DNA of 64,000 nt from Bradyrhizobium sp. CCBAU 53421 (GTDB lineage: Bacteria > Pseudomonadota > Alphaproteobacteria > Rhizobiales > Xanthobacteraceae). Numbering within the stretch: position 1 is the stretch's first letter; every line of letters starts with the position of its first letter. The notes beneath the pieces are model-generated. The model was not told the DNA's origin. It saw only the letters and a program-made list of their open reading frames with translations, and ran no database searches. Shown here piece by piece: positions 1-64,000 of this stretch. The position numbers were made by a program, and so were the translations under genes. The stretch is from NCBI RefSeq assembly GCF_015291625.1, contig NZ_CP030047.1, positions 248,001-312,000 on the forward strand. Reading direction: 5' to 3'.

Positions 1-1
1 G

Positions 2-370
2 TCGATCAACGATCGCTACGGACACGAGATCGGCGACAAGGTGCTGGTCGAGATCGCCGACGTGCTGCGCCAGTTCGCGATCCGGCATGGCGCGCTGGTC
101 GCCCGCTACGGCGGCGAGGAATTCGCCGCTGTCGTGACCGGCCTGAGCCACGAGCAGGCCGCGCACGGCGCCGAGGAAATCCGCCGCGGCTGCGCAGGCC
201 GGACCATCCTCGACGGCGTGACCCTGCTGCCGGTGACGATCAGCATCGGCTTCACCTTGAAGGATTCCGGCTTCGATCTCGGCAGCCTGATGCGAACCGC
301 CGACCAGGCGCTCTACGCCGCCAAGCGCCACGGCCGCGACCGCGTCGAGCACGCCCGCGACGCGGCGTGA
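2..370 (+). CDS. Diguanylate cyclase (GGDEF) protein, C-terminal part only
   Basis: The reading frame is open from base 2, so the gene begins upstream of the window and only its last 122 residues are visible. They form most of a GGDEF domain, which makes cyclic di-GMP from two GTP. The SINDRYGHEIGDKVL segment is the metal and nucleotide-binding region, and RYGGEEF is the active-site signature in its GGEEF form, so the domain looks catalytically competent. No RxxD product-inhibition site lies in the usual place before GGEEF. The domain ends with the usual ADQALYAAKRHGRDRV helix, so nothing follows it. The sensory N-terminus cannot be seen. Confidence 0.93.
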   Translation, partial: SINDRYGHEIGDKVLVEIADVLRQFAIRHGALVARYGGEEFAAVVTGLSHEQAAHGAEEIRRGCAGRTILDGVTLLPVTISIGFTLKDSGFDLGSLMRTADQALYAAKRHGRDRVEHARDAA

Positions 371-419
371 GCTTGTCGAGGCAATACGCGGTCGCTCGCG
401 CCGGCGAGCCACAGTCTGT

Positions 420-553
420 CGGCCCCTTCCCCCTGAAAGGAGGAAGGTCGGGATGGGGGTCAGCCGCAGGCGGCGCTCTGCGTTGAGAGAGCGGATCCCC
501 ACCCGCTTTGCTCTGACGAGCAAAGCGACCTCCCCTTTTCAAGGGGAGGTTTG
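420..553. repeat. Intergenic palindromic repeat
   Basis: This gap between two genes holds complementary blocks: a CCTTCCCCC/GGAGGAAGG pair at the left, and CTCCCCTTTTCAAGGGGAG as a tight hairpin at the right, with further matching blocks between. Related elements built on CCCTCCCC and GGGGAGGG occur in this window at 28373, 34937 and 54808. It looks like a member of a dispersed, non-coding family. Confidence 0.7.
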
Positions 554-572
554 AGCCGCGCACGCGATGTAT

Positions 573-977
573 CTACCGTGCCGGCAACTTCTCGAACGAC
601 GGCTTGCCCTCGGGCAGATGGTGGAAGGTCTGCTTGTCGCAGGTGTAGATCGTCATCTGCGGGGTGAACACGCTGGGGTCGTCGAGGGTGCCGACCTTCA
701 GGATCGTGGCGGGCAGGCCCGGCACCTTGGTGACGAGATGGGTGCCGCATTCCGGACAGAACTCGCGCGTCACCGCGCGGTCGAGGTCCTTGCGGGTGAA
801 CTGCTTGGGCTCGCTGGCGGTGTATTTGAAGCCGGTGGCCGGCATCGCCATGAACATGTTCGGGCCGCCGCCGGTGATATACTGGCATTCGCGGCACAGG
901 CATTGCGCCGCCATCATCGGTTCGCCCTCGGCCTCATAGCGCACGTTGCCGCAATAGCACCTGCCTTGCACCTTCAT
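573..977 (-). CDS. GFA family protein (glutathione-dependent formaldehyde-activating enzyme-like)
   Basis: A 134-residue CENP-V/GFA-fold protein. The zinc-binding cysteines are visible: CYCGNVRYEAEG near the N-terminus, CLCREC about 20 residues later, and FCPECGTHL further on. Members of this fold bind zinc, and some act on glutathione-linked small molecules, but the substrate of most is unknown. I chose the ATG at 977 because an AGGGAGG ribosome site lies about 6 bases before it and the CxCG motif follows at once; an upstream extension would read through the terminator at 1062-1099. It is a single-gene unit downstream of amtB on the same strand. Confidence 0.88.
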   Translation of the reverse strand: MKVQGRCYCGNVRYEAEGEPMMAAQCLCRECQYITGGGPNMFMAMPATGFKYTASEPKQFTRKDLDRAVTREFCPECGTHLVTKVPGLPATILKVGTLDDPSVFTPQMTIYTCDKQTFHHLPEGKPSFEKLPAR

Positions 978-1061
978 GACGTCCTCCCTGTTGGTCGTTT
1001 TGTTATTGGTAGCCTGTCCTTCCACAATGGCAGGCAATTTCGACATTATTTTCTCAAGCCG

Positions 1062-1099
1062 CAAAAAAAGAAAGGGGCTCCAACTTGCGCTGGAGCCCC
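1062..1099 (-). terminator. Rho-independent terminator after amtB1
   Basis: GGGGCTCCA at 1074-1082 pairs perfectly with TGGAGCCCC at 1091-1099 around an 8-base loop. Read on the minus strand, the stem is followed by a run of mainly T (1063-1073). It lies 86 bases beyond the amtB1 stop and before the start of the GFA gene, so it should close the glnK1-amtB1 operon. Confidence 0.88.
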
Positions 1100-1184
1100 T
1101 CAACGGCCCGGACATTGCCGGGTATGTGCCCGGACCGTAGTTCTGGGAACGACCGCTTGGGGAGGTCGCGCCCCGGGAGAACTC

Positions 1185-2633
1185 TTACATGTTGTAGGCG
1201 CGCTCCGTATGCTCGGTGATGTCGAGGCCTTCACGCTCGGTCTCGACGTTGGCACGCAGGCCGACGATCACGTCGACGACCTTGTAGAGGATCGCCGAAC
1301 CGATGCCCGACCACACCAGCGTGGTAGCGACGCCCCAGCACTGCGAGATCATCTGCGCCGCGAAGTCGTAATCGGCGACCTTCGGCGGGATCGCGGTGTA
1401 GTCGATGATCCCCGCGCCGCCGAGCGCCGGGTTGACCAGGATGCCGGTGCCGAGCGCGCCGATAATGCCGCCGACGCAGTGGACGCCGAACACATCGAGC
1501 GAGTCGTCATAGCCGAGCGCGTTCTTCACGACCGTGCAGAAGAACAGGCAGACCACGCCGACCACGAGGCCGAGCACGATGGCGCCCATCGGACCGGCGT
1601 AACCGGCCGCAGGCGTCACCGCGACGAGGCCCGCCACCGCGCCCGAGAGCGCGCCGAGCAGCGAGGGATGGCCCTTGATGATCCATTCCGCGAACATCCA
1701 GGCCAGCGCCGCCGCAGCCGTGGCCACGAAGGAGTTGGTCATGGCGAGCGCAGCGCCGCCATTGGCTTCGAGGTTCGAACCAGCGTTGAAGCCGAACCAG
1801 CCGACCCAGAGCAGCGAGGCGCCGATCATGGTCATGGTCAGCGAGTGCGGAGCCATCAGCTCCTTGCCGTAGCCGGTGCGCTTGCCGATCAGGAGCGCGC
1901 CGACCAGGCCGGCGATGCCGGCGTTGATGTGCACGACGGTGCCGCCGGCGAAGTCGATCGCACCCTTCTTGAAGATCCAGCCGGCGTCGGCATTGACCGC
2001 GTCGAGGGCGGCCTGCGCCTTCGTCTTGGCATCGCCGTCAGCTGCGGCGGCAAGCGCCTTGGCGGCATCCTGGATCGCGTCCGGGCCAGCCCAGTACCAG
2101 ACCATGTGCGCGATCGGGAAGTAGATCACGGTGACCCAGATCGGGATGAACAGCGCGATCGCCGCGAACTTCATTCGCTCGGCAAAGGCGCCGACGATGA
2201 GGGCCGGCGTGATCGCCGCGAAGGTCATCTGGAAGCACACATAGACGAGCTCCGAGATGTTGGCGTCGACCGAGAAGGTCGCAGCCTTGGAGTCCGTCGT
2301 GACGCCCATCAGGAAGGCCTTGGAGAAGCCGCCGATGAAGTCGGAGCCGCCGGTGAAGGCGAGGCTGTAGCCGTAGAGGGCCCAGAGCACGGTGACGATG
2401 CAGACGGTGTAGAACACCTGCGCGAGCACCGAGAGCATGTTCTTGGAGCGGACGAGACCGCCATAGAACAGCGCAAGTCCGGGGATGGTCATCAACAGCA
2501 CCAGCACCGTCGAGGTCAGCATCCAGGCGTTGTCGCCCTTGTTGACGGTTGGCTCGGCGTAGGCGGCGGTCGCGGCGAACAGGCCGACTGCGAGGGCCGC
2601 CAGTCCCGCGCCATAGGGACGCTTGAACGTCAT
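1185..2633 (-). CDS. amtB: Ammonium transporter AmtB (first copy)
   Basis: A 482-residue Amt/Mep/Rh channel that carries ammonium across the inner membrane as a trimer. It begins with a signal-like segment ending at AYAEPTV, then the hallmark DNAWMLTSTVLVLLMTIPGLALFYGG, followed by about eleven membrane segments. The paired pore histidines are present in VVHINAG and VFGVHCVGG. An insertion of about 30 Ala/Asp/Lys residues (AAKALAAAADGDAKTKAQA) precedes the first pore histidine segment and is absent from the second copy at 6534. It lies 39 bases downstream of glnK1, the usual operon order, so GlnK should block it when nitrogen is ample. The cytoplasmic tail ends in EREGLDITEHTERAYNM. Confidence 0.97.
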   Translation of the reverse strand: MTFKRPYGAGLAALAVGLFAATAAYAEPTVNKGDNAWMLTSTVLVLLMTIPGLALFYGGLVRSKNMLSVLAQVFYTVCIVTVLWALYGYSLAFTGGSDFIGGFSKAFLMGVTTDSKAATFSVDANISELVYVCFQMTFAAITPALIVGAFAERMKFAAIALFIPIWVTVIYFPIAHMVWYWAGPDAIQDAAKALAAAADGDAKTKAQAALDAVNADAGWIFKKGAIDFAGGTVVHINAGIAGLVGALLIGKRTGYGKELMAPHSLTMTMIGASLLWVGWFGFNAGSNLEANGGAALAMTNSFVATAAAALAWMFAEWIIKGHPSLLGALSGAVAGLVAVTPAAGYAGPMGAIVLGLVVGVVCLFFCTVVKNALGYDDSLDVFGVHCVGGIIGALGTGILVNPALGGAGIIDYTAIPPKVADYDFAAQMISQCWGVATTLVWSGIGSAILYKVVDVIVGLRANVETEREGLDITEHTERAYNM

Positions 2634-2672
2634 GTTATTTCACTCCTGAGGTCTTAAAGGTTGAGCGCGAAA

Positions 2673-3068
<396 letters not shown>

Positions 3069-3117
3069 TCACCACGCGGAGGACATCCACTACGCGGGCA
3101 CAGCCGGGACCCTTAGA

Positions 3118-3134
3118 ATCAAATGCCGTGCCAA
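3118..3134 (-). promoter_or_regulatory. Possible sigma-54 promoter for glnK1-amtB1
   Basis: Read on the minus strand, the sequence is TTGGCACGGCATTTGAT. It matches the sigma-54 pattern TTGGCACR-N4-TTGCW in the -24 block and spacing, with one mismatch in the -12 dinucleotide (GA instead of GC). It lies about 110 bases upstream of glnK1. A perfect 13-bp palindrome, CCCGCATTGCGGG, is centred at 3182, about 55 bases further upstream. Confidence 0.5.
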
Positions 3135-3418
3135 ACGGCTCGGGTTCGCTAATGGATTATGAATCCGGACCTTTTCCCGCATTGCGGGAGCAAGCTGCCC
3201 CTGCGCTATTCCGTCGCGCCTAAAATATCATCACGTCTGTTTAAAATGCGGGCACGACAGGCTCTGGACACAATGATGCCCAGAGCTGCGGCAAGTTTGC
3301 GGTATTATGATAGTTTGTGCGGCGCGCCGGCGTCCGCTTCTGCGTCACGGCAACCTATCAGGGAGCGCTGGCGGTCGGATGTCCGTAGCAATCCGAGCCT
3401 CTCCCATCGCGCTTCCGG
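3135..3418. other. Gene-free stretch upstream of glnK1
   Basis: Between the glnK1 promoter region and the end of the next minus-strand gene I see no convincing coding frame. It holds the CCCGCATTGCGGG palindrome (3176-3188) and a weak hairpin around 3260-3295 (GCTCTGG with CCAGAGC). Reading frames here have no recognisable protein. Confidence 0.5.
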
Positions 3419-3907
3419 TCACTTCCCGGCCAGTTGACGCTCCAGTCCGGCGGTGTCGACCAGGTCCCAATGCTCGGCGAACTTGCTGTTCTCGACGCGC
3501 CAGATGTCGATGGTCGCAAACGAGATTGTCCTGCCGGTGGCGGCAAATCCGCGAACGGTGTGGTCGTGCGTCGCCGTATAGGTGCAGCGGGCGACGACTT
3601 TGTCGCCGTCGATGATCCGATCCTCGACGTGCATTTGAATATCGGGCCAGGTTTCCTGGATCCGATGAAAGTTCTCGACCTGCGCAGCTAGCCCGGACGG
3701 GCTGCGTCCCGAGTGCTGGATGTAGTTCTCGCTGAAGATTGTCGGGAACAGGGTGGTGTCGTGCGCATTGATCGCGGCCGCATAGCGATCGAGCAGCGCG
3801 GAGTTGGCGGCGCTCGCACCGGCCGACGACGCAGCTTGCGCCATTGAGCGCGGCGCGATCGCGGCAGCCGCGCTGGCAAGGGTGAGAAAACTGCGACGAC
3901 TGGTCAT
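3419..3907 (-). CDS. Exported SnoaL-like (NTF2-fold) protein
   Basis: A 162-residue protein. The start at 3907 gives MTSRRSFLTLASAAAAIAP, a signal with two arginines in a Tat-like setting (SRRSFLTL). The rest is a SnoaL-like alpha+beta barrel: the NSALLDRYAAAINAHD opening helix, the FSENYIQHSG strand with conserved histidine, and WDLVDTAGLERQL at the end. This fold includes small cyclases, isomerases and proteins of unknown role; the substrate cannot be read from sequence. It follows the PadR/membrane-protein pair on the same strand with a 25-base gap and may be part of that unit. Confidence 0.8.
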   Translation of the reverse strand: MTSRRSFLTLASAAAAIAPRSMAQAASSAGASAANSALLDRYAAAINAHDTTLFPTIFSENYIQHSGRSPSGLAAQVENFHRIQETWPDIQMHVEDRIIDGDKVVARCTYTATHDHTVRGFAATGRTISFATIDIWRVENSKFAEHWDLVDTAGLERQLAGK

Positions 3908-3932
3908 CTCGAGACGTCTCCGGAGATAAGGG

Positions 3933-4628
3933 TTAGAGGTCAAATCGCAGGCGCGCTGTTGCAACAAGTGACGTCACCGCGTGAATGCTGGCGACGAGCA
4001 CGGCGACAAGCGCGACCTCGATCCCGATTGACGCGATTGGGATCCAGTGCGAGATCGACCATCCGGCTTCGGACAGCCGAAGCGTGGTCAGGACGATATC
4101 GGCGAGCACCGAGCCCGTCAGCGCAGCGACGGCAACGGCCGACAGCATGAACGATCGCTGCAACCGGGTTTTGTCGAGCTTGTCCGACGGCATGCGGGAG
4201 GCGTAGACCCATGCACACAGTCCGACGATCAAAGCCAAATAGAACGCATAGCGGTCGAACGCGTATGCAACGACGCCGAGATCCTGGAATCCTGCAGGAT
4301 TGCTCGCGGTCCAGCCTGTCGCACCGTACCACGCGACCCGCGATTTCATGGCAATGAATACGCCAAGCACGATCAGAGGGACGATTGGTCCAACGGCTCG
4401 GGATTGCTTCAGGAGCGACGTCGCCGCAAATTGCGCGGCAATGGTCTTTGCGGGGCCGAAGCGTTCAATTGCTCGCCGTTCCGCCTCCATGCGGTCGCTG
4501 CCAGGTTGGCGTTCTGCGGATTCGCGAAGATGCTCCTCGACCTCTTCACACACCCGGCGCGCCAACGCCCGATCAAACGACAGTTCACGCCCGAGCGCCT
4601 CGACATATTTGGCGATCAGGTGGGTCAC
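3933..4628 (-). CDS. Membrane protein with HAAS-like N-terminal domain, PadR partner
   Basis: A 231-residue protein starting at a GTG (4626-4628) that overlaps the PadR stop codon, so translation of the two is coupled. Residues 1-70 form a helical domain (LIAKYVEALGRELSFDRALARRVCEEVEEHL through AIERFGPAKTIAAQF) of the HAAS/permease-prefix type. Five or so membrane segments follow (VGPIVPLIVLGVFIAM, YAFYLALIVGLCAWVYA, SFMLSAVAVAALTG, IASIGIEVALVAVLVASI). Such proteins are often encoded next to PadR regulators, and the regulator commonly controls the pair. The precise activity is unknown. Confidence 0.75.
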   Translation of the reverse strand: MTHLIAKYVEALGRELSFDRALARRVCEEVEEHLRESAERQPGSDRMEAERRAIERFGPAKTIAAQFAATSLLKQSRAVGPIVPLIVLGVFIAMKSRVAWYGATGWTASNPAGFQDLGVVAYAFDRYAFYLALIVGLCAWVYASRMPSDKLDKTRLQRSFMLSAVAVAALTGSVLADIVLTTLRLSEAGWSISHWIPIASIGIEVALVAVLVASIHAVTSLVATARLRFDL

Positions 4629-4954
4629 GATTTCGGCTCCGCAAGGAGAGCACCGACCGCGCTCGAGAACTGGGCCCATGCAGTCTTGCGCTCGGTCAGC
4701 GATGCATTGCCGCGCTTGGTGAGCGCGTAGACCCGGCGGCGGCGGCCAATCGGAGACTTTTCCCAATGGCTGGAGAGCAGCTGCGATGTCTCCAGGCGAT
4801 GCAACACCGGATAGACCGTGCCTTCCGGCAGATCGAAAGCTCCGCCACTTCGGCGTCGGATTTCATCGATGATCGCATAACCGTGCGCCGGAGCCGCCTC
4901 GACAGCGGCGAGCACGATCATGTCGAGATGCCCTTTGAGGATTTCGCCTTCCAT
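4625..4954 (-). CDS. PadR family transcriptional regulator
   Basis: A 109-residue winged-helix regulator. LKGHLDMIVLAAVEAAPAHGYAIIDEIRRRSGGAF and LPEGTVYPVLHRLETSQLLSSHW form the helix-turn-helix and wing, and YALTKRGNASL leads into the short dimerisation helix. I took the ATG at 4954 because a strong-looking promoter (TTGACA-N17-TAGTGT) ends only nine bases before it; the upstream in-frame start lies inside the -10 region. No ribosome site precedes the ATG, so the message may be leaderless. Two CTAG-centred palindromes cover the promoter, which suggests autorepression. The downstream GTG overlaps its stop. Confidence 0.9.
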   Translation of the reverse strand: MEGEILKGHLDMIVLAAVEAAPAHGYAIIDEIRRRSGGAFDLPEGTVYPVLHRLETSQLLSSHWEKSPIGRRRRVYALTKRGNASLTERKTAWAQFSSAVGALLAEPKS

Positions 4955-4955
4955 A

Positions 4956-4991
4956 CCTAGTAACACTAGGCAAAGATACACTAGGTGTCAA
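4956..4991 (-). promoter_or_regulatory. PadR promoter with two overlapping operators
   Basis: On the minus strand: TTGACA (4986-4991), a 17-base spacer, then TAGTGT (4963-4968), placing transcription start within a base or two of the ATG at 4954. Two palindromes cover it: CCTAG-N5-CTAGG at 4956-4970 over the -10, and ACAC-TAG-GTGT at 4978-4988 over the spacer and -35. Their placement is what an autorepressor would need. Confidence 0.72.
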
Positions 4992-5061
4992 GCGCTCGTC
5001 GCCGCAACCTCTGTGCAACCCCGCAGGGAGCAGCAAACGAAGCGGGCGAGTCGAGCTGAGA

Positions 5062-5664
5062 TCAGGCGGCGTCGCGCGCGGCAAACACCCTGTCGATCAG
5101 TCCCCATTCGAGCGCCTGCTCCGCCGACATGAAGTGATCGCGGTCCAGGGTCCGTTCGACGTCCGCCTCGGTGCGCCGGCAGTGTTGCGCATAAAGCCGG
5201 ATGATGCGCCGCTTGGTCGCCTGCATCTCGGCGGCATGGATCTGGATGTCGGAGGCCTGGCCCTGGAAGCCGCCGAGTGGCTGATGCACGTGGAGGCTGG
5301 CATTCGGAAGCGCGGCGCGGTGACCGGGTTCGCCTGCCATCAGCAGGAACGATCCCATCGACCGCGCGGTGCCCATGCACAGCGTGTGCACCGGCGCCTT
5401 GATGAACTGCATGGTGTCGTACATCGCAAGGCCGCTGGTGACCACGCCGCCATAGGAATTGATATAGAGGTTGATCGGCTTGTTCGGGTTGTCAGCCTCG
5501 AGGAACAGCAGCTGGGCACAGACCAGCCCGGACATCGCATCATTGACCTCGCCGTTCAGGAAGATGATGCGTTCGCGCAGCAGCCTGGAATAGATGTCGA
5601 AGGAGCGCTCGCCGCGGGACGACTGCTCGACGACCATCGGGACGAGTTGCATCATGTCGCGCAT
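5062..5664 (-). CDS. clpP: ClpP-family serine protease (paralogue)
   Basis: A 200-residue ClpP subunit. Catalytic residues are all visible: Ser102 in [12 protein letters not shown], His127 in LHVHQPLGG and Asp176 in LDRDHFMSA. The GGVV oxyanion segment is in [21 protein letters not shown], where the usual SPGG reads SYGG, and the nucleophile elbow reads GTARSMG rather than GQAASMG. ClpP rings degrade proteins fed by ClpX or ClpA, but no unfoldase gene lies nearby, and the sequence changes point to an accessory copy rather than the housekeeping one. A GGAGG ribosome site precedes the ATG at 5664. It stands alone on the minus strand. Confidence 0.92.
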
Positions 5665-5719
5665 CGGCGACCTCCATGTCTGCAGGTGATGAAGTCTCAG
5701 CGGGTGATGAAGTCTGGGA

Positions 5720-6073
5720 TCAGGCCGCGCGCATCATTGTGCGGCTGTTGCTGTTGGCCGCTCGCGGCCGGTTTGCGCGCTCGCCGCAGGCTTGCTGGAT
5801 GATGCGAAACCGGGTGCCGCCGGCCTCGTTCGGTTCGATCCGGAAGGTGACGTGACTCTCGCGAAACGGCGGCTCGGAATCGCGCAGCCGGTAACGCACC
5901 TCTTCGCCTGCGATCGATGATTCTGGCTCAGCGCCGGCGAGATCGGAATCCGGCAGCCAGCGCTCGCGCAAGGCCGGAATGGTGACGGCGCGCCATACTT
6001 TCTCAGGCGGTGCGTCGAGCTCGTATTCGATCACCAGGGCCGCGTCGGCGTCAGTCTCAACCGTGTCGCTCAT
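5720..6073 (-). CDS. SRPBCC (AHSA1-like) domain protein
   Basis: A 117-residue START/Bet v1-fold protein: [20 protein letters not shown] opening strand and helix, ALRERWLP, and [15 protein letters not shown] at the end. The fold makes a deep hydrophobic ligand cavity. Its ATG overlaps the stop of the ArsR gene in an ATGA arrangement, the standard ArsR-SRPBCC pairing, so the two are co-translated. The C-terminal 15 residues ([17 protein letters not shown]) look unlike the family's closing helix, which may be shortened or altered. The ligand is unknown. Confidence 0.82.
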
Positions 6074-6384
6074 TGATCCATGTCCTTCAAGAGGTCGGAG
6101 AGCGCTTCGATGCGCTTCGGCCAATAGGCGCGGTAGCGGGCGAGCCAGGTCCCGATGCTGGCGATCCCGTCCGGGTCGACTTCATAGTTCACGAAGCGGC
6201 CCTGGCGCTGCTCGCGCACCAGTCCGGCCGCGCGCAGCACCGCCAGATGCTGCGACATCGCCGGCTGGCTGATTTCCAATCCGTCGCGCAAGGCGCTGGC
6301 GTTCAAGCTGCCGCCGGCGAGCTTCTCGAAGACCTTGCGGCGGGTCGGATCGGCCAACGCCTTGAAGATATCGGTATCGACCAT
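6070..6384 (-). CDS. ArsR family transcriptional regulator
   Basis: A 104-residue winged-helix repressor. DIFKALADPTRRKVFEKLAGGSLNASALRDGLEISQPAMSQHLAVLRAAGLV is the helix-turn-helix, and QRQGRFVNYEVDP is the wing. There are no metal-binding cysteine pairs, so it belongs to the non-metal branch usually paired with SRPBCC genes, as here (4-base overlap). I chose the ATG at 6384 because a 30-bp operator and promoter lie immediately before it. No ribosome site is present and the -10 ends six bases before the ATG, so the message may be leaderless. Confidence 0.92.
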   Translation of the reverse strand: MVDTDIFKALADPTRRKVFEKLAGGSLNASALRDGLEISQPAMSQHLAVLRAAGLVREQRQGRFVNYEVDPDGIASIGTWLARYRAYWPKRIEALSDLLKDMDQ

Positions 6385-6385
6385 G

Positions 6386-6415
6386 ACGACACATAAGCAC
6401 ATACTTATGTGTCGT
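6386..6415. promoter_or_regulatory. ArsR operator: 12-bp perfect inverted repeat over the promoter
   Basis: ACGACACATAAG (6386-6397) and CTTATGTGTCGT (6404-6415) pair perfectly around CACATA. On the minus strand TTGCAC-N17-TTATGT fits a sigma-70 promoter, with its -10 ending six bases before the ArsR ATG. The operator covers the -10 and most of the spacer, so binding should shut the promoter. Confidence 0.82.
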
Positions 6416-6533
6416 GCAAGCCTGAACTGTCCCGTGCAGCGTGGCGTCGCGGCGCTCGGGTACTTTGCATGGGGTTGTTTTACGAATTCGCCCTCGCGGC
6501 GCCGATCTCGTCCCGGCGATACGAGCCCGGATG

Positions 6534-7856
6534 CTACTGCAACGCCTCGCCGTGCTGCGAGATGTCGAGGCCCTCCAGCTCCTGCTGCATCGAGACGCGC
6601 AGCGGGACGAAGGCGCTGACCAGCTTGAGCAGCACGAAGGTGATGCCGCCGCACCAGACCAGCGTGACCACGACGCCGTAGAGCTGGATCAGGAGCTGCT
6701 GCGGATTGCCCTCGAGCAGGCCGGAGGTGCCGCCGATCGCGGCGGTGGCGAAAATGCCCGCGAGCAGCGTGCCGGTCAGGCCGCCGATGCCGTGCACGCC
6801 GAACACGTCGAGCGAGTCGTCATACTGGAAGCGATGCTTCAGCCAGGTACAGGCCCAGAAGCAGACCAGGCCGGCAATGATGCCGATGATGACGCCGTGC
6901 CACGGCGCGACGAAGCCGGATGCCGGGGTGATGGTGCCGAGCCCCGCGACCGCGCCCGAGATCATGCCGAGCACCGACGGCTTGCGGCGCGTCGCCCATT
7001 CGATCGCGCCCCAGGTCAGCGCGCCGGCGCAGGCCGCAAGATGGGTGGCGGTGATCGCCAGCACCGCGCGCGAATTGGCCGCCAGCGCCGAGCCGCCGTT
7101 GAAGCCGAACCAGCCGACCCAGAGCAGGCCGGTGCCGACCACGGCGAGCGACAGGTCGAACGGCGACAGATTGTCATGGCCATAGCCGTGCCGGTTGCCC
7201 ATCACCTTGGCCGCGACCAGGCCACTGATGCCGGCGGAGAGATGCACGACGAGGCCGCCGGCGAAATCCATCACGCCCATCGAGGCGAGGAAACCGCCGC
7301 CCCACACCCAATGCGCCAGCGGCACATAGACGAAGATGAACCAGCCGATCGAGAACAACACATAGGCCGAGAACCGCATGCGGTCGGCGACCGAGCCGGC
7401 AACCAGAGCCACCGTGATGATCGCAAACGTCATCTGGTACAGCATGAACAGCGCTTCCGGGATGGTCTTTGCCGCCGGATTGACGCTGTCCATCGTGATG
7501 CCCGCAAGGAACCAGCTGTCGAGCGAGCCGAGCCACGGGCCGTTGCCGACGAAGGTCAGCGAATAGCCGAACGTGACCCAGAGGATCGAAATGATCGCAA
7601 CGGCCGAAAGGCTCTGCGCCATCGTCGCCAGCACGTTCTTCTTGCGCACCATGCCGGAGTAGAACAGCGCGAGCCCCGGGATCGTCATCATCAGCACCAG
7701 TGCGGTGGCGACGATCATCCAGGCGGTGTCGGCGGCGTTGATGCCGGAAGAGCCGGAGTCTTGCGCTGATGCCGGCGCGCCCCATGCGAGCAGGATTGCA
7801 GCAGTGATCGGCGCAGCTGATATCGCTGCACGAAGAGCTCGTGCCCCCATCATCAT
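6534..7856 (-). CDS. amtB: Ammonium transporter AmtB (second copy)
   Basis: A 440-residue ammonium channel with an N-terminal signal-like segment (AAISAAPITAAILLAWGAPASAQ). The DTAWMIVATALVLMMTIPGLALFYSG signature follows, with twin pore histidines in VVHLSAG and VFGVHGIGG. It lacks the Ala-rich insertion of AmtB1 (1185) and differs from it throughout, so the two are old paralogues, not a recent duplication. It lies 73 bases downstream of glnK2. MM at the start leaves a choice between several adjacent ATG codons. The two channels may serve different ammonium levels or growth states; sequence alone cannot say. Confidence 0.97.
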   Translation of the reverse strand: MMMGARALRAAISAAPITAAILLAWGAPASAQDSGSSGINAADTAWMIVATALVLMMTIPGLALFYSGMVRKKNVLATMAQSLSAVAIISILWVTFGYSLTFVGNGPWLGSLDSWFLAGITMDSVNPAAKTIPEALFMLYQMTFAIITVALVAGSVADRMRFSAYVLFSIGWFIFVYVPLAHWVWGGGFLASMGVMDFAGGLVVHLSAGISGLVAAKVMGNRHGYGHDNLSPFDLSLAVVGTGLLWVGWFGFNGGSALAANSRAVLAITATHLAACAGALTWGAIEWATRRKPSVLGMISGAVAGLGTITPASGFVAPWHGVIIGIIAGLVCFWACTWLKHRFQYDDSLDVFGVHGIGGLTGTLLAGIFATAAIGGTSGLLEGNPQQLLIQLYGVVVTLVWCGGITFVLLKLVSAFVPLRVSMQQELEGLDISQHGEALQ

Positions 7857-7929
7857 TCCCCGGCGTGTCGTGGTTTCTTGGTGCGGTTTTTGGCGTGCGC
7901 CGGCGTCGTTGCTGGCGGTGATCTCGAAT

Positions 7930-9466
<1,537 letters not shown>

Positions 9467-9474
9467 GCGCGCTA

Positions 9475-9599
9475 AAGCGCGATGAGGTCAGGTTGAACCG
9501 TCATCGCGCTTCAGGTTCTCGTTTGAGCATGATCTCAGCGCAAACGCTCCGCGTTTGTCGCGCAAAAACCGCTTCGCACTTTTTCCGGATCATGCTCAC
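9475..9599. repeat. Intergenic palindromic repeat (AAAGCGCGATGA/GAGCATGATC family)
   Basis: Two hairpin-forming parts lie side by side: AAGCGCGATGA pairs with TCATCGCGCTT, and GAGCATGATC pairs with GATCATGCTC around a segment with AAAAACCGCTTCGCACTTTTTCC. The same two parts occur in the opposite order and strand at 45938-46039, and half of it at 56112-56156. It sits between a plus-strand and a minus-strand gene and may end transcription from both. Confidence 0.82.
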
Positions 9600-10459
9600 G
9601 CCTTGCGTTCGCGCACCGAACCTTCTTGCGCGACGGACGCCACCAGCGTGCCGTCGGGCTTGAAGATCTGGCCGCGGGTCAGGCCGCGGCCGGACTGCGC
9701 GCTCGGCGAATCCTGCGCGTAGAGCAGCCATTCGTCGGCGCGGAACGGGCGATGAAACCACATCGCGTGATCGAGGCTCGCCGGCATCATGCGCCGGTCG
9801 AACAGCGTGCGGCCGTAGCGCGCCATCACGGCGTCGAGCAGCGAGAAATCCGACGCATAGGCGAGCGCGCACAAATGCAACGCCGGATCGTCGGGCAATT
9901 TCGCCGCGGTGCGGATCCAGACGTGGATGCGGCCGTCGTCGATCTTCTGGCCGAAATAGCGGCCGAGCTCGACCGGGCGCAGCTCGATCGGCCGATCGCT
10001 CTCGTAGTAGCGGCGGATGAACTCCGGCATCTCCTTGAACATCGGCTGCTTCGACACTTCCTCCGCGGTCAGCTTCTCCGGCGGCGGCACGTCGGGCATC
10101 TTCTCCTGGTGATTGAAGTTGGTCTCCTCATCTGAATGGAACGAGACCATGATGGAGAAGATCGCGTTGCCGTGCTGGATCGCGGTGACGCGGCGGGTGG
10201 TGTAGCTCTTGCCGTCGCGCAGCCGCTCGACCTGGTAGATGATCGGGATCTGCGGATCGCCCGGCAGGATGAAATAGCAATGAATCGAATGCGGCAGGCG
10301 ACCCTCGACGGTGCGGCAGGCCGCGACCATGGCCTGGCCGATCACCTGGCCGCCGAACACGCGCTGCCAGCTGGTCTTCGGGCTGTTGCCGCGGAACAAA
10401 TTCACCTCGAGCTGCTCGAGATCGAGGATGGACAACAGGTCGATCAGGCTCTTGGACAT
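9596..10459 (-). CDS. tesB: Acyl-CoA thioesterase II
   Basis: A 287-residue double-hotdog thioesterase, which frees fatty acids from acyl-CoA. The first hotdog holds QRVFGGQVIGQAMVAA and HSIHCYFILPGD; the second holds ALAYASDFSLLD (catalytic aspartate), SLDHAMWFHRPFRADEWLLY and VASVAQEGSVR (catalytic glutamine). Length and motifs are normal for TesB. The gene is alone between two intergenic repeats. Its 3' end overlaps the repeat at 9475-9599 by a few bases. Confidence 0.95.
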   Translation of the reverse strand: MSKSLIDLLSILDLEQLEVNLFRGNSPKTSWQRVFGGQVIGQAMVAACRTVEGRLPHSIHCYFILPGDPQIPIIYQVERLRDGKSYTTRRVTAIQHGNAIFSIMVSFHSDEETNFNHQEKMPDVPPPEKLTAEEVSKQPMFKEMPEFIRRYYESDRPIELRPVELGRYFGQKIDDGRIHVWIRTAAKLPDDPALHLCALAYASDFSLLDAVMARYGRTLFDRRMMPASLDHAMWFHRPFRADEWLLYAQDSPSAQSGRGLTRGQIFKPDGTLVASVAQEGSVRERKA

Positions 10460-10484
10460 TCGGTGGCTTTCGGTCGGTTAAACG

Positions 10485-10563
10485 GTCATGCCGGGGCGAT
10501 GCGACAGCATCGAACCCGGAATCTCGAGATTCCGGGTTCTCGCTGCGCGAGCCCCGGAATGAC
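10485..10563. repeat. Intergenic inverted repeat (GTCATGCCGGGG family)
   Basis: GTCATGCCGGGGC at the left pairs with GCCCCGGAATGAC at the right, and an inner arm AACCCGGAATCT pairs with AGATTCCGGGTT around one CG step. It separates two divergent genes (tesB minus, hydroxylase plus). Related elements lie at 27669 and 39737. Confidence 0.78.
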
Positions 10564-10651
10564 GATCGGTCTTGTTTCTGCCCCCTGTTTCGCCCAGCTA
10601 TTATCAGGTAGCAAGCACAGTCTGACGGCGCGGGGCGCGTAAGGAAAAGGC

Positions 10652-11872
10652 ATGCCGGCACAACGAAGTATCGTGATCTGCGGGGGCGCATTTGCAGGAC
10701 TGGCGCTGGCCGTGGCGTTGCGCCAGGGGCTTGGGCCGGACATTCCGGTCATCGTGTCGGATCCGGCGCTGAGCCAGCGCCCGAGCCGCGATCCGCGCGC
10801 GACCGCGATCGTGGCGGCCTGCCGGCGGCTGTTCGAGACCCTCGGCGTCTGGGGGCAGGTGGCGCCGACCGCACAGCCGATCACCGACATGGTCGTGACC
10901 GATTCCAAGCTCGAGGACGCGACCCGTCCGGTGTTTCTGACCTTCGCCGGCAATGTCGAGCCCGGCGAGCCGTTCGCCCATATGGTCGAGAACCGCTATC
11001 TGATCGATGCGCTGGCGACCCGCGCCGAGGCCGAGGGCGTCGAGCTGCGCGCCACCGCGGTGTCGAGTTTCGATTCGCGGCCTGACGGCGTCAGCGTCCG
11101 GCTTGCCGATGGCACCGATATCGATGCGAGCCTCTTGATCGCCGCCGACGGCGCGCGCTCGAAGCTGCGCGAGCGCGCCGGGATCGCGACCCACGGCTGG
11201 GACTACGACCAATCCGGCATCGTGGTCACGGTCGGGCATGAGCGCGCGCATCACGGCCGCGCCGAGGAGCATTTCCTGCCTGCTGGTCCGTTCGCGATCC
11301 TGCCGCTGACCGGCAATCGCTCGTCGCTGGTGTGGACCGAGACGCGCAAGGACGCCGCGCGTATCACGGCGCTCGGCGAAGAGGAATTCCACGCCGAGCT
11401 CGAGCAGCGGTTTGGATTGCATCTCGGCGAGATCAAGGCGCTCGACAGACCGCGCGCGTTTCCGCTCGGCTATTTCGTCGCGCGCTCCTTCATCGCCGAA
11501 CGGCTGGCGCTGATCGGCGACGCCGCGCACGTGATCCATCCGATCGCGGGGCAGGGGCTCAATATGGGCCTGAAGGATGTCGCGGCACTCGCCGAGGTCG
11601 TCGTCGATGCGGCGCGGCTCGGCATGGACCTCGGGCAAGCCGACGTGCTCGAGCGCTATCAGCGCTGGCGGCGCTTCGACACGATGGCGATGGGCGTTGC
11701 CACCAACTCGCTGAACTTCCTGTTCTCCAATGAATCGACGCTGCTGCGCACCGTGCGCGACATCGGCCTGGGCCTCGTCGATCGCGCGCCGCCGCTGAAG
11801 AGCATGTTCATCCGCCAGGCGGCGGGTCTATCGGGCGAGGTGCCGCGGCTGTTGAAGGGCGAGGCGCTCTAA
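10652..11872 (+). CDS. UbiH/UbiF/COQ6-family FAD hydroxylase
   Basis: A 406-residue aromatic-ring hydroxylase of the ubiquinone-synthesis type. FAD is bound by IVICGGAFAGLALAVAL near the N-terminus, LLIAADGARSKLRE in the middle, and RLALIGDAAHVIHPIAGQGLNMGLKD near the C-terminus, the last being the Ubi-hydroxylase signature. Alphaproteobacteria use one or two such enzymes for several ring positions (UbiL, UbiM and relatives); I cannot tell which this is. AAGGAAAAGG precedes the ATG. The first glycine motif reads GGAFAG where GGGxAG is usual. Confidence 0.9.
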   Translation: MPAQRSIVICGGAFAGLALAVALRQGLGPDIPVIVSDPALSQRPSRDPRATAIVAACRRLFETLGVWGQVAPTAQPITDMVVTDSKLEDATRPVFLTFAGNVEPGEPFAHMVENRYLIDALATRAEAEGVELRATAVSSFDSRPDGVSVRLADGTDIDASLLIAADGARSKLRERAGIATHGWDYDQSGIVVTVGHERAHHGRAEEHFLPAGPFAILPLTGNRSSLVWTETRKDAARITALGEEEFHAELEQRFGLHLGEIKALDRPRAFPLGYFVARSFIAERLALIGDAAHVIHPIAGQGLNMGLKDVAALAEVVVDAARLGMDLGQADVLERYQRWRRFDTMAMGVATNSLNFLFSNESTLLRTVRDIGLGLVDRAPPLKSMFIRQAAGLSGEVPRLLKGEAL

Positions 11873-11887
11873 GGCTTGCGCGTTGCG

Positions 11888-11973
11888 GTAGCCCGGATGA
11901 AGCGAAGCGAAATCCGGGACTACTTTCTCCGCCGATAGATTCCCCGGATTGCGCTGCGCTTCATCCGGGCTAC
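11888..11973. repeat. Intergenic inverted repeat (GTAGCCCGGATGAAGCG family)
   Basis: GTAGCCCGGATGAAGCG (11888-11904) pairs with CGCTTCATCCGGGCTAC at 11957-11973, with inner AATCCGGG and CCCCGGATT also pairing. It lies between convergent genes and could end transcription from both sides. Confidence 0.82.
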
Positions 11974-11992
11974 GACCTTGCGGCGCAGCTGC

Positions 11993-12907
11993 TCATTTCT
12001 GCCCAATGAAGCCAGCCACCGCGTCGATCAGGTCGGGATCGAGCGGCCGCTCCGGCTCATTGTAGCTCGCCACATCGTCCGCCGCGTCGGTGACGTCGAC
12101 CAGCACGTGATTCATATCCGGCAGCCACAATGATTTGGCCGCGATGTCGGCGGTGGTGAGCGCGAGGAAGTCGAGCCGCGCCAGCTGATGGTCGCGGCCG
12201 CCCGCGACGACCAGAACCGGCCCGGTGATCTTCTTCATCGGATCGATCGGATCCTCGGTGAAGGCAGATGCGATGGCGGGCTGCATCGCCGGCGCGATCG
12301 CCAGTCCCGCCGGCGGCGGATCGACGATCTGCCCGGCCATGATGTCGTCGATGGCCTTGCCGACCGGCGCAAATTTGTCCGGCGGGAGCTGGTTCTCGAG
12401 CAGCGCCTTCAACACCGCGCCCTGCTTGCGCGCCGCGGTCGCGAGCAGCACCAGCCGGTCGATCTGCACGCGCTGGGCGGCGAGGATCGCGACCAGGCCG
12501 CCCTCGCTGTGCCCGACCACCGCAACATGAGCGAACTTGCCGCTGCCGCGCAGATAGTCGATCAGTGCTGCCGCATCGCCGACATAGTCCTTGAAGCGGA
12601 AGTCCTCCGGACGACCGAACTCCTTCTTCCATTCGCCGGCGCCGCGCTTGTCGTAGCGCAGCGTCGCGATGCCGCGTGCGACCAGCTGCTCGGACAGTTT
12701 CTTCAATGTCGCCGGCTTGAGCTGCGGCCCGTTGCCGTCATGGTCGGTCGAGCCGGAGCCGGCGATCAGCAGCGCCACCGGCGGTCTTGCGATGTCGGGC
12801 GGCACCGTCAGCACCGCGTCAATCGGGCCGATGCGCAGCTCGCTCTCGTCGGCTGCCGCGCTCGCCATTGAGGCGAGCAGCAGCAGCCATGTGACGAGGG
12901 CGCGCAT
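11993..12907 (-). CDS. Exported alpha/beta hydrolase
   Basis: A 304-residue serine hydrolase with a signal peptide (ALVTWLLLLASMASAAADE). The nucleophile elbow is GHSEGG, the acid is in VVAGGRDHQ, and the histidine is in PDMNHVL; LLIAGSGSTDHDGNG supplies the oxyanion region. The pattern matches the bacterial dienelactone-hydrolase-like/YqiA-like group that carries a leader and acts in the periplasm on esters or lactones. The substrate is unknown. It is followed by an intergenic repeat and is alone on its strand. Confidence 0.88.
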   Translation of the reverse strand: MRALVTWLLLLASMASAAADESELRIGPIDAVLTVPPDIARPPVALLIAGSGSTDHDGNGPQLKPATLKKLSEQLVARGIATLRYDKRGAGEWKKEFGRPEDFRFKDYVGDAAALIDYLRGSGKFAHVAVVGHSEGGLVAILAAQRVQIDRLVLLATAARKQGAVLKALLENQLPPDKFAPVGKAIDDIMAGQIVDPPPAGLAIAPAMQPAIASAFTEDPIDPMKKITGPVLVVAGGRDHQLARLDFLALTTADIAAKSLWLPDMNHVLVDVTDAADDVASYNEPERPLDPDLIDAVAGFIGQK

Positions 12908-12921
12908 GTGATCCTCTTATC

Positions 12922-13006
12922 GGAGCATCCGGATCATGCTCTAGATTCTAGTTTTGACGCGTTTTCTTCACGCGAACCGGTGCCCACTTCGCTCGAAAAC
13001 GCTCTA
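12922..13006. repeat. Intergenic palindromic repeat (GACGCGTTTTCTTCACGCGAACCGG family)
   Basis: GAGCATCCGGATCATGCTC forms one hairpin, and the second part (GACGCGTTTTCTTCACGCG, AACCGG, CCACTTCGCTCGAAAACG) closes with CTCTAG. The second part recurs at 51613-51667 in the other orientation and at 63428-63533, and is decayed at about 46916-46985. Confidence 0.82.
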
Positions 13007-13201
13007 GTCGATCTTGCGCGCCTCTTCCGGCAGCATGATCGGGATGCCGTCGCGGATTGGATAGGCGAGCTTCGCGGAGCGCGAGATCAACTCTTGCCGC
13101 GTGGCGTCGAATTCCAGCGGCCCCTTGGTGATCGGGCACACCAGGATTTCGAGCAGCTTCGGATCGGCGGTGCTCTCGAGATGATCGGTCGTGGAATTCA
13201 T
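13004..13201 (-). CDS. Trm112 family protein
   Basis: A 65-residue protein: [17 protein letters not shown] and [19 protein letters not shown] are the two Trm112/UPF0434 signatures. Only one cysteine of the zinc-binding set remains (CP), as in many bacterial members. Eukaryotic Trm112 activates methyltransferases; the bacterial role is unclear. The ATG at 13201 is preceded by GGAGA about seven bases upstream. Confidence 0.9.
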
Positions 13202-13247
13202 CGGTGTCTCCAACTTGCCACCGTGTAGCACAGTCAAATACCGGCTG

Positions 13248-13784
13248 TCAGCGCCTGGTCATCCGCAACAGCTCGTCGATTGCGGCCTCTTGGCGCGGCT
13301 TCGGCAGCGTTTGCTCGGACAGCGCGTAGCCGATGAACGCCCAATAGAAGATCTGCGCCCGGCCGCGCGCCACGGCGTCGGCGAATCCGGCATGCCGGAG
13401 CAGGGTTTCGATATAGCCGATACGGCGCTGATCGACCTCGAGCACGGCGGCGCGCGCCGCGGCATCGGCGGTGGCCCAGCTGCGCACCGCGCGTTCCAGC
13501 GCCATTCGCGCCGAGAAGGTCCGGCGCAGCAGCAGCGCCAGCGCATCGCCGCCTTCCGGAATGGTCTCGAGTTCGGCGATCACCTGCTCGGCGGCGACCT
13601 CGCGCCAGTGCTCGAGGATCGCGGTGCGGTAGGCGCCGATGTCGGCGAAATGCCAGTAGAAGCTGCCGCGCGAGACGCCCATCGCCTTGGCCAGCGGCTC
13701 GGCCTTGAGCGCCGTGAAGCCGCGCCGCGCCAGCGTCTTCAGGCCCTGATCGAGCCAGTCCTTGACCGAGAGCTGTTCCGTCAT
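13248..13784 (-). CDS. TetR family transcriptional regulator
   Basis: A 178-residue regulator. The helix-turn-helix is in [44 protein letters not shown]; the rest is a helical ligand-binding domain ([21 protein letters not shown]). The ATG at 13784 faces away from the gene at 13878, and a perfect 24-bp palindrome lies between them, so it probably represses both itself and the divergent operon (membrane protein, crotonase, thioesterase). The ligand may be a fatty acyl or aromatic-CoA compound, judging from those neighbours. Confidence 0.92.
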
Positions 13785-13807
13785 GGTTCCCGTTCCGCGC
13801 TCCAACC

Positions 13808-13870
13808 ATACACAAGTGTATTGACAGGCGCCAGCGGTTGATGTCTTCTCCATACAGTACTGTATGGAGA
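13808..13870. promoter_or_regulatory. TetR operator region: 24-bp perfect palindrome plus a second inverted repeat
   Basis: TCTCCATACAGT (13847-13858) is followed directly by its exact reverse complement (13859-13870). A second site, ATACAC-AA-GTGTAT, lies at 13808-13821, and TTGACA follows at 13821-13826. The strong palindrome ends eight bases before the ATG at 13878, so a bound dimer would also block that start. Confidence 0.85.
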
Positions 13871-13877
13871 TATCGCG

Positions 13878-14228
13878 ATGCGTGATCTTCTGCTGCAAGG
13901 CGCCGGACTCATCGCCATCCTGGTCAGCCTGATCCATGGCGTTCTCGGCGAGACCAAGATCTTCGCGCGCGCCACCGTCGAGCCGCCGCGGCTGCGTCTC
14001 TTGCTTCGTCTGGTCTACCAGGCCGGCACGGTCGCCTGGATCGGCGGTGGCGTGCTGCTCGTCGCTGCGCCTGCGATGGCGTCCGATGCCGCGCGGCACT
14101 GGATCGTGGCGACGCTCGCCATCGTGTTCGGCAGCGCCGCGCTCGCCAATGCAGTCGCGACCCGCGGCCGGCACTTCGGCTGGATGGCGATGAGCGCCGT
14201 CGTGGCGCTCGCCGCCGCCGGCTATTAG
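13878..14228 (+). CDS. Small four-helix membrane protein
   Basis: A 116-residue protein with four hydrophobic segments (LLLQGAGLIAILVSLIHGVLG, LVYQAGTVAWIGGGVLLVAA, WIVATLAIVFGSAALANAVA, FGWMAMSAVVALAAAGY). I do not recognise a named family. It is the first gene of the TetR-controlled operon and ends 11 bases before the crotonase. A histidine in the first segment and a Glu-Thr-Lys stretch after it are its only polar features. Confidence 0.7.
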   Translation: MRDLLLQGAGLIAILVSLIHGVLGETKIFARATVEPPRLRLLLRLVYQAGTVAWIGGGVLLVAAPAMASDAARHWIVATLAIVFGSAALANAVATRGRHFGWMAMSAVVALAAAGY

Positions 14229-14239
14229 CGCGCGCGATC

Positions 14240-15046
14240 ATGATGACCGATCGCATCAGCCTCAGCATCGCCAATGGCGTCGCCGACGTCAGGCTCAACC
14301 GTCCGGACAAGCTCAATGCGCTGGATCCGGCGATGTTCAGCGCAATCGCCGACGCGGGCGCACAGCTCAAGGACAACCCAAAGGTCCGCGCCGTGGTGTT
14401 GTCGGGCGCAGGCCAGGCGTTCTGCGCCGGCCTCGACATCGAGCGTCTGGTCGCGACGACGGAGGGCGAATCGATCCTGCCGTTTGCCGATCTCGGCCAG
14501 CGCACCCACGGCATCGCCAACTTCGCGCAGCATCTGGTGTGGCTCTGGCGCGAGCTGCCGGTGCCGGTGATTGCCGCCGTCCACGGCGTCGCATTCGGCG
14601 GCGGCTTTCAGCTGATGCTCGGCGCCGACATCAGGTACCTCGCGCCGGCCACGCGTCTTGCCATCATCGAAGCCAAATGGGGACTGGTGCCCGACATGGC
14701 CGGAACGCAACTGATGCGCCATCTCGCGCGCGAAGACGTGGTCCGCGAACTGACCTACACTGCGCGCGTGTTCTCCGCGGAGGAGGCGCTCGGATACGGC
14801 TTCGCCACCCGGATCGTCGAACAGCCGCGCGACGCCGCACTGGAGACGGCGCGGATGATCGCCGAACGCAGCCCGGATGCGATCCGCGCCGCCAAGCGGC
14901 TGCTCAATCTCGCGGCCGATCGCGATGCGGCGACCGGGCTCGCGGCCGAAACGGCCGAGCAGGCGCTGCTGCTTGGCACGCCCAACCACGTCGAGGCGGT
15001 CAAGGCGAATCTCGAACGGCGACCGCCGCAATGGAGTTTTGCATGA
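14240..15046 (+). CDS. Crotonase (enoyl-CoA hydratase/isomerase family)
   Basis: A 268-residue crotonase-fold enzyme. AFCAGLDIERL and HGVAFGGGFQLMLGADIRY provide the oxyanion hole and CoA pocket. In the second block, IIEAKWGLVPDMAGTQLMRHL carries the glutamate of EAKWGLVPD, and the usual catalytic GG of hydratases reads DMAG. It could be a hydratase, isomerase or another CoA-ester enzyme. Its stop overlaps the thioesterase start (ATGA), so they are coupled. Together they suggest handling of an acyl-CoA under TetR control. Confidence 0.9.
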   Translation: MMTDRISLSIANGVADVRLNRPDKLNALDPAMFSAIADAGAQLKDNPKVRAVVLSGAGQAFCAGLDIERLVATTEGESILPFADLGQRTHGIANFAQHLVWLWRELPVPVIAAVHGVAFGGGFQLMLGADIRYLAPATRLAIIEAKWGLVPDMAGTQLMRHLAREDVVRELTYTARVFSAEEALGYGFATRIVEQPRDAALETARMIAERSPDAIRAAKRLLNLAADRDAATGLAAETAEQALLLGTPNHVEAVKANLERRPPQWSFA

Positions 15047-15465
15047 CCACTGCAGCGGGATTCGATCTGGCGCGCCTGATTGCGACCAATGCGTCGGCGG
15101 CCTTCAACCGGCTTGTCGGCCTCGAGGTGGTCTCCGCCGGTGCCGGCACAGTGGAGCTGCGCGTGCTCTGGCGGGATGATCTCACCCAATATGCCGGCCA
15201 CCTGCACGCGGGGATGATCGCGGCCTTGCTCGACACCGCCTGCGGCTTTGCGGCGGCGTCGATCGTGGGTTCCGTCACCGCATCGCATTTCTCGATGAAT
15301 TGCCTGAAGCCCGCGGTGGGCCGCTGCTTCATCGCCAAAGGCGTCACGTTGCGCGCCGGCCGCAGGCAAGTGTTCGCGCGCGCCGAGCTGTTTGCGGAGA
15401 ACGAACAGGGCGAGGTGTCGCTGGTCGCAACCGGCGAAACCGTTCTTGTTCCGCTCGAGGGGTGA
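15043..15465 (+). CDS. PaaI-type hotdog thioesterase
   Basis: A 140-residue single-hotdog protein. YAGHLHAGMIAALLDTACGFAA is the PaaI/YiiD-type catalytic helix with the HxG and Asp pattern, followed by ITASHFSMNCLKPAVG-like strands and RAGRRQVFARAELF. Such enzymes hydrolyse CoA thioesters, often to clear dead-end aromatic or acyl-CoA products. It starts inside the crotonase stop codon and is the last gene of the TetR operon. Confidence 0.88.
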   Translation: MTTAAGFDLARLIATNASAAFNRLVGLEVVSAGAGTVELRVLWRDDLTQYAGHLHAGMIAALLDTACGFAAASIVGSVTASHFSMNCLKPAVGRCFIAKGVTLRAGRRQVFARAELFAENEQGEVSLVATGETVLVPLEG

Positions 15466-15615
15466 GCGATCGCGACCGCAGGCATGTGCCTGAATTTATG
15501 GGGCCATCAATTTCCGTGTGGAATCGGCTTACGCGCGGATAACCATGCCACTGAAAGTTGTAGAAAATTATCGAGAAGACAATTCAATCGGCCTAGCTTG
15601 TCCGCGCGGACAACC

Positions 15616-18162
15616 ATGGACCGACGCATGTTTCGTGTTCTTACGTGTCTTTCAGGTGAGCATGACTGGCGGCTCGTTCTGCTCGCCGGACTGGTCTGCT
15701 TCGTCGCCAGCATTGTCGCCGTCAACATCTTCCATCGCGCGATCGCATCACAGGCGAGGACGCGGCTGATCTGGATCGCGATCGCCGGAGCCGCGATCGG
15801 CTACGGCATCTGGGCAACGCATTTCATCGCCATGCTCGCCTATGAGCCGGGCGTGCCGACCGGCTACGGCATCGTTCTCACGGCGCTGTCGCTTGTCGCA
15901 GCGATGATGCTGACATCCGGCGGCCTCGGTCTTGCCGCCGGCGATTCCAGCCCCTGGCGTGCGCCGGTCGGCGGCGCGGTGATCGGCGCAGGCATCGCCA
16001 GCATGCATTATCTCGGAATGTGGGCGCTGGAAGTCCCGGGCCACGTGGTGTGGTCGATGGATCTCGTGGCCACCTCCATCGTGCTCGGCATGCTGTTCGG
16101 TTACGCCGCGTTGTCGGTCGCGGTCCGCTACCAGGATCGCTGGATGTCGCTCGTCGCGGCGCTGTTGCTGACACTTGCGATCGTCTCGCATCATTTCACT
16201 GCGATGGGCGCGGTCGAGATCATCCCGGACCCGTTGCTGGCGCCGGAGGCGTTATCGCTCTCTCCCGCCTTCCTCGCCATCGTGATCGCTGGCGTGGCGC
16301 TCTCGGTGCTCGGGATGAGCCTGGTCGGCGTGCTCGCGGACCGGCGTCTCGCGCTTCGTACCCGCCGCTTCGAGGAAATCATCAGCCAGCTCTCGCTGGC
16401 GCGGCAGCAGGTCGAGGCGTCGCAGAAGGAGCTGGAGGAACAGAGGTTCCGGCTCGATACCGCGATCAACCATATGGGCGAGGGTCTCTGCATGTTCGAT
16501 GCCGAGAAGCGCCTCGTCGTGTGCAACGATCGTTACGCCAAGATGTACCGGCTGCCGCCCGAACTGCTGCTGCCCGGCACCGCCCATCGCCAGATCATCA
16601 CGCATCGGATCGCCAACGGCATTCTCAAGGGCGAGACCAGCGACACCGCCGCGACCCAGGTGCTCGCGACATTGAACGCGCTGCCGGCCGACGAGATCAG
16701 CAGCCGGGTCGACGAGCTTGCCGACGGCCGGCTGATCTGCGTGACGCGGCAGCCGATGCCCGGTGGCGGCTGGGTGGCGACGCATCGCGATGTCACCGAG
16801 CAGCGGCGCTCCGAGGCCAAGATCACCCATATGGCGCAACACGACGCGCTGACCGATTTGCCGAATCGCGTGCTGCTCAAGGAGTGGATGGAGCAGGCGC
16901 TCTCCGGCGCGAGAAGCGGCGGACCGAGCCTTGCGGTGCTGATGCTCGATCTCGATCGCTTCAAGGAGGTCAACGACACGCTCGGGCATCCGGCGGGCGA
17001 TGCGCTGCTCAAATCGGTGGCCGCGCGGCTGCGCAGATGCGTCAGCGACACCACGCTGGTGGCGCGGCTCGGCGGCGACGAATTCGCTGTGATCGACTAC
17101 GTCAGCGATCCGGTCGCGGAAGCCGGCGTGCTCGCCGAGAGGATCAGGAAGGCGCTCAGCGAGCCGATCGATCTCGGCGATCATCGGGTGACCACCACGA
17201 CCAGCATCGGCATTGCGATCGCGCCACGCGACGGCACCTCCCCCGACGAGGTGCTGCGCAGCGCCGATCTTGCGCTGTACTCGGCCAAGAGCGGTGGGCG
17301 CGGCTCGTTCCGCTTCTTCGAGCTGGAGCTCGATCGGCAGCTGCAGACCCGGCGCAGCCTCGAGCGCGACATGCGTAGCGCGCTCGCCAACGGCGAGTTC
17401 GAGCTGCATTATCAGCCGTTCATCCATGTCGCGAGCGGGGAGACCTGCGGCTTCGAGGCGCTGCTGCGGTGGCATCATCCAGAGCGCGGCATGGTGTCCC
17501 CGGCGCAGTTCATCCCGCTGGCGGAAGAGACCGGCCTGATCGTGCCGCTCGGCGAATGGGTGCTGCGCACCGCGTGCGCGGAAGCCGCCAAATGGCCCGA
17601 TGACCTGAAGATCGCGATCAATCTGTCGCCGGTGCAGTTCAGGAGCCCGGAATTGGTCCCGGTGATCGTGCACGCGCTGGCGAGCGCGGGAATTTCGCCG
17701 GACAGGCTCGAGCTCGAAGTCACCGAAACGGCGATCATCCAGGACAGCGAGGCGGTCTTCGCGGCGCTCAGCCAGCTGCATGATCTCGGGGTGCGGATCG
17801 CGCTCGACGATTTCGGCACCGGCTATTCCTCGCTGAGCTTCCTGCAGAGGTTTCCGTTCGACAAGGTCAAGATCGACCGCAGCTTCGTCTCCGAACTCTC
17901 GGGCGCAACGGACGAGTCGCGCCGGATCGCGCGCGCGATCGTCCGTTTCGCCGTCAGCCTCGGCAAGACCACGACGGCCGAAGGCGTCGAGACCAGGGAG
18001 CAGCTCGACATCCTGCGCGCCGACGCCTGCGTGGAAGTGCAGGGCTTCCACTTCAGCCCGCCGGTGCAGAGCGAGAAGGTCGCACAGATGATCGGCGGTC
18101 GGGCCCCGGCAGCCGCCGAACGCCCCGCGGTACGTTTGGCAATGGCGGGTGCCGCGTCCTGA
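15616..18162 (+). CDS. MHYT-PAS-GGDEF-EAL cyclic di-GMP protein
   Basis: An 848-residue inner-membrane protein. The first 240 residues are an MHYT sensor domain with about seven membrane segments; its three motifs are THFIAM, MHYLGM and HHFTAM, thought to bind a metal and sense a gas or redox state. A coiled stretch and a PAS-like domain (LDTAINHMGEGLCMFDAEKRLVVCND) come next. The GGDEF domain has an intact LGGDEFAV, and the EAL domain has FEALLRW, NLSPVQF and DDFGTGYSSL, so both making and breaking of cyclic di-GMP appear possible. The ATG at 15616 has no clear ribosome site; another ATG at 15628 is possible. Confidence 0.93.
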   Translation: MDRRMFRVLTCLSGEHDWRLVLLAGLVCFVASIVAVNIFHRAIASQARTRLIWIAIAGAAIGYGIWATHFIAMLAYEPGVPTGYGIVLTALSLVAAMMLTSGGLGLAAGDSSPWRAPVGGAVIGAGIASMHYLGMWALEVPGHVVWSMDLVATSIVLGMLFGYAALSVAVRYQDRWMSLVAALLLTLAIVSHHFTAMGAVEIIPDPLLAPEALSLSPAFLAIVIAGVALSVLGMSLVGVLADRRLALRTRRFEEIISQLSLARQQVEASQKELEEQRFRLDTAINHMGEGLCMFDAEKRLVVCNDRYAKMYRLPPELLLPGTAHRQIITHRIANGILKGETSDTAATQVLATLNALPADEISSRVDELADGRLICVTRQPMPGGGWVATHRDVTEQRRSEAKITHMAQHDALTDLPNRVLLKEWMEQALSGARSGGPSLAVLMLDLDRFKEVNDTLGHPAGDALLKSVAARLRRCVSDTTLVARLGGDEFAVIDYVSDPVAEAGVLAERIRKALSEPIDLGDHRVTTTTSIGIAIAPRDGTSPDEVLRSADLALYSAKSGGRGSFRFFELELDRQLQTRRSLERDMRSALANGEFELHYQPFIHVASGETCGFEALLRWHHPERGMVSPAQFIPLAEETGLIVPLGEWVLRTACAEAAKWPDDLKIAINLSPVQFRSPELVPVIVHALASAGISPDRLELEVTETAIIQDSEAVFAALSQLHDLGVRIALDDFGTGYSSLSFLQRFPFDKVKIDRSFVSELSGATDESRRIARAIVRFAVSLGKTTTAEGVETREQLDILRADACVEVQGFHFSPPVQSEKVAQMIGGRAPAAAERPAVRLAMAGAAS

Positions 18163-18383
18163 CGGAGAGGCCGCGTCATCAGACCAGGATCCCGTGAGGC
18201 GTAAGGCCGCAGCACGCGGTCAAAACTAATTTGTGCGTGGAGCGCAAAGCGGTTTTCGTGACCGTTAGAATTTCTCTAAAGCGCGCCGCGTCGGCGCTTC
18301 CTTGACTTGGCAATCACCTCAGCATTGTTCACGCATGTGCCCGGCGCGATGGCGTCGTGGGCACGATCGTCAATGGAGGGGAG

Positions 18384-18668
18384 ATGCGCGTGAGAGTGAT
18401 TTTGACCGCTGCGCTTGCAGCTGGTGTTCTGGGGCTTACCGGATCGGCGGCGCTCGCCGACGGCTACAAGACTTGCACCAAGCTCGACAAGGCGTCGTGG
18501 AAGCCGGCAAGCGAAGCCGAAGCCAAGGCCAAGGCGCTCGGCTACGAGGTGCGCCGCTCGAAGGTCGAGGGCTCCTGCTACGAAGTCTACGGCGTCAAGG
18601 AAGGCAAGCTCTACGAGCTGTTCTACAGCCCGGAGGATCTCAGCCTCAAGCACACGATCGCCAAGTGA
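18384..18668 (+). CDS. Exported PepSY-like protein
   Basis: A 94-residue protein with a clear signal peptide (VRVILTAALAAGVLGLTGSAALAD). The mature part (KLDKASWKPASEAEAKAKALGYEVRRSKVEGSCYEVYGVKEGKLYELFYSPED) is a single PepSY-like unit. Proteins of this type often sit next to b-type cytochromes, as here, with cytochrome b561 35 bases downstream. A GGAGGGGAG ribosome site precedes the ATG at 18384. The last 12 bases of the gene are the first unit of a three-copy tandem repeat. Confidence 0.82.
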   Translation: MRVRVILTAALAAGVLGLTGSAALADGYKTCTKLDKASWKPASEAEAKAKALGYEVRRSKVEGSCYEVYGVKEGKLYELFYSPEDLSLKHTIAK

Positions 18669-18692
18669 ATCGCCAAGTGAATCGCCGAGTGA
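18657..18692. repeat. Three tandem copies of a 12-bp unit that carries the stop codon
   Basis: ATCGCCAAGTGA occurs at 18657-18668 and 18669-18680, and with one change at 18681-18692. Each unit ends with TGA in the frame of the PepSY gene, so the gene has three stop codons in series. It looks like slipped-strand duplication at the gene end. Confidence 0.93.
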
Positions 18693-18702
18693 AGCGGGCG
18701 CG

Positions 18703-19260
18703 ATGACGGAGGCGGCGCCGGGTGCCCGTGGCGCGACCAGCGTGCAGGTCTGGGACCTGCCGCTGCGGCTCTGGCACTGGACGCTCGCCATCCTCGTTCT
18801 GGTCGCCTGGGTGACGCCCAACGTCTATGACCGGCTGCACCGGCTGACAGGTTATTCGGTGATCGCCCTGTTGGCGTTCCGGTTGATCTGGGGCTTTGCC
18901 GGCACGCGCTATGCGCGTTTCGGCAAGCTCGGCATCCGGCTGCGCGCCGCGCCGCGCTACATCTGGAATCTCCGCCGCGGCATCACCGGTCGCTATATCG
19001 GGCTCAATCCCGCGGGCACCGTGATGCTGGTGGCGCTGCTGCTCACGCTCGCGGTCTCCACGATCACGGGCGCAATGGAGGTCACCGTCGCCTTCTTCGG
19101 CGTCTGGTGGGTCGAGGACACCCATGCCTATGCCTCGGATGCGGTCATCATCCTGGCCGGCCTGCACGTGCTCGGCGTCATCGTTGTGGGATTGCTGCAG
19201 CGTCAGAACCTGGTGCGCGCGATGTTCACCGGACGGAAGTCCATTCACCGGCGGCATTGA
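18703..19260 (+). CDS. Cytochrome b561 (b-type, four-helix)
   Basis: A 185-residue membrane cytochrome of the bacterial b561 family. VWDLPLRLWHWTLAILVL and DRLHRLTGYSVIALLAFRLIWG carry the first two histidines (25 and 46); VEDTHAYASDAVIILAGLHVLGVIVVGL carries the other two (141 and 155). Four helices and these pairs fit two hemes b. Such proteins move electrons between quinol and periplasmic partners. It lies just downstream of the PepSY-like gene and 208 bases before the porin gene, which appears to start its own unit. Confidence 0.9.
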   Translation: MTEAAPGARGATSVQVWDLPLRLWHWTLAILVLVAWVTPNVYDRLHRLTGYSVIALLAFRLIWGFAGTRYARFGKLGIRLRAAPRYIWNLRRGITGRYIGLNPAGTVMLVALLLTLAVSTITGAMEVTVAFFGVWWVEDTHAYASDAVIILAGLHVLGVIVVGLLQRQNLVRAMFTGRKSIHRRH

Positions 19261-19327
19261 GCGACGTCGAATCCGTGAGCCCGAGGCCCGCGAACAACTC
19301 CTGTGAAGTCAAAAACCCCAGTTTGTT

Positions 19328-19395
19328 TTTATTCTAATTCTAAAATGGAGTGATTCTAACGGCGAATCACTTCGGGAGGCTTCCGAAACGTTTCG
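19328..19395 (+). promoter_or_regulatory. Regulatory region of the porin/flavin operon, with a possible Irr (ICE) half-site
   Basis: Three motifs lie before the porin gene. TTTATTCTAATTCTAAA (19328-19344) matches the right half of the rhizobial Irr box TTTAGAA-N3-TTCTAAA perfectly, but only four of seven positions on the left. An 8-bp inverted repeat, AGTGATTC-N7-GAATCACT, lies at 19349-19371. CGAAACGTTTCG, a perfect 12-bp palindrome, lies at 19384-19395. Iron control is a guess from one half-site; the two palindromes are plain in the sequence. Confidence 0.5.
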
Positions 19396-19468
19396 AAAGA
19401 ATGCTGTGCAGTGCTAGGTGCGCCCTTATGTCGCGGATCTTCTATTTCCGCCGATCCAGGGGGAGCAA

Positions 19469-21115
19469 ATGTCATCGCATCACCGCACGGGCTTCGGTGC
19501 ATCGAAATTCGAGCTCGGCTTCAGATCGAGGCGCGCGGCGCTGCTCGCCGCGACCGCGCTGTCGGTCTTCACCAGCGCCAGCGCCTTCGCTGCAGACGAT
19601 AGCGCGAATGAGGCATTGCTGAAGAAGCTCGACAAGATGGAGCGGCGCATCGAAGCCCTCGAAGCCGAGTTGAAGGAAAAGGACAGTCATCCTCAGGCCG
19701 GCGTCGATGCAAAACCCTCTTCGCGGTCGACCTCGACCCGCAGCGTCACCGCGACGGCGTCACCCGCCGATGCGAAGGAGCCGGCGGACGCAAAGCAGGA
19801 AACGAAGGGGAGCAAGGGCAAGCTCGCAGCCCAATCCGCGGAGGCGCCCGCCAAGCCGATGCTGAATCTGCCGCCGCTGCCAGCGGCGGGAGACAAGCCC
19901 ATTCTCGGATTAGTCGATTCACCCGTGCCCGGCCTCAGCATCGGAGCCTATGGCGAAATCAAGTTCGGCAGCGCGCAAAATCCGGCTGCCAATGGCCAAT
20001 GGCAAAAGGGCTTCGATGCCCAGCGCTTCGTCCTGTTGCCGACCTATGCAATCACGCCAAACATCATCTTCAATGCCGAGATCGAGTTCGAGCACGCAGG
20101 CTCCGGATTCGACAACGACGATAAGCTGCACGGTACCGCCGAAATCGAACAGGTCTGGATCGATTTCAAGATCATCGATCAGTTCAACTGGCGCGCGCCG
20201 GGTATCGACCTTGTCCCGTTCGGCTACATCAACCAGCATCACGAGCCGACGCAGTTCTACAGCGTGAACCGGCCCGAGCTGTATCTCGGCCTCATTCCGT
20301 CAACATGGAAGGTTCCGTCAAGCAGCGTCTACGGGACGATCACCGAAGACATCAAGTACCAGGTGATGGTTGCGACCAGTAACGAAGACTTCGGCGATTC
20401 CTTCGACAATCGCACCGCGGCCAAGACCGTGCCGCTTCCGGGTACGGCGTACGCGGCGGGCATCGATGGCCTGAACGGGCTCGCCTTCTCGCGGCCCCCG
20501 CTCGGCGACTTCCAGCAGCTCAACAATGCGGTCGCGGTGGCAGGACGGCTGGACTTCACTCCGACATTCCTGCCGGGCTTCGCCGGCAGCGTCAGCACCT
20601 ATTTCTCGCCGAATACGACGCCGCGCGGGGCGCACGACGATCTCGGCAATTTCCTCGGTCACTCGAGCCTGACGATGTTCGACGCCGAGTTCCGCTATCG
20701 CGTGCCTCAGACCGGCGTCGAGCTTCGCGGCGAGTATGTCCGCGCGGATTTCGGCCATCCGGAGAATCTGCGCGCGAACAACGATTCGGATCCCACCAAC
20801 AACGTCGGCAAGTCGATGTATGGCTATTCCGGCGAGATCGCCTATCACGTGCAACTCGGTACCGTCCTGAACAGCGAGTGGGAGGCGGTACCGTTCTATC
20901 GTTACACCTACCAGAACCTGCAGACCGGTGGCTTTGCCGGCACGGACGCCAACACGCCGACCGGCGCGGGCCAGCGACAATATCATACGGCCGGCTTCGC
21001 GCTGTTCCCGTCGCCGAAGGTCGCGCTGAAGGCGACCTACCAGCACGTCATCGACAAGAGCATCACCGGCGCGATGTCGGATTCGTTCCTCGGTGGCGTC
21101 GGCTTTTTCTTCTGA
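19469..21115 (+). CDS. OprO/OprP-type outer-membrane porin
   Basis: A 548-residue outer-membrane protein. A signal (SRRAALLAATALSVFTSASAFAAD) comes first, then a short coiled coil (LLKKLDKMERRIEALEAELKEKD), which in this family trimerises at the periplasmic side. An Ala/Lys-rich linker to about residue 135 and a barrel with alternating strands follow, and the protein ends in SFLGGVGFFF, with the aromatic last residue needed for outer-membrane assembly. The ATG at 19469 has GGGGGAG before it. It leads into FMN-binding, ApbE and small cytochrome genes 64 bases downstream, so its cargo may be linked to that redox system rather than phosphate. Confidence 0.85.
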   Translation: MSSHHRTGFGASKFELGFRSRRAALLAATALSVFTSASAFAADDSANEALLKKLDKMERRIEALEAELKEKDSHPQAGVDAKPSSRSTSTRSVTATASPADAKEPADAKQETKGSKGKLAAQSAEAPAKPMLNLPPLPAAGDKPILGLVDSPVPGLSIGAYGEIKFGSAQNPAANGQWQKGFDAQRFVLLPTYAITPNIIFNAEIEFEHAGSGFDNDDKLHGTAEIEQVWIDFKIIDQFNWRAPGIDLVPFGYINQHHEPTQFYSVNRPELYLGLIPSTWKVPSSSVYGTITEDIKYQVMVATSNEDFGDSFDNRTAAKTVPLPGTAYAAGIDGLNGLAFSRPPLGDFQQLNNAVAVAGRLDFTPTFLPGFAGSVSTYFSPNTTPRGAHDDLGNFLGHSSLTMFDAEFRYRVPQTGVELRGEYVRADFGHPENLRANNDSDPTNNVGKSMYGYSGEIAYHVQLGTVLNSEWEAVPFYRYTYQNLQTGGFAGTDANTPTGAGQRQYHTAGFALFPSPKVALKATYQHVIDKSITGAMSDSFLGGVGFFF

Positions 21116-21179
21116 GACCGACGTGGCGCGCAAGACATGGGCGCCGTGGCATGACGAAACCATGGGAGCGAAGTGAAAG

Positions 21180-21650
21180 ATGAGTTGGGTTCGATATACG
21201 CTGCCGGCCGCGGCGATCGTGTCGGCAGCTTCGCCGGCCTATGCGGTTCAATATCTTTCGATCGAGGAGGCGCAAAAGCAGGCGTTTCCATCGGCGACGC
21301 ATTTCACCGAGGTCCAGGCCGGCCGGGTCTGGAAGGCTGAGGCCGGCGGCAAGGTCGCGGGCTTTCTCGTCTTCGATCGGGTGATCGGCAAACACCTGTT
21401 CATTGACTATGCGGTGGCGCTGACGCCGGGCGGCGCGGTGCACAGGGTCGAGATCTTGCAGTACCGGGAATCCTACGGCGGTGAGATCACGAGTCCGAGC
21501 TGGCTTGCGCAATTTGTCGGCAAGACCAGCGGCAGTGCGCTCAAGATCAACGGCGACATCAGAAACATCTCGGGCGCGACGCTGTCGTCGACGCATGTCA
21601 CCGAGGGCGTGAAGAGGATCCTGGCCGCCTATGCCAATCGCCTCCGATAG
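21180..21650 (+). CDS. Exported FMN-binding protein (flavinylation substrate)
   Basis: A 156-residue protein with a signal peptide (YTLPAAAIVSAASPAYAV). The mature part is an FMN-binding domain like that of RnfG and NqrC, and ISGATLSSTHV near the C-terminus contains the S/T-G-A-T motif; Thr134 would carry FMN through a phosphoester bond. ApbE, encoded directly downstream with a 20-base overlap, is the enzyme that makes this bond. The protein should act outside the cytoplasm as a one- or two-electron carrier between a membrane cytochrome and an unknown acceptor. Confidence 0.88.
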   Translation: MSWVRYTLPAAAIVSAASPAYAVQYLSIEEAQKQAFPSATHFTEVQAGRVWKAEAGGKVAGFLVFDRVIGKHLFIDYAVALTPGGAVHRVEILQYRESYGGEITSPSWLAQFVGKTSGSALKINGDIRNISGATLSSTHVTEGVKRILAAYANRLR

Positions 21651-22539
21651 CACTCGCCGTGCGCGGCCATTGCTCGGTACCTTCGTGGAGATCGAGGTCG
21701 CAGCCGCCGGCCCCGAAGCGGATGCTGCCGTTGACGCCGCATTCGGTGCGGTCGCGCAGGTTCATCGGCTGATGAGCTTTCATGAGCGCGACAGCGATGT
21801 CAGCTGCCTCAATCGAGAGGCCGGCGTTCGGCCGACGCAGGTTCATGCCTGGACATTCGAGGTGCTGGAGGCGGCGGTCGAGATGCACCGGCGCTCCGGC
21901 GGGGTCTTCGACGTGACCGTTGCACCGGCGTTGCAAGCTGCCGGCCTGCTGCCCGGACCGGACAGCGGTCGGGCCGTCGCGCCGTGGCCGCGCGTCGGCG
22001 ATGCGATCGAGTTGTTGCCAGAACGCACCGTGCGCTTTCGAGCCGCTGACATCACAATCGATCTCGGAGGAATCGCCAAGGGCTTTGCGGTTGACCGCGC
22101 CATCGAGGCGTTGCGCGGTTTCAACGTTCCGGCGGGGCTGGTGAATGCCGGCGGCGATCTTCGGGTGTTCGGAGCCGGGCCGTACACGGTCGATCTGCGC
22201 GATCCGCGCGAGCCGCTGCGCGTCTTCGCGCGTGTCGAGATGGCTGGAGACGCGCTGGCGTCGACGGCGCGCCGGTTTGATCTGGTTGAGGGTCCTTGTT
22301 TGGGCGCTTCTGCGATCATCAATCCCGCAACCGGGGAGCCGGCCGCTGCGATTATCGGCGCCACGATACACGCGCCCTCATGCGTGACTGCCGATGCTCT
22401 GACCAAAGTCGCGATGATCTCGGGGACGGATGCCGGCGACCTGCTCGAGCATTACGGAGCAAGCGCCCTGCTGATCGGGGTTGACGGGGACATTCTGATC
22501 ACCTCCGGCTGGTCACAGGCGGTGCACCTTGCGGCTTAA
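21631..22539 (+). CDS. apbE: FAD:protein FMN transferase ApbE
   Basis: A 302-residue flavin transferase that moves FMN from FAD to a Ser/Thr of the partner protein. RRARPLLGTFVEIEV starts the fold; DLGGIAKGFAVDRAI, VNAGGDLRVFG and the metal-binding CVTADALTKVAMISG are all present. It overlaps the FMN-binding gene by 20 bases and the next gene by 11, so the three are translated together. No signal peptide or lipobox is visible at this start, although most ApbE enzymes work in the periplasm. Either an upstream non-ATG start is used or this one works before export. Confidence 0.93.
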   Translation: MPIASDSTRRARPLLGTFVEIEVAAAGPEADAAVDAAFGAVAQVHRLMSFHERDSDVSCLNREAGVRPTQVHAWTFEVLEAAVEMHRRSGGVFDVTVAPALQAAGLLPGPDSGRAVAPWPRVGDAIELLPERTVRFRAADITIDLGGIAKGFAVDRAIEALRGFNVPAGLVNAGGDLRVFGAGPYTVDLRDPREPLRVFARVEMAGDALASTARRFDLVEGPCLGASAIINPATGEPAAAIIGATIHAPSCVTADALTKVAMISGTDAGDLLEHYGASALLIGVDGDILITSGWSQAVHLAA

Positions 22540-22948
22540 ACGTTCATTTCGTTACGCGATGTACGCCGCGTTTGCGGCGTTGTTGCTGACCGGCGTCGGC
22601 TGGTTGGTGGCGGATTGGCAAAAGAACATCGACGGCGCCGAGATATGGCAGCAGGTCGCCGCCAACCTGCTGATGGTTCATGGCGGTGTCGCCATGCTGG
22701 CGCTGCTGTTGCTTGGAGCGCTCGTTCCCGTGCATCTGCTACGCGCGTGGCGGAGCCGGAAGAATCGCATTTCGGGATCGATCATGGCGACGTTCAATGC
22801 CGCGCTGATCGTGACGGCCTTCGGGCTCTACTACCTCGGCTCCGAGGTAGTCAGGCCCTGGATGAGCTGGATCCATCTCAGCGCAGGACTTGTCCTGTCG
22901 CTGATGTTTCCGCTTCACATCTGGCTGGGCCGGCGCGAGCCGCGGTGA
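22529..22948 (+). CDS. Small four-helix membrane protein with bis-histidine pairs (candidate diheme b-type cytochrome)
   Basis: A 139-residue protein with four hydrophobic helices. Histidines 51 and 69 lie in the second helix (VHGGVAMLALLLLGALVPVH) and 116 and 130 in the fourth (IHLSAGLVLSLMFPLH). Spacings of 18 and 14 residues are what two stacked hemes b in a four-helix bundle need. I do not recognise a named family with certainty; DUF4405-like cytochromes are the nearest thought. It starts at TTG inside the apbE end (11-base overlap), or at ATG 22559. It would be the inner-membrane electron donor to the FMN protein. Confidence 0.72.
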   Translation: MRLKRSFRYAMYAAFAALLLTGVGWLVADWQKNIDGAEIWQQVAANLLMVHGGVAMLALLLLGALVPVHLLRAWRSRKNRISGSIMATFNAALIVTAFGLYYLGSEVVRPWMSWIHLSAGLVLSLMFPLHIWLGRREPR

Positions 22949-22954
22949 AGGGCC

Positions 22955-23629
22955 CTACTGCACCGGCGGGTCGCCGGAGGTGCGCTTCTTGGCGAGGTCC
23001 ATCTCGGTGACGGCGATCAGGATCTCGGCGCGGGTCTTCAGGTCGGGCGCCTCGAGCATCGCCTGCTTCTCGGCCGGTCCATAGGGCGACATCATCGCCA
23101 GCGCATTGACCAGCGCCTCGTTCGGCGCGGATTCGATGCCCTCCCAGTCGACCTTCAGATTGTTGGCTTCCAGGAAATCGGCGAGCACTTCCAGCAGCGC
23201 CTTGCGGTCGACGGCATCCTCGCCCTTGCGCGCGGTGAAGTCGCCGGTGAAGGAGAAGAAGTCGACCTTGCACTGCCGGTACGGCGTCTGCACGTTCAGC
23301 TCCTCGACCACCTTGAAGCGCGCGACGCCGGTCAGTTCGAGGATGTAGCGGCCGTCACCGGATTCGGCGAGCTGGGTGATGCGGCCGACGCAGCCGATGC
23401 GGAACAGCGCCGGCTTCGCCTCGTTCTGTGAATGCGCCACGTCAGGCTGGATCATGCCGATCAGGCGGTGACCGTCGCGCAGCGCGTCGTCGATCATCGC
23501 GAGGTAACGCGGCTCGAAGATGTTGAGCGGCATCTGGCCGCGGGGCAGCAGCAGCGCGCCCGGCAGCGGGAACACCGGGATCACCTCGGGGAGCTCGCCG
23601 GGCCCGCGATATTCGGCATTGATCGGCAT
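22955..23629 (-). CDS. LON substrate-binding domain protein
   Basis: A 224-residue protein made only of the LON N-terminal domain. EVIPVFPLPGALLLPRGQMPLNIFEPRYLAMIDDAL is the opening PUA-like part and IGCVGRITQLAESGDGRYILELTGVARFKV the middle, followed by a helical bundle. It lacks the ATPase and protease parts of Lon, so it may be an adaptor or cofactor-binding protein. It lies 30 bases downstream of the thioredoxin gene on the same strand and is probably in one operon with it. Confidence 0.9.
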   Translation of the reverse strand: MPINAEYRGPGELPEVIPVFPLPGALLLPRGQMPLNIFEPRYLAMIDDALRDGHRLIGMIQPDVAHSQNEAKPALFRIGCVGRITQLAESGDGRYILELTGVARFKVVEELNVQTPYRQCKVDFFSFTGDFTARKGEDAVDRKALLEVLADFLEANNLKVDWEGIESAPNEALVNALAMMSPYGPAEKQAMLEAPDLKTRAEILIAVTEMDLAKKRTSGDPPVQ

Positions 23630-23659
23630 CTGCGGCCCCGCTGCTGTGACGGGCGTGCG

Positions 23660-24580
23660 TTACGAGAACAGGATCGTCGACAACCGCTTGCGCCCCTCGA
23701 CGGTTGCCTCATCGGTGCCGCCCCACGCCTCGAAGAACTGCACCAGCTGCTTGCGCGCGCCGTCGTCGTTCCACTTGCGGTCACGCTTGACGATCGCGAG
23801 CAGCTGCTCGGTCGCCTCTGCGCGCTTGTTCATCGCATTGAGCGCGGTCGCGAGATCGAACCGGGCCTGATGATCGAGCGGGTTTGCGGCAACTTTCTGT
23901 TCCAGCTCCGCGATCGGGCCGACCGACTGCGCCTGCTCGGCGAGATCAATCGCCGCTTGCACCGCCTTTACCGCGGCGTCATTGCGCTTCGATTCCGGCA
24001 CCATCGCGAGCGTCTGCTTGGCCTGCTCGACCGCGCCGGTCGTCATGTAGCATTTGGCAAGGCCGGCCAGCGCCGCGATGTTGGTGGCGTCATGCGCCAG
24101 CACCTCGGCATAGATCTGCGCCGCCGCTTCGGCATCGCCCTCGGCGAGCACTGCGTCGGCCTCGGCCAGGATCTCCGTGAGATTGGGCTCGCCGGCGGCC
24201 GGCACGCCCTTGGTGATCTTCTCGATGAAGGCGTTGACCTGGCTCTCCGGCACCGCGCCCATGAAGCCGTCGGCGGGCTGGCCGTTGACGAACGCGATCA
24301 CGGCCGGGATCGACTGGATGCCCATCTGGCCGGGAATCTGCGGATGCTCGTCGATATTCATCTTGACCAGCTTGACCCGGCCCTTGGCGTTGCGAACCGC
24401 CTTTTCCAGGATCGGCGTGAGCTGGCGGCACGGACCGCACCACGGCGCCCAGAAGTCGATCATGACCGGCTGGCGGCGCGATTCCTCGATGACGTCCTTG
24501 ACGAAGGTCTGGGTCGTCGTCTCCTTGATCAGATCGGGCGCTGCCTGGGGCGTGGGGTCGCCCTGCTCCATTATCGTCAC
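23660..24580 (-). CDS. CnoX/YbbN-like thioredoxin-TPR protein
   Basis: A 306-residue protein. Residues 20-125 are a thioredoxin domain with an active WCGPC in VMIDFWAPWCGPCRQLTPIL and the cis-proline in IQSIPAVIAF. The rest is TPR-type helices (AEADAVLAEGDAEAAAQIYAEVLAHD and onward). This layout is that of the CnoX co-chaperedoxin, which holds stressed proteins and hands them to chaperones. I chose the GTG at 24580 because GAGGA lies five bases upstream; the ATG nine bases on is the alternative. Confidence 0.9.
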   Translation of the reverse strand: MTIMEQGDPTPQAAPDLIKETTTQTFVKDVIEESRRQPVMIDFWAPWCGPCRQLTPILEKAVRNAKGRVKLVKMNIDEHPQIPGQMGIQSIPAVIAFVNGQPADGFMGAVPESQVNAFIEKITKGVPAAGEPNLTEILAEADAVLAEGDAEAAAQIYAEVLAHDATNIAALAGLAKCYMTTGAVEQAKQTLAMVPESKRNDAAVKAVQAAIDLAEQAQSVGPIAELEQKVAANPLDHQARFDLATALNAMNKRAEATEQLLAIVKRDRKWNDDGARKQLVQFFEAWGGTDEATVEGRKRLSTILFS

Positions 24581-24787
24581 GTTGTCCTCGCCTGCTTCTG
24601 AGGTCGGAAATCCGGGGCGTTCTAGCACGCTCCGCACGGCTCGTTCAGCCGTTCTGTCAGCCTAAATGGCGGTCACCCAAGCAAAGTTCAATCGTTTCCT
24701 GCCCGGCCTGTTCCATCGGAGATCGGGTGGGTTCGCGCCCCCGAACCGCCGATGATGGCACACCTTCATCGCAGCAGGGGATCGCCC

Positions 24788-25243
24788 ATGGCAAAGGCCT
24801 ATTACAGCACCGTGTTCGAGCAGCCGGCCGGTGAGGTCTGGAAAATCATCCGTGATTTCAACAATTACCCGGTCTGGGTCCATGGCGCGGGCGCCAGCGA
24901 GATCGAGGACGGCAAGTCCGGCGACACCATCGGGGCCGTACGCAATGTCCTGTACCGGGAACGGCGGATCCGGCAGCGGCTGCTCGCACAATCCGACATC
25001 GAGCGTTTCCAGACCTACGAATTTGCCGGTCCCCCGACCCTGCCGATGACGGATTTCAGCGCCACCCTGCGGGTGACCCCGGTGATCGACGGTGACCGGG
25101 CCTTTATTGAGTGGTGGGCGGTGTTCGATTGCGACGCGGACCGCCGCGTCGAACTGGCGCGGACGCTGACCGGCTGGTTCGAGACCTGGCTCGAATCGCT
25201 CCGGGATGAGATGGCTCTGAGGCTGGTTCCGGCCGAAACATAA
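24788..25243 (+). CDS. SRPBCC family protein
   Basis: A 151-residue Bet v1-fold protein of the polyketide-cyclase-like group: KAYYSTVFEQPAGEVWKIIRDFNNYPVWV, DTIGAVRNVLYRERRIRQRLL, and AFIEWWAVFDCD before a long last helix. It would bind a hydrophobic ligand; no substrate can be named. The ATG at 24788 has AGGGG before it. It lies alone upstream of tRNA-Gly. Confidence 0.85.
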   Translation: MAKAYYSTVFEQPAGEVWKIIRDFNNYPVWVHGAGASEIEDGKSGDTIGAVRNVLYRERRIRQRLLAQSDIERFQTYEFAGPPTLPMTDFSATLRVTPVIDGDRAFIEWWAVFDCDADRRVELARTLTGWFETWLESLRDEMALRLVPAET

Positions 25244-25403
25244 AAAGAAATCGTCGCGACGACCGATTTTGGCCGATTCGGGGTCGATTTTTAAGGAAAC
25301 CGTGCGATTTCGTGAAGCTCGGACCGCGCTCTTGTGTTGCATTCACAGACAGCTTTTGGCATAGGTCTGCCGTTGCCGGCGAGCGATCGCCGCCATTTCG
25401 GAT

Positions 25404-25478
<75 letters not shown>

Positions 25479-25514
25479 AAACATCTCGCTGACCGAGCTG
25501 ACAGTCCGATGAAG

Positions 25515-25540
25515 GCCCGCCCGTTGGTGCGGGCTTTTTT
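25515..25540 (+). terminator. Terminator after tRNA-Gly
   Basis: GCCCGC (25515-25520) pairs with GCGGGC (25529-25534) across an 8-base loop and is followed by six T. Confidence 0.92.
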
Positions 25541-25563
25541 GTTGCTCGGATCTCGCGACCGAG

Positions 25564-26022
25564 ATGCCGCGCACCCGGGTCTACACGCGGTCGGGCAACC
25601 GGCAGAATTTCTGCGTCAGGATCTGCGATGGCCGCTTCTTCCCGCTGCCGCGCGTGAGCGACGCGGCGGATGTTGGGACCTGCGAGGCGGTGTGTCCCCC
25701 CGCCGAACTGAAGCTGTATTCCGGCTCCGACATCGACAGCGCCAGAACCGAAACGGGCGAGACCGACAAGGCGCTCGCAAACGCATTCCGATTCCAGTGC
25801 GAGATCGTGCCGCAATGCGCGTGCAGTGCCGGCGCGTCGACCGGATTGTCGCCGATTGCGATCGAGGACGACATGACGCTGCGGACCGGCGACATCATCG
25901 CTGCCGATGACGGCTTCAAGATCGCGGCGATCACCGGCGGGCAGCAGCGCAGCGTGTTGTTCAGGCCGCTGCCGAAAGCGAGGGCGCAAGCGCTCGGTCT
26001 ATCGCGCCTCTCGTCGCGATAG
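25564..26022 (+). CDS. DUF2865 domain protein, probably N-terminally truncated
   Basis: A 152-residue frame that carries the DUF2865 core: NFCVRICDGRFFPLP, then C-x3-CPPAELKLYSGSDID, LANAFRFQC, and CACSAG with a LRTGDII end. Complete family members begin with a signal peptide and a Pro/Arg-rich leader. Here the frame opens only 12 residues before the domain and directly downstream of the tRNA-Gly terminator. It may be a remnant left by a rearrangement at the tRNA gene. I cannot tell whether it is expressed. Confidence 0.65.
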   Translation: MPRTRVYTRSGNRQNFCVRICDGRFFPLPRVSDAADVGTCEAVCPPAELKLYSGSDIDSARTETGETDKALANAFRFQCEIVPQCACSAGASTGLSPIAIEDDMTLRTGDIIAADDGFKIAAITGGQQRSVLFRPLPKARAQALGLSRLSSR

Positions 26023-26101
26023 ACGCGGCGATATGCGTTAGCTTCATTTGAATATTACGCTGCGCTGCAGAATGCCTTGTTTGCAGGCAGCCTGCGCAGG
26101 A

Positions 26102-26149
26102 AAATTACATCTCAAATTACATCTCAAATTTCGTCTCAAATTTCGTCTC
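26102..26149. repeat. Four tandem 12-bp repeats upstream of the sugar dehydrogenase
   Basis: AAATTACATCTC occurs twice (26102-26113, 26114-26125), followed by AAATTTCGTCTC twice (26126-26137, 26138-26149). The AT-rich block differs in base content from the surrounding DNA. It lies about 165 bases upstream of the start at 26315. Confidence 0.93.
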
Positions 26150-26216
26150 AACTTGTTTTGACGCAGCGCACACCACTGCACGCGCTTTTCAGCGTCGTTG
26201 GATGTGCTACCATTTT

Positions 26217-26242
26217 GCGGTCTGACCTACCTCACAGACCGC
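26217..26242 (+). promoter_or_regulatory. 8-bp hairpin upstream of the sugar dehydrogenase gene
   Basis: GCGGTCTG (26217-26224) pairs perfectly with CAGACCGC (26235-26242) across a 10-base loop, 72 bases before the start at 26315. It could be an operator or a leader hairpin. No T-run follows, so it is not a terminator. Confidence 0.6.
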
Positions 26243-26314
26243 CACCATCATCTCTCAGGGCGTTCAAAATCAATAACAGGCAAGCTGCAACGGCTTGCGT
26301 AGGGGAGTGACGCG

Positions 26315-27592
26315 ATGAAATCGGCTTTCAATCGATCCATACTTGCGTTCGCGGCGATTGCGCTGCTGGCGGGGACAACCTTCGCCAATGCGCAGCAACA
26401 AACCGACAAGAATCGTGCGTTGAAGAAGTACGAGTCCGGCACCAAGGAATTCTGGACCCATCCGCCGGATGACTGGTTCCTCGGCGACGAGACCGAAGCG
26501 CAGAAGGGCCTTGCCCCGCCGTCCGGTCCGCCGACCGGCGCGTCGGATTCCGAGCTCGCGGCGATGATGAAGAAGATCAAGCTGCCGCCGGGCTTCAAGA
26601 TCGAGGTCTACGCCTCGAACGTGCTCGCGGCGCGGCAGATGGCCTGGGGCGACAAGGGCACGCTGTTCGTCGGCTCGTTCGGCCTCGGCAACGTCTATGC
26701 GATCAAGGACAACAACGGCAAGAAGGAGGTCAAGACCATCCTCAAGGGCCTCAACATGCCGACGGGCCTCGCCTTCAAGGACGGCGCGCTCTACGTCATC
26801 GCGGTCGACAAGCTGATCAAGTACGACAATGCCGAAGCCAATCTCGACAATCTCGGCAGCGGCAAGGTGGTGTATGACGACATGCCGTCCTACGCGGCGC
26901 ATGGCTGGAAATACATCGCCGTCGACAAGGACGGCTGGTTCTACATTCCGTTCGGGCCTCCCTTCAACATCGGCATCCCGCCGACCTCGGTGTCGCAGAT
27001 CCGCCGCGTCGATCCCAAGACCGGCAATGCGGAGATCTATGCGCTCGGCGTGCGCAACTCGGTCGGCGGCGACGTCGATCCGCGCACCGGCAAGTACTGG
27101 TTCACCGAAAATGCCCGCGACTGGATCAGCGACGATCTGCCGAGCGACAAGCTCAACATGATCTCGAAGATCGGCGAGCACTTCGGCTATCCCTATTGCC
27201 ACCAGGGCAATCTGCCGGACACCAAGTTCGCGATGGGTCACAAGTGCTCGGAGTTCACCCCGCCGGTCTACAATCTTGGTGCGCACGTGGCTCCGCTCGG
27301 CATGAAGTTCTATACCGGCAGCCAATTCCCGGCCGATTACAAGAACAGCATCCTGATCGCCGAGCACGGCTCCTGGAACCGGCACAAGTATCAGGGCGGC
27401 CGCATCGTGAAGATCACCGCGAGCCCCGACGGCAAGAACGCCAAGCAGGAAATCTTCGCCTCCGGCTGGATCGAGGGTGACCAGGGCTATCTCGGCCGTC
27501 CGGCCGACATCCTGCTCGACAAGGATGGCTCCATCCTCGTCGCCGACGACTGGGCCGGTGCGATCTATCGCATCAGCTACAGCAAGAAGTAA
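26315..27592 (+). CDS. Sorbosone-dehydrogenase-type (PQQ-like) sugar dehydrogenase
   Basis: A 425-residue periplasmic dehydrogenase with a signal peptide (SILAFAAIALLAGTTFANAQ). The mature part is a beta-propeller of the soluble glucose/sorbosone dehydrogenase family: LPPGFKIEVYASNVLAARQMAWGDKGTLFVG, MPTGLAFKDGALYV, HGWKYIAVDKDGWFYIPFG, RIRRVDP-like strands, FTENARDWI and IAEHGSWNRHKYQGG. It would oxidise a sugar or aldehyde with PQQ and pass electrons to the diheme cytochrome c encoded 180 bases downstream. No PQQ synthesis genes lie in this window. Tandem repeats and a hairpin precede it. Confidence 0.88.
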   Translation: MKSAFNRSILAFAAIALLAGTTFANAQQQTDKNRALKKYESGTKEFWTHPPDDWFLGDETEAQKGLAPPSGPPTGASDSELAAMMKKIKLPPGFKIEVYASNVLAARQMAWGDKGTLFVGSFGLGNVYAIKDNNGKKEVKTILKGLNMPTGLAFKDGALYVIAVDKLIKYDNAEANLDNLGSGKVVYDDMPSYAAHGWKYIAVDKDGWFYIPFGPPFNIGIPPTSVSQIRRVDPKTGNAEIYALGVRNSVGGDVDPRTGKYWFTENARDWISDDLPSDKLNMISKIGEHFGYPYCHQGNLPDTKFAMGHKCSEFTPPVYNLGAHVAPLGMKFYTGSQFPADYKNSILIAEHGSWNRHKYQGGRIVKITASPDGKNAKQEIFASGWIEGDQGYLGRPADILLDKDGSILVADDWAGAIYRISYSKK

Positions 27593-27668
27593 CGGTTGAA
27601 CGCTTAAGAGGCTGCGGTAGCCACGTGGCGGCCGCAGCCTCTGTTGCGATCGGGCAACGGAACCCCTC

Positions 27669-27757
27669 GTCATGCCCGGACTTGATCCGGGCATCCATCC
27701 CAACAAAAACCCTTCAGCAAGCGCGATGGATTGCCGGGTCGAGCCCGGCAATGACAG
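27669..27757. repeat. Intergenic inverted repeat (TCATGCCCGGACTTGATCCGGGCA family)
   Basis: GTCATGCCCGGACTTGATCC at the left is complementary in blocks to the right part, TTGCCGGGTCGAGCCCGGCAATGAC. It fills the gap between the dehydrogenase and the cytochrome genes. The same family is widespread in this clade's intergenic DNA. Confidence 0.8.
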
Positions 27758-27772
27758 CCGGAGAAACTGACA

Positions 27773-28351
27773 ATGCGTCATGCGTCGTTTGGAGTCCTAT
27801 CAGCGGCCATGCTGCTGGCATCTTCCGCCCAGGCTGCCGACGTCGCGGCCGGCAAGGCGAAGGCCGAGATCTGCGCCGGTTGCCACGGCGACAACGGCAT
27901 CTCGCAGACCGAGAACATTCCCTCGCTCGCCGGCCAGCTCGACCAGTTCATCCAATGGCAGCTGGTGTACTTCCGCGCCGGCGCGCGCAAGAACGAGCAG
28001 ATGCAGCCGATCGTCGAGCAGCTCAACAACGACGACATCCGCAATCTCGGCGCCTATTTCGCGTCGCTGACGCCGTTCAAGGGCGGCAAGGACGACAATC
28101 CGGACCTGTCCGAGAAGGGCAAGCAGGCTGCGGCCGGCCGCCGCTGTGCCTCTTGCCACGGCGACGGCTTCGCCGGCACCAAGGCGGTGGCCCGCATCGC
28201 CGGTCAGCGCGAGGAGTATCTCGTCAAGGCGCTGCACGACTACAAGTCAGGACAGCGCTCCGGCGGCGCGCAGGCCGCGATGGCCGATGTGGCGTATCCG
28301 TTGAGCGACGAAGAGATCACCGCGCTCGCGCATTATCTGGCGCATTTGTGA
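27773..28351 (+). CDS. Diheme cytochrome c (c4-like)
   Basis: A 192-residue exported cytochrome with signal peptide (VLSAAMLLASSAQAAD) and two heme sites, CAGCH (residues 34-38) and CASCH (125-129). Each half ends with an axial-methionine region (KNEQMQPIVEQLN and GGAQAAMADVAYPL). The layout is that of cytochrome c4. It probably takes electrons from the dehydrogenase encoded upstream. Confidence 0.92.
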   Translation: MRHASFGVLSAAMLLASSAQAADVAAGKAKAEICAGCHGDNGISQTENIPSLAGQLDQFIQWQLVYFRAGARKNEQMQPIVEQLNNDDIRNLGAYFASLTPFKGGKDDNPDLSEKGKQAAAGRRCASCHGDGFAGTKAVARIAGQREEYLVKALHDYKSGQRSGGAQAAMADVAYPLSDEEITALAHYLAHL

Positions 28352-28372
28352 GAAGGCGCTCGCGCTCTCTTA

Positions 28373-28538
28373 TCCTCCCCTGGAGGGGGAGGATCGGCGC
28401 GAATGAAATGAGCGACGAGGTGGGGTGACGGTCTCTCCACTCAAACAGTGCCCGTGTTGAGACATCACCCCACCCCGTCTCACATTCCGCTTCGCTTCAT
28501 GTGAGCCGACCCTCCCCCTCCAGGGGAGGGTGGAAGTT
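28373..28538. repeat. Intergenic palindromic repeat (CTCCCCTGGAGGGGGAGG family)
   Basis: CCTCCCCTGGAGGGGGAGG at the left and CCTCCCCCTCCAGGGGAGGG at the right are complementary. Between them lie GACGAGGTGGGGTGA and CACCCCACCCCGTC, and GAATGAAATGAGCGA with a matching TCACATTCCGCTTCGCTTCAT block. It separates two convergent genes. Confidence 0.8.
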
Positions 28539-29454
28539 ACCCGCGCTGCTTCTCATATGCCTTGAGATGCGTATAGGCCGTGCGCAGCTTCGGCACCGGG
28601 ATCTTGGCGGCGTCGGCGCGCACGATCAGGTCGCCGATCACGTGGTCGGCCTCGACCGGCTGCCCGGCCTTGATGTCGCGGAACATCGATGCGGTCATCG
28701 GCGAGCCTTCGGTGGTCAAGAGCCCGCGGGTGCGCTGGAAGAACGGGCCACCCGGCGAATGGCCGGCGTCTGCCGCGATCGCGCTGCATTCGTCGAGGAT
28801 GCCGAGCAGGAAATCCTTGCCGCCGGGCGCGGCCAGGATATTGCCGACCGAGGTCCGCATCAGGCTGGTGGAGGCGGCGAGCGATGCCAGGAACACCCAC
28901 TTCTCCCACATGTCCTGCATCACGTGCTCGCTGGCGGCGGCACCGTTGATCGCGGAGAAGGTCTCGGCGATCGCGCGCACCCGGTCCGACAGGCCGCCGG
29001 CGCGCTCGCCGAAACCGAGCGACTGCATCGGCTGCAGCTGCACCACCTCGCGCTTCTCGTTCAGCGTCGCCGCGATCGCGCAGAGGCCGCCGAGCACATG
29101 CTGCGCGCCGAATGTCTTGTCCAGCGCATCGAGATGCAGCATGCCGTTGAGCAGCGGGATGATCGCGGTTTTGTCGCCGATCGCGGGTGCAAAGGACTTG
29201 ATCGCGTCGTCGAGGTCGAACGCCTTGCAGCTCAACAGTACGACGTCGAACTTGTCGGACAGTTTGTCGGCCTGCACGGTCGGCGGATTGTTCAGCGTGA
29301 CATCGCCGTTCGGGCTCTTGATCACGAGGCCGGCGGAGGCGAGCTCGGCGGCGCGGCGGGGCCGGACGAGAAAGGTGACGTCGCGCCCGGCCTGAAGCAT
29401 CCGGCCGCCGAAATAACCGCCGATCGCACCGGCGCCGACCACGAGAACGCGCAT
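28537..29454 (-). CDS. Ketopantoate reductase-family oxidoreductase (PanE/ApbA)
   Basis: A 305-residue NADP-dependent reductase. VLVVGAGAIGGYFGGRML is the Rossmann nucleotide site, VVLLSCKAFDLDDAI carries the conserved Ser/Lys area, and MQDMWEKWVFLASLAASTSLMRTSVG carries the catalytic lysine and the domain's helical bundle. Family members reduce 2-dehydropantoate or other 2-oxoacids; the housekeeping PanE may be another gene, so I give no symbol. It is the distal gene of a minus-strand run with the DsbA-fold and MATE genes. Confidence 0.88.
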   Translation of the reverse strand: MRVLVVGAGAIGGYFGGRMLQAGRDVTFLVRPRRAAELASAGLVIKSPNGDVTLNNPPTVQADKLSDKFDVVLLSCKAFDLDDAIKSFAPAIGDKTAIIPLLNGMLHLDALDKTFGAQHVLGGLCAIAATLNEKREVVQLQPMQSLGFGERAGGLSDRVRAIAETFSAINGAAASEHVMQDMWEKWVFLASLAASTSLMRTSVGNILAAPGGKDFLLGILDECSAIAADAGHSPGGPFFQRTRGLLTTEGSPMTASMFRDIKAGQPVEADHVIGDLIVRADAAKIPVPKLRTAYTHLKAYEKQRG

Positions 29455-29570
29455 GGGAATTTGTCCTTCTTTGTTGTTGCCCGCGAGCGAGCGAAGAGCG
29501 AATGAGGAATGGCGAATAGATAGGGATGTCGCTCGACTATTCGCTACCTGCTATTGGCCATTCCCTCATC

Positions 29571-30176
29571 TCACTTTCCCGACACCAGTTCCTCGACTTC
29601 GCGCAGCTGCTCCTTGCCGAAAAAGATCTCGCTGCCGACGAAGAAGGTCGGCGAGCCGAACGCGCCGCGCTCGACGGCGGCCTGGGTGTTCGCGATCAGC
29701 TTGGCCTTGACGTCGGCGTCCTGCGCGCGGGCGAACAGCTTTGCGGCGTCGAGGCCGGAGGCGGCGATGGCTTTGCCGGCCACTTCCGGATCGTCCATCT
29801 TCTTCGGCTCGACCCACATGTGGTGGAAGGCGGCCTCGATGTATTTCTCGAACACGCCCTCGAACTGGGCGGCGACTGCCGCGCGCATCAGGTTCAGCGT
29901 ATTGACCGGGAAGAACGGGTTCCAGACGTAGGGCTTGACGCCAAAGCGCTTGAGGAAGCGCTCGGTCTCGATCTTCATGAACTCGGGCTTGTTCTTGACG
30001 CCAGCCAGCGTCTCGGCGGGCGACTTGTTGTTGGTGGCCTTGAAGATGCCGCCGAGCAGGACCGGAACATATTCGAACTTGACGCCGGTGCGCTGCTCGA
30101 TCGCCGGGATCGCCTCGTGGCTAAGGAAGGCGTTGGGGCTGCCGAAATCGAACAGGAATTGCGGGTTCTGGCTCAC
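29571..30176 (-). CDS. DsbA-fold 2-hydroxychromene-2-carboxylate isomerase
   Basis: A 201-residue kappa-class GST-like protein. QFLFDFGSPNAFLSHEAIP opens the thioredoxin fold with the Ser that activates glutathione in place of a CxxC pair; VWNPFFPVNTLNLMRAAVA and AFGSPTFFVGSEIFFGKEQL are the other conserved parts. Such enzymes isomerise naphthalene-breakdown intermediates or act on glutathione conjugates. I chose the GTG at 30176, preceded by GGGAGAGACC; an upstream ATG would add 14 unlike residues. Confidence 0.88.
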   Translation of the reverse strand: MSQNPQFLFDFGSPNAFLSHEAIPAIEQRTGVKFEYVPVLLGGIFKATNNKSPAETLAGVKNKPEFMKIETERFLKRFGVKPYVWNPFFPVNTLNLMRAAVAAQFEGVFEKYIEAAFHHMWVEPKKMDDPEVAGKAIAASGLDAAKLFARAQDADVKAKLIANTQAAVERGAFGSPTFFVGSEIFFGKEQLREVEELVSGK

Positions 30177-30284
30177 GGCGGTCTCTCCCTCGGCTTGTCT
30201 CGTTTGGGCTTTTAGCATGAGCCTGCTGCCGCAGGCGCCATCCGTAGAATATGATACTCATCATGTGAGCCGCAGCGCGCGATG

Positions 30285-31640
30285 TCAAATCAGCCGCTTG
30301 ATGGTCTGCTTGCGCCATACCAGGGTGTAATAGGCCATCTGCAGCAGGAACATGGTTGCGAAGGTGACGGGATAGGCGATCCAGATGCCGCTGACGCCGA
30401 TGCTGCGGCTCAGCAGGGTCGCGACCGGCACCTCGACCAGCGCGATCGCCAGGGTCGAGATGAACAGCGGCATCCACACCGTGCCGCCGGCACGCATCGC
30501 GCCCGAGAACACCGTCGCCATGCCGAACAGCACCATGCTCCACAGCACGATGTAGAGGAGCTGCTGCGCCAGCGCGAGCACCGCGGCATCGACGATGAAG
30601 AAGCCCATCAGCGGCCGCGCAAAGAGATAGCCGAGCGCGACAAGTCCGCCGGTCAGCGCGAGATTCATCTCGATCCCGGTGCGGACGATGGCGCCGACCC
30701 GGCCGGAATCGCCGCGGCCGATCGCCTGTGCGCCGAAGATCGACACGGATATGGCGATCGAGATCGCCGGAAACTGCACATAGCCGATCACCTGGTTGAC
30801 CGCGCCATAGGCGGCGGTGGCGTCCGAGCCGAACCCGTTGACGAGGCCGAGCAGCACCAGTTCGGCGAGCGAGACCACCACCATGCCGATCGCGGTCGGA
30901 ATGCCGAGCCGCAGTACGATGCGCAGTAGCGCGCCGTTCGGCCGCATCGCGCGCAGGAACGCGGCGTCGAAGGCCAGCGGATGCTTGTGCCTGAGCATGT
31001 GGACATGCAGCCAGAGCAGCGTGACGACGCCCGAAATCGCGGAGGCAATTGCGGCACTGGCGACGCCGAGCATCGGCAGGCCGAGCCAGCCCTGGATCAA
31101 CGCCGGCGTCACGACGAGGCCGACGATGGTCGACACCGTCAGCGCCACCAGCGGCGTCACCGTGTCGCCGACGCCGCGCATCATTGCGGTGAGCAGCAGG
31201 AAGGCGAAGGTCACCGGCATCGTGATCATCATGATCCGTGCATAGGACACCGCGGCGTCGAGAACGTCGGGCGGTGTCGCGAGCGCGATCAACAGCGGCC
31301 GAGCGAACAGGCCGCCAAGGATCGCTATCGCCAGCGCCAGCAGCAGCGTCACCGTCATGGTGGTGCCGGCGACCGCCTTAACCCGGTCGGGCTCGCCGGC
31401 GCCCCAGGCCTGGCCGATCATGACCGACGCACCGGCGCTCAGCCCGATCACGAAGGAGATGAAGAAGAACATCACCGGAAAGAACACCGACGCCGCCGCG
31501 AGCGCGTCGACCCCGATCATCTGGCCGAGATAGATGCCGTTGATGGTGCCGAACAGCGACTGCAGCACGTTGCTCAGCAGCATCGGTGCAAGGAACGACA
31601 GGAAGGCTTTGCGTAGAGAAGGAGGCTTGGACACGTTCAA
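30285..31640 (-). CDS. MATE family efflux transporter
   Basis: A 451-residue transporter with twelve membrane helices in two halves. FLAPMLLSNVLQSLFGTINGIYLGQMIG opens the first half, and AAYGAVNQVIGYVQFPAISIAISVSIFGAQAIGRGDSGRV opens the second. MATE pumps export drugs or metabolites with sodium or proton entry. The substrate cannot be inferred. It lies upstream of the DsbA-fold gene on the same strand, with about 100 bases between. Confidence 0.93.
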   Translation of the reverse strand: MNVSKPPSLRKAFLSFLAPMLLSNVLQSLFGTINGIYLGQMIGVDALAAASVFFPVMFFFISFVIGLSAGASVMIGQAWGAGEPDRVKAVAGTTMTVTLLLALAIAILGGLFARPLLIALATPPDVLDAAVSYARIMMITMPVTFAFLLLTAMMRGVGDTVTPLVALTVSTIVGLVVTPALIQGWLGLPMLGVASAAIASAISGVVTLLWLHVHMLRHKHPLAFDAAFLRAMRPNGALLRIVLRLGIPTAIGMVVVSLAELVLLGLVNGFGSDATAAYGAVNQVIGYVQFPAISIAISVSIFGAQAIGRGDSGRVGAIVRTGIEMNLALTGGLVALGYLFARPLMGFFIVDAAVLALAQQLLYIVLWSMVLFGMATVFSGAMRAGGTVWMPLFISTLAIALVEVPVATLLSRSIGVSGIWIAYPVTFATMFLLQMAYYTLVWRKQTIKRLI

Positions 31641-31745
31641 CTTCCAAAAATCGAGGCAGTGAGGACGGCCGGAGCGGGTCTGCGGTTCTGCCCTGAAAGC
31701 CGAATCGCCGGCCCGTGGCCGTCACCTGTTTCGCGCGAATGTGCG

Positions 31746-32333
31746 TCAGTCCGCTTGATCGCTATAGGCGAGCTTGATCGCGTGGTCGCGGATATCGGCC
31801 GGCCAGTCCGCGATCAGCGTCGCAAAACGCCGCCGGTCGTGGGCGAACAGGGCGCGGATCGCATCCTCATAGTTCGGCCGGTTGCCGGCCATCGTTGTCA
31901 TGAAGCGATAGGCCGCATCCTGCGCGCTGCGCGTGCGGTCCTTGTCGCCGCTTGAGCGCCGCGCTTCGTCGATCAACTTGCGGATCGCCACCGATGCGCC
32001 GCCCTTCTGCTGCGCGAGCCAGTCCCAATGGCGCGGCAACAGCGTGATTTCGCGCGCGACGACGCCGAGTTTCGGCCGTCCGGGACCGCGCGGCGCGGCC
32101 GGTGTTGCCGGCTCCTCGTCGAGGAGAGGCGCGGGCTTCGGCAACCGCGCCAGCACGTCGTCGACCGAGCCGCGGAAATCGATATCGACCAGCGCCGAGG
32201 TGCGGCCGTTGAACACCAGGACCGCAGCATCCTTGCGCTGGTCGAGCAGCTGCTTGGCGGCGCGCGCGACCTCCGGGAGGTCGCCGGCCCCGATGCGATG
32301 CTCGCCTTCGAAGGCGACATAGGCAGGATTCAT
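31746..32333 (-). CDS. DUF2239 family protein
   Basis: A 195-residue cytoplasmic protein that matches the DUF2239 pattern: YVAFEGEHRIGAGDLPEVARAAKQL at the start, VLVFNGRTSALVDIDFRGSVDDVLARL, GPGRPKLGVVAREITLLPRHWDWLAQQKGGASVAIRKLIDEA in the middle, and YRFMTTMAGNRPNYEDAIRALFAHD near the end. The central part looks like a ribbon-helix-helix-type or DNA-binding stretch, but no function is established. It is divergent from the GST gene, with 131 bases between. Confidence 0.85.
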   Translation of the reverse strand: MNPAYVAFEGEHRIGAGDLPEVARAAKQLLDQRKDAAVLVFNGRTSALVDIDFRGSVDDVLARLPKPAPLLDEEPATPAAPRGPGRPKLGVVAREITLLPRHWDWLAQQKGGASVAIRKLIDEARRSSGDKDRTRSAQDAAYRFMTTMAGNRPNYEDAIRALFAHDRRRFATLIADWPADIRDHAIKLAYSDQAD

Positions 32334-32464
32334 GGTAGACCTCTCCGATTGCGCGACGTATTGCCCGGGTCATTTCCAGCAAGCACGGCGCGTCGATCTC
32401 GACTTTCCTGTTCCCGGCTGGCACCAAACGCCGCCCGATAGCGCCGATATTTCAGAGGACGCCC

Positions 32465-33130
32465 ATGCTGACGGTTCATCATCTCAACAATTCCCGCTCG
32501 CAGCGCGTGCTGTGGCTGCTCGAGGAATTGGGGGTGCCCTATGAGATCGTGCGCTACCAGCGGCAGCCCGACATGCGCGCGCCGAAGGAGCTGCGTGCGA
32601 TCCATCCGCTCGGCAAGTCGCCGGTCGTCACCGACAACGGCAACACCATCGCGGAATCCGGCGCGATCCTCGAATACATCATCGCGACCTACGGCAATGG
32701 ACGCCTGATCCCGCCGGCCGATACGCCGGAGCGGCTGCGCTACACCTATTGGCTGCACTATGCCGAAGGCTCGGCGATGACGCCGCTGCTGCTGAAGCTG
32801 CTGTTCACGCTGATGCCGAAGCGCGCGCCGGCGCTGCTCAGGCCACTGGTACGCAAGGTCTCGAACCAGGCGCTGTCCACGCTGGTCAATCCGCAGCTCA
32901 AGCAGCACATGACCTATTGGGAAGGCGAACTCGGCAAGAGCGAGTGGTTCGCCGGCAACGAATTCTCCGGCGCCGACATCCAGATGAGCTTTCCGCTCGA
33001 GGCGGCCGCCGCGCGCGGCGGGCTCGAGGACGGCCACCCGAAATGCGTCGCGTTCCTGGAGCGCATCCACGCCCGCCCGGCCTATGCGCGGGCGCTGGAG
33101 AAGGGTGGACCATACGAGGTCGGCCGCTAG
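32465..33130 (+). CDS. Glutathione S-transferase
   Basis: A 221-residue GST. The N-terminal thioredoxin fold has HHLNNSRSQRVLWLLEELGVPYEI with the catalytic Ser/Asn, then HPLGKSPVVTDNGNTIAESGAILEYII, which holds the glutathione-binding SPVV and ESGAI. The C-terminal helical half ends with WFAGNEFSGADIQMSFPLEAAAARGGL, the usual N-capping box. The target compound is unknown. Confidence 0.93.
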   Translation: MLTVHHLNNSRSQRVLWLLEELGVPYEIVRYQRQPDMRAPKELRAIHPLGKSPVVTDNGNTIAESGAILEYIIATYGNGRLIPPADTPERLRYTYWLHYAEGSAMTPLLLKLLFTLMPKRAPALLRPLVRKVSNQALSTLVNPQLKQHMTYWEGELGKSEWFAGNEFSGADIQMSFPLEAAAARGGLEDGHPKCVAFLERIHARPAYARALEKGGPYEVGR

Positions 33131-33138
33131 CATCTCGC

Positions 33139-33557
33139 TCATCGCGGCAGCTCGACCAGCGGCAGCAGCCGCGAATCGGCCAGCGCCGCGGTGCGATGCC
33201 CGCGAGGTAGGCCTCCGCCACCGCGAAGGCCAGGAACTCACCGCGGCTCTTCTGCCGGATCAGCATCGCGCGATCCCAGCGCTCGCCCTCGGGCCCGATC
33301 AGGAACGAGCCGCCTTCAGCCATGAACAGGATGTCGCCGCCGCTCTTCTGCAGATGCGGAAGCGTGTGGGCGACATAGCGGTCGTAGGCTTCCGCACCCG
33401 TGATCGGCTGCAACGGGGCCAGCTCCGGGCTTTGCGAATAATCGGCGATCTCGCGGAAGCGCAGCAAATTGAGCATCACCAGCTCGCCGGTGATCGCGCG
33501 CTGGGCAAAGTCGCGCCCAGCGTTCCAGGTCGGCTCCAGATAGCAGGCGGTGTCCAT
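33139..33557 (-). pseudogene. DUF1330 gene with a frameshift near its 3' end
   Basis: From the ATG at 33557 the frame encodes a DUF1330-like protein (ELVMLNLLRFREIADYS, AYDRYVAHTLPHLQKSGGDILFMAEGGSFLIGPE, WDRAMLIRQKSRGEFLAFA, EAYLAGI). After that the original frame runs on into nonsense antisense to the GST gene. In the next frame the expected tail appears at once: TAALADSRLLPLVELPR and a TGA at 33139-33141. One missing base at about 33190-33197 explains both. It is either a real recent inactivation or a sequencing error. Confidence 0.85.
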
Positions 33558-33662
33558 GTCAGCTCGTCCCATTCGCTCTTGATGGCGAGATTTTACCCGG
33601 GTGTAATTGCCTTGTCAATAATATCCGGGTATAAACTGCGGACTGATCCGACAGGAGCCGCC

Positions 33663-33998
33663 ATGAAGACCGAGGACCGCAAGCTGGCCATCGCCGACTA
33701 CAAGAAGCGTGCTGCCGTCGCCGGCGTGTTCGCGATCCGCAGTCGCGCGACCGGCGAGGTCTGGGTCGGGCAGGCTCTCGACCTTGAGAAAATCCAGAAC
33801 CGGATCTGGTTCACGCTGCGGATGGGCAGCCATCGCAATGCCGAGCTGCAGCGCGCCTGGTCGGCGCATGGTGCCGACAATCTCTCGCTCGAAACGCTGG
33901 AGCGGATCGAGGATGAGGAGCTCGGCTATGTGCGCGATACGCTGCTCAAGGAGCGCGTGCAGCACTGGCGCTCACTGCTGAACGCGTCCACAGTCTAG
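33663..33998 (+). CDS. GIY-YIG family nuclease-like protein
   Basis: A 111-residue protein of the small GIY-YIG type common in rhizobia: AVAGVFAIRSRATGEVWVGQALDLEKIQNRIWFTLRMGSHRN, then AWSAHGADNLSLETLERIEDEELGYVRDTLLKERVQHW. The motif reads GVF/VGQ instead of GIY/YIG, so nuclease activity is uncertain. The ATG at 33663 has GGAGCC before it. It is alone on its strand. Confidence 0.85.
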   Translation: MKTEDRKLAIADYKKRAAVAGVFAIRSRATGEVWVGQALDLEKIQNRIWFTLRMGSHRNAELQRAWSAHGADNLSLETLERIEDEELGYVRDTLLKERVQHWRSLLNASTV

Positions 33999-34002
33999 CC
34001 GC

Positions 34003-34899
34003 CTAGCGCGACGTCTGCGCGCCGCCGACCGACGGCAGAGGCTGCACGGTGACCCCGGGCGGCGGCACGTCGTCGTCGGGCACGAAGAAATCCTGCATCA
34101 GCGGCACCGAGGGATCGACGCGATAGCGTTCGAAGTCGCGTATGCCGTTGGCATAGAGCACCTTGTCGTCGATGCAGAAATTGCCGGTGAATTCGCGCGA
34201 TGGCCGCGTGATGATCGCGTAAGCCGCATCGCCCATGATCTCGGGCGTGCGGCTCGCCCGCATCATGGCGTCGCCGCCGAGCAGATTGCCGACCGCGGCG
34301 GTCGCGATCGTGGTGCGCGGCCACAATGCGTTGACGGCGATGCCGGCGGATTTCTGCTCGCCGGCCAGCCCGAGCACGCACATGCTCATGCCGAACTTTG
34401 CCATCGTGTAAGCGGTCGAGTGCTCGAACCATTTGGTCTTCATGTCGAGCGGCGGCGACAGCATCAGGATGTGTGGATTCTCCGCCTTCTTCAGATGCGG
34501 AATGCAGTATTTCGACACCATGAAGGTGCCGCGGGTATTGATCCCCATCATCAGGTCGTAGCGCTTCATGTCGGTCGTCTGCGAGGGCGTCAGGCTGATG
34601 GCGCTGGCATTGTTGACGCAGACGTCGATGCCGCCGAATTCGGCGACGGTCTGCTCGATCGCCGCCATCACCTGCGCCTCGTCCCTGATGTCGCAGATCA
34701 CTGGCAGCGCCTTGCCGCCCGCGGCGCGGACCTCGTCGGCGGCGGTATAGATCGTGCCCTTCAGCTTCGGATGCGGCTCGGTGGTCTTCGCCGCGATCGC
34801 GACATTGGCGCCGTCACGCGCCGCGCGAAGCGCAATCGCCAGCCCGATGCCGCGGCTCGCACCCGAGATGAACAGCGTCTTGCCTTTGAGCGATGTCAT
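34003..34899 (-). CDS. Short-chain dehydrogenase/reductase (HSDL2-like)
   Basis: A 298-residue SDR. GKTLFISGASRGIGLAIALRAARDGANVAI binds the NADP; VCVNNASAISL is the NNAS motif; YTMAK carries catalytic Tyr and Lys with the serine in LMLSPPLDM. Its length and the NALWPRTTIATAAVGNLLGGD stretch match the HSDL2-like group. It ends four bases from the GIY-YIG gene, tail to tail. The substrate is unknown. Confidence 0.92.
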   Translation of the reverse strand: MTSLKGKTLFISGASRGIGLAIALRAARDGANVAIAAKTTEPHPKLKGTIYTAADEVRAAGGKALPVICDIRDEAQVMAAIEQTVAEFGGIDVCVNNASAISLTPSQTTDMKRYDLMMGINTRGTFMVSKYCIPHLKKAENPHILMLSPPLDMKTKWFEHSTAYTMAKFGMSMCVLGLAGEQKSAGIAVNALWPRTTIATAAVGNLLGGDAMMRASRTPEIMGDAAYAIITRPSREFTGNFCIDDKVLYANGIRDFERYRVDPSVPLMQDFFVPDDDVPPPGVTVQPLPSVGGAQTSR

Positions 34900-34936
34900 G
34901 AAAATGGCCTCCAGTTAGGGACGCACACTATCAGGG

Positions 34937-35043
34937 CTCCCTCCCCCCTTGCGGGGGAGGGTTGGGGAGAGGGGTAAGCCACATACACCGTCTTCGCGGC
35001 CACCCCTCTCCCTAGCCCTCCCCCGCAAGGGGGGAGGGAACGA
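34937..35043. repeat. Intergenic palindromic repeat (CTCCCCCCTTGCGGGGGAGGG family)
   Basis: CTCCCCCCTTGCGGGGGAG and CTCCCCCGCAAGGGGGGAG are complementary and flank a shorter pair, GAGAGGGGT and ACCCCTCTC. Similar elements occur at 54808 and, more distantly, at 420 and 28373. Confidence 0.82.
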
Positions 35044-35082
35044 CGGAGCAAGCGGCGCGATCGTCGCGCCACTGCGACAACG

Positions 35083-36381
35083 CTACCCACCCGCATGCAG
35101 CACACGGCCGCGGGTTTCCGGCAGCGCGTAGGCGGCGATGAAGAATACGGCATAGGCCGCCACCGCAAAGATCGCGATCGCGTTGGCGAGCGTCGTCGTG
35201 GTCGAGAGCGCGCCGACCAGGAACGGAAACAGCGCACCGACGCCGCGGCCGAAATTGTAGCAGAAGCCCTGGCCGGAGCCGCGCAGCCGGGTCGGATACA
35301 GCTCGGTCAGGAACGCGCCCATGCCGGAGAAATAGCCCGAGGCAAAGAAGCCGAGCGGGAAGCCCAGCACCCACAGCACCTCATTGGACAGCGGCAGCTG
35401 GGTATAGAGCAGCACCACCGCGATGGCGCCGAGCGAGAAGATCAGGAACAGGTTGCGCCGGCCGATCCGGTCGGCAAGCCAGGCGCCGACCAGATAGCCG
35501 ATGAAGGAGCCGATGATCAGCGTCGCGAGATAGCCGGTCGAGCCGACCACCGAGAGCTTGCGCTCGGTGGTGAGGAAGCGCGGCACCCAGAAGGTGATGG
35601 CGTAATAGCCGCCCTGCATGCCGGTGCCGACCAGCGAGGCCAGCAGCGTGGTCTTCAGGATCGGTCCCTGGAAAATCTCCCACAGCGCCGCGGGCCCGCT
35701 GCCGGATGCCTGCTGCTGCGCCATCGTCGCGGCGGAGATCTCCGGCTCGGTGACATAGCGGCGCAGATAGAACACCAGCAGTGCCGGCAGCGCGCCGATC
35801 ACGAACATCCAGCGCCAGGCGTTTTCCGCCGGCAGGATCGAGAACAGCACCGCCTGCGCCAGCACCGCAAGGCCCCAGCCGACCGCCCAGCCCGACTGCA
35901 CCGAGCCGACCGCGCGGCCGCGATATTGCGGCCGGATCGCCTCGCCGATCAGCACCGCGCCGGCCGCCCATTCGCCGCCGAAGCCGAGACCGAGCAGCGC
36001 GCGGGCGATCAGCAGCTGGTCGAAATTCTGCACCAAAGCGCAGACCAGCGAGAAGAACGAGAACCAGATGATGGTGAGCTGCAGCGTCTTCACCCGCCCG
36101 ATCCGGTCGGAGAGATAGCCGCCGAGCCAGCCGCCGACGGCGGAGGCCAAGAGCGTCACGGTGCCGGCGAGGCCGGCTGTGCCGGCATCGACCTTCCACA
36201 GCGTGATGATGGTGCCGATCACCAGCGGATAGATCATGAAATCCATGCCGTCGAGCGTCCAGCCCGAGGCGCAGGCCCAGAATGTGCGCCGCTCCTGCAG
36301 GTTCATGTCGCGATAGAAGGCGAGGAGGCTGGTGTCCTCGATCTCTGCGACTTCGATTGATTTGGATTCGGCCGTGCTCAT
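35083..36381 (-). CDS. MFS transporter (metabolite:proton symporter type)
   Basis: A 432-residue major facilitator with twelve helices. WTLDGMDFMIYPLVIGTI in helix 1, GGYLSDRIGRVKTLQ as motif A after helix 2, GLGFGGEWAAGAVLIGEAIRPQYRG, and the second-half motif GAWLADRIGRRNLF are visible. This pattern belongs to the sugar-acid/sialate/shikimate:H+ symporter group. The gene stands alone. Confidence 0.88.
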   Translation of the reverse strand: MSTAESKSIEVAEIEDTSLLAFYRDMNLQERRTFWACASGWTLDGMDFMIYPLVIGTIITLWKVDAGTAGLAGTVTLLASAVGGWLGGYLSDRIGRVKTLQLTIIWFSFFSLVCALVQNFDQLLIARALLGLGFGGEWAAGAVLIGEAIRPQYRGRAVGSVQSGWAVGWGLAVLAQAVLFSILPAENAWRWMFVIGALPALLVFYLRRYVTEPEISAATMAQQQASGSGPAALWEIFQGPILKTTLLASLVGTGMQGGYYAITFWVPRFLTTERKLSVVGSTGYLATLIIGSFIGYLVGAWLADRIGRRNLFLIFSLGAIAVVLLYTQLPLSNEVLWVLGFPLGFFASGYFSGMGAFLTELYPTRLRGSGQGFCYNFGRGVGALFPFLVGALSTTTTLANAIAIFAVAAYAVFFIAAYALPETRGRVLHAGG

Positions 36382-36494
36382 GCGCGTTCCCCGGAGAAAT
36401 CTATCACCGGCTGTTTGCGATCCGCGGCCGGAGTTACGCGGACCGCCAATCTATCGCGATGTTGCAGGAGGGGCAAAGGCGGCTTTGCCAGCCT

Positions 36495-38240
36495 TTAGTA
36501 CCCTGCAGCCTCCGAGCCGCGTGTGCGTGGATCGGGCGCGCCGAGCAGACCGCTGGTCGTGACGACGATCGAGTTCGCGGAGGAGTAGCCGAGCGGCTCG
36601 ACCGGCTTGTGGCCCTTGGCGCGCAGCTCGGCGAGCACCTCGTCGGGAAAACCTTTCTCGATCCGGACCTCGTCGGGCAGCCATTGGTGATGCATGCGGG
36701 GCGCCGCAACCGCGGCCGCGATGTCCATCTTGTAGTCGATGACGTCGACGATGATCTGCGTCACCGCGGAGATGATGCGGCTGCCGCCGGGCGATCCCGT
36801 CACCAGCACCGGCCTGCCGTCCTTCAGCACGATGGTCGGCGACATCGACGACAGCGGGCGCTTGCCGGGTCCCGGCAGATTGGCCTCGAAGCCGACCAGA
36901 CCGAAGGCGTTGGAGGCGCCGGGCGCCGCGGTGAAATCGTCGAGCTCGTTGTTGAGCAGCACGCCGGTGCCGTCGGCGACGAGGCCGACGCCGTAGGGGA
37001 AATTCAGCGTATAGGTGTTGCTGACGGCGTTGCCGGCGGCATCGACCACCGAATAATGCGTGGTGTTGTCGCCCTCGTGCGGCTGCTTGGCGTTGCGCAC
37101 ATCGGTCCAGGGCGTGGCGCGGGCAAGATCGATGGTCGCGCGTTGCCTCGCGGCATAGTCCTTGTCGATCAAGAGCTGCGTCGGCGCGTCGACGAAGGCG
37201 GGATCGCCGAGATAGCGCGCGCGATCGGCATAGGCCCGCTTCATCGCCTCGATCATGACATGCAGCGAGGCGGCCGAGCCTTGCTTCAGGTCCGACATCG
37301 GAAAGCCTTCGAGGATGTTGAGGATCTCCAGCAGCACGACGCCGCCGGAAGAAGGCTGCGGCATCGAGACGATGTCGTAGCCGCGATAGGTGCCGCGGAT
37401 CGGCGTGCGGATCACCGGCTGGTAGGTCTTCAGATCCTCGAGCGTAAAGATGCCGCCGGCATTCTTGATGCCGCTGACGAGCTTCTCGGCGACGGCACCT
37501 TCGTAGAAGCCGCGCGGGCCCTGTTCGGCAATCGCGGTCAGTACGCCGGCGAGATCGCCCTGGATCAGGCGGTCGCCCTCGTGCAGCGGCGTGCCATCGG
37601 CGTGCGAGAACGTCCTGGCCGAATTCGGCCAGCGCGACATGCGGCGATACATGTCCGCCAGCGTATCCGATGTATCGTCGGTGACGATGAAACCATCGCG
37701 CGCCAGATCGACCGCGGGCTTGAGGATCTGCGCCAGCGTGAACTTGCCGGAGCCGTATTTCTCGAGCGCCAGCGCGAGGCCCGCGACCGTGCCGGGCACG
37801 CCGATCGCGAGCGCGGAATTGCGCGACCTGTCCGGATCGGGCTTGCCGTCGGCATTGAGGAACATGTCGCGGGTTGCGGCCTGCGGCGCGGTTTCGCGAT
37901 AATCGATAGCGACGTCTTCATTGCGGCCGGCGAGATGGATCACCATGAAACCGCCGCCGCCGATATTGCCGGCGCGCGGATAGGTCACCGCCATCGCAAA
38001 GCCGGTGGCGACCGCGGCGTCGACTGCGTTGCCGCCTTGCCGCAGGATGTCGGTGCCGACGCGCGCCGCCAGCTTCTCCTGCGCCACCACCATGCCGTTT
38101 TCGGCGTGAATGCTTTGAATGGCAGCGTTGGCTGAGGGCTCGTAAGCGCGGCGTTGCACCTGGCCCAAGGCCGGTGTCGCGATGCCGATCATCAGGAGCG
38201 CGGCAAACAGCCGTCGCGACATATTTGCCGTCAGCGCCAT
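36495..38240 (-). CDS. ggt: Gamma-glutamyltransferase
   Basis: A 581-residue periplasmic enzyme that cleaves gamma-glutamyl bonds, as in glutathione, or transfers the group. A signal (SRRLFAALLMIGIATPALGQ) precedes the large subunit (GGNAVDAAVATGFAMAV, GIGGGGFMVIH-like, YRETAP). Autocleavage occurs before the Thr in NTTHYSVVDAAGNAV, giving the small subunit with SSMSPTIVLKDGRPVLVTGSPGGSRI. I chose the ATG at 38240 since AGGA lies seven bases upstream. It is divergent from the MFS gene at 38355. Confidence 0.95.
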   Translation of the reverse strand: MALTANMSRRLFAALLMIGIATPALGQVQRRAYEPSANAAIQSIHAENGMVVAQEKLAARVGTDILRQGGNAVDAAVATGFAMAVTYPRAGNIGGGGFMVIHLAGRNEDVAIDYRETAPQAATRDMFLNADGKPDPDRSRNSALAIGVPGTVAGLALALEKYGSGKFTLAQILKPAVDLARDGFIVTDDTSDTLADMYRRMSRWPNSARTFSHADGTPLHEGDRLIQGDLAGVLTAIAEQGPRGFYEGAVAEKLVSGIKNAGGIFTLEDLKTYQPVIRTPIRGTYRGYDIVSMPQPSSGGVVLLEILNILEGFPMSDLKQGSAASLHVMIEAMKRAYADRARYLGDPAFVDAPTQLLIDKDYAARQRATIDLARATPWTDVRNAKQPHEGDNTTHYSVVDAAGNAVSNTYTLNFPYGVGLVADGTGVLLNNELDDFTAAPGASNAFGLVGFEANLPGPGKRPLSSMSPTIVLKDGRPVLVTGSPGGSRIISAVTQIIVDVIDYKMDIAAAVAAPRMHHQWLPDEVRIEKGFPDEVLAELRAKGHKPVEPLGYSSANSIVVTTSGLLGAPDPRTRGSEAAGY

Positions 38241-38354
38241 CGAATTGTCCTGCCCTGTTCGTCGCCGTATCAGCAAAACCGGCCCATGCTATATGGGAGC
38301 GGATTGGAGCGGCAAAAGCCTGCCCGTGGTTCGAGTTGGGGAATATCTTTCGCG

Positions 38355-39734
38355 ATGACGGCAACAATGCAGACGGGCACCGGTGATGCGAAGGTCTATC
38401 CGGGACGCGCAGCCGTCATCAGCTGGATCTTCTTCGATTGGGCCGCGCAGCCCTATTTCACGCTGATCACGACCTTCGTGTTCGCGCCGTATTTCGCGAG
38501 CTTCGTCGCGCCCGATGCCGCGAGCGGGCAGGCGCTGTGGGGCTTTGCCACCGCGGCGGCGGGACTTGCGATCGCGCTGCTGTCGCCGGTGCTGGGCGCG
38601 ATCGCCGACGCCAGCGGCCGGCGCAAGCCATGGATCGCGGTGTTCGGCGCGCTGCTGGTGATCGGCTCGAGCGCGATGTGGATCGGCACGCCGGGCAATC
38701 CCGACATCATCCCCATGCTGCTGCTGGCCTATGCGATCGCCAGCGTCGGCGTCGAGTTCGCGACTGTGTTCAACAACGCGATGATGCCGACGCTGGTACC
38801 GCCCGACCGGATCGGACGTCTCTCCGGCACCGGCTGGGCCACCGGCTATGTCGGCGGCATCCTGAGCCTCGTGCTGGTGCTCGGCTTCCTCGCCGCCAAT
38901 GCCGAGACCGGCAAGACGCTGTTCGGCTTCACGCCGCTGTTCGGGCTCGATCCGGTCATGCATGAGGGCGACCGCATCACGGGACCGCTGACCGGGCTGT
39001 GGTTCATCATCTTCGTGACGCCGATGTTCCTGTTCACGCCGGACTATCCGGCGAAACGCCCGATGCGCGAGGCGCTCGGCGAGGGCCTGCGCGAGCTCAG
39101 GGAATCATTGGCGAGCCTGCCGAAGCAGAGGTCGCTGGCGCGATTTCTGCTGGCGAACATGATCTACACCGACGGGCTGGTCTCGCTGTTCGCGTTCGGA
39201 GGCATCTATGCCGCCGGCACGTTCGGCTGGGACACGATCCGGATCGGCACCTTCGGCATCATTCTCGCAGTCGCCGGCACATTCGGCGGCTGGCTCGGCG
39301 GCAAGCTCGACGATCGGTTTGGGCCGAAGCGCGTGATCACGGGCAGTCTTGTGATCCTGCTGTTTGCGATCGTCGTGATCCTCACCGTGAACAAGGATTC
39401 CATCCTGTTCATCCCGGTGGCGCCACCGGTGCCCGGCGGTCCATTGTTCGCAGGCGCTGCCGAGCGCGCCTATATCGTGCTGGGCTGCCTGATCGGCGCC
39501 ACCGGCGCGCCGCTGCAGGCGGCCTCGCGCTCGCTGCTGATCCGCCTCGCGCCGAAGGATCGCATCGCGCAGTATTTCGGCTTGTTCGCGCTGACCGGAA
39601 AGGTCACGTCGTTCATCGGCCCGCTGCTGATCGGCGCGATCACCGCGGCGACCGCGAGCCAGAAGTACGGCATGGCGGTGCTGGTGGCGTTCTTCGTGGT
39701 GGGCCTGGCGTTGCTGGCGAAGGTGCGAGAGTAA
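38355..39734 (+). CDS. UMF1/Atg22-like MFS transporter
   Basis: A 459-residue transporter with about twelve helices. It begins with VISWIFFDWAAQPYFTLITTFVFAPYFA, the UMF1 signature (SWxxYDWAxS-like), then GAIADASGRRKPWI as motif A and RIGRLSGTGWATGYVGGILSL. The second half has GGWLGGKLDDRFGPKRVI. UMF1 proteins are related to yeast Atg22, an amino acid exporter; the bacterial substrate is unknown. Confidence 0.9.
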   Translation: MTATMQTGTGDAKVYPGRAAVISWIFFDWAAQPYFTLITTFVFAPYFASFVAPDAASGQALWGFATAAAGLAIALLSPVLGAIADASGRRKPWIAVFGALLVIGSSAMWIGTPGNPDIIPMLLLAYAIASVGVEFATVFNNAMMPTLVPPDRIGRLSGTGWATGYVGGILSLVLVLGFLAANAETGKTLFGFTPLFGLDPVMHEGDRITGPLTGLWFIIFVTPMFLFTPDYPAKRPMREALGEGLRELRESLASLPKQRSLARFLLANMIYTDGLVSLFAFGGIYAAGTFGWDTIRIGTFGIILAVAGTFGGWLGGKLDDRFGPKRVITGSLVILLFAIVVILTVNKDSILFIPVAPPVPGGPLFAGAAERAYIVLGCLIGATGAPLQAASRSLLIRLAPKDRIAQYFGLFALTGKVTSFIGPLLIGAITAATASQKYGMAVLVAFFVVGLALLAKVRE

Positions 39735-39736
39735 AC

Positions 39737-39773
39737 CACCGCCGTCGTCCCGGCCTTCGCCGGGACGACAAGC
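39737..39773. repeat. Short intergenic inverted repeat (CGTCCCGGCCTTCGCCGGGACG)
   Basis: CGTCGTCCCGG pairs with CCGGGACGACA across CCTTCG-like bases between the convergent transporter and purH genes. It may serve as a two-way terminator. The same core occurs at 50984. Confidence 0.78.
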
Positions 39774-39780
39774 CGATGGG

Positions 39781-41373
39781 CTAATGCCTGAAATGCCGCA
39801 CGCCGGTGAACACCATGGCGATGCCGTGCTCGTCGGCGGCCTTGATCACCTCGTCGTCGCGCATCGAGCCGCCGGGCTGGATCACCGCGGTGGCGCCGGC
39901 CTCGATGCAGGCCAGCATGCCGTCGGCGAACGGGAAGAACGCGTCGGAGGCGACCACCGAGCCCTTGGTCAAGGGCTCGGCGAGCTTCAGCTCGGCCGCC
40001 GCATCCAGCGCCTTGCGGGCGGCAATGCGCGCCGAGTCGACGCGGCTCATCTGGCCGGCACCGATGCCGACGGTGGCGAGGTCCTTGGCGTAGATGATGG
40101 TGTTCGACTTGACGTGTTTTGCAACCCGGAAGGCGAATTTGAGATCGCGCAGCTCGGCGTCGGTCGGCGCGCGCTTGGTCGCGACCTTCAGGTTCATGTC
40201 CTCGACAACAGCATTGTCGCGGCTCTGCACCAGGAGGCCGCCGGCGACGGTCTTGGCGGTGAGCCCGATTGCGCGCGCGTTCGGCAAGCCGCCGGCGAGC
40301 AAGAGGCGCAGATTGCGCCGGCCGGCGATGATCGAGATCGCCTCTTCGGTCGCATCGGGCGCGATGATCACCTCGGTGAAGATGCCGATGATGGCGCGCG
40401 CGGCATCCGCATCGAGCGTGCGGTTGACCGCTATGATGCCGCCATAGGCCGAGGTCGAGTCGCAGGCGAGCGCGCGGGCGTAGGCGGTGGCGAGATCCGG
40501 TCCCTCGGCGACGCCGCAGGGGTTGGCGTGCTTGACGATCACGCAGGCCGCGGTGCGCTGCGGGTCGAACTCGCCAACGCATTCATAGGCCGCGTCGGTG
40601 TCGTTGATGTTGTTGTAGGACAGTTCCTTGCCCTGCAGCTGGCGCGCGGTCGCAACGCCCGGCCGCTTCTCCGGCGTGGCATAGAATGCCGCAGTCTGGT
40701 GCGGGTTCTCGCCATAGCGCAGCGACTGGATCAGCCTGCCGCCGAAGGCGCGGAAGTCCGGCGCCTTGGTGTCGAGCTGCACCGCGAACCAGTTCGAGAT
40801 CGCAGCGTCATAGGCCGCGGTGCGCGCATAGGCCTTGGCGGCGAGCCGCCGGCGCAGGCCGAGCGAGGTCGCGCCCTTGTGCGCGGCGAGCTCGTCGAGA
40901 ACAGACTGATAGTCGTTCGCTTCCACCACCACTGCGACGTCGTCATGGTTCTTGGCCGCGGCGCGGATCATCGCGGGGCCGCCGATGTCGATGTTCTCGA
41001 TGCACTCCTCGAAGCCGGCGCCTTTGTCGACGGTGGCCTCGAACGGATAGAGATTGACGACCAGGAGGTCGATCGGCGCGATGCCGTGCGCGGCCATCGC
41101 CGCCGCATGTTCCTTGTTGTCGCGGATCGCCAGCAGGCCGCCATGCACTTTCGGATGCAGCGTCTTGACCCTGCCGTCCATCATCTCGGGGAAGCCGGTG
41201 AGCTCGGAGACGTCCTTGACCTTCAGCCCGGCCGCCGCGATCGCCTTGGCAGTGCCGCCGGTCGAGACCAGCTCGACGCCGTGGTCGGCCAACGCCTTGG
41301 CGAAATCGATCAGTCCGGTCTTGTCGGAAACGGACAACAGAGCGCGGGTCACGCGGCGAAGCTGCTCGGTCAT
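39781..41373 (-). CDS. purH: Bifunctional AICAR formyltransferase/IMP cyclohydrolase
   Basis: A 530-residue enzyme for the last two steps of IMP synthesis. [19 protein letters not shown] and [15 protein letters not shown] open the IMP cyclohydrolase domain, with [19 protein letters not shown]. The formyltransferase domain holds [43 protein letters not shown] and [34 protein letters not shown]. The ATG at 41373 gives the family length. It ends the rsmB/heparinase/purH minus-strand group. Confidence 0.98.
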
Positions 41374-41483
41374 ATCGGAAAATCCCTGGCTGTTAAGGCA
41401 GCCGGGTAGCATGGTTTCGTGCGGCACGAAACCGCTTCTCGAGGCCGATTCCCCTGAAAATGGCGATGATTGGGTTGAAATCC

Positions 41484-41602
41484 TGTCTCCCCGTCATCCT
41501 GAGGTGCGAGCGCAGCGAGCCTCGAAGGATGCACGGCCCGGCTAGTGGCCGTCGACCCTTCGAGACGCCGCTTCGCGGCTCCTCAGGGTGACGGGTCCGG
41601 CA
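41484..41602. repeat. Intergenic inverted repeat (CCGTCATCCTGAGGTGCGAGC family)
   Basis: CCCGTCATCCTGAGG at the left pairs with CCTCAGGGTGACGGG at the right, and GCCTCGAAGGATG pairs roughly with ACCCTTCGAGACGC. It fills the gap between purH and the heparinase-like gene. Confidence 0.82.
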
Positions 41603-41624
41603 GTTGCGTTGCCGACACCCCGCC

Positions 41625-43376
41625 CTACAGCGGCAGTTCCGGCTCGCGGCGGGCGTTGCGGCGGGCGTTGGTGGCGGTGGCCGAGGTCGAGGAGCGCATG
41701 AAGCTCCAGCGGATGGTGGCGGCCTGCCTGGCGTCCTGCCGGATCACGATCTGCGAGGTGCGGCGCGGGCCGTCATTGCCGGCCAGGAACACGCTGTCCT
41801 CGAGATCGACCTTGTCGTCCATCGCCTCGAAGGTCCAGACGTCGCGGTTGGGCAGCACCAGCATGACGCCGCGGGCATCCGACAGCCGGCTCGCCTTCAC
41901 CGAGGGGTGCAAATGGAAGCGCAGCGCGAAGTCGGCCTCGCTGCCTTTGATGCGGCCGCCGGGCGCCGGCGTCAGCTGGTCCTCGCCCTCGAGCCGGGTG
42001 CCGTCCTGGGAGACCATCAGCACGCGGCGGTGGATCACGCCGAAGCGCGAGAGATAGCCGTCATGCGAGGCGGTCAGCACATCGCCGCCGGAAACGGCTT
42101 CGCGGTAGCTCTCGACATTGCTCGGGCCGCTGGTGATCGGCGCGCCGCGCAAAAGCCGCTTCATCGCCGACAGCTCGACGAACTGGCACGACGAGGTGTC
42201 GCGGTAGGTCAGCGTCGAATGCGCCGCGGTGGAACGCGCGAACGGCCGCCAATTGTCGCGCCCGGTGTTCGGCATGCCGCAATTGACGACGATGCGGCTC
42301 ACCCCGGAGGAGAGCTCGAACGACAGGCAGCCGGCATGCGCATCCTGGCTGACGCTGGCCGGCGGCGGCGGACCGGTGTCGATGATCAGCGTCATGTTGC
42401 CGGCATCGAGCCGCTGGAAGCCGGTATGCGGCATGCTCGCCATCGGCACGCCGCGGGTGTCGTCATAGGCGAGCAGCGTCGCGACCAGATCGGACGGCGC
42501 GGTCGACATGCCGTTGAACAGCGCGAAGCTGCCGTCGCCGTGCCGGAAGAAGCGCAGCATCGGCATCATGCGGTCGATCGCGTTGAGCAGCGCCGGCGGC
42601 GGCGCGATGTTGCGCGCGGCAAAGGTTTGCCGCAGCGGCAAGAGATCGCTGAGCAGCTCAACCAGCGCGCCGGGATTGCGCGAGATATGGCCGCCATCGG
42701 GCAGGATCTGGCGCTGCAATTCGTCAGAAAGCCTGCGCGTGGCGGATTTGATGTTGCGCGCCTGGTTGGCGAGGCAGAGCGAGGCGTAGCACAGCGCGAT
42801 CAACACCTGCAGGCGCGGCACGCCGTCATTGTCGAGCGTCGCGTGGCGCAGATAGCGGATCTCGCGCGCCAGCCCGCGCAGATATTTGCGGTAGAATTTT
42901 CCGTCGGTGTCGCCGAGCACCAATGGCGCCTGCGACAGCAGCGAGATCACGCGCCGTGCGCGCACGTCGGCGCGGCGCTCCAGCGGCCGCTTGCGCGCCT
43001 GGTTGGAGATCCAGTCGTCGACCAGCGAACGGGCATTGGCGCGGGTCAGCGCGGTGTCGGCGGCGCGCAGATGGCGCAGCCAGCCGAAGCCAAGCAGGGC
43101 GGCTTCCCAATCCTCCGACGGCGGTTCGAGATCGAAGATCGAGCGGCCGTGGCAGGTGACGATCTTGCCGGCGAACACGAATCGCCCGGCATAGATCTCG
43201 GCGGCGCGGGTGGCGTCGGCGGTTCGCAGGTCGTGCGGCGCGATGATCAGCCGGTCGGTGCGGCCGGGCCAGAGCCGCGACAGCGCAACCGTGCTTCCGC
43301 TCGCGCGTGCCATTATGCTGCGCGCAAAGCGGCCAGCAATCAGCGTCGAGATGCGTCTGCTTTGAGCGACCGACAC
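41625..43376 (-). CDS. Heparinase II/III family protein
   Basis: A 583-residue protein with the (alpha/alpha) toroid and C-terminal beta-sandwich of the heparinase II/III family. LQRQILPDGGHISRNPGALVELLSDLLPL and FRHGDGSFALFNG come from the toroid, then HAGCLSFELSSGVSRIVVNCGMPNTGRDNWRPFARSTAAHSTLTY carries the conserved histidine, and RRVLMVSQDGTRLEGEDQLTP begins the last part. It may process an envelope polysaccharide. Its place next to rsmB and purH is typical of this clade. A GTG start at 43376 is used. Tandem palindromes lie 60-100 bases upstream. Confidence 0.9.
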   Translation of the reverse strand: MSVAQSRRISTLIAGRFARSIMARASGSTVALSRLWPGRTDRLIIAPHDLRTADATRAAEIYAGRFVFAGKIVTCHGRSIFDLEPPSEDWEAALLGFGWLRHLRAADTALTRANARSLVDDWISNQARKRPLERRADVRARRVISLLSQAPLVLGDTDGKFYRKYLRGLAREIRYLRHATLDNDGVPRLQVLIALCYASLCLANQARNIKSATRRLSDELQRQILPDGGHISRNPGALVELLSDLLPLRQTFAARNIAPPPALLNAIDRMMPMLRFFRHGDGSFALFNGMSTAPSDLVATLLAYDDTRGVPMASMPHTGFQRLDAGNMTLIIDTGPPPPASVSQDAHAGCLSFELSSGVSRIVVNCGMPNTGRDNWRPFARSTAAHSTLTYRDTSSCQFVELSAMKRLLRGAPITSGPSNVESYREAVSGGDVLTASHDGYLSRFGVIHRRVLMVSQDGTRLEGEDQLTPAPGGRIKGSEADFALRFHLHPSVKASRLSDARGVMLVLPNRDVWTFEAMDDKVDLEDSVFLAGNDGPRRTSQIVIRQDARQAATIRWSFMRSSTSATATNARRNARREPELPL

Positions 43377-43433
43377 GCCTAACCTTGCGGGGAGGGAATT
43401 TTCAACGAATCCTTATTTAATCCGGAAACGCGG

Positions 43434-43472
43434 CCAAGACACCTTCTTGATATTCAAGACACCCTCTTGATA
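43434..43472. promoter_or_regulatory. Two tandem TCAAGA-N5-TCTTGA palindromes upstream of the heparinase-like gene
   Basis: A perfect site (TCAAGA at 43454-43459, TCTTGA at 43465-43470) and a near-perfect one (CCAAGA 43434-43439, TCTTGA 43445-43450) lie 20 bases apart, about 60-95 bases upstream of the GTG at 43376. The AT-rich stretch TTATTTAAT lies between them and the gene. They look like paired sites for one dimeric regulator. Confidence 0.72.
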
Positions 43473-43513
43473 CCGCACGAATCACTTCGAGCTTAGAAGA
43501 CTGAAGTTTAAAA

Positions 43514-44860
43514 TCAGGATTTGACCAGCCGGGCGGCGTAAAAACCGTCCAGCCCGCCCAGCCGCGGGTCGGCGTTGGGCAAATGGCTGGGCAGGGTGCG
43601 CAAATCGCCGTCGGCGGTAATGGTGTCGTCGAGGCCGGCGACCTCGCTTGTCGCGACCGGCGCACGGCGCAGGCCTGATTCGCTCGCCAGCAGCGCGGCA
43701 ATCGCGTGCTCGCCTTCCTCGGGCTCCAGCGAACAGGTGCAGTAGACCAGCGTGCCGCCGGGCTTCAGCAGATGGATGGCCTTTTGCAGCAGCCGCTTCT
43801 GCAGCGCCGCCAGCGCGGCGATGTCGCCTTCCTGGCGCAGCCAGGCGACGTCGGGATGGCGGCGGATGGTTCCCGTCGAGGTGCAGGGCGCATCGACCAG
43901 GATACCGTCAAAGCTTCCGGCCTCCGCGGGCCATTCGGCGGCGTCGGCGACGACGGTCTCGGCTTGCAGCGCCAGCCGCGTGAGATTGTCGCGCAGCCGC
44001 GCCACCCGCGCCGGCGAGCGGTCGACCGCGGTGACCTGCGCGCCGGCCAGCGCCAGCTGGGCGGTCTTGCCGCCGGGCGCGGCGCAGAGATCGGCGACCC
44101 GCTTGTCCTTGACGTCGCCGAACAGCCGCACCGGCAGCGCGGCGGCTGCGTCCTGCACCCACCATTGGCCTTCGGCAAAGCCCGGCAGCATCGTGACGGA
44201 ACCCTGCAGCAGCGTGCGCACGGTTCCCGTCGGCAGTATCTCGCCGTGCAAGCGGCTCGCCCATTGCGGCGCGTCGGACTTCACCGTGAGATCGAGCGAC
44301 GGTTCGTGGCCGAGCGCCAGCGCCATCTCGCGCGTAGTGGCTTCACCGTAATGCGCATTCCAGCGCGCCAGCATCCATTGCGGCAGGTCCAGCGTCTGCG
44401 TTCCGATCTCGTCGATCAGGCCCTGGCCCTCGCGCGCGCAGCGGCGCAGCACGGCGTTGACGAGGCCGGCATATTTCGCCGCGCGGCGGTCGGACTGCAC
44501 GAGCCGCACCGACAGATCGACCGCGGCGTGATCGGGCACGTCCATCCAGAGGATCTGCGCGGCGCCGATCAGCAGCGCACTCTGCGCGCGCGGCGCATCG
44601 GTCGGCACGCCGCGGTCGAGCAGCCGCGACAGCAGATGGCCGAGCGTGCCGAGCTTGCGCAGGATGGTCGACACCAGCCGGCGCATCAGCGCGCGGTCGC
44701 GATCGGCCAGCGATTTCAGGCCGGGATGCGCGCCGGCGCCGTCGAGCTGATCGTCGAGCGTGCGATGCTTGTGCAGCACGCCATCGAGGATGTCGGCCGC
44801 GATACGGCGCGCCGCGAGACCGGGGACTTCGGCAGGAACTGCAAATCTTGAAGGGGGCAT
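43514..44860 (-). CDS. rsmB: 16S rRNA m5C967 methyltransferase
   Basis: A 448-residue RsmB/Sun enzyme that methylates C967 of 16S rRNA. A NusB-like helical domain covers about residues 1-140 (LLIGAAQILWMDVPDHAAVDLSVRLVQ, YAGLVNAVLRR). The SAM domain follows: DLCAAPGGKTAQLALAG, ILVDAPCTSTGTIRRHPDVAW with one catalytic cysteine, and GGTLVYCTCSLEPEEGE with the other. Length and motifs are normal. Confidence 0.96.
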   Translation of the reverse strand: MPPSRFAVPAEVPGLAARRIAADILDGVLHKHRTLDDQLDGAGAHPGLKSLADRDRALMRRLVSTILRKLGTLGHLLSRLLDRGVPTDAPRAQSALLIGAAQILWMDVPDHAAVDLSVRLVQSDRRAAKYAGLVNAVLRRCAREGQGLIDEIGTQTLDLPQWMLARWNAHYGEATTREMALALGHEPSLDLTVKSDAPQWASRLHGEILPTGTVRTLLQGSVTMLPGFAEGQWWVQDAAAALPVRLFGDVKDKRVADLCAAPGGKTAQLALAGAQVTAVDRSPARVARLRDNLTRLALQAETVVADAAEWPAEAGSFDGILVDAPCTSTGTIRRHPDVAWLRQEGDIAALAALQKRLLQKAIHLLKPGGTLVYCTCSLEPEEGEHAIAALLASESGLRRAPVATSEVAGLDDTITADGDLRTLPSHLPNADPRLGGLDGFYAARLVKS

Positions 44861-45061
44861 GAAGCGGAGATATCTCGAAGGTGCTGAGTTACATTCGGCT
44901 CATGCCCATCAACTCGAAAACACCTCTGGCATGCGAATATGCCAAATGTAAGAATCGTCTTGCGGAATTCGTGATCGTGATGTCGTCACTGAGCCAACAC
45001 AGAGATACGGAATTCGCCGGCAGAAAGTTTTGCCGAGAAACGTTCGCCAAGTAGGCCCGCC

Positions 45062-45289
45062 ATGTCTGAGAAATCGCCATCGCCCTCGCCGCCGGAACCC
45101 GCGCCGCGCAAGCCGCTGACGCCGGCCGCGGAGCGTGCGCTCGCCGAGGCCGCGGCGCGGCGCAAGGCCGCCGAGGAGCTGGCCGCGAAGGATGCGGCCG
45201 CGCGGCCGAAGGAATTCCAGGGCCCGAAGGGGCCGGAACCGACGCGCTACGGCGATTGGGAGACCAAGGGCATCGCCTCGGACTTCTGA
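45062..45289 (+). CDS. DUF1674 protein (SDHAF4-like)
   Basis: A 75-residue protein with a low-complexity basic/Ala front and the DUF1674 tail GPKGPEPTRYGDWETKGIASDF. The mitochondrial relative SDHAF4 helps insert the flavoprotein subunit of succinate dehydrogenase. The bacterial one probably does likewise. It lies divergent from rsmB, the usual place. Confidence 0.92.
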   Translation: MSEKSPSPSPPEPAPRKPLTPAAERALAEAAARRKAAEELAAKDAAARPKEFQGPKGPEPTRYGDWETKGIASDF

Positions 45290-45329
45290 GAGTCTTGCCT
45301 GGGGGCTCGACTCAAGCCAGTCTGGGAAT

Positions 45330-45938
45330 ATGTCCCCATATGAGAGAATAAATCCTTATCGTGGGACGGGACGTCCGCCCTTCCGCCGCTCGCCTTGGGG
45401 CCGCCGCGTCTCGGCGGCGCTGCCCTGGGTGTTCGTGCTCGGCATCGCCGTCGGCAGCACATTGCCGATCCGCCAATATGTGCCTCAATGGATGCCCTTG
45501 CCGTCGCACTGGTCGTTGAACCGGTCGCGCGATGCCGAAATGATCTGGCAGCGAGCCGGCACGCCTGACGCTCGCCATGCTGTCGATGTCGTCAGGACCA
45601 TCGATGGCGACACGTTCGAGGCGCGGGTGCATCTCGCGCCGGGCCCCGATTTTTACACGCGGGTCCGGCTGCGTGGCATCGATGCGCCGGAGCTGAAGGC
45701 GTCCTGTGCGCGCGAATTGCAAATGGCGCAGGCGGCGACGGTGGCGCTGCGCGATCTGCTCGGCCAGGGTGATGTCGCGATCTACAATGTCGGTCCCGAC
45801 AAATATCAGGGACGCGTCGTTGCCGATGTCGCGACCAGGAAGACCGACAATGTCTCGGCTGCGCTGCTCGCGGCCGGTCATGCCCGCGCCTATAATGGCG
45901 GGCACCGCTTCGGCTGGTGCGGAACTTTTGCGCGGTAG
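45330..45938 (+). CDS. Membrane-anchored staphylococcal nuclease-like protein
   Basis: A 202-residue protein with one membrane segment near the N-terminus (VSAALPWVFVLGIAVGSTLPI) and a thermonuclease-fold domain: VDVVRTIDGDTFEARVHL, TRVRLRGIDAPEL, DKYQGRVVADVAT and GHARAYNGGHRFGWC. The Asp and Arg of the nuclease site (DGDTF, RLRGIDAPE) are present, and the Arg of the KYxR block is retained as YQGR. It may be a surface or periplasmic nuclease. It follows DUF1674 by 40 bases and its stop codon overlaps an intergenic repeat. Confidence 0.85.
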   Translation: MSPYERINPYRGTGRPPFRRSPWGRRVSAALPWVFVLGIAVGSTLPIRQYVPQWMPLPSHWSLNRSRDAEMIWQRAGTPDARHAVDVVRTIDGDTFEARVHLAPGPDFYTRVRLRGIDAPELKASCARELQMAQAATVALRDLLGQGDVAIYNVGPDKYQGRVVADVATRKTDNVSAALLAAGHARAYNGGHRFGWCGTFAR

Positions 45939-46039
45939 AGCATGATCCGGAAAAGTGCGAAGCGGTTTTCCGAAGAGATCATGCCAAAGCAAGAATCTAA
46001 AGCGCGATGACGATTCAACCCAATCTCATCGCGCTTTAA
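45938..46039. repeat. Intergenic palindromic repeat (reverse of the 9475 element)
   Basis: GAGCATGATCCGGAAAAGTGCGAAGCGGTTTTCC, then AAGCGCGATGA pairing with TCATCGCGCTT: the same parts as at 9475-9599 but on the other strand. It begins inside the last codons of the nuclease gene. Confidence 0.85.
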
Positions 46040-46073
46040 GCGTCATCGGCGTGAAGGCGCAGGACAGCCAAAC

Positions 46074-46102
46074 AAAAAGCCGCGCAGTGGCGCGGCTTTT
46101 CT
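46074..46102. terminator. Bidirectional terminator
   Basis: GCCGCGC (46079-46085) pairs with GCGCGGC (46090-46096) across AGTG. Five A precede it and four T follow, so it can work on both strands: for the nuclease gene going right and the L,D-transpeptidase gene going left. Confidence 0.9.
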
Positions 46103-46124
46103 TTCGGCGCAGTGCTCTGCGCGA

Positions 46125-46640
46125 TCAGCGGGTGACGACGACAGTCGTGCCGACCGAGACGCGCGAGTAGAGGTCGGTGATGTCAGTGTTCAGCATGCGG
46201 ATGCAGCCGTAGGAGACGAAGCCGCCGACCGAACCGGGCACGTTGGTGCCGTGGATGGCGTATTCGCCGCCGGCTAGCGTCATCGCGGCGACGCCCATCG
46301 GGTTACGCGGCGAGCCGCCGGCGATCACGTCCGGGATACTCGGCTTGTCGCGCTTGACCTCGGCGGGCGGCGACCAGGCCGGGTTGCGGTATTTGCCGTC
46401 GATCTTGGTGGTGCCGGCCCATTGCTTGCCGGACTTGCCGACGCCGACCGGGTAACGCATCGCGTGGCCGGAATCGAGAATGAGATAGAGCCGCCGTTCG
46501 TTGGTCTTCACCACGATGGTGCCCGGCTCATAATTGTCGGCGTGGATTCCGACCATTTCCGGCCGCGCTTCGGCCGTCTGCGACATCACAACAACGGCAC
46601 CAAGGGTGGCAGCGAACGCCACCGCAAACTTCATCGACAT
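46125..46640 (-). CDS. L,D-transpeptidase (YkuD domain)
   Basis: A 171-residue exported enzyme with a signal peptide (AVAFAATLGAVVVMSQTAEARP). The YkuD domain runs from IVVKTNERRLYLILDSGHAMRYPVGVGKSGKQWAG to the end; the active-site block EYAIHGTNVPGSVGGFVSYGCIRMLN holds the histidine and catalytic cysteine. It cross-links peptidoglycan stems or attaches proteins to them. The ATG at 46640 follows GGAGAG. Confidence 0.93.
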   Translation of the reverse strand: MSMKFAVAFAATLGAVVVMSQTAEARPEMVGIHADNYEPGTIVVKTNERRLYLILDSGHAMRYPVGVGKSGKQWAGTTKIDGKYRNPAWSPPAEVKRDKPSIPDVIAGGSPRNPMGVAAMTLAGGEYAIHGTNVPGSVGGFVSYGCIRMLNTDITDLYSRVSVGTTVVVTR

Positions 46641-46915
46641 CAAACTCTCCACTTCCCAACAGCTCCGGTGAGGGAGCCAAAAACGAAGGTGCAGAGCCCT
46701 GAAAAAACCCGGGCCCGCCGGTCTCACGCACGCAATATTAACCGCGTGTCTTAACCGGGTGGTTTCACACCGGCCGCGAGACACGTCCTGATGGCGGGCA
46801 GAAGAGGAAAAGTTCGGATTAAAGTAAATGACCTGAAAACAACACTTGGTCACAAACACGCCGCAATGGCGCCGCGCCTCTGACAATCCCGTGAAAGGGC
46901 CGCGCTGGGCGTTTT

Positions 46916-46985
46916 TTGAGCGAAGCCTGTCCCGCCGGTGATGCGGGATGGATGCCGGTTCGCGCGAGAAAGCGTGGGCAAGCGA
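46916..46985. repeat. Decayed intergenic repeat
   Basis: GAGCGAAGC, GGATGCCGGTTCGCG and GAGAAAGCG occur in the order of the element at 51613, but interrupted and diverged. It looks like an old, degraded copy. Confidence 0.5.
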
Positions 46986-47046
46986 AAGGCCGCGGCGGAG
47001 ATCGCGCGCGGCCCTTCTTCAACGTCCCGATATTGCCGTTGCCGGA

Positions 47047-48990
<1,944 letters not shown>

Positions 48991-49807
48991 TTTCCTCCAC
49001 TCATTGCCGATCGCAAACGTCGCGACGGCAAGCCGCCTTGATCATTGCCGCGATTATGCGTTGCCGCATTCCGGCCCGGCAAGGAAAAAGGACTGTCACT
49101 TTCGTCGCGTCGAAGCCGCCGGATATCCCGCCGGCTCCTGCATTTGATGGGACGATTTACCGTGCCTCATTGACGATGGAAACCTATGCTCCATCGTCCG
49201 CTCCGGGTCACTGGTCTCTTGGTCGTAGTGATGTCGCTCCGTGAGCTGTCGGTCAGCCATCGCAACGACGATGCGCTGGTGCCGATCCTGATGGATGGCG
49301 CCACGCACGTTTGAGTAGACTATCGGGCGTCGCCGCAATGATCTGCGTCAACATTGGTTCTTCGGCGATTTGCGTGACCCGATGGTTCGCCGGCAAGAAG
49401 CGCGTCGGAGCGATGCCTGTGGTGACGCAATAGAGCCTGCCGGCAAGCCGTTCGGTCAGTCGATGAATCCCTCGAGATACGACCGTGTGCGGTCGGGGAG
49501 CAGCGCAAGAAAGGGCACCATCTCTGACCTGTTCGGCCGCGGCAGATCGTCCGGGTCGGCCCATCGGGATGCGGTTCCCGGACCGTGCTCGCGTCATTTT
49601 GAGCGATCCCGGAGAGGTCGAAATCACGGTTAGCGGGCGAATGGCACCCATGAAAGGTATTTAGGAACCTTCTGTAACCGATTCGCGACTCGCAATGTCG
49701 GTCCCGACGCCCTAAATCGCCAATCCGAGGCCGGACGGCCCCACCGGAACGAAGCCCGAAGCAACGGCATTACCGGGAGAACAGCGGAACAAGGCGTCTT
49801 GGGAAGT
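48991..49807. other. Long gene-free stretch between acs and the topoisomerase gene
   Basis: About 817 bases without a convincing gene. The only clear structure is a hairpin, GACGATGGA (49172-49180) with TCCATCGTC (49190-49198), across 9 bases. Frames on the minus strand (for example 49253-49651) have no recognisable domain. It may hold a decayed gene or an undescribed RNA. The last 60 bases should contain the promoter of the next gene. Confidence 0.5.
49172..49198. repeat. 9-bp hairpin in the acs upstream region
   Basis: GACGATGGA and TCCATCGTC pair perfectly around AACCTATGC, 180 bases upstream of acs on its side. No T-run follows on either strand, so it is not an ordinary terminator. Confidence 0.6.
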
Positions 49808-50974
49808 ATGATGGATCAGCAGAACATCGCGGCTGTGCGGCCCATGTCCGCCGATCCCGCTGTCGCCCTGGCGAAGGCGCTAGGCCAATGGCCCAAGCCG
49901 CCGCAGGCAAAGCCGCCCAGGATCAAACTCGACGCCCCCGCCGCCATCAAGACCTCCGTTGAGGAGCTGGCGCGCGACCTCGGCCTGCGGCTCGGCGATC
50001 AGAACGAGCTGACCATCCGCCGCATCAAGCGTGGCAAGAGTTATTCATTCGTTCGCGCCAACGGCTCGCACGTTCGGGATGCCCGTACGATCCGCCGGCT
50101 GCACGCGATGGCGATGCCGCCGGCCTATCGTCAGGTCCGCTACTCCACCGATCCGAATACGCATTTGCAGGCAGTTGGCCTCGATGCCGCGGGCCGGTTG
50201 CAATACCGCTATCACGCCGACTGGGAGAAGGTCCGCGAGCAGCGCAAGGCGCATCGCCTGGGCAAGCTGGTCGCAGCGCTGCCGAAGATCCGGCGCAAGG
50301 TCTCGGCGTTTTTGTCCGGCGACGAGCCGACGCGCGAATTCGCGCTGTCGGCGGTGATCGAGCTGATCGCGCGCACCGCGATCCGGCCCGGCAACGAATC
50401 CTATGCCCGCCTCAACGGCACCCGCGGCGCCACCACGCTTCTGAAGTCCAACGTCACGCTGGAAGATGATTCTCTCGTGCTGACCTTCAAGGCGAAGGGC
50501 GGCAAGGCCGTGCGCAAGGAATGCGACGCGGCCAAGCTGGTGCGCGCGATCGGCATTCTGCGCGGCGTGCCGGGCAAGCGCATGTTCCAGTACTACGACC
50601 GCTCCGGCGTCGTCCGCGCCGCCTCGACCACGGCGGTGAACGCGTTCCTGCGCGAGCTCGCCGGCATCAAGATCTCGCTGAAGGATTTCCGTACCCTGAT
50701 GGCGTCGGCCGTCGTCGTCGAATCGCTGTCGCGGATCACGCCGGCCGCCAGCCAGCGCGGCCGCAAGCGCCAGGTGCTGGACGCGATCCGCGCCGCCGCC
50801 GACCAACTCTCCAACACGCCGGCGATCTGCCGCAAGAGCTACGTTCACGACACCATCGTCACCGCGTTCGAGGACGGCATCCTCGAACGCTTCGCCGCGA
50901 CGATGGGCGGTTACCGCACCCAGTCCAAGCGCGAGCAGTTGCTGGCGCAGGTGGTGATGGCGGCCGGGGCGTAA
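49808..50974 (+). CDS. DNA topoisomerase IB (poxvirus type)
   Basis: A 388-residue type IB topoisomerase, which relaxes supercoils by nicking one strand. The signature MPPAYRQVRYSTDPNTHLQAVGLDAAGRLQYRYHADWEKVRE marks the N-terminal side of the catalytic domain. IRPGNESYARLNGTRGATTLLKSNV, LTFKAKGGKAVR and FRTLMAS supply the Arg/Lys/His residues. The nucleophile tyrosine is in AICRKSYVHDTIV. It starts at ATG 49808 or 49811; GGGAAG lies just before, which favours 49811. Confidence 0.93.
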   Translation: MMDQQNIAAVRPMSADPAVALAKALGQWPKPPQAKPPRIKLDAPAAIKTSVEELARDLGLRLGDQNELTIRRIKRGKSYSFVRANGSHVRDARTIRRLHAMAMPPAYRQVRYSTDPNTHLQAVGLDAAGRLQYRYHADWEKVREQRKAHRLGKLVAALPKIRRKVSAFLSGDEPTREFALSAVIELIARTAIRPGNESYARLNGTRGATTLLKSNVTLEDDSLVLTFKAKGGKAVRKECDAAKLVRAIGILRGVPGKRMFQYYDRSGVVRAASTTAVNAFLRELAGIKISLKDFRTLMASAVVVESLSRITPAASQRGRKRQVLDAIRAAADQLSNTPAICRKSYVHDTIVTAFEDGILERFAATMGGYRTQSKREQLLAQVVMAAGA

Positions 50975-50983
50975 CTCTCTGTC

Positions 50984-51117
50984 GTCCCGGCCAAGCGAAG
51001 CGCGAGCCGGGACCCATAACCACGAATGTTGATTGTGGAAACGAGCTGGGGCCCCAGCGCGCTGCCGCTACGCGGGCCTGTGGTTATGGGTCCCTGCTTT
51101 CGCAGGGACGACAGCGG
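50984..51117. repeat. Intergenic inverted repeat (TGTCGTCCCGGC/ATGGGTCCC family)
   Basis: CTGTCGTCCC pairs with GGGACGACAG at the right end, and GGGACCCATAACCAC pairs with GTGGTTATGGGTCCC. It lies between convergent topoisomerase and EVE genes. Confidence 0.85.
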
Positions 51118-51531
51118 TTAAACCCCGCCCATCTTGCAGACGTACTTCCATTCTTCCGCGGTCACCGGCTGCACCGAGAGCCGCGAATATTTCACCAGCG
51201 CCATGTCGGCGAGCTTCTTGTCGGCCTTGATCGCGGCCATCGTCACCGGGGTCTTCAGCGGCTTGTCGGCCTTGATGTCGACGCAGACGAACTTGCCGGT
51301 CTTGTCGGTCGGATCGGGATAGGCTTCCTTGATGATCTCCGCGATGCCGACGATCTCCTTGCCCTCGTTGGAATGATAGAAGAACGCCTTGTCGCCCTTC
51401 TTCATGTTGACGAGGTTCTGCCGCGCCGTGAAGTTGCGCACGCCGGTCCAGGCTTCGCCCTTCGCACCCTTGGCGACCTGCTGGTCCCACGACCACGTCG
51501 ACGGTTCGGATTTCACCAGCCAGTAATTCAT
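51118..51531 (-). CDS. EVE domain protein
   Basis: A 137-residue EVE/PUA-like protein: MNYWLVKSEPSTWSWDQQV at the start, WTGVRNFTARQNLVNMKKGDKAFFYHSNEGKEIVGIAEIIKEAYPD in the middle and RLSVQPVTAEEWKYVCKMGG at the end. The fold binds modified nucleobases in its human relative (thymocyte nuclear protein 1). The bacterial role is unclear; some EVE genes occur with restriction systems, but none is here. Confidence 0.93.
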   Translation of the reverse strand: MNYWLVKSEPSTWSWDQQVAKGAKGEAWTGVRNFTARQNLVNMKKGDKAFFYHSNEGKEIVGIAEIIKEAYPDPTDKTGKFVCVDIKADKPLKTPVTMAAIKADKKLADMALVKYSRLSVQPVTAEEWKYVCKMGGV

Positions 51532-51612
51532 CGCAACTCACCCCGTTCACGAGCGTCCATTGCGCGGCAATCTACAGGCAGCCGGATGCCCGCGACAAGC
51601 GCGGGCATCCGA

Positions 51613-51667
51613 TCCAAAGCGTTTTCGAGCGAAGTGGATGCCGGTTCGCGTGAAGAAAACGCGTCAA
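51613..51667. repeat. Intergenic palindromic repeat (AAGCGTTTTCGAGCGAAGTGG family)
   Basis: AAAGCGTTTTCGAGCGAAGTGG then GGTTCGCGTGAAGAAAACGCGTC: the same unit as at 12922 and 63428 in the opposite orientation. Confidence 0.85.
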
Positions 51668-51684
51668 ACGAAGAAGCCCAGCAC

Positions 51685-52827
51685 TCACTGCTTCAGATAT
51701 CGATCGAAGAATTTAGCGATGTCGGTGAAGGCTTCCTTGGTCTCGGGCGCATCGATGTTCATCTGGTACTGCGCGTGGGATTGCCCCTCATAGACGTTGA
51801 GATCGGCGATCACGCCGGCGCGCCGCAGTTTGCGATGCGTGCGAACCGTGTTGCTGAGGAACAGGTCGCGCGTGCCCGAGGTCAGGATGGTCGGCGGAAA
51901 GCCCCTGAAGTCGCCATAGATCGGCGAAATGTAGGGGTTCTTCAGGCTGGTCCCGTTGGCGTAGAGTTTTGCCGCGCGGCCGAGCCAGCCGTCCCAGGTC
52001 ACCAGCACATTGTCGACCCACTCGTTGCTCGCGTAGCTGTCGCCGATCTTGTCGATGTCGGACCAGGGCGTACCCGGCGCGATCGCGGCAGGCAGCGGCA
52101 GCTTCTCATCCCTCGCGCGCAGCACCATCGCAAGTGTCATCGCGCCGCCGGTCGAGGTGCCGAAGATCGCCAGCCGGTGGCGCTCGTGCGACTTCAGGAC
52201 TTCCTTCCAGACCGCCATCGCATCGTCCATCGCGGCCGGATAGGGGAAGTCCGGCGGCATCCGGTAGTCGACCGAGATGACCTTGTAGCCGCCGAAGCCA
52301 GCCATCATGATGGCTTCCGGCAACGCGGCCTCGCCGGGGCCGAACACGTAGCCGCCGCCGTGGACGTGGATCAGCAGGCGCCGCCGGTTCTCGAGCGCGA
52401 TCTTGTTCGGCGTCACGATGTAGCAGTGCACGCCGGCAAGTCTGGTTTCCTCGACCTTGACGCCGAGCTTCGCCTTCATCGCCGGGATATTCGCGATGGC
52501 TTCCTTGGCGCGGCGATCGATCAACTCCTTCCACTCTGCAGGGGTCTTCGGGTCGGCGTTGAAATGCGGCGGGTAGGGCGTGCCGATCATCGCCTGCATG
52601 TCCGGGGAGACCTCGGCGGAGGGATTGCCGATCGATTTGAGCGGGGCGACCCGCTTGCCATCTTCGGCGTTCGCCGCGGCCTCGCGCTTGGCGAGCTCGT
52701 CGTATGAGGCTGCGGTCTGGGCGCGGGCGGTGGCGCAAGAGGTGGCGACGGCGAGTGCAAGGCTGATCGAGAGGAGGCTGATCGAGAGGAGGCTGAGCGA
52801 AACGATGGCGCGTTGCGGTTGACGCAT
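51685..52827 (-). CDS. Exported alpha/beta hydrolase (HSL-like esterase)
   Basis: A 380-residue carboxylesterase of the hormone-sensitive-lipase type. HVHGGGYVFGPG gives the oxyanion hole, GTSTGGAMTL the nucleophile, LTSGTRDLF the Asp and YEGQSHAQY the His. The N-terminus is a signal, VSLSLLSISLLSISLALAVATSCA, that is internally repeated: a 15-bp unit (AGGCTGATCGAGAGG on the plus strand) occurs twice and, changed, a third time at 52760-52804. The native ester is unknown. Confidence 0.88.
   Translation of the reverse strand: MRQPQRAIVSLSLLSISLLSISLALAVATSCATARAQTAASYDELAKREAAANAEDGKRVAPLKSIGNPSAEVSPDMQAMIGTPYPPHFNADPKTPAEWKELIDRRAKEAIANIPAMKAKLGVKVEETRLAGVHCYIVTPNKIALENRRRLLIHVHGGGYVFGPGEAALPEAIMMAGFGGYKVISVDYRMPPDFPYPAAMDDAMAVWKEVLKSHERHRLAIFGTSTGGAMTLAMVLRARDEKLPLPAAIAPGTPWSDIDKIGDSYASNEWVDNVLVTWDGWLGRAAKLYANGTSLKNPYISPIYGDFRGFPPTILTSGTRDLFLSNTVRTHRKLRRAGVIADLNVYEGQSHAQYQMNIDAPETKEAFTDIAKFFDRYLKQ
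52760..52804. repeat. Tandem 15-bp repeat in the esterase signal peptide
   Basis: AGGCTGATCGAGAGG at 52760-52774 and 52775-52789, with a third unit diverged at 52790-52804. It repeats SLLSI in the signal's hydrophobic core. Changing copy number would lengthen or shorten the signal by five residues without loss of frame. Confidence 0.9.
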
Positions 52828-53054
52828 GTGTTTTTCCCTTGGGATCCGCCTTTCGATGGTTCGACCGGGATCCGACGGTTCGCCGCCACGCTAGTACAGC
52901 GTCTTCAGGACGTGAAGGCCGGCCTGCTACCCCGATGCGGGGCCGTTATTCCGACTTCGATTGCGGTGAATTCCGGAATGGTCTGTGCCGCAATCCGGCG
53001 ATTGTGCCGAAGCGCTTCTTCGTGACATGTGGAGGCTCGTTCACAGGAGATCAT

Positions 53055-53816
53055 ATGCTTCTGAATCGCCGGGCCTTCACGGCTTTGACCGTAGCTTCGG
53101 TCACCGCGGCGGTGCTGCCGGACCAGGCGCGCGCCGCGGAGCGTTCGTCATTCAAGGCGATCGCCTTCGACGGCTTCCCGATCATCGACCCACGTCCGGT
53201 GTTCGCGCGTGTGGAAGAGATGTTTCCAGGCAAGGGTGCCGAGTTGAGCGCCTCCTGGCGCATTCGGCAGTTCGAGTATGGCTGGCTCAGGACCCTTGGC
53301 GGTCGCTACACCGATTTCTGGCGCGTCACCGAGGACGCGCTGATCTTCGCAGCCAGGGCAATGAAGATCGAACTGTCATCGGAGCAACGCGACCACCTGA
53401 TGCAGACGTATCTGGAGCTCAAGGCGTGGCCTGACGCACAGCCCGCGCTGCGGCAGCTTCGTGACGCAGGTGTGCGCATGGCGTTCCTGTCGAATCTCAC
53501 CGCGCCGATGCTCGATGCCGTCATCAGGAACTCCGGGCTCGAGGGGCTGTTCGAGGCTCATCTGTCGACCGACCGGGTTCAAGCATTCAAGCCCGATACC
53601 CGCGCCTACCAGATGGGTGTCGACGCATTCGGGCTGCGCAAGGAGGAGATCGTCTTTGCGGCGTTCGCCGGTTGGGATGTCGCCGGGGCGAAGTGGTTCG
53701 GCTATCCGACCTTCTGGGTCAACCGCGCCAACGCGTCAGCCGAGGAGCTCGGCGTCGCGCCTGACGGGATGGGATCGGGATTGAACGATCTCGCCGCCTT
53801 TGTGATGGCGCGGTGA
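53055..53816 (+). CDS. Exported haloacid dehalogenase-type (HAD) protein
   Basis: A 253-residue L-2-haloacid dehalogenase-like protein. FKAIAFDGFPIIDPRPV holds the nucleophile Asp, although the usual FDAYGTLFD reads FDGFPIIDP. FLSNLTAPML, FKPDTRAYQMGVDAFG and FAGWDVAGAKWFGYPTFWVNR carry the Ser/Asn, Lys and Asp. The front, NRRAFTALTVASVTAAVLPDQARAA, is a Tat-like signal, unusual since this family is normally cytoplasmic. The ATG at 53055 follows AGGAGA. Its stop abuts that of gpsA. Confidence 0.85.
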   Translation: MLLNRRAFTALTVASVTAAVLPDQARAAERSSFKAIAFDGFPIIDPRPVFARVEEMFPGKGAELSASWRIRQFEYGWLRTLGGRYTDFWRVTEDALIFAARAMKIELSSEQRDHLMQTYLELKAWPDAQPALRQLRDAGVRMAFLSNLTAPMLDAVIRNSGLEGLFEAHLSTDRVQAFKPDTRAYQMGVDAFGLRKEEIVFAAFAGWDVAGAKWFGYPTFWVNRANASAEELGVAPDGMGSGLNDLAAFVMAR

Positions 53817-54797
53817 TCAGCCTTCCGCCTTGAACGGCCGCGTCAGCAGGCCTTCGATCGCGTCATCGATCGTGAGCCGGTCGCCCAGGATCGCGGCGAC
53901 CGCGTTCGACACCGGCATGTCGACCTTCTGCGCAGCGGCGAGCTCGCACAGCACCGGCGCGGTGAAGGCGCCTTCGGCGAGTTTGCCGACCGGCGCTGCT
54001 TCACCGCGGCCGAGCGCGAGGCCGAGCGCGAAATTGCGCGATTGCGCGGTCGAGCAGCTGAGCAGGAGATCGCCCAATCCCGACAGGCCGGCGAGGGTTT
54101 CGGTGCGCGCCCCGCAGGCGCGGCCTAATCTTGCGAGTTCGCTGAAGCCGCGCGTGGTCAGTGCCGCGAGCGCGGACGCGCCGAGATTCTTGCCGACGAC
54201 GATGCCGGCGGCGATCGCCAGCACGTTCTTGGCCGCGCCGCCGATCTCGACGCCGCGCACATCTGACGTGTGATAGGGCCGGAAAGTCGCCGAGCCGAGC
54301 GCCTGGACGAGCGCGCGTGCCAGCGCCTCGTCTTTGGTGGCGAGCGTCACGGCCGTCGGCAATCCGCGCGCGACGTCGTCGGCAAAGCTCGGCCCCGACA
54401 GGATCGCCGGCACGGCGCGCGGCGCGGCTTCCGCGATCACCTCGGTCATGAATTTGTGCGTGCCGTGCTCGATGCCCTTGGCGCAGGCGATGACAGGCGT
54501 GTCGGGTTTGAGGTGTGGCGCCAGATGGCTGACCGCCGCGCGCAAATGCTGCGCCGGGGTTACCGCGAGGACGATGTCCGCGCGCGCCGCAGCCGCAATA
54601 TCCGGCGTCACGGCGATACCGGGATGCAGCTGGACACCGGCCAGCTTCGGATTGATCCGCGTCGCCTGGATCTGCGCGGCATGCTCGGCATTGCGCGCAT
54701 AGAGCGTCACCGTGCGTCCGGCGCGCGCCGCGACCTCGGCCAATGCCGTGCCCCAGGCGCCGGCACCGATCACGCTGACTGACATATGCGCGGGCAT
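53817..54797 (-). CDS. gpsA: Glycerol-3-phosphate dehydrogenase [NAD(P)+]
   Basis: A 326-residue enzyme that makes sn-glycerol 3-phosphate for phospholipids. [21 protein letters not shown] binds [45 protein letters not shown] and [21 protein letters not shown] (catalytic Lys) follow, then [23 protein letters not shown] chose the ATG at 54797, which has GAGGG four to five bases upstream. It ends without a gap at the HAD gene, tail to tail. Confidence 0.97.
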
Positions 54798-54807
54798 TTG
54801 ACCCTCT

Positions 54808-54965
54808 AGCTCGGCTGCGCTCCCTCGCCCCGCTCTTGCGGGGAGAGGGTTGGGGTGAGGGGCTGTATCCGCAGGCACCGAATGTGCGGTGAGTCCCCCT
54901 CACCCGGATCGCATTCCGCTGCGCTGCATGCGATCCGACCTCTCCCCGCAAGCGGGGCGAGGTGA
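54808..54965. repeat. Intergenic palindromic repeat (CCCCGCTCTTGCGGGGAGAGG family)
   Basis: CTCGCCCCGCTCTTGCGGGGAGAGGGTTGGGGTGAGGGGCTG at the left is complementary in blocks to CCCTCACCC and CTCTCCCCGCAAGCGGGGCGAG at the right, with GATCGCATTCCGCTGCGCTGCATGCGATC as an inner hairpin. It separates gpsA and tsaD. Confidence 0.82.
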
Positions 54966-55000
54966 AGGAGTGTCTGCGGCGCACTTCGGAAAAACATCAC

Positions 55001-56074
55001 TCAATATCCGGCGCGGCTGTTGGCGTGGCCGGCCGGCGCCTTGGCGTTGGCATCGAGCAGCCAGCGGGCGCGCGGCGGCGCTTCCAGCGTGTCGGTCATC
55101 CCGAGCGCCATCCGCTCGGCACCGGCCCAGGCGATCATCGCGCCATTGTCGGTGCAGAGCGCCGGCGGCGGGATGATCAGCGTGGTCTGCGCTTTCGCCG
55201 CGACATCCTGCAGTGCGCTGCGGATGGCATGGTTGGCGGCGACGCCGCCGGCCGCAACCAGCGCGCGCGGCGTGCCGAACCGCTCCTCGAACAAGCGCAA
55301 GCCGACGGTCAGCCGATCCGCGGTCGCTTCGAGCACCGCGGCCTGGAAGCTCGCGCAGAGGTCGCTGATGTCCTGCGGTTCCAGCGGCTCCAGCCGGCTC
55401 GCTTCATTGCGCACCGCGGTCTTCAATCCCGACAGCGAGAAATTCGCATCGGGACGGCCGAGCATCGGGCGTGGAAACGCAAACCGCGTCGGGTCGCCGC
55501 CGGCCGCCGCGCGCTCGACCTCCGGGCCGCCGGGATAGGGCAGCGATAGCATCTTCGCCACCTTGTCGAACGCCTCGCCCATCGCGTCGTCGACGGTGGT
55601 GCCGAGCCGGACATATTCGCCGACGCCGACCACGGCGACGATCTGGGTGTGGCCGCCCGAAGCCAGGAACAGGCAATAGGGAAACGCCAGCGCGCAGGTC
55701 AGCCGCGGCGTCAGCGCGTGCGCCTCGAGATGGTTCACCGCGATCAGCGGCGTATCGTGCACCATCGCGATCGCCTTGGCGGTGGTGAGACCGACGATCA
55801 CGCCGCCGATCAGGCCGGGTCCGGCGGCGGCCGCGACCGCCGACAATTGTCCGTAGCCGACACCGGCCTCCTTCATCGCTGACGCGACGATCCCGTCGAG
55901 CAGGTCGACATGGGCGCGCGCCGCGATCTCCGGCACCACGCCGCCGAAGCGGGCGTGCTCGTCGGTCTGCGAGCGCACCACGTTGGAGAGGATCCTTGCC
56001 TGTCCGTCAGGCTGGCGCTCGACCACGGCGGCTGCGGTTTCATCGCAGGTGGTCTCGATCCCCAGCACCAGCAT
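55001..56074 (-). CDS. tsaD: tRNA N6-adenosine threonylcarbamoyltransferase TsaD
   Basis: A 357-residue Kae1/TsaD enzyme for the t6A base of ANN-decoding tRNAs. [17 protein letters not shown] opens the ASKHA fold. Metal ligands lie in [16 protein letters not shown] and [51 protein letters not shown] and [14 protein letters not shown] follow. The ATG at 56074 gives the usual length. Confidence 0.97.
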
Positions 56075-56111
56075 CGGTGGTTCGTGTCCCAATTTCGGCC
56101 CTTGTGCTACC

Positions 56112-56156
56112 AGCATGATCCGGAGAAGCCGGAACCGGTTTCCGGCAAGATCATGG
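56112..56156. repeat. Intergenic inverted repeat (GCATGATCCGGAGAAGCCGGAACCGG)
   Basis: GCATGATCCGGAGAAGCCGGAACCGGTTTCCGGCAAGATCATGG has complementary ends and an inner CCGGAA/TTCCGG pair. It is a short relative of the 9475 and 45938 elements, in the divergent gap between tsaD and hemD. Confidence 0.75.
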
Positions 56157-56250
56157 TCATCAAAAATGTCCCCCTCCGGGGTAGCATTGCGAGGTCTCAA
56201 AGTGCAATCGGTCGGCAAGGTCCAAATCGCAAGGCGGGAGGCCTGACGCC

Positions 56251-56979
56251 GTGACCATCCTTGTCACACGACCGCATCCGGACAGTGAAGCGACGCTCGC
56301 GACGCTGCGCCAACGCGGCTTTAAAGCCCTCGCAGCGCCGGTGCTGCGCTTCGAGCCGTTACCGTTCCATGACGACGATGCGGATTATGACGCGATCATC
56401 CTGACCAGCGCCAACGCGCCGCGCGCCATCGATCTCGCCGGCAGCCGGCTGTTGCGGCTGCCGCTGTTCGCGGTGGGCGCACACACCGCCGATGCCGCGC
56501 GCGCCGCGGGCTTCGACAGGGTGATCGTGGCCAAAGGCGATGCGGTGAGCTTGCGCGATCTCGTGCTGGCGCGGGTCAAGTCCGGAGAGCTGGCGGCGTC
56601 AGCCACGCTGCTCTACCTCGCCGGCGCCGACCTGTCGCGCGATCTGGCCGGCGAGCTCAGCGAAAAGGGCTTGAGCGTCGTCACCCACACCACCTACCGG
56701 ATGGCGCCGGTGACCGGCTTCCCGACGGAGGTCGGTGACGCCTTCCTGGCGAACCGGATCACGGCGGTGCTGCATTATTCCCGCCGCAGCGCGCAGGCGT
56801 TCCTGGATACGATCCGGGCCGACGGAATCGAGGTTTCGGCGCTCGCGCTGCCGCAATGCTGCATCTCGGCCGCGGTCGCCGCGGTGCTCCATGATGCCGG
56901 CGCGACCAAGGTGGTGGTTGCGGCGCGCCCGGACGAAAATGCCCTGCTGGAAGCGCTCAGCCGTGCCCTGCGGCCGTGA
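56251..56979 (+). CDS. hemD: Uroporphyrinogen-III synthase
   Basis: A 242-residue HemD, which closes and flips the tetrapyrrole ring. [36 protein letters not shown] opens domain 1, with [14 protein letters not shown] and [56 protein letters not shown] and [15 protein letters not shown] are from domain 2 and the return. It starts at GTG 56251. No hemC gene fits between it and tsaD. It leads into a Mic60-like gene and hemY. Confidence 0.9.
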
Positions 56980-57100
56980 CTGGAATTAATTCTTTCGTCT
57001 GACCATGATGTTAGGCAATGCTCCGATTTTCTGATCGTGCTCTAAGAACCCGGGCCGATTCTGGTAGAATATGCGGCCAGTAGTTTTGAGGACCCTCGCG

Positions 57101-58348
57101 ATGGCTGAAGAAAGGCCCGACGACACAGGACCTTCGCCGGATTCCCGGCCCAAGCGCGCGCCGCCGACCATCGATCTTCAGGCGACCGAGATCTCCAGCG
57201 AGCCACCAAGTCCTGCGGGGGGGCCGGAAGCCGGCAACGACACCGACAAGGCGGCGGAAGCGGCGGCGCCCGAGGCGCAGCCCCACCCCGATCCTGCTCC
57301 CCACGCAGAGCCGCAGCCCGAGGCCGCATCCGCGGCGTCCGGCGCGGAACCGTCGCGGCCAGTGTCGCCCTGGGTGGTGGCGCCGGTATCTGGCGCGGTC
57401 GCGGCCGCGCTGGTGATCGGGGTCGGCTGGCTGCTCGGCTGGCCCGCGGTGCAGCCTGTGTCCGCGCCGCCGCCCGGTGCCGTAACATTGGACGAGCTCG
57501 GTACGCGCCTCGCCGCGCTCGAGTCAAAGACGAGCAAGCCTCTCGCTGCGGCCGCCGATCCTGCGGCAACGGCGCGGCTGGAGGCGCTCGACAAATCGAT
57601 CGCGGCACTGCGCACCGAGCTCGCCGCAACGCGCGCGCAATCCGACAAGCTTGCGGCGGCGGTCAATGACGCGAAGGCCGCGCCGCGCGATGGCGCGGCT
57701 GCATCCGACATCTCCGGCATCACGGCGCGCATCGACAAGGTCGAAGGTGCGGTGAAGGCGCAGGGTGCCGCCATCGCCAGGCAGGACGGCAAGATCGCCG
57801 ACAGCAAGGCCGAGGCGAAGGCAGATGACGTGCCGCTGCGCCGCGTGGTCGCGGCATCGCTGCTCGACGTCGCGGTTCGTCACGGTGATCCCTATGCCTC
57901 GTCGCTCGAGGCCGCGAAAGCGATCGCCGATAATCCCGACCTGCTGAAGCCGCTCGACGTCTTCGCCGCGTCAGGCGTACCCAATCCGAATAAACTGTGT
58001 CGCGAGCTGATCGAGATCGTGCCGCAACTCGCGCCGCCGCCGCCGGAAGCTGCGTCAGCCAGCGCCGGCCTGGTCGATCGTCTGCAGGCCGGCGCTTCCA
58101 AGCTGATCCTGATCGAGCGAACCGATGGCACCGGGACCGACCGCGGCAGCATCGTCGCGCGCGTGACATCGGCCGCCGTGCATAATGATCTCGCATTGAC
58201 CGAGCGCGAATTGAAGTCGTTGCCGCCGGCTGATCGCACCGCGGCGCAAGCCTGGCTCGCCAAGGTGGACGCGCGCCGCGCCGCGCTCGACGCGTCGCGC
58301 AAATTTGCCGACAACGCCATGGCGGCGCTCGCCACCGTCAACCAGTAA
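57101..58348 (+). CDS. Mic60/mitofilin-like inner-membrane protein
   Basis: A 415-residue protein: a Pro/Glu-rich N-terminus to about residue 95, one membrane helix (VVAPVSGAVAAALVIGVGWLLGW), a long coiled coil (LAALESKTSKPLAAAADPAATARLEALDKSIAALRTELAATRAQ and on), then a C-terminal helical domain of mitofilin type (LLDVAVRHGDPYASSLEAAKAIADNPDLLKPLDVFAASGVPNPNKLCREL). In alphaproteobacteria Mic60 homologues shape the inner membrane and are encoded beside hemY. It starts at ATG 57101 and is followed 20 bases later by hemY. Confidence 0.88.
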   Translation: MAEERPDDTGPSPDSRPKRAPPTIDLQATEISSEPPSPAGGPEAGNDTDKAAEAAAPEAQPHPDPAPHAEPQPEAASAASGAEPSRPVSPWVVAPVSGAVAAALVIGVGWLLGWPAVQPVSAPPPGAVTLDELGTRLAALESKTSKPLAAAADPAATARLEALDKSIAALRTELAATRAQSDKLAAAVNDAKAAPRDGAAASDISGITARIDKVEGAVKAQGAAIARQDGKIADSKAEAKADDVPLRRVVAASLLDVAVRHGDPYASSLEAAKAIADNPDLLKPLDVFAASGVPNPNKLCRELIEIVPQLAPPPPEAASASAGLVDRLQAGASKLILIERTDGTGTDRGSIVARVTSAAVHNDLALTERELKSLPPADRTAAQAWLAKVDARRAALDASRKFADNAMAALATVNQ

Positions 58349-58368
58349 GTCTTTGCAATAGGTTCTTG

Positions 58369-60123
58369 ATGATCCGGATCATTCTGTTCCTGCTGCTGAT
58401 CGCCCTCGCCGCAGCGGGTGCGGCCTGGTTGGCCGATCAGCCCGGCGATCTCGTGCTGAACTGGGGCGGTCTGCGCCTGACGTCGAAGCAGCCGATGTAT
58501 CTGCTCGGCCTCGTCATCGTCGTCGCGATGGTCGCAGGCGTGATCCTGCGCGGCCTGTGGAAGATCCCCGGACACATCCGCCGCGGCCGGCGCGAACGAC
58601 GCCACGCGCGTGGCCGTCACGCCATCACGCAAGGCCTGCTCGCGATCGGGCATGGTGATTCGTCGGCGGCGCGCGCGCATGCCGAAGTGGCGCGGCGCCA
58701 CGCCGGAGGCGATCCGCTGGCGCTGTTGCTGCACGCACAATCGGCGCAGCTCGACGGCGATCGCGACGGCGCGCAGCGCGCCTTCCGCGCCATGGCCGAG
58801 CGCCCCGATACGCGGCTGCTCGGCTTGCGCGGCCTGTTCATCGAGGCGCAGCGTGCCGACGATCCGGTGGCGGCGGTGATGATTGCCGAGGAAGCGCTGA
58901 AGATGTCGCCGTCCTCGTCATGGGCTTCGCATGCGGTGCTCGGCTTCTGCTGCGCCAAGGGCGACTGGGCCGGCGCGCTCTCGATCATCGACAACAACCA
59001 GGCCGCCGGGTTGATCGACAAGGCGACCTACCGGCGGCAGCGCGGCGTGCTGCTGACGGCGCGTGCGCTGGAGTTCGAGACCGTCGATCGCGACCTGTCG
59101 CGCTCGAGCGCGATGGAGGCGCTCAAGCTGGCGCCGACGCTGATCCCGGCCGCGGTGCTTGCCGCCAGGTTCGAGAGCGAGGCGCATCAGGTGCGCCGTT
59201 CGATGCGCATCGTCGAGACCGCGTGGCTGGCGCAACCGCATCCCGATCTCGCCGATGCCTATTCGCATGTGCGGCTCGGCGATTCCGCGCGCCAGCGCCT
59301 GGTGCGCGTCGAGACGCTGGCGGCGAAAACGCCTGGCCATATCGAAGGCGCGCTGGCGATCGCGCGCGCCGCGATCGATGCCGCCGAATTCGCCAAGGCG
59401 CGTGCGGCGCTGGAGCCGTTTGTCGCGGCGCCGACGCAGCGCGTCGCGCTATTGATGGCGGAGGTCGAACGCACCGAGCATGGCGACAGCGGCCGGGCGC
59501 GGGCCTGGACCTTGCGCGCGGTGCGCGCGCTGCACGATCCGGTGTGGACCGCGGACGGCTATGTCTCGGACCGATGGCGTCCGGTGTCGCCGGTCACCGG
59601 CCGTCTCGACGCCTTCCAGTGGCAGACGCCGGTGGCGGCGCTGCCCTCCGACAAGGGCCATGCGATCGAGCCCTCGCCGTTCGAGGAGGCGATGCTGGCG
59701 CCGCGGCGGGTCGAGCCGCCCAAGGCGGTGGCCAGCGAGCCCGAGGTGGCGGAGCCGGTCGAGGCCAGGGTTGAGGTCAAGTCCGTCGAGCCGGCCGCGC
59801 CGCCGGTGCAGGATAACGCCCCGCTCCCGGCGACCATTGAGGCCGACCCGGCCCCAGTTCCGGCCGACCCGCCCGCGCCGGAGCCGGCCCCGCCGCCGGC
59901 CGCCGAATCGGCTCCCCCGGCGCCGGCCCCCCTGTTCCGTTCGAGGTCCGACCTGCCCAAGGCGGCCCCTGCGCCGATTCCGGCCGTGATCCCCATCGTC
60001 CGGGCCCCCGACGACCCCGGGGTCGACGAGGACGGCGCCGTGGACGAATTTGCGGAACAAATCGGCCCGCCCAAGGCCCAGATCGGCGGTTGGCGCGGAT
60101 TTCTGTCACGTTTGGGAAGCTAA
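58369..60123 (+). CDS. hemY: HemY protein (TPR membrane protein of heme synthesis operon)
   Basis: A 584-residue HemY-N family protein. Two membrane helices come first (IILFLLLIALAAAGAAWLAD and MYLLGLVIVVAMVAGVILRG), then RGRRERRHARGRHAITQGLLAIGHGDSSAARAHAEVARR and TPR repeats. The C-terminus is a long Pro/Ala/Glu-rich tail (about residues 445-560) ending in a short conserved block. The role in heme synthesis is indirect and not settled. The start is the ATG at 58369, right after a TTG. Confidence 0.93.
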   Translation: MIRIILFLLLIALAAAGAAWLADQPGDLVLNWGGLRLTSKQPMYLLGLVIVVAMVAGVILRGLWKIPGHIRRGRRERRHARGRHAITQGLLAIGHGDSSAARAHAEVARRHAGGDPLALLLHAQSAQLDGDRDGAQRAFRAMAERPDTRLLGLRGLFIEAQRADDPVAAVMIAEEALKMSPSSSWASHAVLGFCCAKGDWAGALSIIDNNQAAGLIDKATYRRQRGVLLTARALEFETVDRDLSRSSAMEALKLAPTLIPAAVLAARFESEAHQVRRSMRIVETAWLAQPHPDLADAYSHVRLGDSARQRLVRVETLAAKTPGHIEGALAIARAAIDAAEFAKARAALEPFVAAPTQRVALLMAEVERTEHGDSGRARAWTLRAVRALHDPVWTADGYVSDRWRPVSPVTGRLDAFQWQTPVAALPSDKGHAIEPSPFEEAMLAPRRVEPPKAVASEPEVAEPVEARVEVKSVEPAAPPVQDNAPLPATIEADPAPVPADPPAPEPAPPPAAESAPPAPAPLFRSRSDLPKAAPAPIPAVIPIVRAPDDPGVDEDGAVDEFAEQIGPPKAQIGGWRGFLSRLGS

Positions 60124-60127
60124 TTCG

Positions 60128-60161
60128 CGGTTAGATAACCGGTGTGCGGTTAAATAACCGC
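60128..60161. promoter_or_regulatory. Two tandem CGGTTA-N2-TAACCG palindromes
   Basis: CGGTTAGATAACCG (60128-60141) and GCGGTTAAATAACCGC (60146-60161) follow each other 18-19 bases apart just after the hemY stop. Each is a near-perfect palindrome. No T-run follows, so they look more like paired protein sites than a terminator. The tRNA-Thr gene begins 72 bases on. Confidence 0.68.
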
Positions 60162-60232
60162 GCCATCCTTGCCAATCGGGGTCATGCCCGATATCAGGTG
60201 GCGCGAATTGTCAGGCCGTCGCCGAACGGTTC

Positions 60233-60308
60233 GCCGCAATAGCTCAGTTGGTAGAGCACGTCATTCGTAATGACGGGGTCGGGGGTTCGAGTCCCTCTTG
60301 CGGCACCA
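60233..60308 (+). tRNA. tRNA-Thr (CGT)
   Basis: The acceptor stem GCCGCAA pairs with TTGCGGC, followed by A and an encoded CCA. The D-arm is GCTC-AGTTGGTA-GAGC; the anticodon arm CGTCA-TTCGTAA-TGACG has anticodon CGT at 60266-60268; the T-arm holds GGTTCGAGTCC. All stems fold. Confidence 0.96.
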
Positions 60309-60364
60309 CCGCTCAGGACCATCTTTCGCCTCGATGCGCAGGTGAGCTTTGCTCGCCTGGATTC

Positions 60365-60685
60365 TCGGGCGGCACAATCTGCATATGAGCGCAATCGCAA
60401 CCGCGCCGCCTGTTGCGGGCCCGACTGCTGTTGGCGACTGGCGCCGCCACCCGATGCGTCAACGCACCGCACAACCCCGGCGGGAGACGCGAAAACACCA
60501 AGAAAACGCCACCAAGCCAAGTAGTATCGATGTGGTGCACACCCGCGTCGAGACGGCGTGGTATTCAGATAGGTGACGATGCGCGTGGCGAGGTCAATGC
60601 GCGCGACGATCCGTAACACGCGTCACGCATCAGCCGGTAGTGACACGAACGCCACGCGAGCCGCACCTAACGCGCAAGCCGCCTA
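60365..60685 (-). pseudogene. Decayed, internally deleted copy of the membrane-protein gene at 63530
   Basis: Read on the minus strand this stretch is a ruined relative of the gene at 63530-64000. DNA blocks align in order: 60368-60510 with about 63541-63693, then 60511-60598 with about 63765-63854, then 60599-60685 with about 63855-63930; about 70 bases of the better copy are missing. In one block, TCAGATAGGTGACGATG (60565-60581) differs by one base from its match at 63820. Fragments such as VHHIDTTW and VFLVFSRLPPGLCGAL match VHHVDTNW and VFFVLAHLVSGLRGVL in the other copy, in different frames. It cannot encode a protein. Confidence 0.85.
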
Positions 60686-60798
60686 ATTGATTGGTGAGAT
60701 GGGACGCGACATGGAGCACAATGACCGCCGCGGAATCGGTGTTCGTTGATTGTGTGTTTTCGCGCTGAAGTTTAATACCTGAATACGATTGCTGGGGA

Positions 60799-63429
60799 AT
60801 GACGTTGGGACCAAAGGATCGCGATAGCGAGTTTCAACTACAGCTTGCCTTTCTGAGGGAGTTCCAGCGCGCCCATAACCGCCCGCTCCGCGTCCTGCAT
60901 ATCGGCAATATCGCCAACAACGCCTACAACAATGCCTTGATTCAGCGCCGCTTCGGAATCGAGGCGGATGTCATTTGCTATAACTACTATCACGTCATGG
61001 GTTGCCCCGAGTGGGAGGCCGCAAGCTTCGACGGCAACGTCGACAACATGTTCCCGGATTGGTGGGCCACCGAGTTGGGTGGTTGGCGGCGACCGGACTG
61101 GTTTGTGCAAGGCCCCGTTCTCGATTGCCTCGCGTATCTTCGTGCGAAGAACGCCGGCGACAGCGGAGCTGCAGCATTTTTTTGGACGCTGCTGCAGGCG
61201 AGATATTGGGAGATGCTTGATGGCATCGCTGCTGCAGAGAGTCGCGTCCGTCCACCGATGCCGGCGCATCTGGCAGACACGATCTCGATTGCGCGCGATT
61301 TTCGGGACTTCCAGTCGAGTCAGGCATCCAGAATCCCGCAGCCGCTCGATCAGCCGGCCATCGTCCTGCCAGAGGCGGCCATCGAGCCTGAGTCTGCACT
61401 CTCCCCCATTTCGCCGGCCTCGTCGAAGGCAGTCTCACCAAATCCGCAGATCGAGCAAAGCCGGGTTCTCGCCGACGAATATCCGAATCCCGAAGGACCA
61501 GGCCGCCTCGTCTCGACCTATCGCTCCTTGCTTGCGAAGTACGTCTTTGTTCATTTGCGGCGTGAGGCGGAAACCGGCGTGGTCGCCGGGCCGAGCTTGG
61601 CGGTCGCCATCTGGCGAAGCCAGAGACGCAGCCGTGGCTTGCCACGCTTTGGATTCGAGTTTCCCGCGGATGTCTTCACGATGCCGGATCTCGTCACCGC
61701 GACGCCGGCTGCAAGCCAAAGCCATGAGTATGTAGCGTCTCGCCGTTCGCGGTCAGCGAATCCCGAAGGACCTGGCCGCCTCACATCGATCTATCGAGCC
61801 TTGCTGGCGAAGTACGTATTTGTTCATCTGCGGCGTGAGGCGGAAACCGGGGTTGTCTCCGGGTCGAGTTTGGCGGTCGCAATTTGGCGAAGTCAGAGGC
61901 GCAGCCGCGGCTTGCCGCGCTTCGGCTTCGAATTTCCCGCTGAGGTGTTCACGACGCCGGATCCTGACGCCGCGACGCCGGTTGCAGGCGAAAGCAATGA
62001 ACATGGGACCCTTCGCGATCTGTCGTCAGCAAGTCCCAAAGGACCAAGCTACCTCACATCGGTCTATCGCTCTTTACTGACGAAATATGTGTTTGTTCAT
62101 TTGCGGCGTGAGGCGAAAACCGGCGTTGCCGCCTGGTCGAGCTTGGCGGTCGCGTTTTGGCGAAGTCAGCGGCGCAGCCGCGGCTTGCCGCGCTTTGGCT
62201 TCGAGTTTCCCGCTGATGCCTTCACGACACCGGACCCCGACGTCGCGGCGCCAGTTGCAAGCGAAAGCAACGTCTTCACGATCCCAAATCCTGACACCGT
62301 GATGCCGGCGGCAAGCAGCGCGGCTGCTGACGTCGGATCATCGGTCGTTCCCGTGGAGATCCGCCCGGAGATCATCGATCGCCCGGAGTTTCGCTATTTC
62401 GAAAAATACGGCAAGGGGGAGGATCGAAACGCCGCGCAACGTGCGGCACTGCTTGGAGACGTGCTGCGGCAGTTCACGGATTATCCGGCAGAAGCCCTGG
62501 TTTCCGTCGAAGCCTTCGCATCCACGGTTGCCAATGAGTTCGCCGACATCTTGGAGCAATACGACATCATTCAGGGTTATTCGATCGACGGGTTCATTCC
62601 GTTCATCAACGGATTCAAGAATTACACGTGTTACGAACACGGAACGTTGCGTGAGGTGCCCTTTGAGAGGAGCTACAATGGCATTCTTTGTTCGGCGGCG
62701 TACAAGAATGCAGCTTTTTCGTTCGTGACCAATTCGGACGTGCTGCCGTCCGTGCAGCGGCTGAAATTGAAGAGGGAGCGGACCGTTTACCTTCCGCATG
62801 CCTTCGACGACGAAAAGATTTCAACCTTTCGGGCAGGGCTCAAGATCCCGAAGCGGAACTCCAACATCACCACGTTCTTTAGCCCGACGCGCCACCACTG
62901 GCACGCTGCACCCGCTTCGATGCAGAAGGGCAATAATCTCTTCTTGAGAGCGGCCGCGCAGGTTGCGCAAACGGATCGCGATTTTCGTATCATCCTGGTC
63001 GAGTGGGGCGTTGATGTTCACCGAAGCAAGGACCTCATTCAGGAACTCGGAATTGAAGACATGGTTTCGTGGATACCGTCGTTGAACAAGGCGGAGCTGC
63101 GCCAGCTGTACTGCTCGAGTGACGTCGTCGTCGATCAGTTCAGGATCCCGGCGATCGGCGGAGTGACCTTTGAGGCAATGGCGCTCGGCCGCCGCGTCAT
63201 CACAAATCTCGATGAAACCCAATCGGCGGAGTTCTTTGGAGCGGTGCCGCCCTGCCTGGCCGCCGACAGCGTCGAGACGTGCGCGGCCCGGATTCTTGAG
63301 GTTCTAGACGATCCGCTGGACGACAATCGCCGCGGCGATGCCGCGCGTCTGTGGTTCGAAAAATGTCATTCCGCGCAACGCGTCGTCGCGCTTCAACTGG
63401 CGGCCTATCAGACGATTTGCGCCGCCTAG
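60799..63429 (+). CDS. Glycosyltransferase (GT-B) with three internal 91-residue repeats
   Basis: An 876-residue protein. Residues 30-170 look like the N-terminal half of a GT-B enzyme (RPLRVLHIGNIANNAYNNALIQRRFGIEADVICYNYYH). Residues 521-876 are the rest: YEHGTLREVPF, SFVTNSDVL, a nucleotide-sugar domain with ITTFFSPTRHHWH, and GGVTFEAMALGRRVITNLDE with the donor-binding glutamate. Between lie a Pro/Ser linker and three repeats, residues 230-320, 321-411 and 412-495. The DNA looks less GC-rich than its neighbours. It probably makes a surface or extracellular polysaccharide. The ATG at 60799 follows GGGGA. Confidence 0.85.
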   Translation: MTLGPKDRDSEFQLQLAFLREFQRAHNRPLRVLHIGNIANNAYNNALIQRRFGIEADVICYNYYHVMGCPEWEAASFDGNVDNMFPDWWATELGGWRRPDWFVQGPVLDCLAYLRAKNAGDSGAAAFFWTLLQARYWEMLDGIAAAESRVRPPMPAHLADTISIARDFRDFQSSQASRIPQPLDQPAIVLPEAAIEPESALSPISPASSKAVSPNPQIEQSRVLADEYPNPEGPGRLVSTYRSLLAKYVFVHLRREAETGVVAGPSLAVAIWRSQRRSRGLPRFGFEFPADVFTMPDLVTATPAASQSHEYVASRRSRSANPEGPGRLTSIYRALLAKYVFVHLRREAETGVVSGSSLAVAIWRSQRRSRGLPRFGFEFPAEVFTTPDPDAATPVAGESNEHGTLRDLSSASPKGPSYLTSVYRSLLTKYVFVHLRREAKTGVAAWSSLAVAFWRSQRRSRGLPRFGFEFPADAFTTPDPDVAAPVASESNVFTIPNPDTVMPAASSAAADVGSSVVPVEIRPEIIDRPEFRYFEKYGKGEDRNAAQRAALLGDVLRQFTDYPAEALVSVEAFASTVANEFADILEQYDIIQGYSIDGFIPFINGFKNYTCYEHGTLREVPFERSYNGILCSAAYKNAAFSFVTNSDVLPSVQRLKLKRERTVYLPHAFDDEKISTFRAGLKIPKRNSNITTFFSPTRHHWHAAPASMQKGNNLFLRAAAQVAQTDRDFRIILVEWGVDVHRSKDLIQELGIEDMVSWIPSLNKAELRQLYCSSDVVVDQFRIPAIGGVTFEAMALGRRVITNLDETQSAEFFGAVPPCLAADSVETCAARILEVLDDPLDDNRRGDAARLWFEKCHSAQRVVALQLAAYQTICAA
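61486..62283 (+). repeat. Three tandem 273-bp repeats within the glycosyltransferase gene
   Basis: Units begin at 61486, 61759 and 62032. Each encodes YRSLLAKYVFVHLRREAETG, then SLAVAIWRSQRRSRG and LPRFGFEFPADVF, followed by a variable tail. The core is nearly identical in all three, while tails and third-codon bases differ, so the expansion is fairly recent but not new. A partial tail unit (VFTIPNPDT) follows at 62274. Confidence 0.92.
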
Positions 63430-63533
63430 AGCATTTTCGGTCCTGATTGAATCAGAACCGAAGCTCTAGATTTTTGTATTGACGCGTTTTCTTCACGCGA
63501 ACCGGGTGTCCACTTCGCTCGAAAATGCTCTAG
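63428..63533. repeat. Intergenic palindromic repeat (AGAGCATTTTCG/CGAAAATGCTCT ends)
   Basis: AGAGCATTTTCG at the left pairs with CGAAAATGCTCT at the right. Inside are CTGATT/AATCAG and GACGCGTTTTCTTCACGCGAACCGG, the unit shared with 12922 and 51613. It lies between the convergent glycosyltransferase and membrane-protein genes. Confidence 0.85.
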
Positions 63534-64000
63534 ATGCGCGCGCCGCACAGTCCGCTCATGATCGCAATCGCGATCAGTCCGGCGGCCGCGAGCCCGGTTG
63601 CCCAGATCCGGTTGGCGAGCGCCGTCGCCATGCCGTGCGCGATCAGGACGCCGCGCAATCCCGATACGAGATGGGCGAGCACGAAGAAGACGCCGAGTGC
63701 ATAGTGCGGCACCAGGCGAATGCTCCAGGCGTCGTGGATCAGGCCGGTCGGCGCGCCCGATGCCCAGTCCCAATTGGTGTCGACGTGGTGCACGGCCCGC
63801 GCCGAGACGAATGCGGAGTTCAGATGGGTGACGATGAACGCCGCGAGGTAGACGCCGGAGCCGATCTGAAACACGCGGAATGCGTCCGCCGGCCCTGAGC
63901 TCCAGCGCCAGGCGAGCCGCACGCCAACGGCGACCTGGAACAGCATCAAGGCGACAAGGATGGGCTCGATCACGGACGATCGATAGACCGTGCGGCCCAA
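63530..64000 (-). CDS. Membrane protein with conserved histidines, partial
   Basis: The frame is open to the window end, so its N-terminus may lie beyond; 156 residues are visible. It has about five membrane segments: IEPILVALMLFQVAVGVRLAW, FQIGSGVYLAAFIVTHLNSAFV, VPHYALGVFFVLAHLVSGLRGVL and IWATGLAAAGLIAIAIMSGL. Histidines in VTHLNS, VHHVDTNW, VPHYALG and LAHLVSG suggest a heme-binding cytochrome b-like fold. No named family is certain. A ruined relative lies at 60365-60685, on the far side of the glycosyltransferase gene. Confidence 0.72.
   Translation of the reverse strand: MGRTVYRSSVIEPILVALMLFQVAVGVRLAWRWSSGPADAFRVFQIGSGVYLAAFIVTHLNSAFVSARAVHHVDTNWDWASGAPTGLIHDAWSIRLVPHYALGVFFVLAHLVSGLRGVLIAHGMATALANRIWATGLAAAGLIAIAIMSGLCGARI

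Follow-up and report, generated by a model that had tools for sequence, protein, structure and literature searches.

Several membrane-associated glycosyltransferases of the GT-B fold have an N-terminal domain that includes a basic helix, among them PglH, with its ruler helix, and PimA, with its helix 2. The PglH helix is reported to attach the enzyme to the membrane and to count sugars, with three basic residues binding the pyrophosphate of the lipid-linked glycan (PMC5792488). TarM from Staphylococcus is a GT-B enzyme with an extra module in its N-terminal half, HUB (DUF1975), described as associated with trimerisation (PMC9837562), and in WbdD from E. coli O9a a length-variable coiled coil is reported to set O-antigen chain length (PMC5082667). 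The enzyme considered here is a GT-B glycosyltransferase whose native acceptor-side insert was multiplied into a variable array.

The gene lies at 60799..63429 on the forward strand of the window, the whole 64,000-nucleotide stretch of DNA that was analysed, in a Bradyrhizobium host genome assembled as a single contig of 9.26 Mb. It has a G+C content of 59.3%, compared with 65.0% across the window, and encodes a protein of 876 aa with the two Rossmann-like domains that define the GT-B fold, as the preliminary description had concluded. PF00534 matches the C-terminal domain at residues 709-851 (62923..63351, forward strand) with 42.7 bits against a Pfam cut-off of 26.4, and a profile of the family compared with PDB sequences found one chain as its sole match, again within the C-terminal domain. 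The E-x7-E motif is frequent in GT4 enzymes, although not universal, and its first Glu is replaced in every one of the 115 family members where this site could be located, by Pro in 110, by Ala in four, and by Lys in one. Because this residue is absent, the enzyme is called GT4-like rather than a classical GT4 enzyme. The segment QF..PA.GGV.FE is conserved in its place, both in P0001 (residues 779-792) and in the 115 family proteins.

Three tandem repeats of 91 residues, already recognised from the letters of the sequence, run in frame and head to tail through the N-terminal half and are found by two programs. TRF reported direct copies at 273-nt spacing (61484-62270, score 1059, 2.9 copies), and a second repeat search placed them at 61484-61756, 61757-62029, and 62030-62302, with 100, 82, and 73% DNA identity to the first copy. 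With in-frame alignment, unit 1 (residues 230-320) occupies 61486..61758, unit 2 (residues 321-411) 61759..62031, and unit 3 (residues 412-502) 62032..62304, all on the forward strand, and the array therefore ends 21 bases beyond the 62283 first given. Each unit consists of a conserved 64-residue core (61486-61677, 61759-61950, and 62032-62223) followed by a variable 27-residue linker (61678-61758, 61951-62031, and 62224-62304) in which 14-15 of the 27 residues are P, T, S, or A. The stretch WRSQRRSRGLPRFGFEFP is unchanged across all three units, and within the first 66 residues the three pairs share 59, 52, and 52 identical positions. Across whole units the corresponding figures are 70/91, 59/91, and 63/91, or 65-77%, so the original wording, near-identical, suits the core and is too strong for the entire unit. 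The core is basic and aromatic, in keeping with the richness in Arg and aromatic residues first remarked on.

The repeats had been placed between the two GT-B domains, but AlphaFold models, built from alignments of 60 and 50 of the best 120 of 536 homologues, put strands 1-3 of the N-terminal sheet before the array and strand 4 after it. The array is thus predicted to interrupt the N-terminal Rossmann domain, the one on the acceptor side, after strand 3 and before strand 4. In the forward-strand coordinates of the window, strands 1-3 (residues 31-35, 55-61, and 102-105) fall in residues 31-105 (60889..61113), a predicted disordered stretch precedes the array at residues 180-229 (61336..61485; pLDDT below 50 at residues 180-242), and the domain resumes at residues 529-594 (62383..62580) with four helices (529-537, 545-558, 564-580, and 582-585) and strand 4 (590-594). 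Each unit is predicted, with low to moderate confidence, to form a two-helix hairpin on a disordered tether. In the low-confidence monomer model, the helices are about 24 and 11 residues long (234-259 and 267-278 in unit 1, 327-350 and 358-369 in unit 2, 418-441 and 449-459 in unit 3) and are parted by stretches of pLDDT below 50. The impression that the unit matches no known domain is borne out in Pfam, in which the best match to the array is DUF7536 at E 0.14, taken as chance and rejected as the identity of the unit. A match to the UpxY antiterminator (E 0.0016, but 18.4 bits against a cut-off of 100; Pfam/NCBIfam) was likewise taken as chance.

These features set the array apart from its nearest counterparts. 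PglH and PimA use one helix of the fold itself, whereas the array enzyme has a tethered two-helix unit, in one to four tandem copies, within a long disordered insert. The HUB of TarM is a single module, in contrast to a tandem unit of variable number for which Pfam offers nothing better than the chance match to DUF7536. The likeness to WbdD, as that protein is presented in its report, would lie in having a length-variable part in surface-polysaccharide assembly; WbdD is, however, a kinase-methyltransferase whose trimeric coiled coil runs without a break, whereas the array enzyme is a glycosyltransferase with predicted separate hairpins and disordered linkers, and its low-confidence AlphaFold monomer contains no long continuous coiled coil of the WbdD type.

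Among the best 120 of 536 homologues, a close group carries four units in two proteins, three in 12 (the window's own included), two in four, and one in a single protein; P0024 is truncated and stands outside these classes. Thirteen more distant proteins of the same set (P0020-P0023 and P0025-P0033) have one diverged unit at the matching alignment position, and a profile of the unit matches the insert of P0026-P0033 with 99.5% probability. Since a single copy occupies the same place in distant relatives, the unit is, on sequence comparison, native to this glycosyltransferase subfamily, and the array represents that insert expanded in tandem. The earlier view that such an insertion is foreign to ordinary GT-B enzymes does not hold in the face of these single copies and of TarM, whose HUB, as described in PMC9837562, is an extra module in the N-terminal half of another GT-B enzyme. 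Homology with the insert of the wider family is not established, the unit profile giving non-significant probabilities of 0.1% and 7%. A W...RR.R pattern occurs in 48 of 109 inserts, array proteins among them, in a comparison from which 11 of the 120 proteins were dropped for want of both landmarks.

A scan of 265 Bradyrhizobium genomes detected the array in 14, with two units in two, four in one, and three in 11, the last including the host genome and G256, which has a stop in the array. This stop, a TAG (locus L044, contig C66), splits the G256 gene into frames of 414 and 509 residues. Draws of 391 genomes at family level and 397 at order level gave three matches and one match, respectively, each in the genus of the window; among the entries listed for both draws, 15-16 of some 50-170 initial candidates received a score, and faint single copies could therefore have escaped detection. 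Across the homologue and genome searches, multiplied arrays came only from Bradyrhizobium or from metagenome sequences. A search with the array region for other kinds of protein (7995 candidates, 0.55-1.75 times the query length) returned 26 proteins, all members of the same glycosyltransferase subfamily. In the open PMC literature, nothing was recognised as describing repeats in the array enzyme, and PMC8707904 concerns a different enzyme, Blr2358.

Variation in copy number, proposed as a check in the preliminary description, is evident, with homologues ranging from one to four units; close relatives encoded on megabase-sized contigs differ too, carrying two or three. The best tree, which covers 26 proteins and excludes the array as well as P0024 and P0025-P0033, requires unit number to have changed at least eight times, compared with a least possible three and a shuffled mean of 11.8. 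Five of the 20 inner branches are well supported, and these alone force four, two, four, and two changes for the three-, one-, two-, and four-unit groups taken singly. The glycosyltransferase cores of P0006, P0016, P0017, and P0019 are identical despite three, two, two, and one units, and the last unit in P0017 and P0019 resembles an earlier unit at its start and the third at its end. Assembly collapse is possible for P0016, P0017, and P0019, because their metagenome contigs measure just 4.8-32 kb. It is rejected as the only source of change because P0018 (two units, 6.36-Mb contig) and P0008 (three units, 8.55-Mb contig) belong to one small tree group with support of 89/85. Other firmer cases come from the genome set: G001 and G087 have two and three units with enzyme parts of 99.5 and 97.8% DNA identity, and G123, G253, and G074 have two, three, and four units with enzyme parts of 95-98% DNA identity.

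The cores have a mean DNA identity of 85.2% within a genome; between genomes, cores compared position for position average 84.9% and those at differing positions 83.4% (G256 was left out of the unit-similarity and selection comparisons). Strong concerted evolution is therefore unsupported. For 12 of 13 first units and 8 of 13 last units, the nearest unit is a first or last unit, respectively, from another genome, and units 1 and 2 of G250 are 95.3% alike. These similarities support partial homogenisation and suggest that first units descend mostly vertically, last units less so, while inner units turn over. Gain and loss of units occur in frame, most likely through homologous recombination between the conserved cores.

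A role at the membrane is suggested by charge. In 77 wider relatives, part of the same 109 proteins that have both landmarks, the insert has a median of +5.3 per 100 residues compared with -0.9 elsewhere and is the more basic part in 76, and a hydrophobic stretch occurs in 13 inserts compared with one in the remainder of these proteins, a pattern that in sequence terms is consistent with an element on the membrane side. Among the 32 proteins that bear the array or are near to these, the insert median is -0.5 and that of the rest -1.0, with the insert more basic in 20; the difference is this small because the linkers are slightly acidic (median -2, 34 linkers), while the cores are basic (median +6, 57 cores in P0001-P0023). 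Set against the strongly amphipathic basic helix of a PglH-type ruler, the helices of the unit are also basic (z +3 and +4), but their hydrophobic moment, reached by 22-40% of shuffles, is unremarkable, and the claim of a firm amphipathic-helix anchor was dropped for that reason. The charge seen family-wide may not carry over to the array unit, because profile similarity to the wider insert is not significant, and with array charge near that of the rest and plain moments, the membrane case for the array enzyme is drawn from its relatives. Stretches that are strongly hydrophobic and look membrane-spanning, with a 19-residue hydropathy of 2.0-2.45, occur in the same insert slot of the wider relatives P0113, P0110, P0087, P0047, and P0115, as if one slot were used for different kinds of membrane contact.

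The preliminary description had offered a spacer, a membrane- or polymer-surface binder, or a length-varying part as possible functions; of these, a surface binder fits the family-wide charge best. The reading preferred here, held tentatively, is that the array is a putative multiplied arm contacting the membrane or lipid head groups multivalently. Each unit would be a small two-helix hairpin, basic and rich in aromatic residues, held by a flexible tether, and the units most likely keep the acceptor side of a monotopic enzyme at the inner face of the cytoplasmic membrane, where they would bind lipid head groups and perhaps also the pyrophosphate of a polyprenyl-linked glycan. Hairpins in series would form a multivalent arm with a stronger hold and a longer reach, and copy number may set the enzyme's hold on the membrane or on the growing sugar chain.

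Selection bears on the less probable explanation that a flexible insert was duplicated harmlessly, with one unit working, the extra units as bystanders, and their number without effect. Its appeal lies in the frequent shifts of copy number among near relatives, the predicted disorder on both flanks of the insert, and the nearly free evolution of the linkers, for which dN/dS at the same position in 10 three-unit genomes is 0.84 (equal-length linkers) compared with 0.21 for the cores; the two parts of the enzyme itself give 0.10 and 0.12 (13 genomes). Cores at every position are nonetheless under purifying selection, and about equally so, with dN/dS of 0.178, 0.197, and 0.243 for first, middle, and last cores, and 23 of 64 core positions are invariant across 38 units of 13 genomes. 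Three or four units occur in 12 of the 14 array loci and one unit in none, which also argues against idle copies, as does a linker length of 27 residues in 22 of 22 linkers (11 genomes). Linkers of two further genomes measure 14 residues (3/3), and the metagenome proteins P0002 and P0004 have one 25-residue linker each. Given constant lengths and a dN/dS of 0.84, spacing is largely kept and linker sequence is nearly free, although shared descent by duplication can explain part of this constancy.

In 14 of 14 loci, the array gene and the same tRNA-Thr(CGT) gene (60233..60308, forward strand, in the window) are no more than about 0.6 kb apart. The neighbours of the window's array gene are a membrane gene that matches nothing in Pfam and a polysaccharide deacetylase. 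The downstream membrane gene (355 aa, minus strand) has a partial, decayed copy between the tRNA and the glycosyltransferase gene, 60517-60666 matching 63770-63920 at 73.9% identity over 153 nt. Pieces of such a copy recur in other array loci (L033-L035, L037, L038, and L040), and it looks like a trace of the gene's arrival beside the tRNA. Genomes without the array gene have other sequence after the tRNA-Thr; in G098 (L053), the downstream transporter-side region begins about 170 bases past the tRNA, so that the glycosyltransferase, membrane, and deacetylase genes look like a variable insertion at tRNA-Thr. It is rather unlikely, in this setting, that the hairpins form a protein-binding or oligomerising module, attaching to one another or to some component of the polysaccharide machinery: TarM HUB offers a precedent, but annotation of the tRNA-Thr locus shows no partner gene next to the array gene, and the unit has no Pfam match.

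Paralogues of the array subfamily occur in the same genome in Wzt-type polysaccharide clusters (C1:3473667-3475511 and 3478525-3479994), about 3 Mb from the array gene. They share 50-62% identity with the array enzyme in N-terminal parts and 41-52% in C-terminal parts over matched pieces, but have a shorter insert, with no detectable unit copy in P0061. Their neighbours include an ABC transporter with a Wzt_C domain, ATP-grasp, methyltransferase, and DegT aminotransferase genes, and further glycosyltransferases, which points to surface polysaccharide, and the array enzyme may likewise take part in its assembly. A molecular ruler, in which the number of arginine-rich hairpins sets the distance between the active site and the glycan's membrane anchor, and hence the number of sugars added, is improbable despite the three basic residues of the PglH helix reported to limit additions to three (PMC5792488), the apparent position of that helix (about 61-88 of domain 1-168) near the array slot judging from residue numbers, the WbdD coiled coil (PMC5082667), the differing unit numbers of near relatives, and the holding of linker length while linker sequence drifts, because in the model the hairpins are separate, joined by disordered linkers, and form no rigid rod, and because the gene, at about 0.31 Mb, is isolated and the Wzt-type cluster lies far away at 3.47 Mb. 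Slightly more doubtful still is its recombination-tuned form, in which hairpin number would set reach or processivity on a lipid-linked glycan and in-frame gain or loss would retune surface-sugar length with the gene intact; if true, it would be a form of cell-surface variation distinct from on/off phase variation.

The value of the system lies in a natural series of one, two, three, and four copies of a contact-like module in nearly the same enzyme, with cores selected throughout, so that it can be tested directly how the number of contacts affects a GT-B enzyme's hold on the membrane, its reach, or its processivity. The surface sugars of the bacteria that carry the array, which live in soil and nodules, matter for nodulation, and if copy number sets glycan length, the array would offer evolution a simple dial for adjusting the cell surface.
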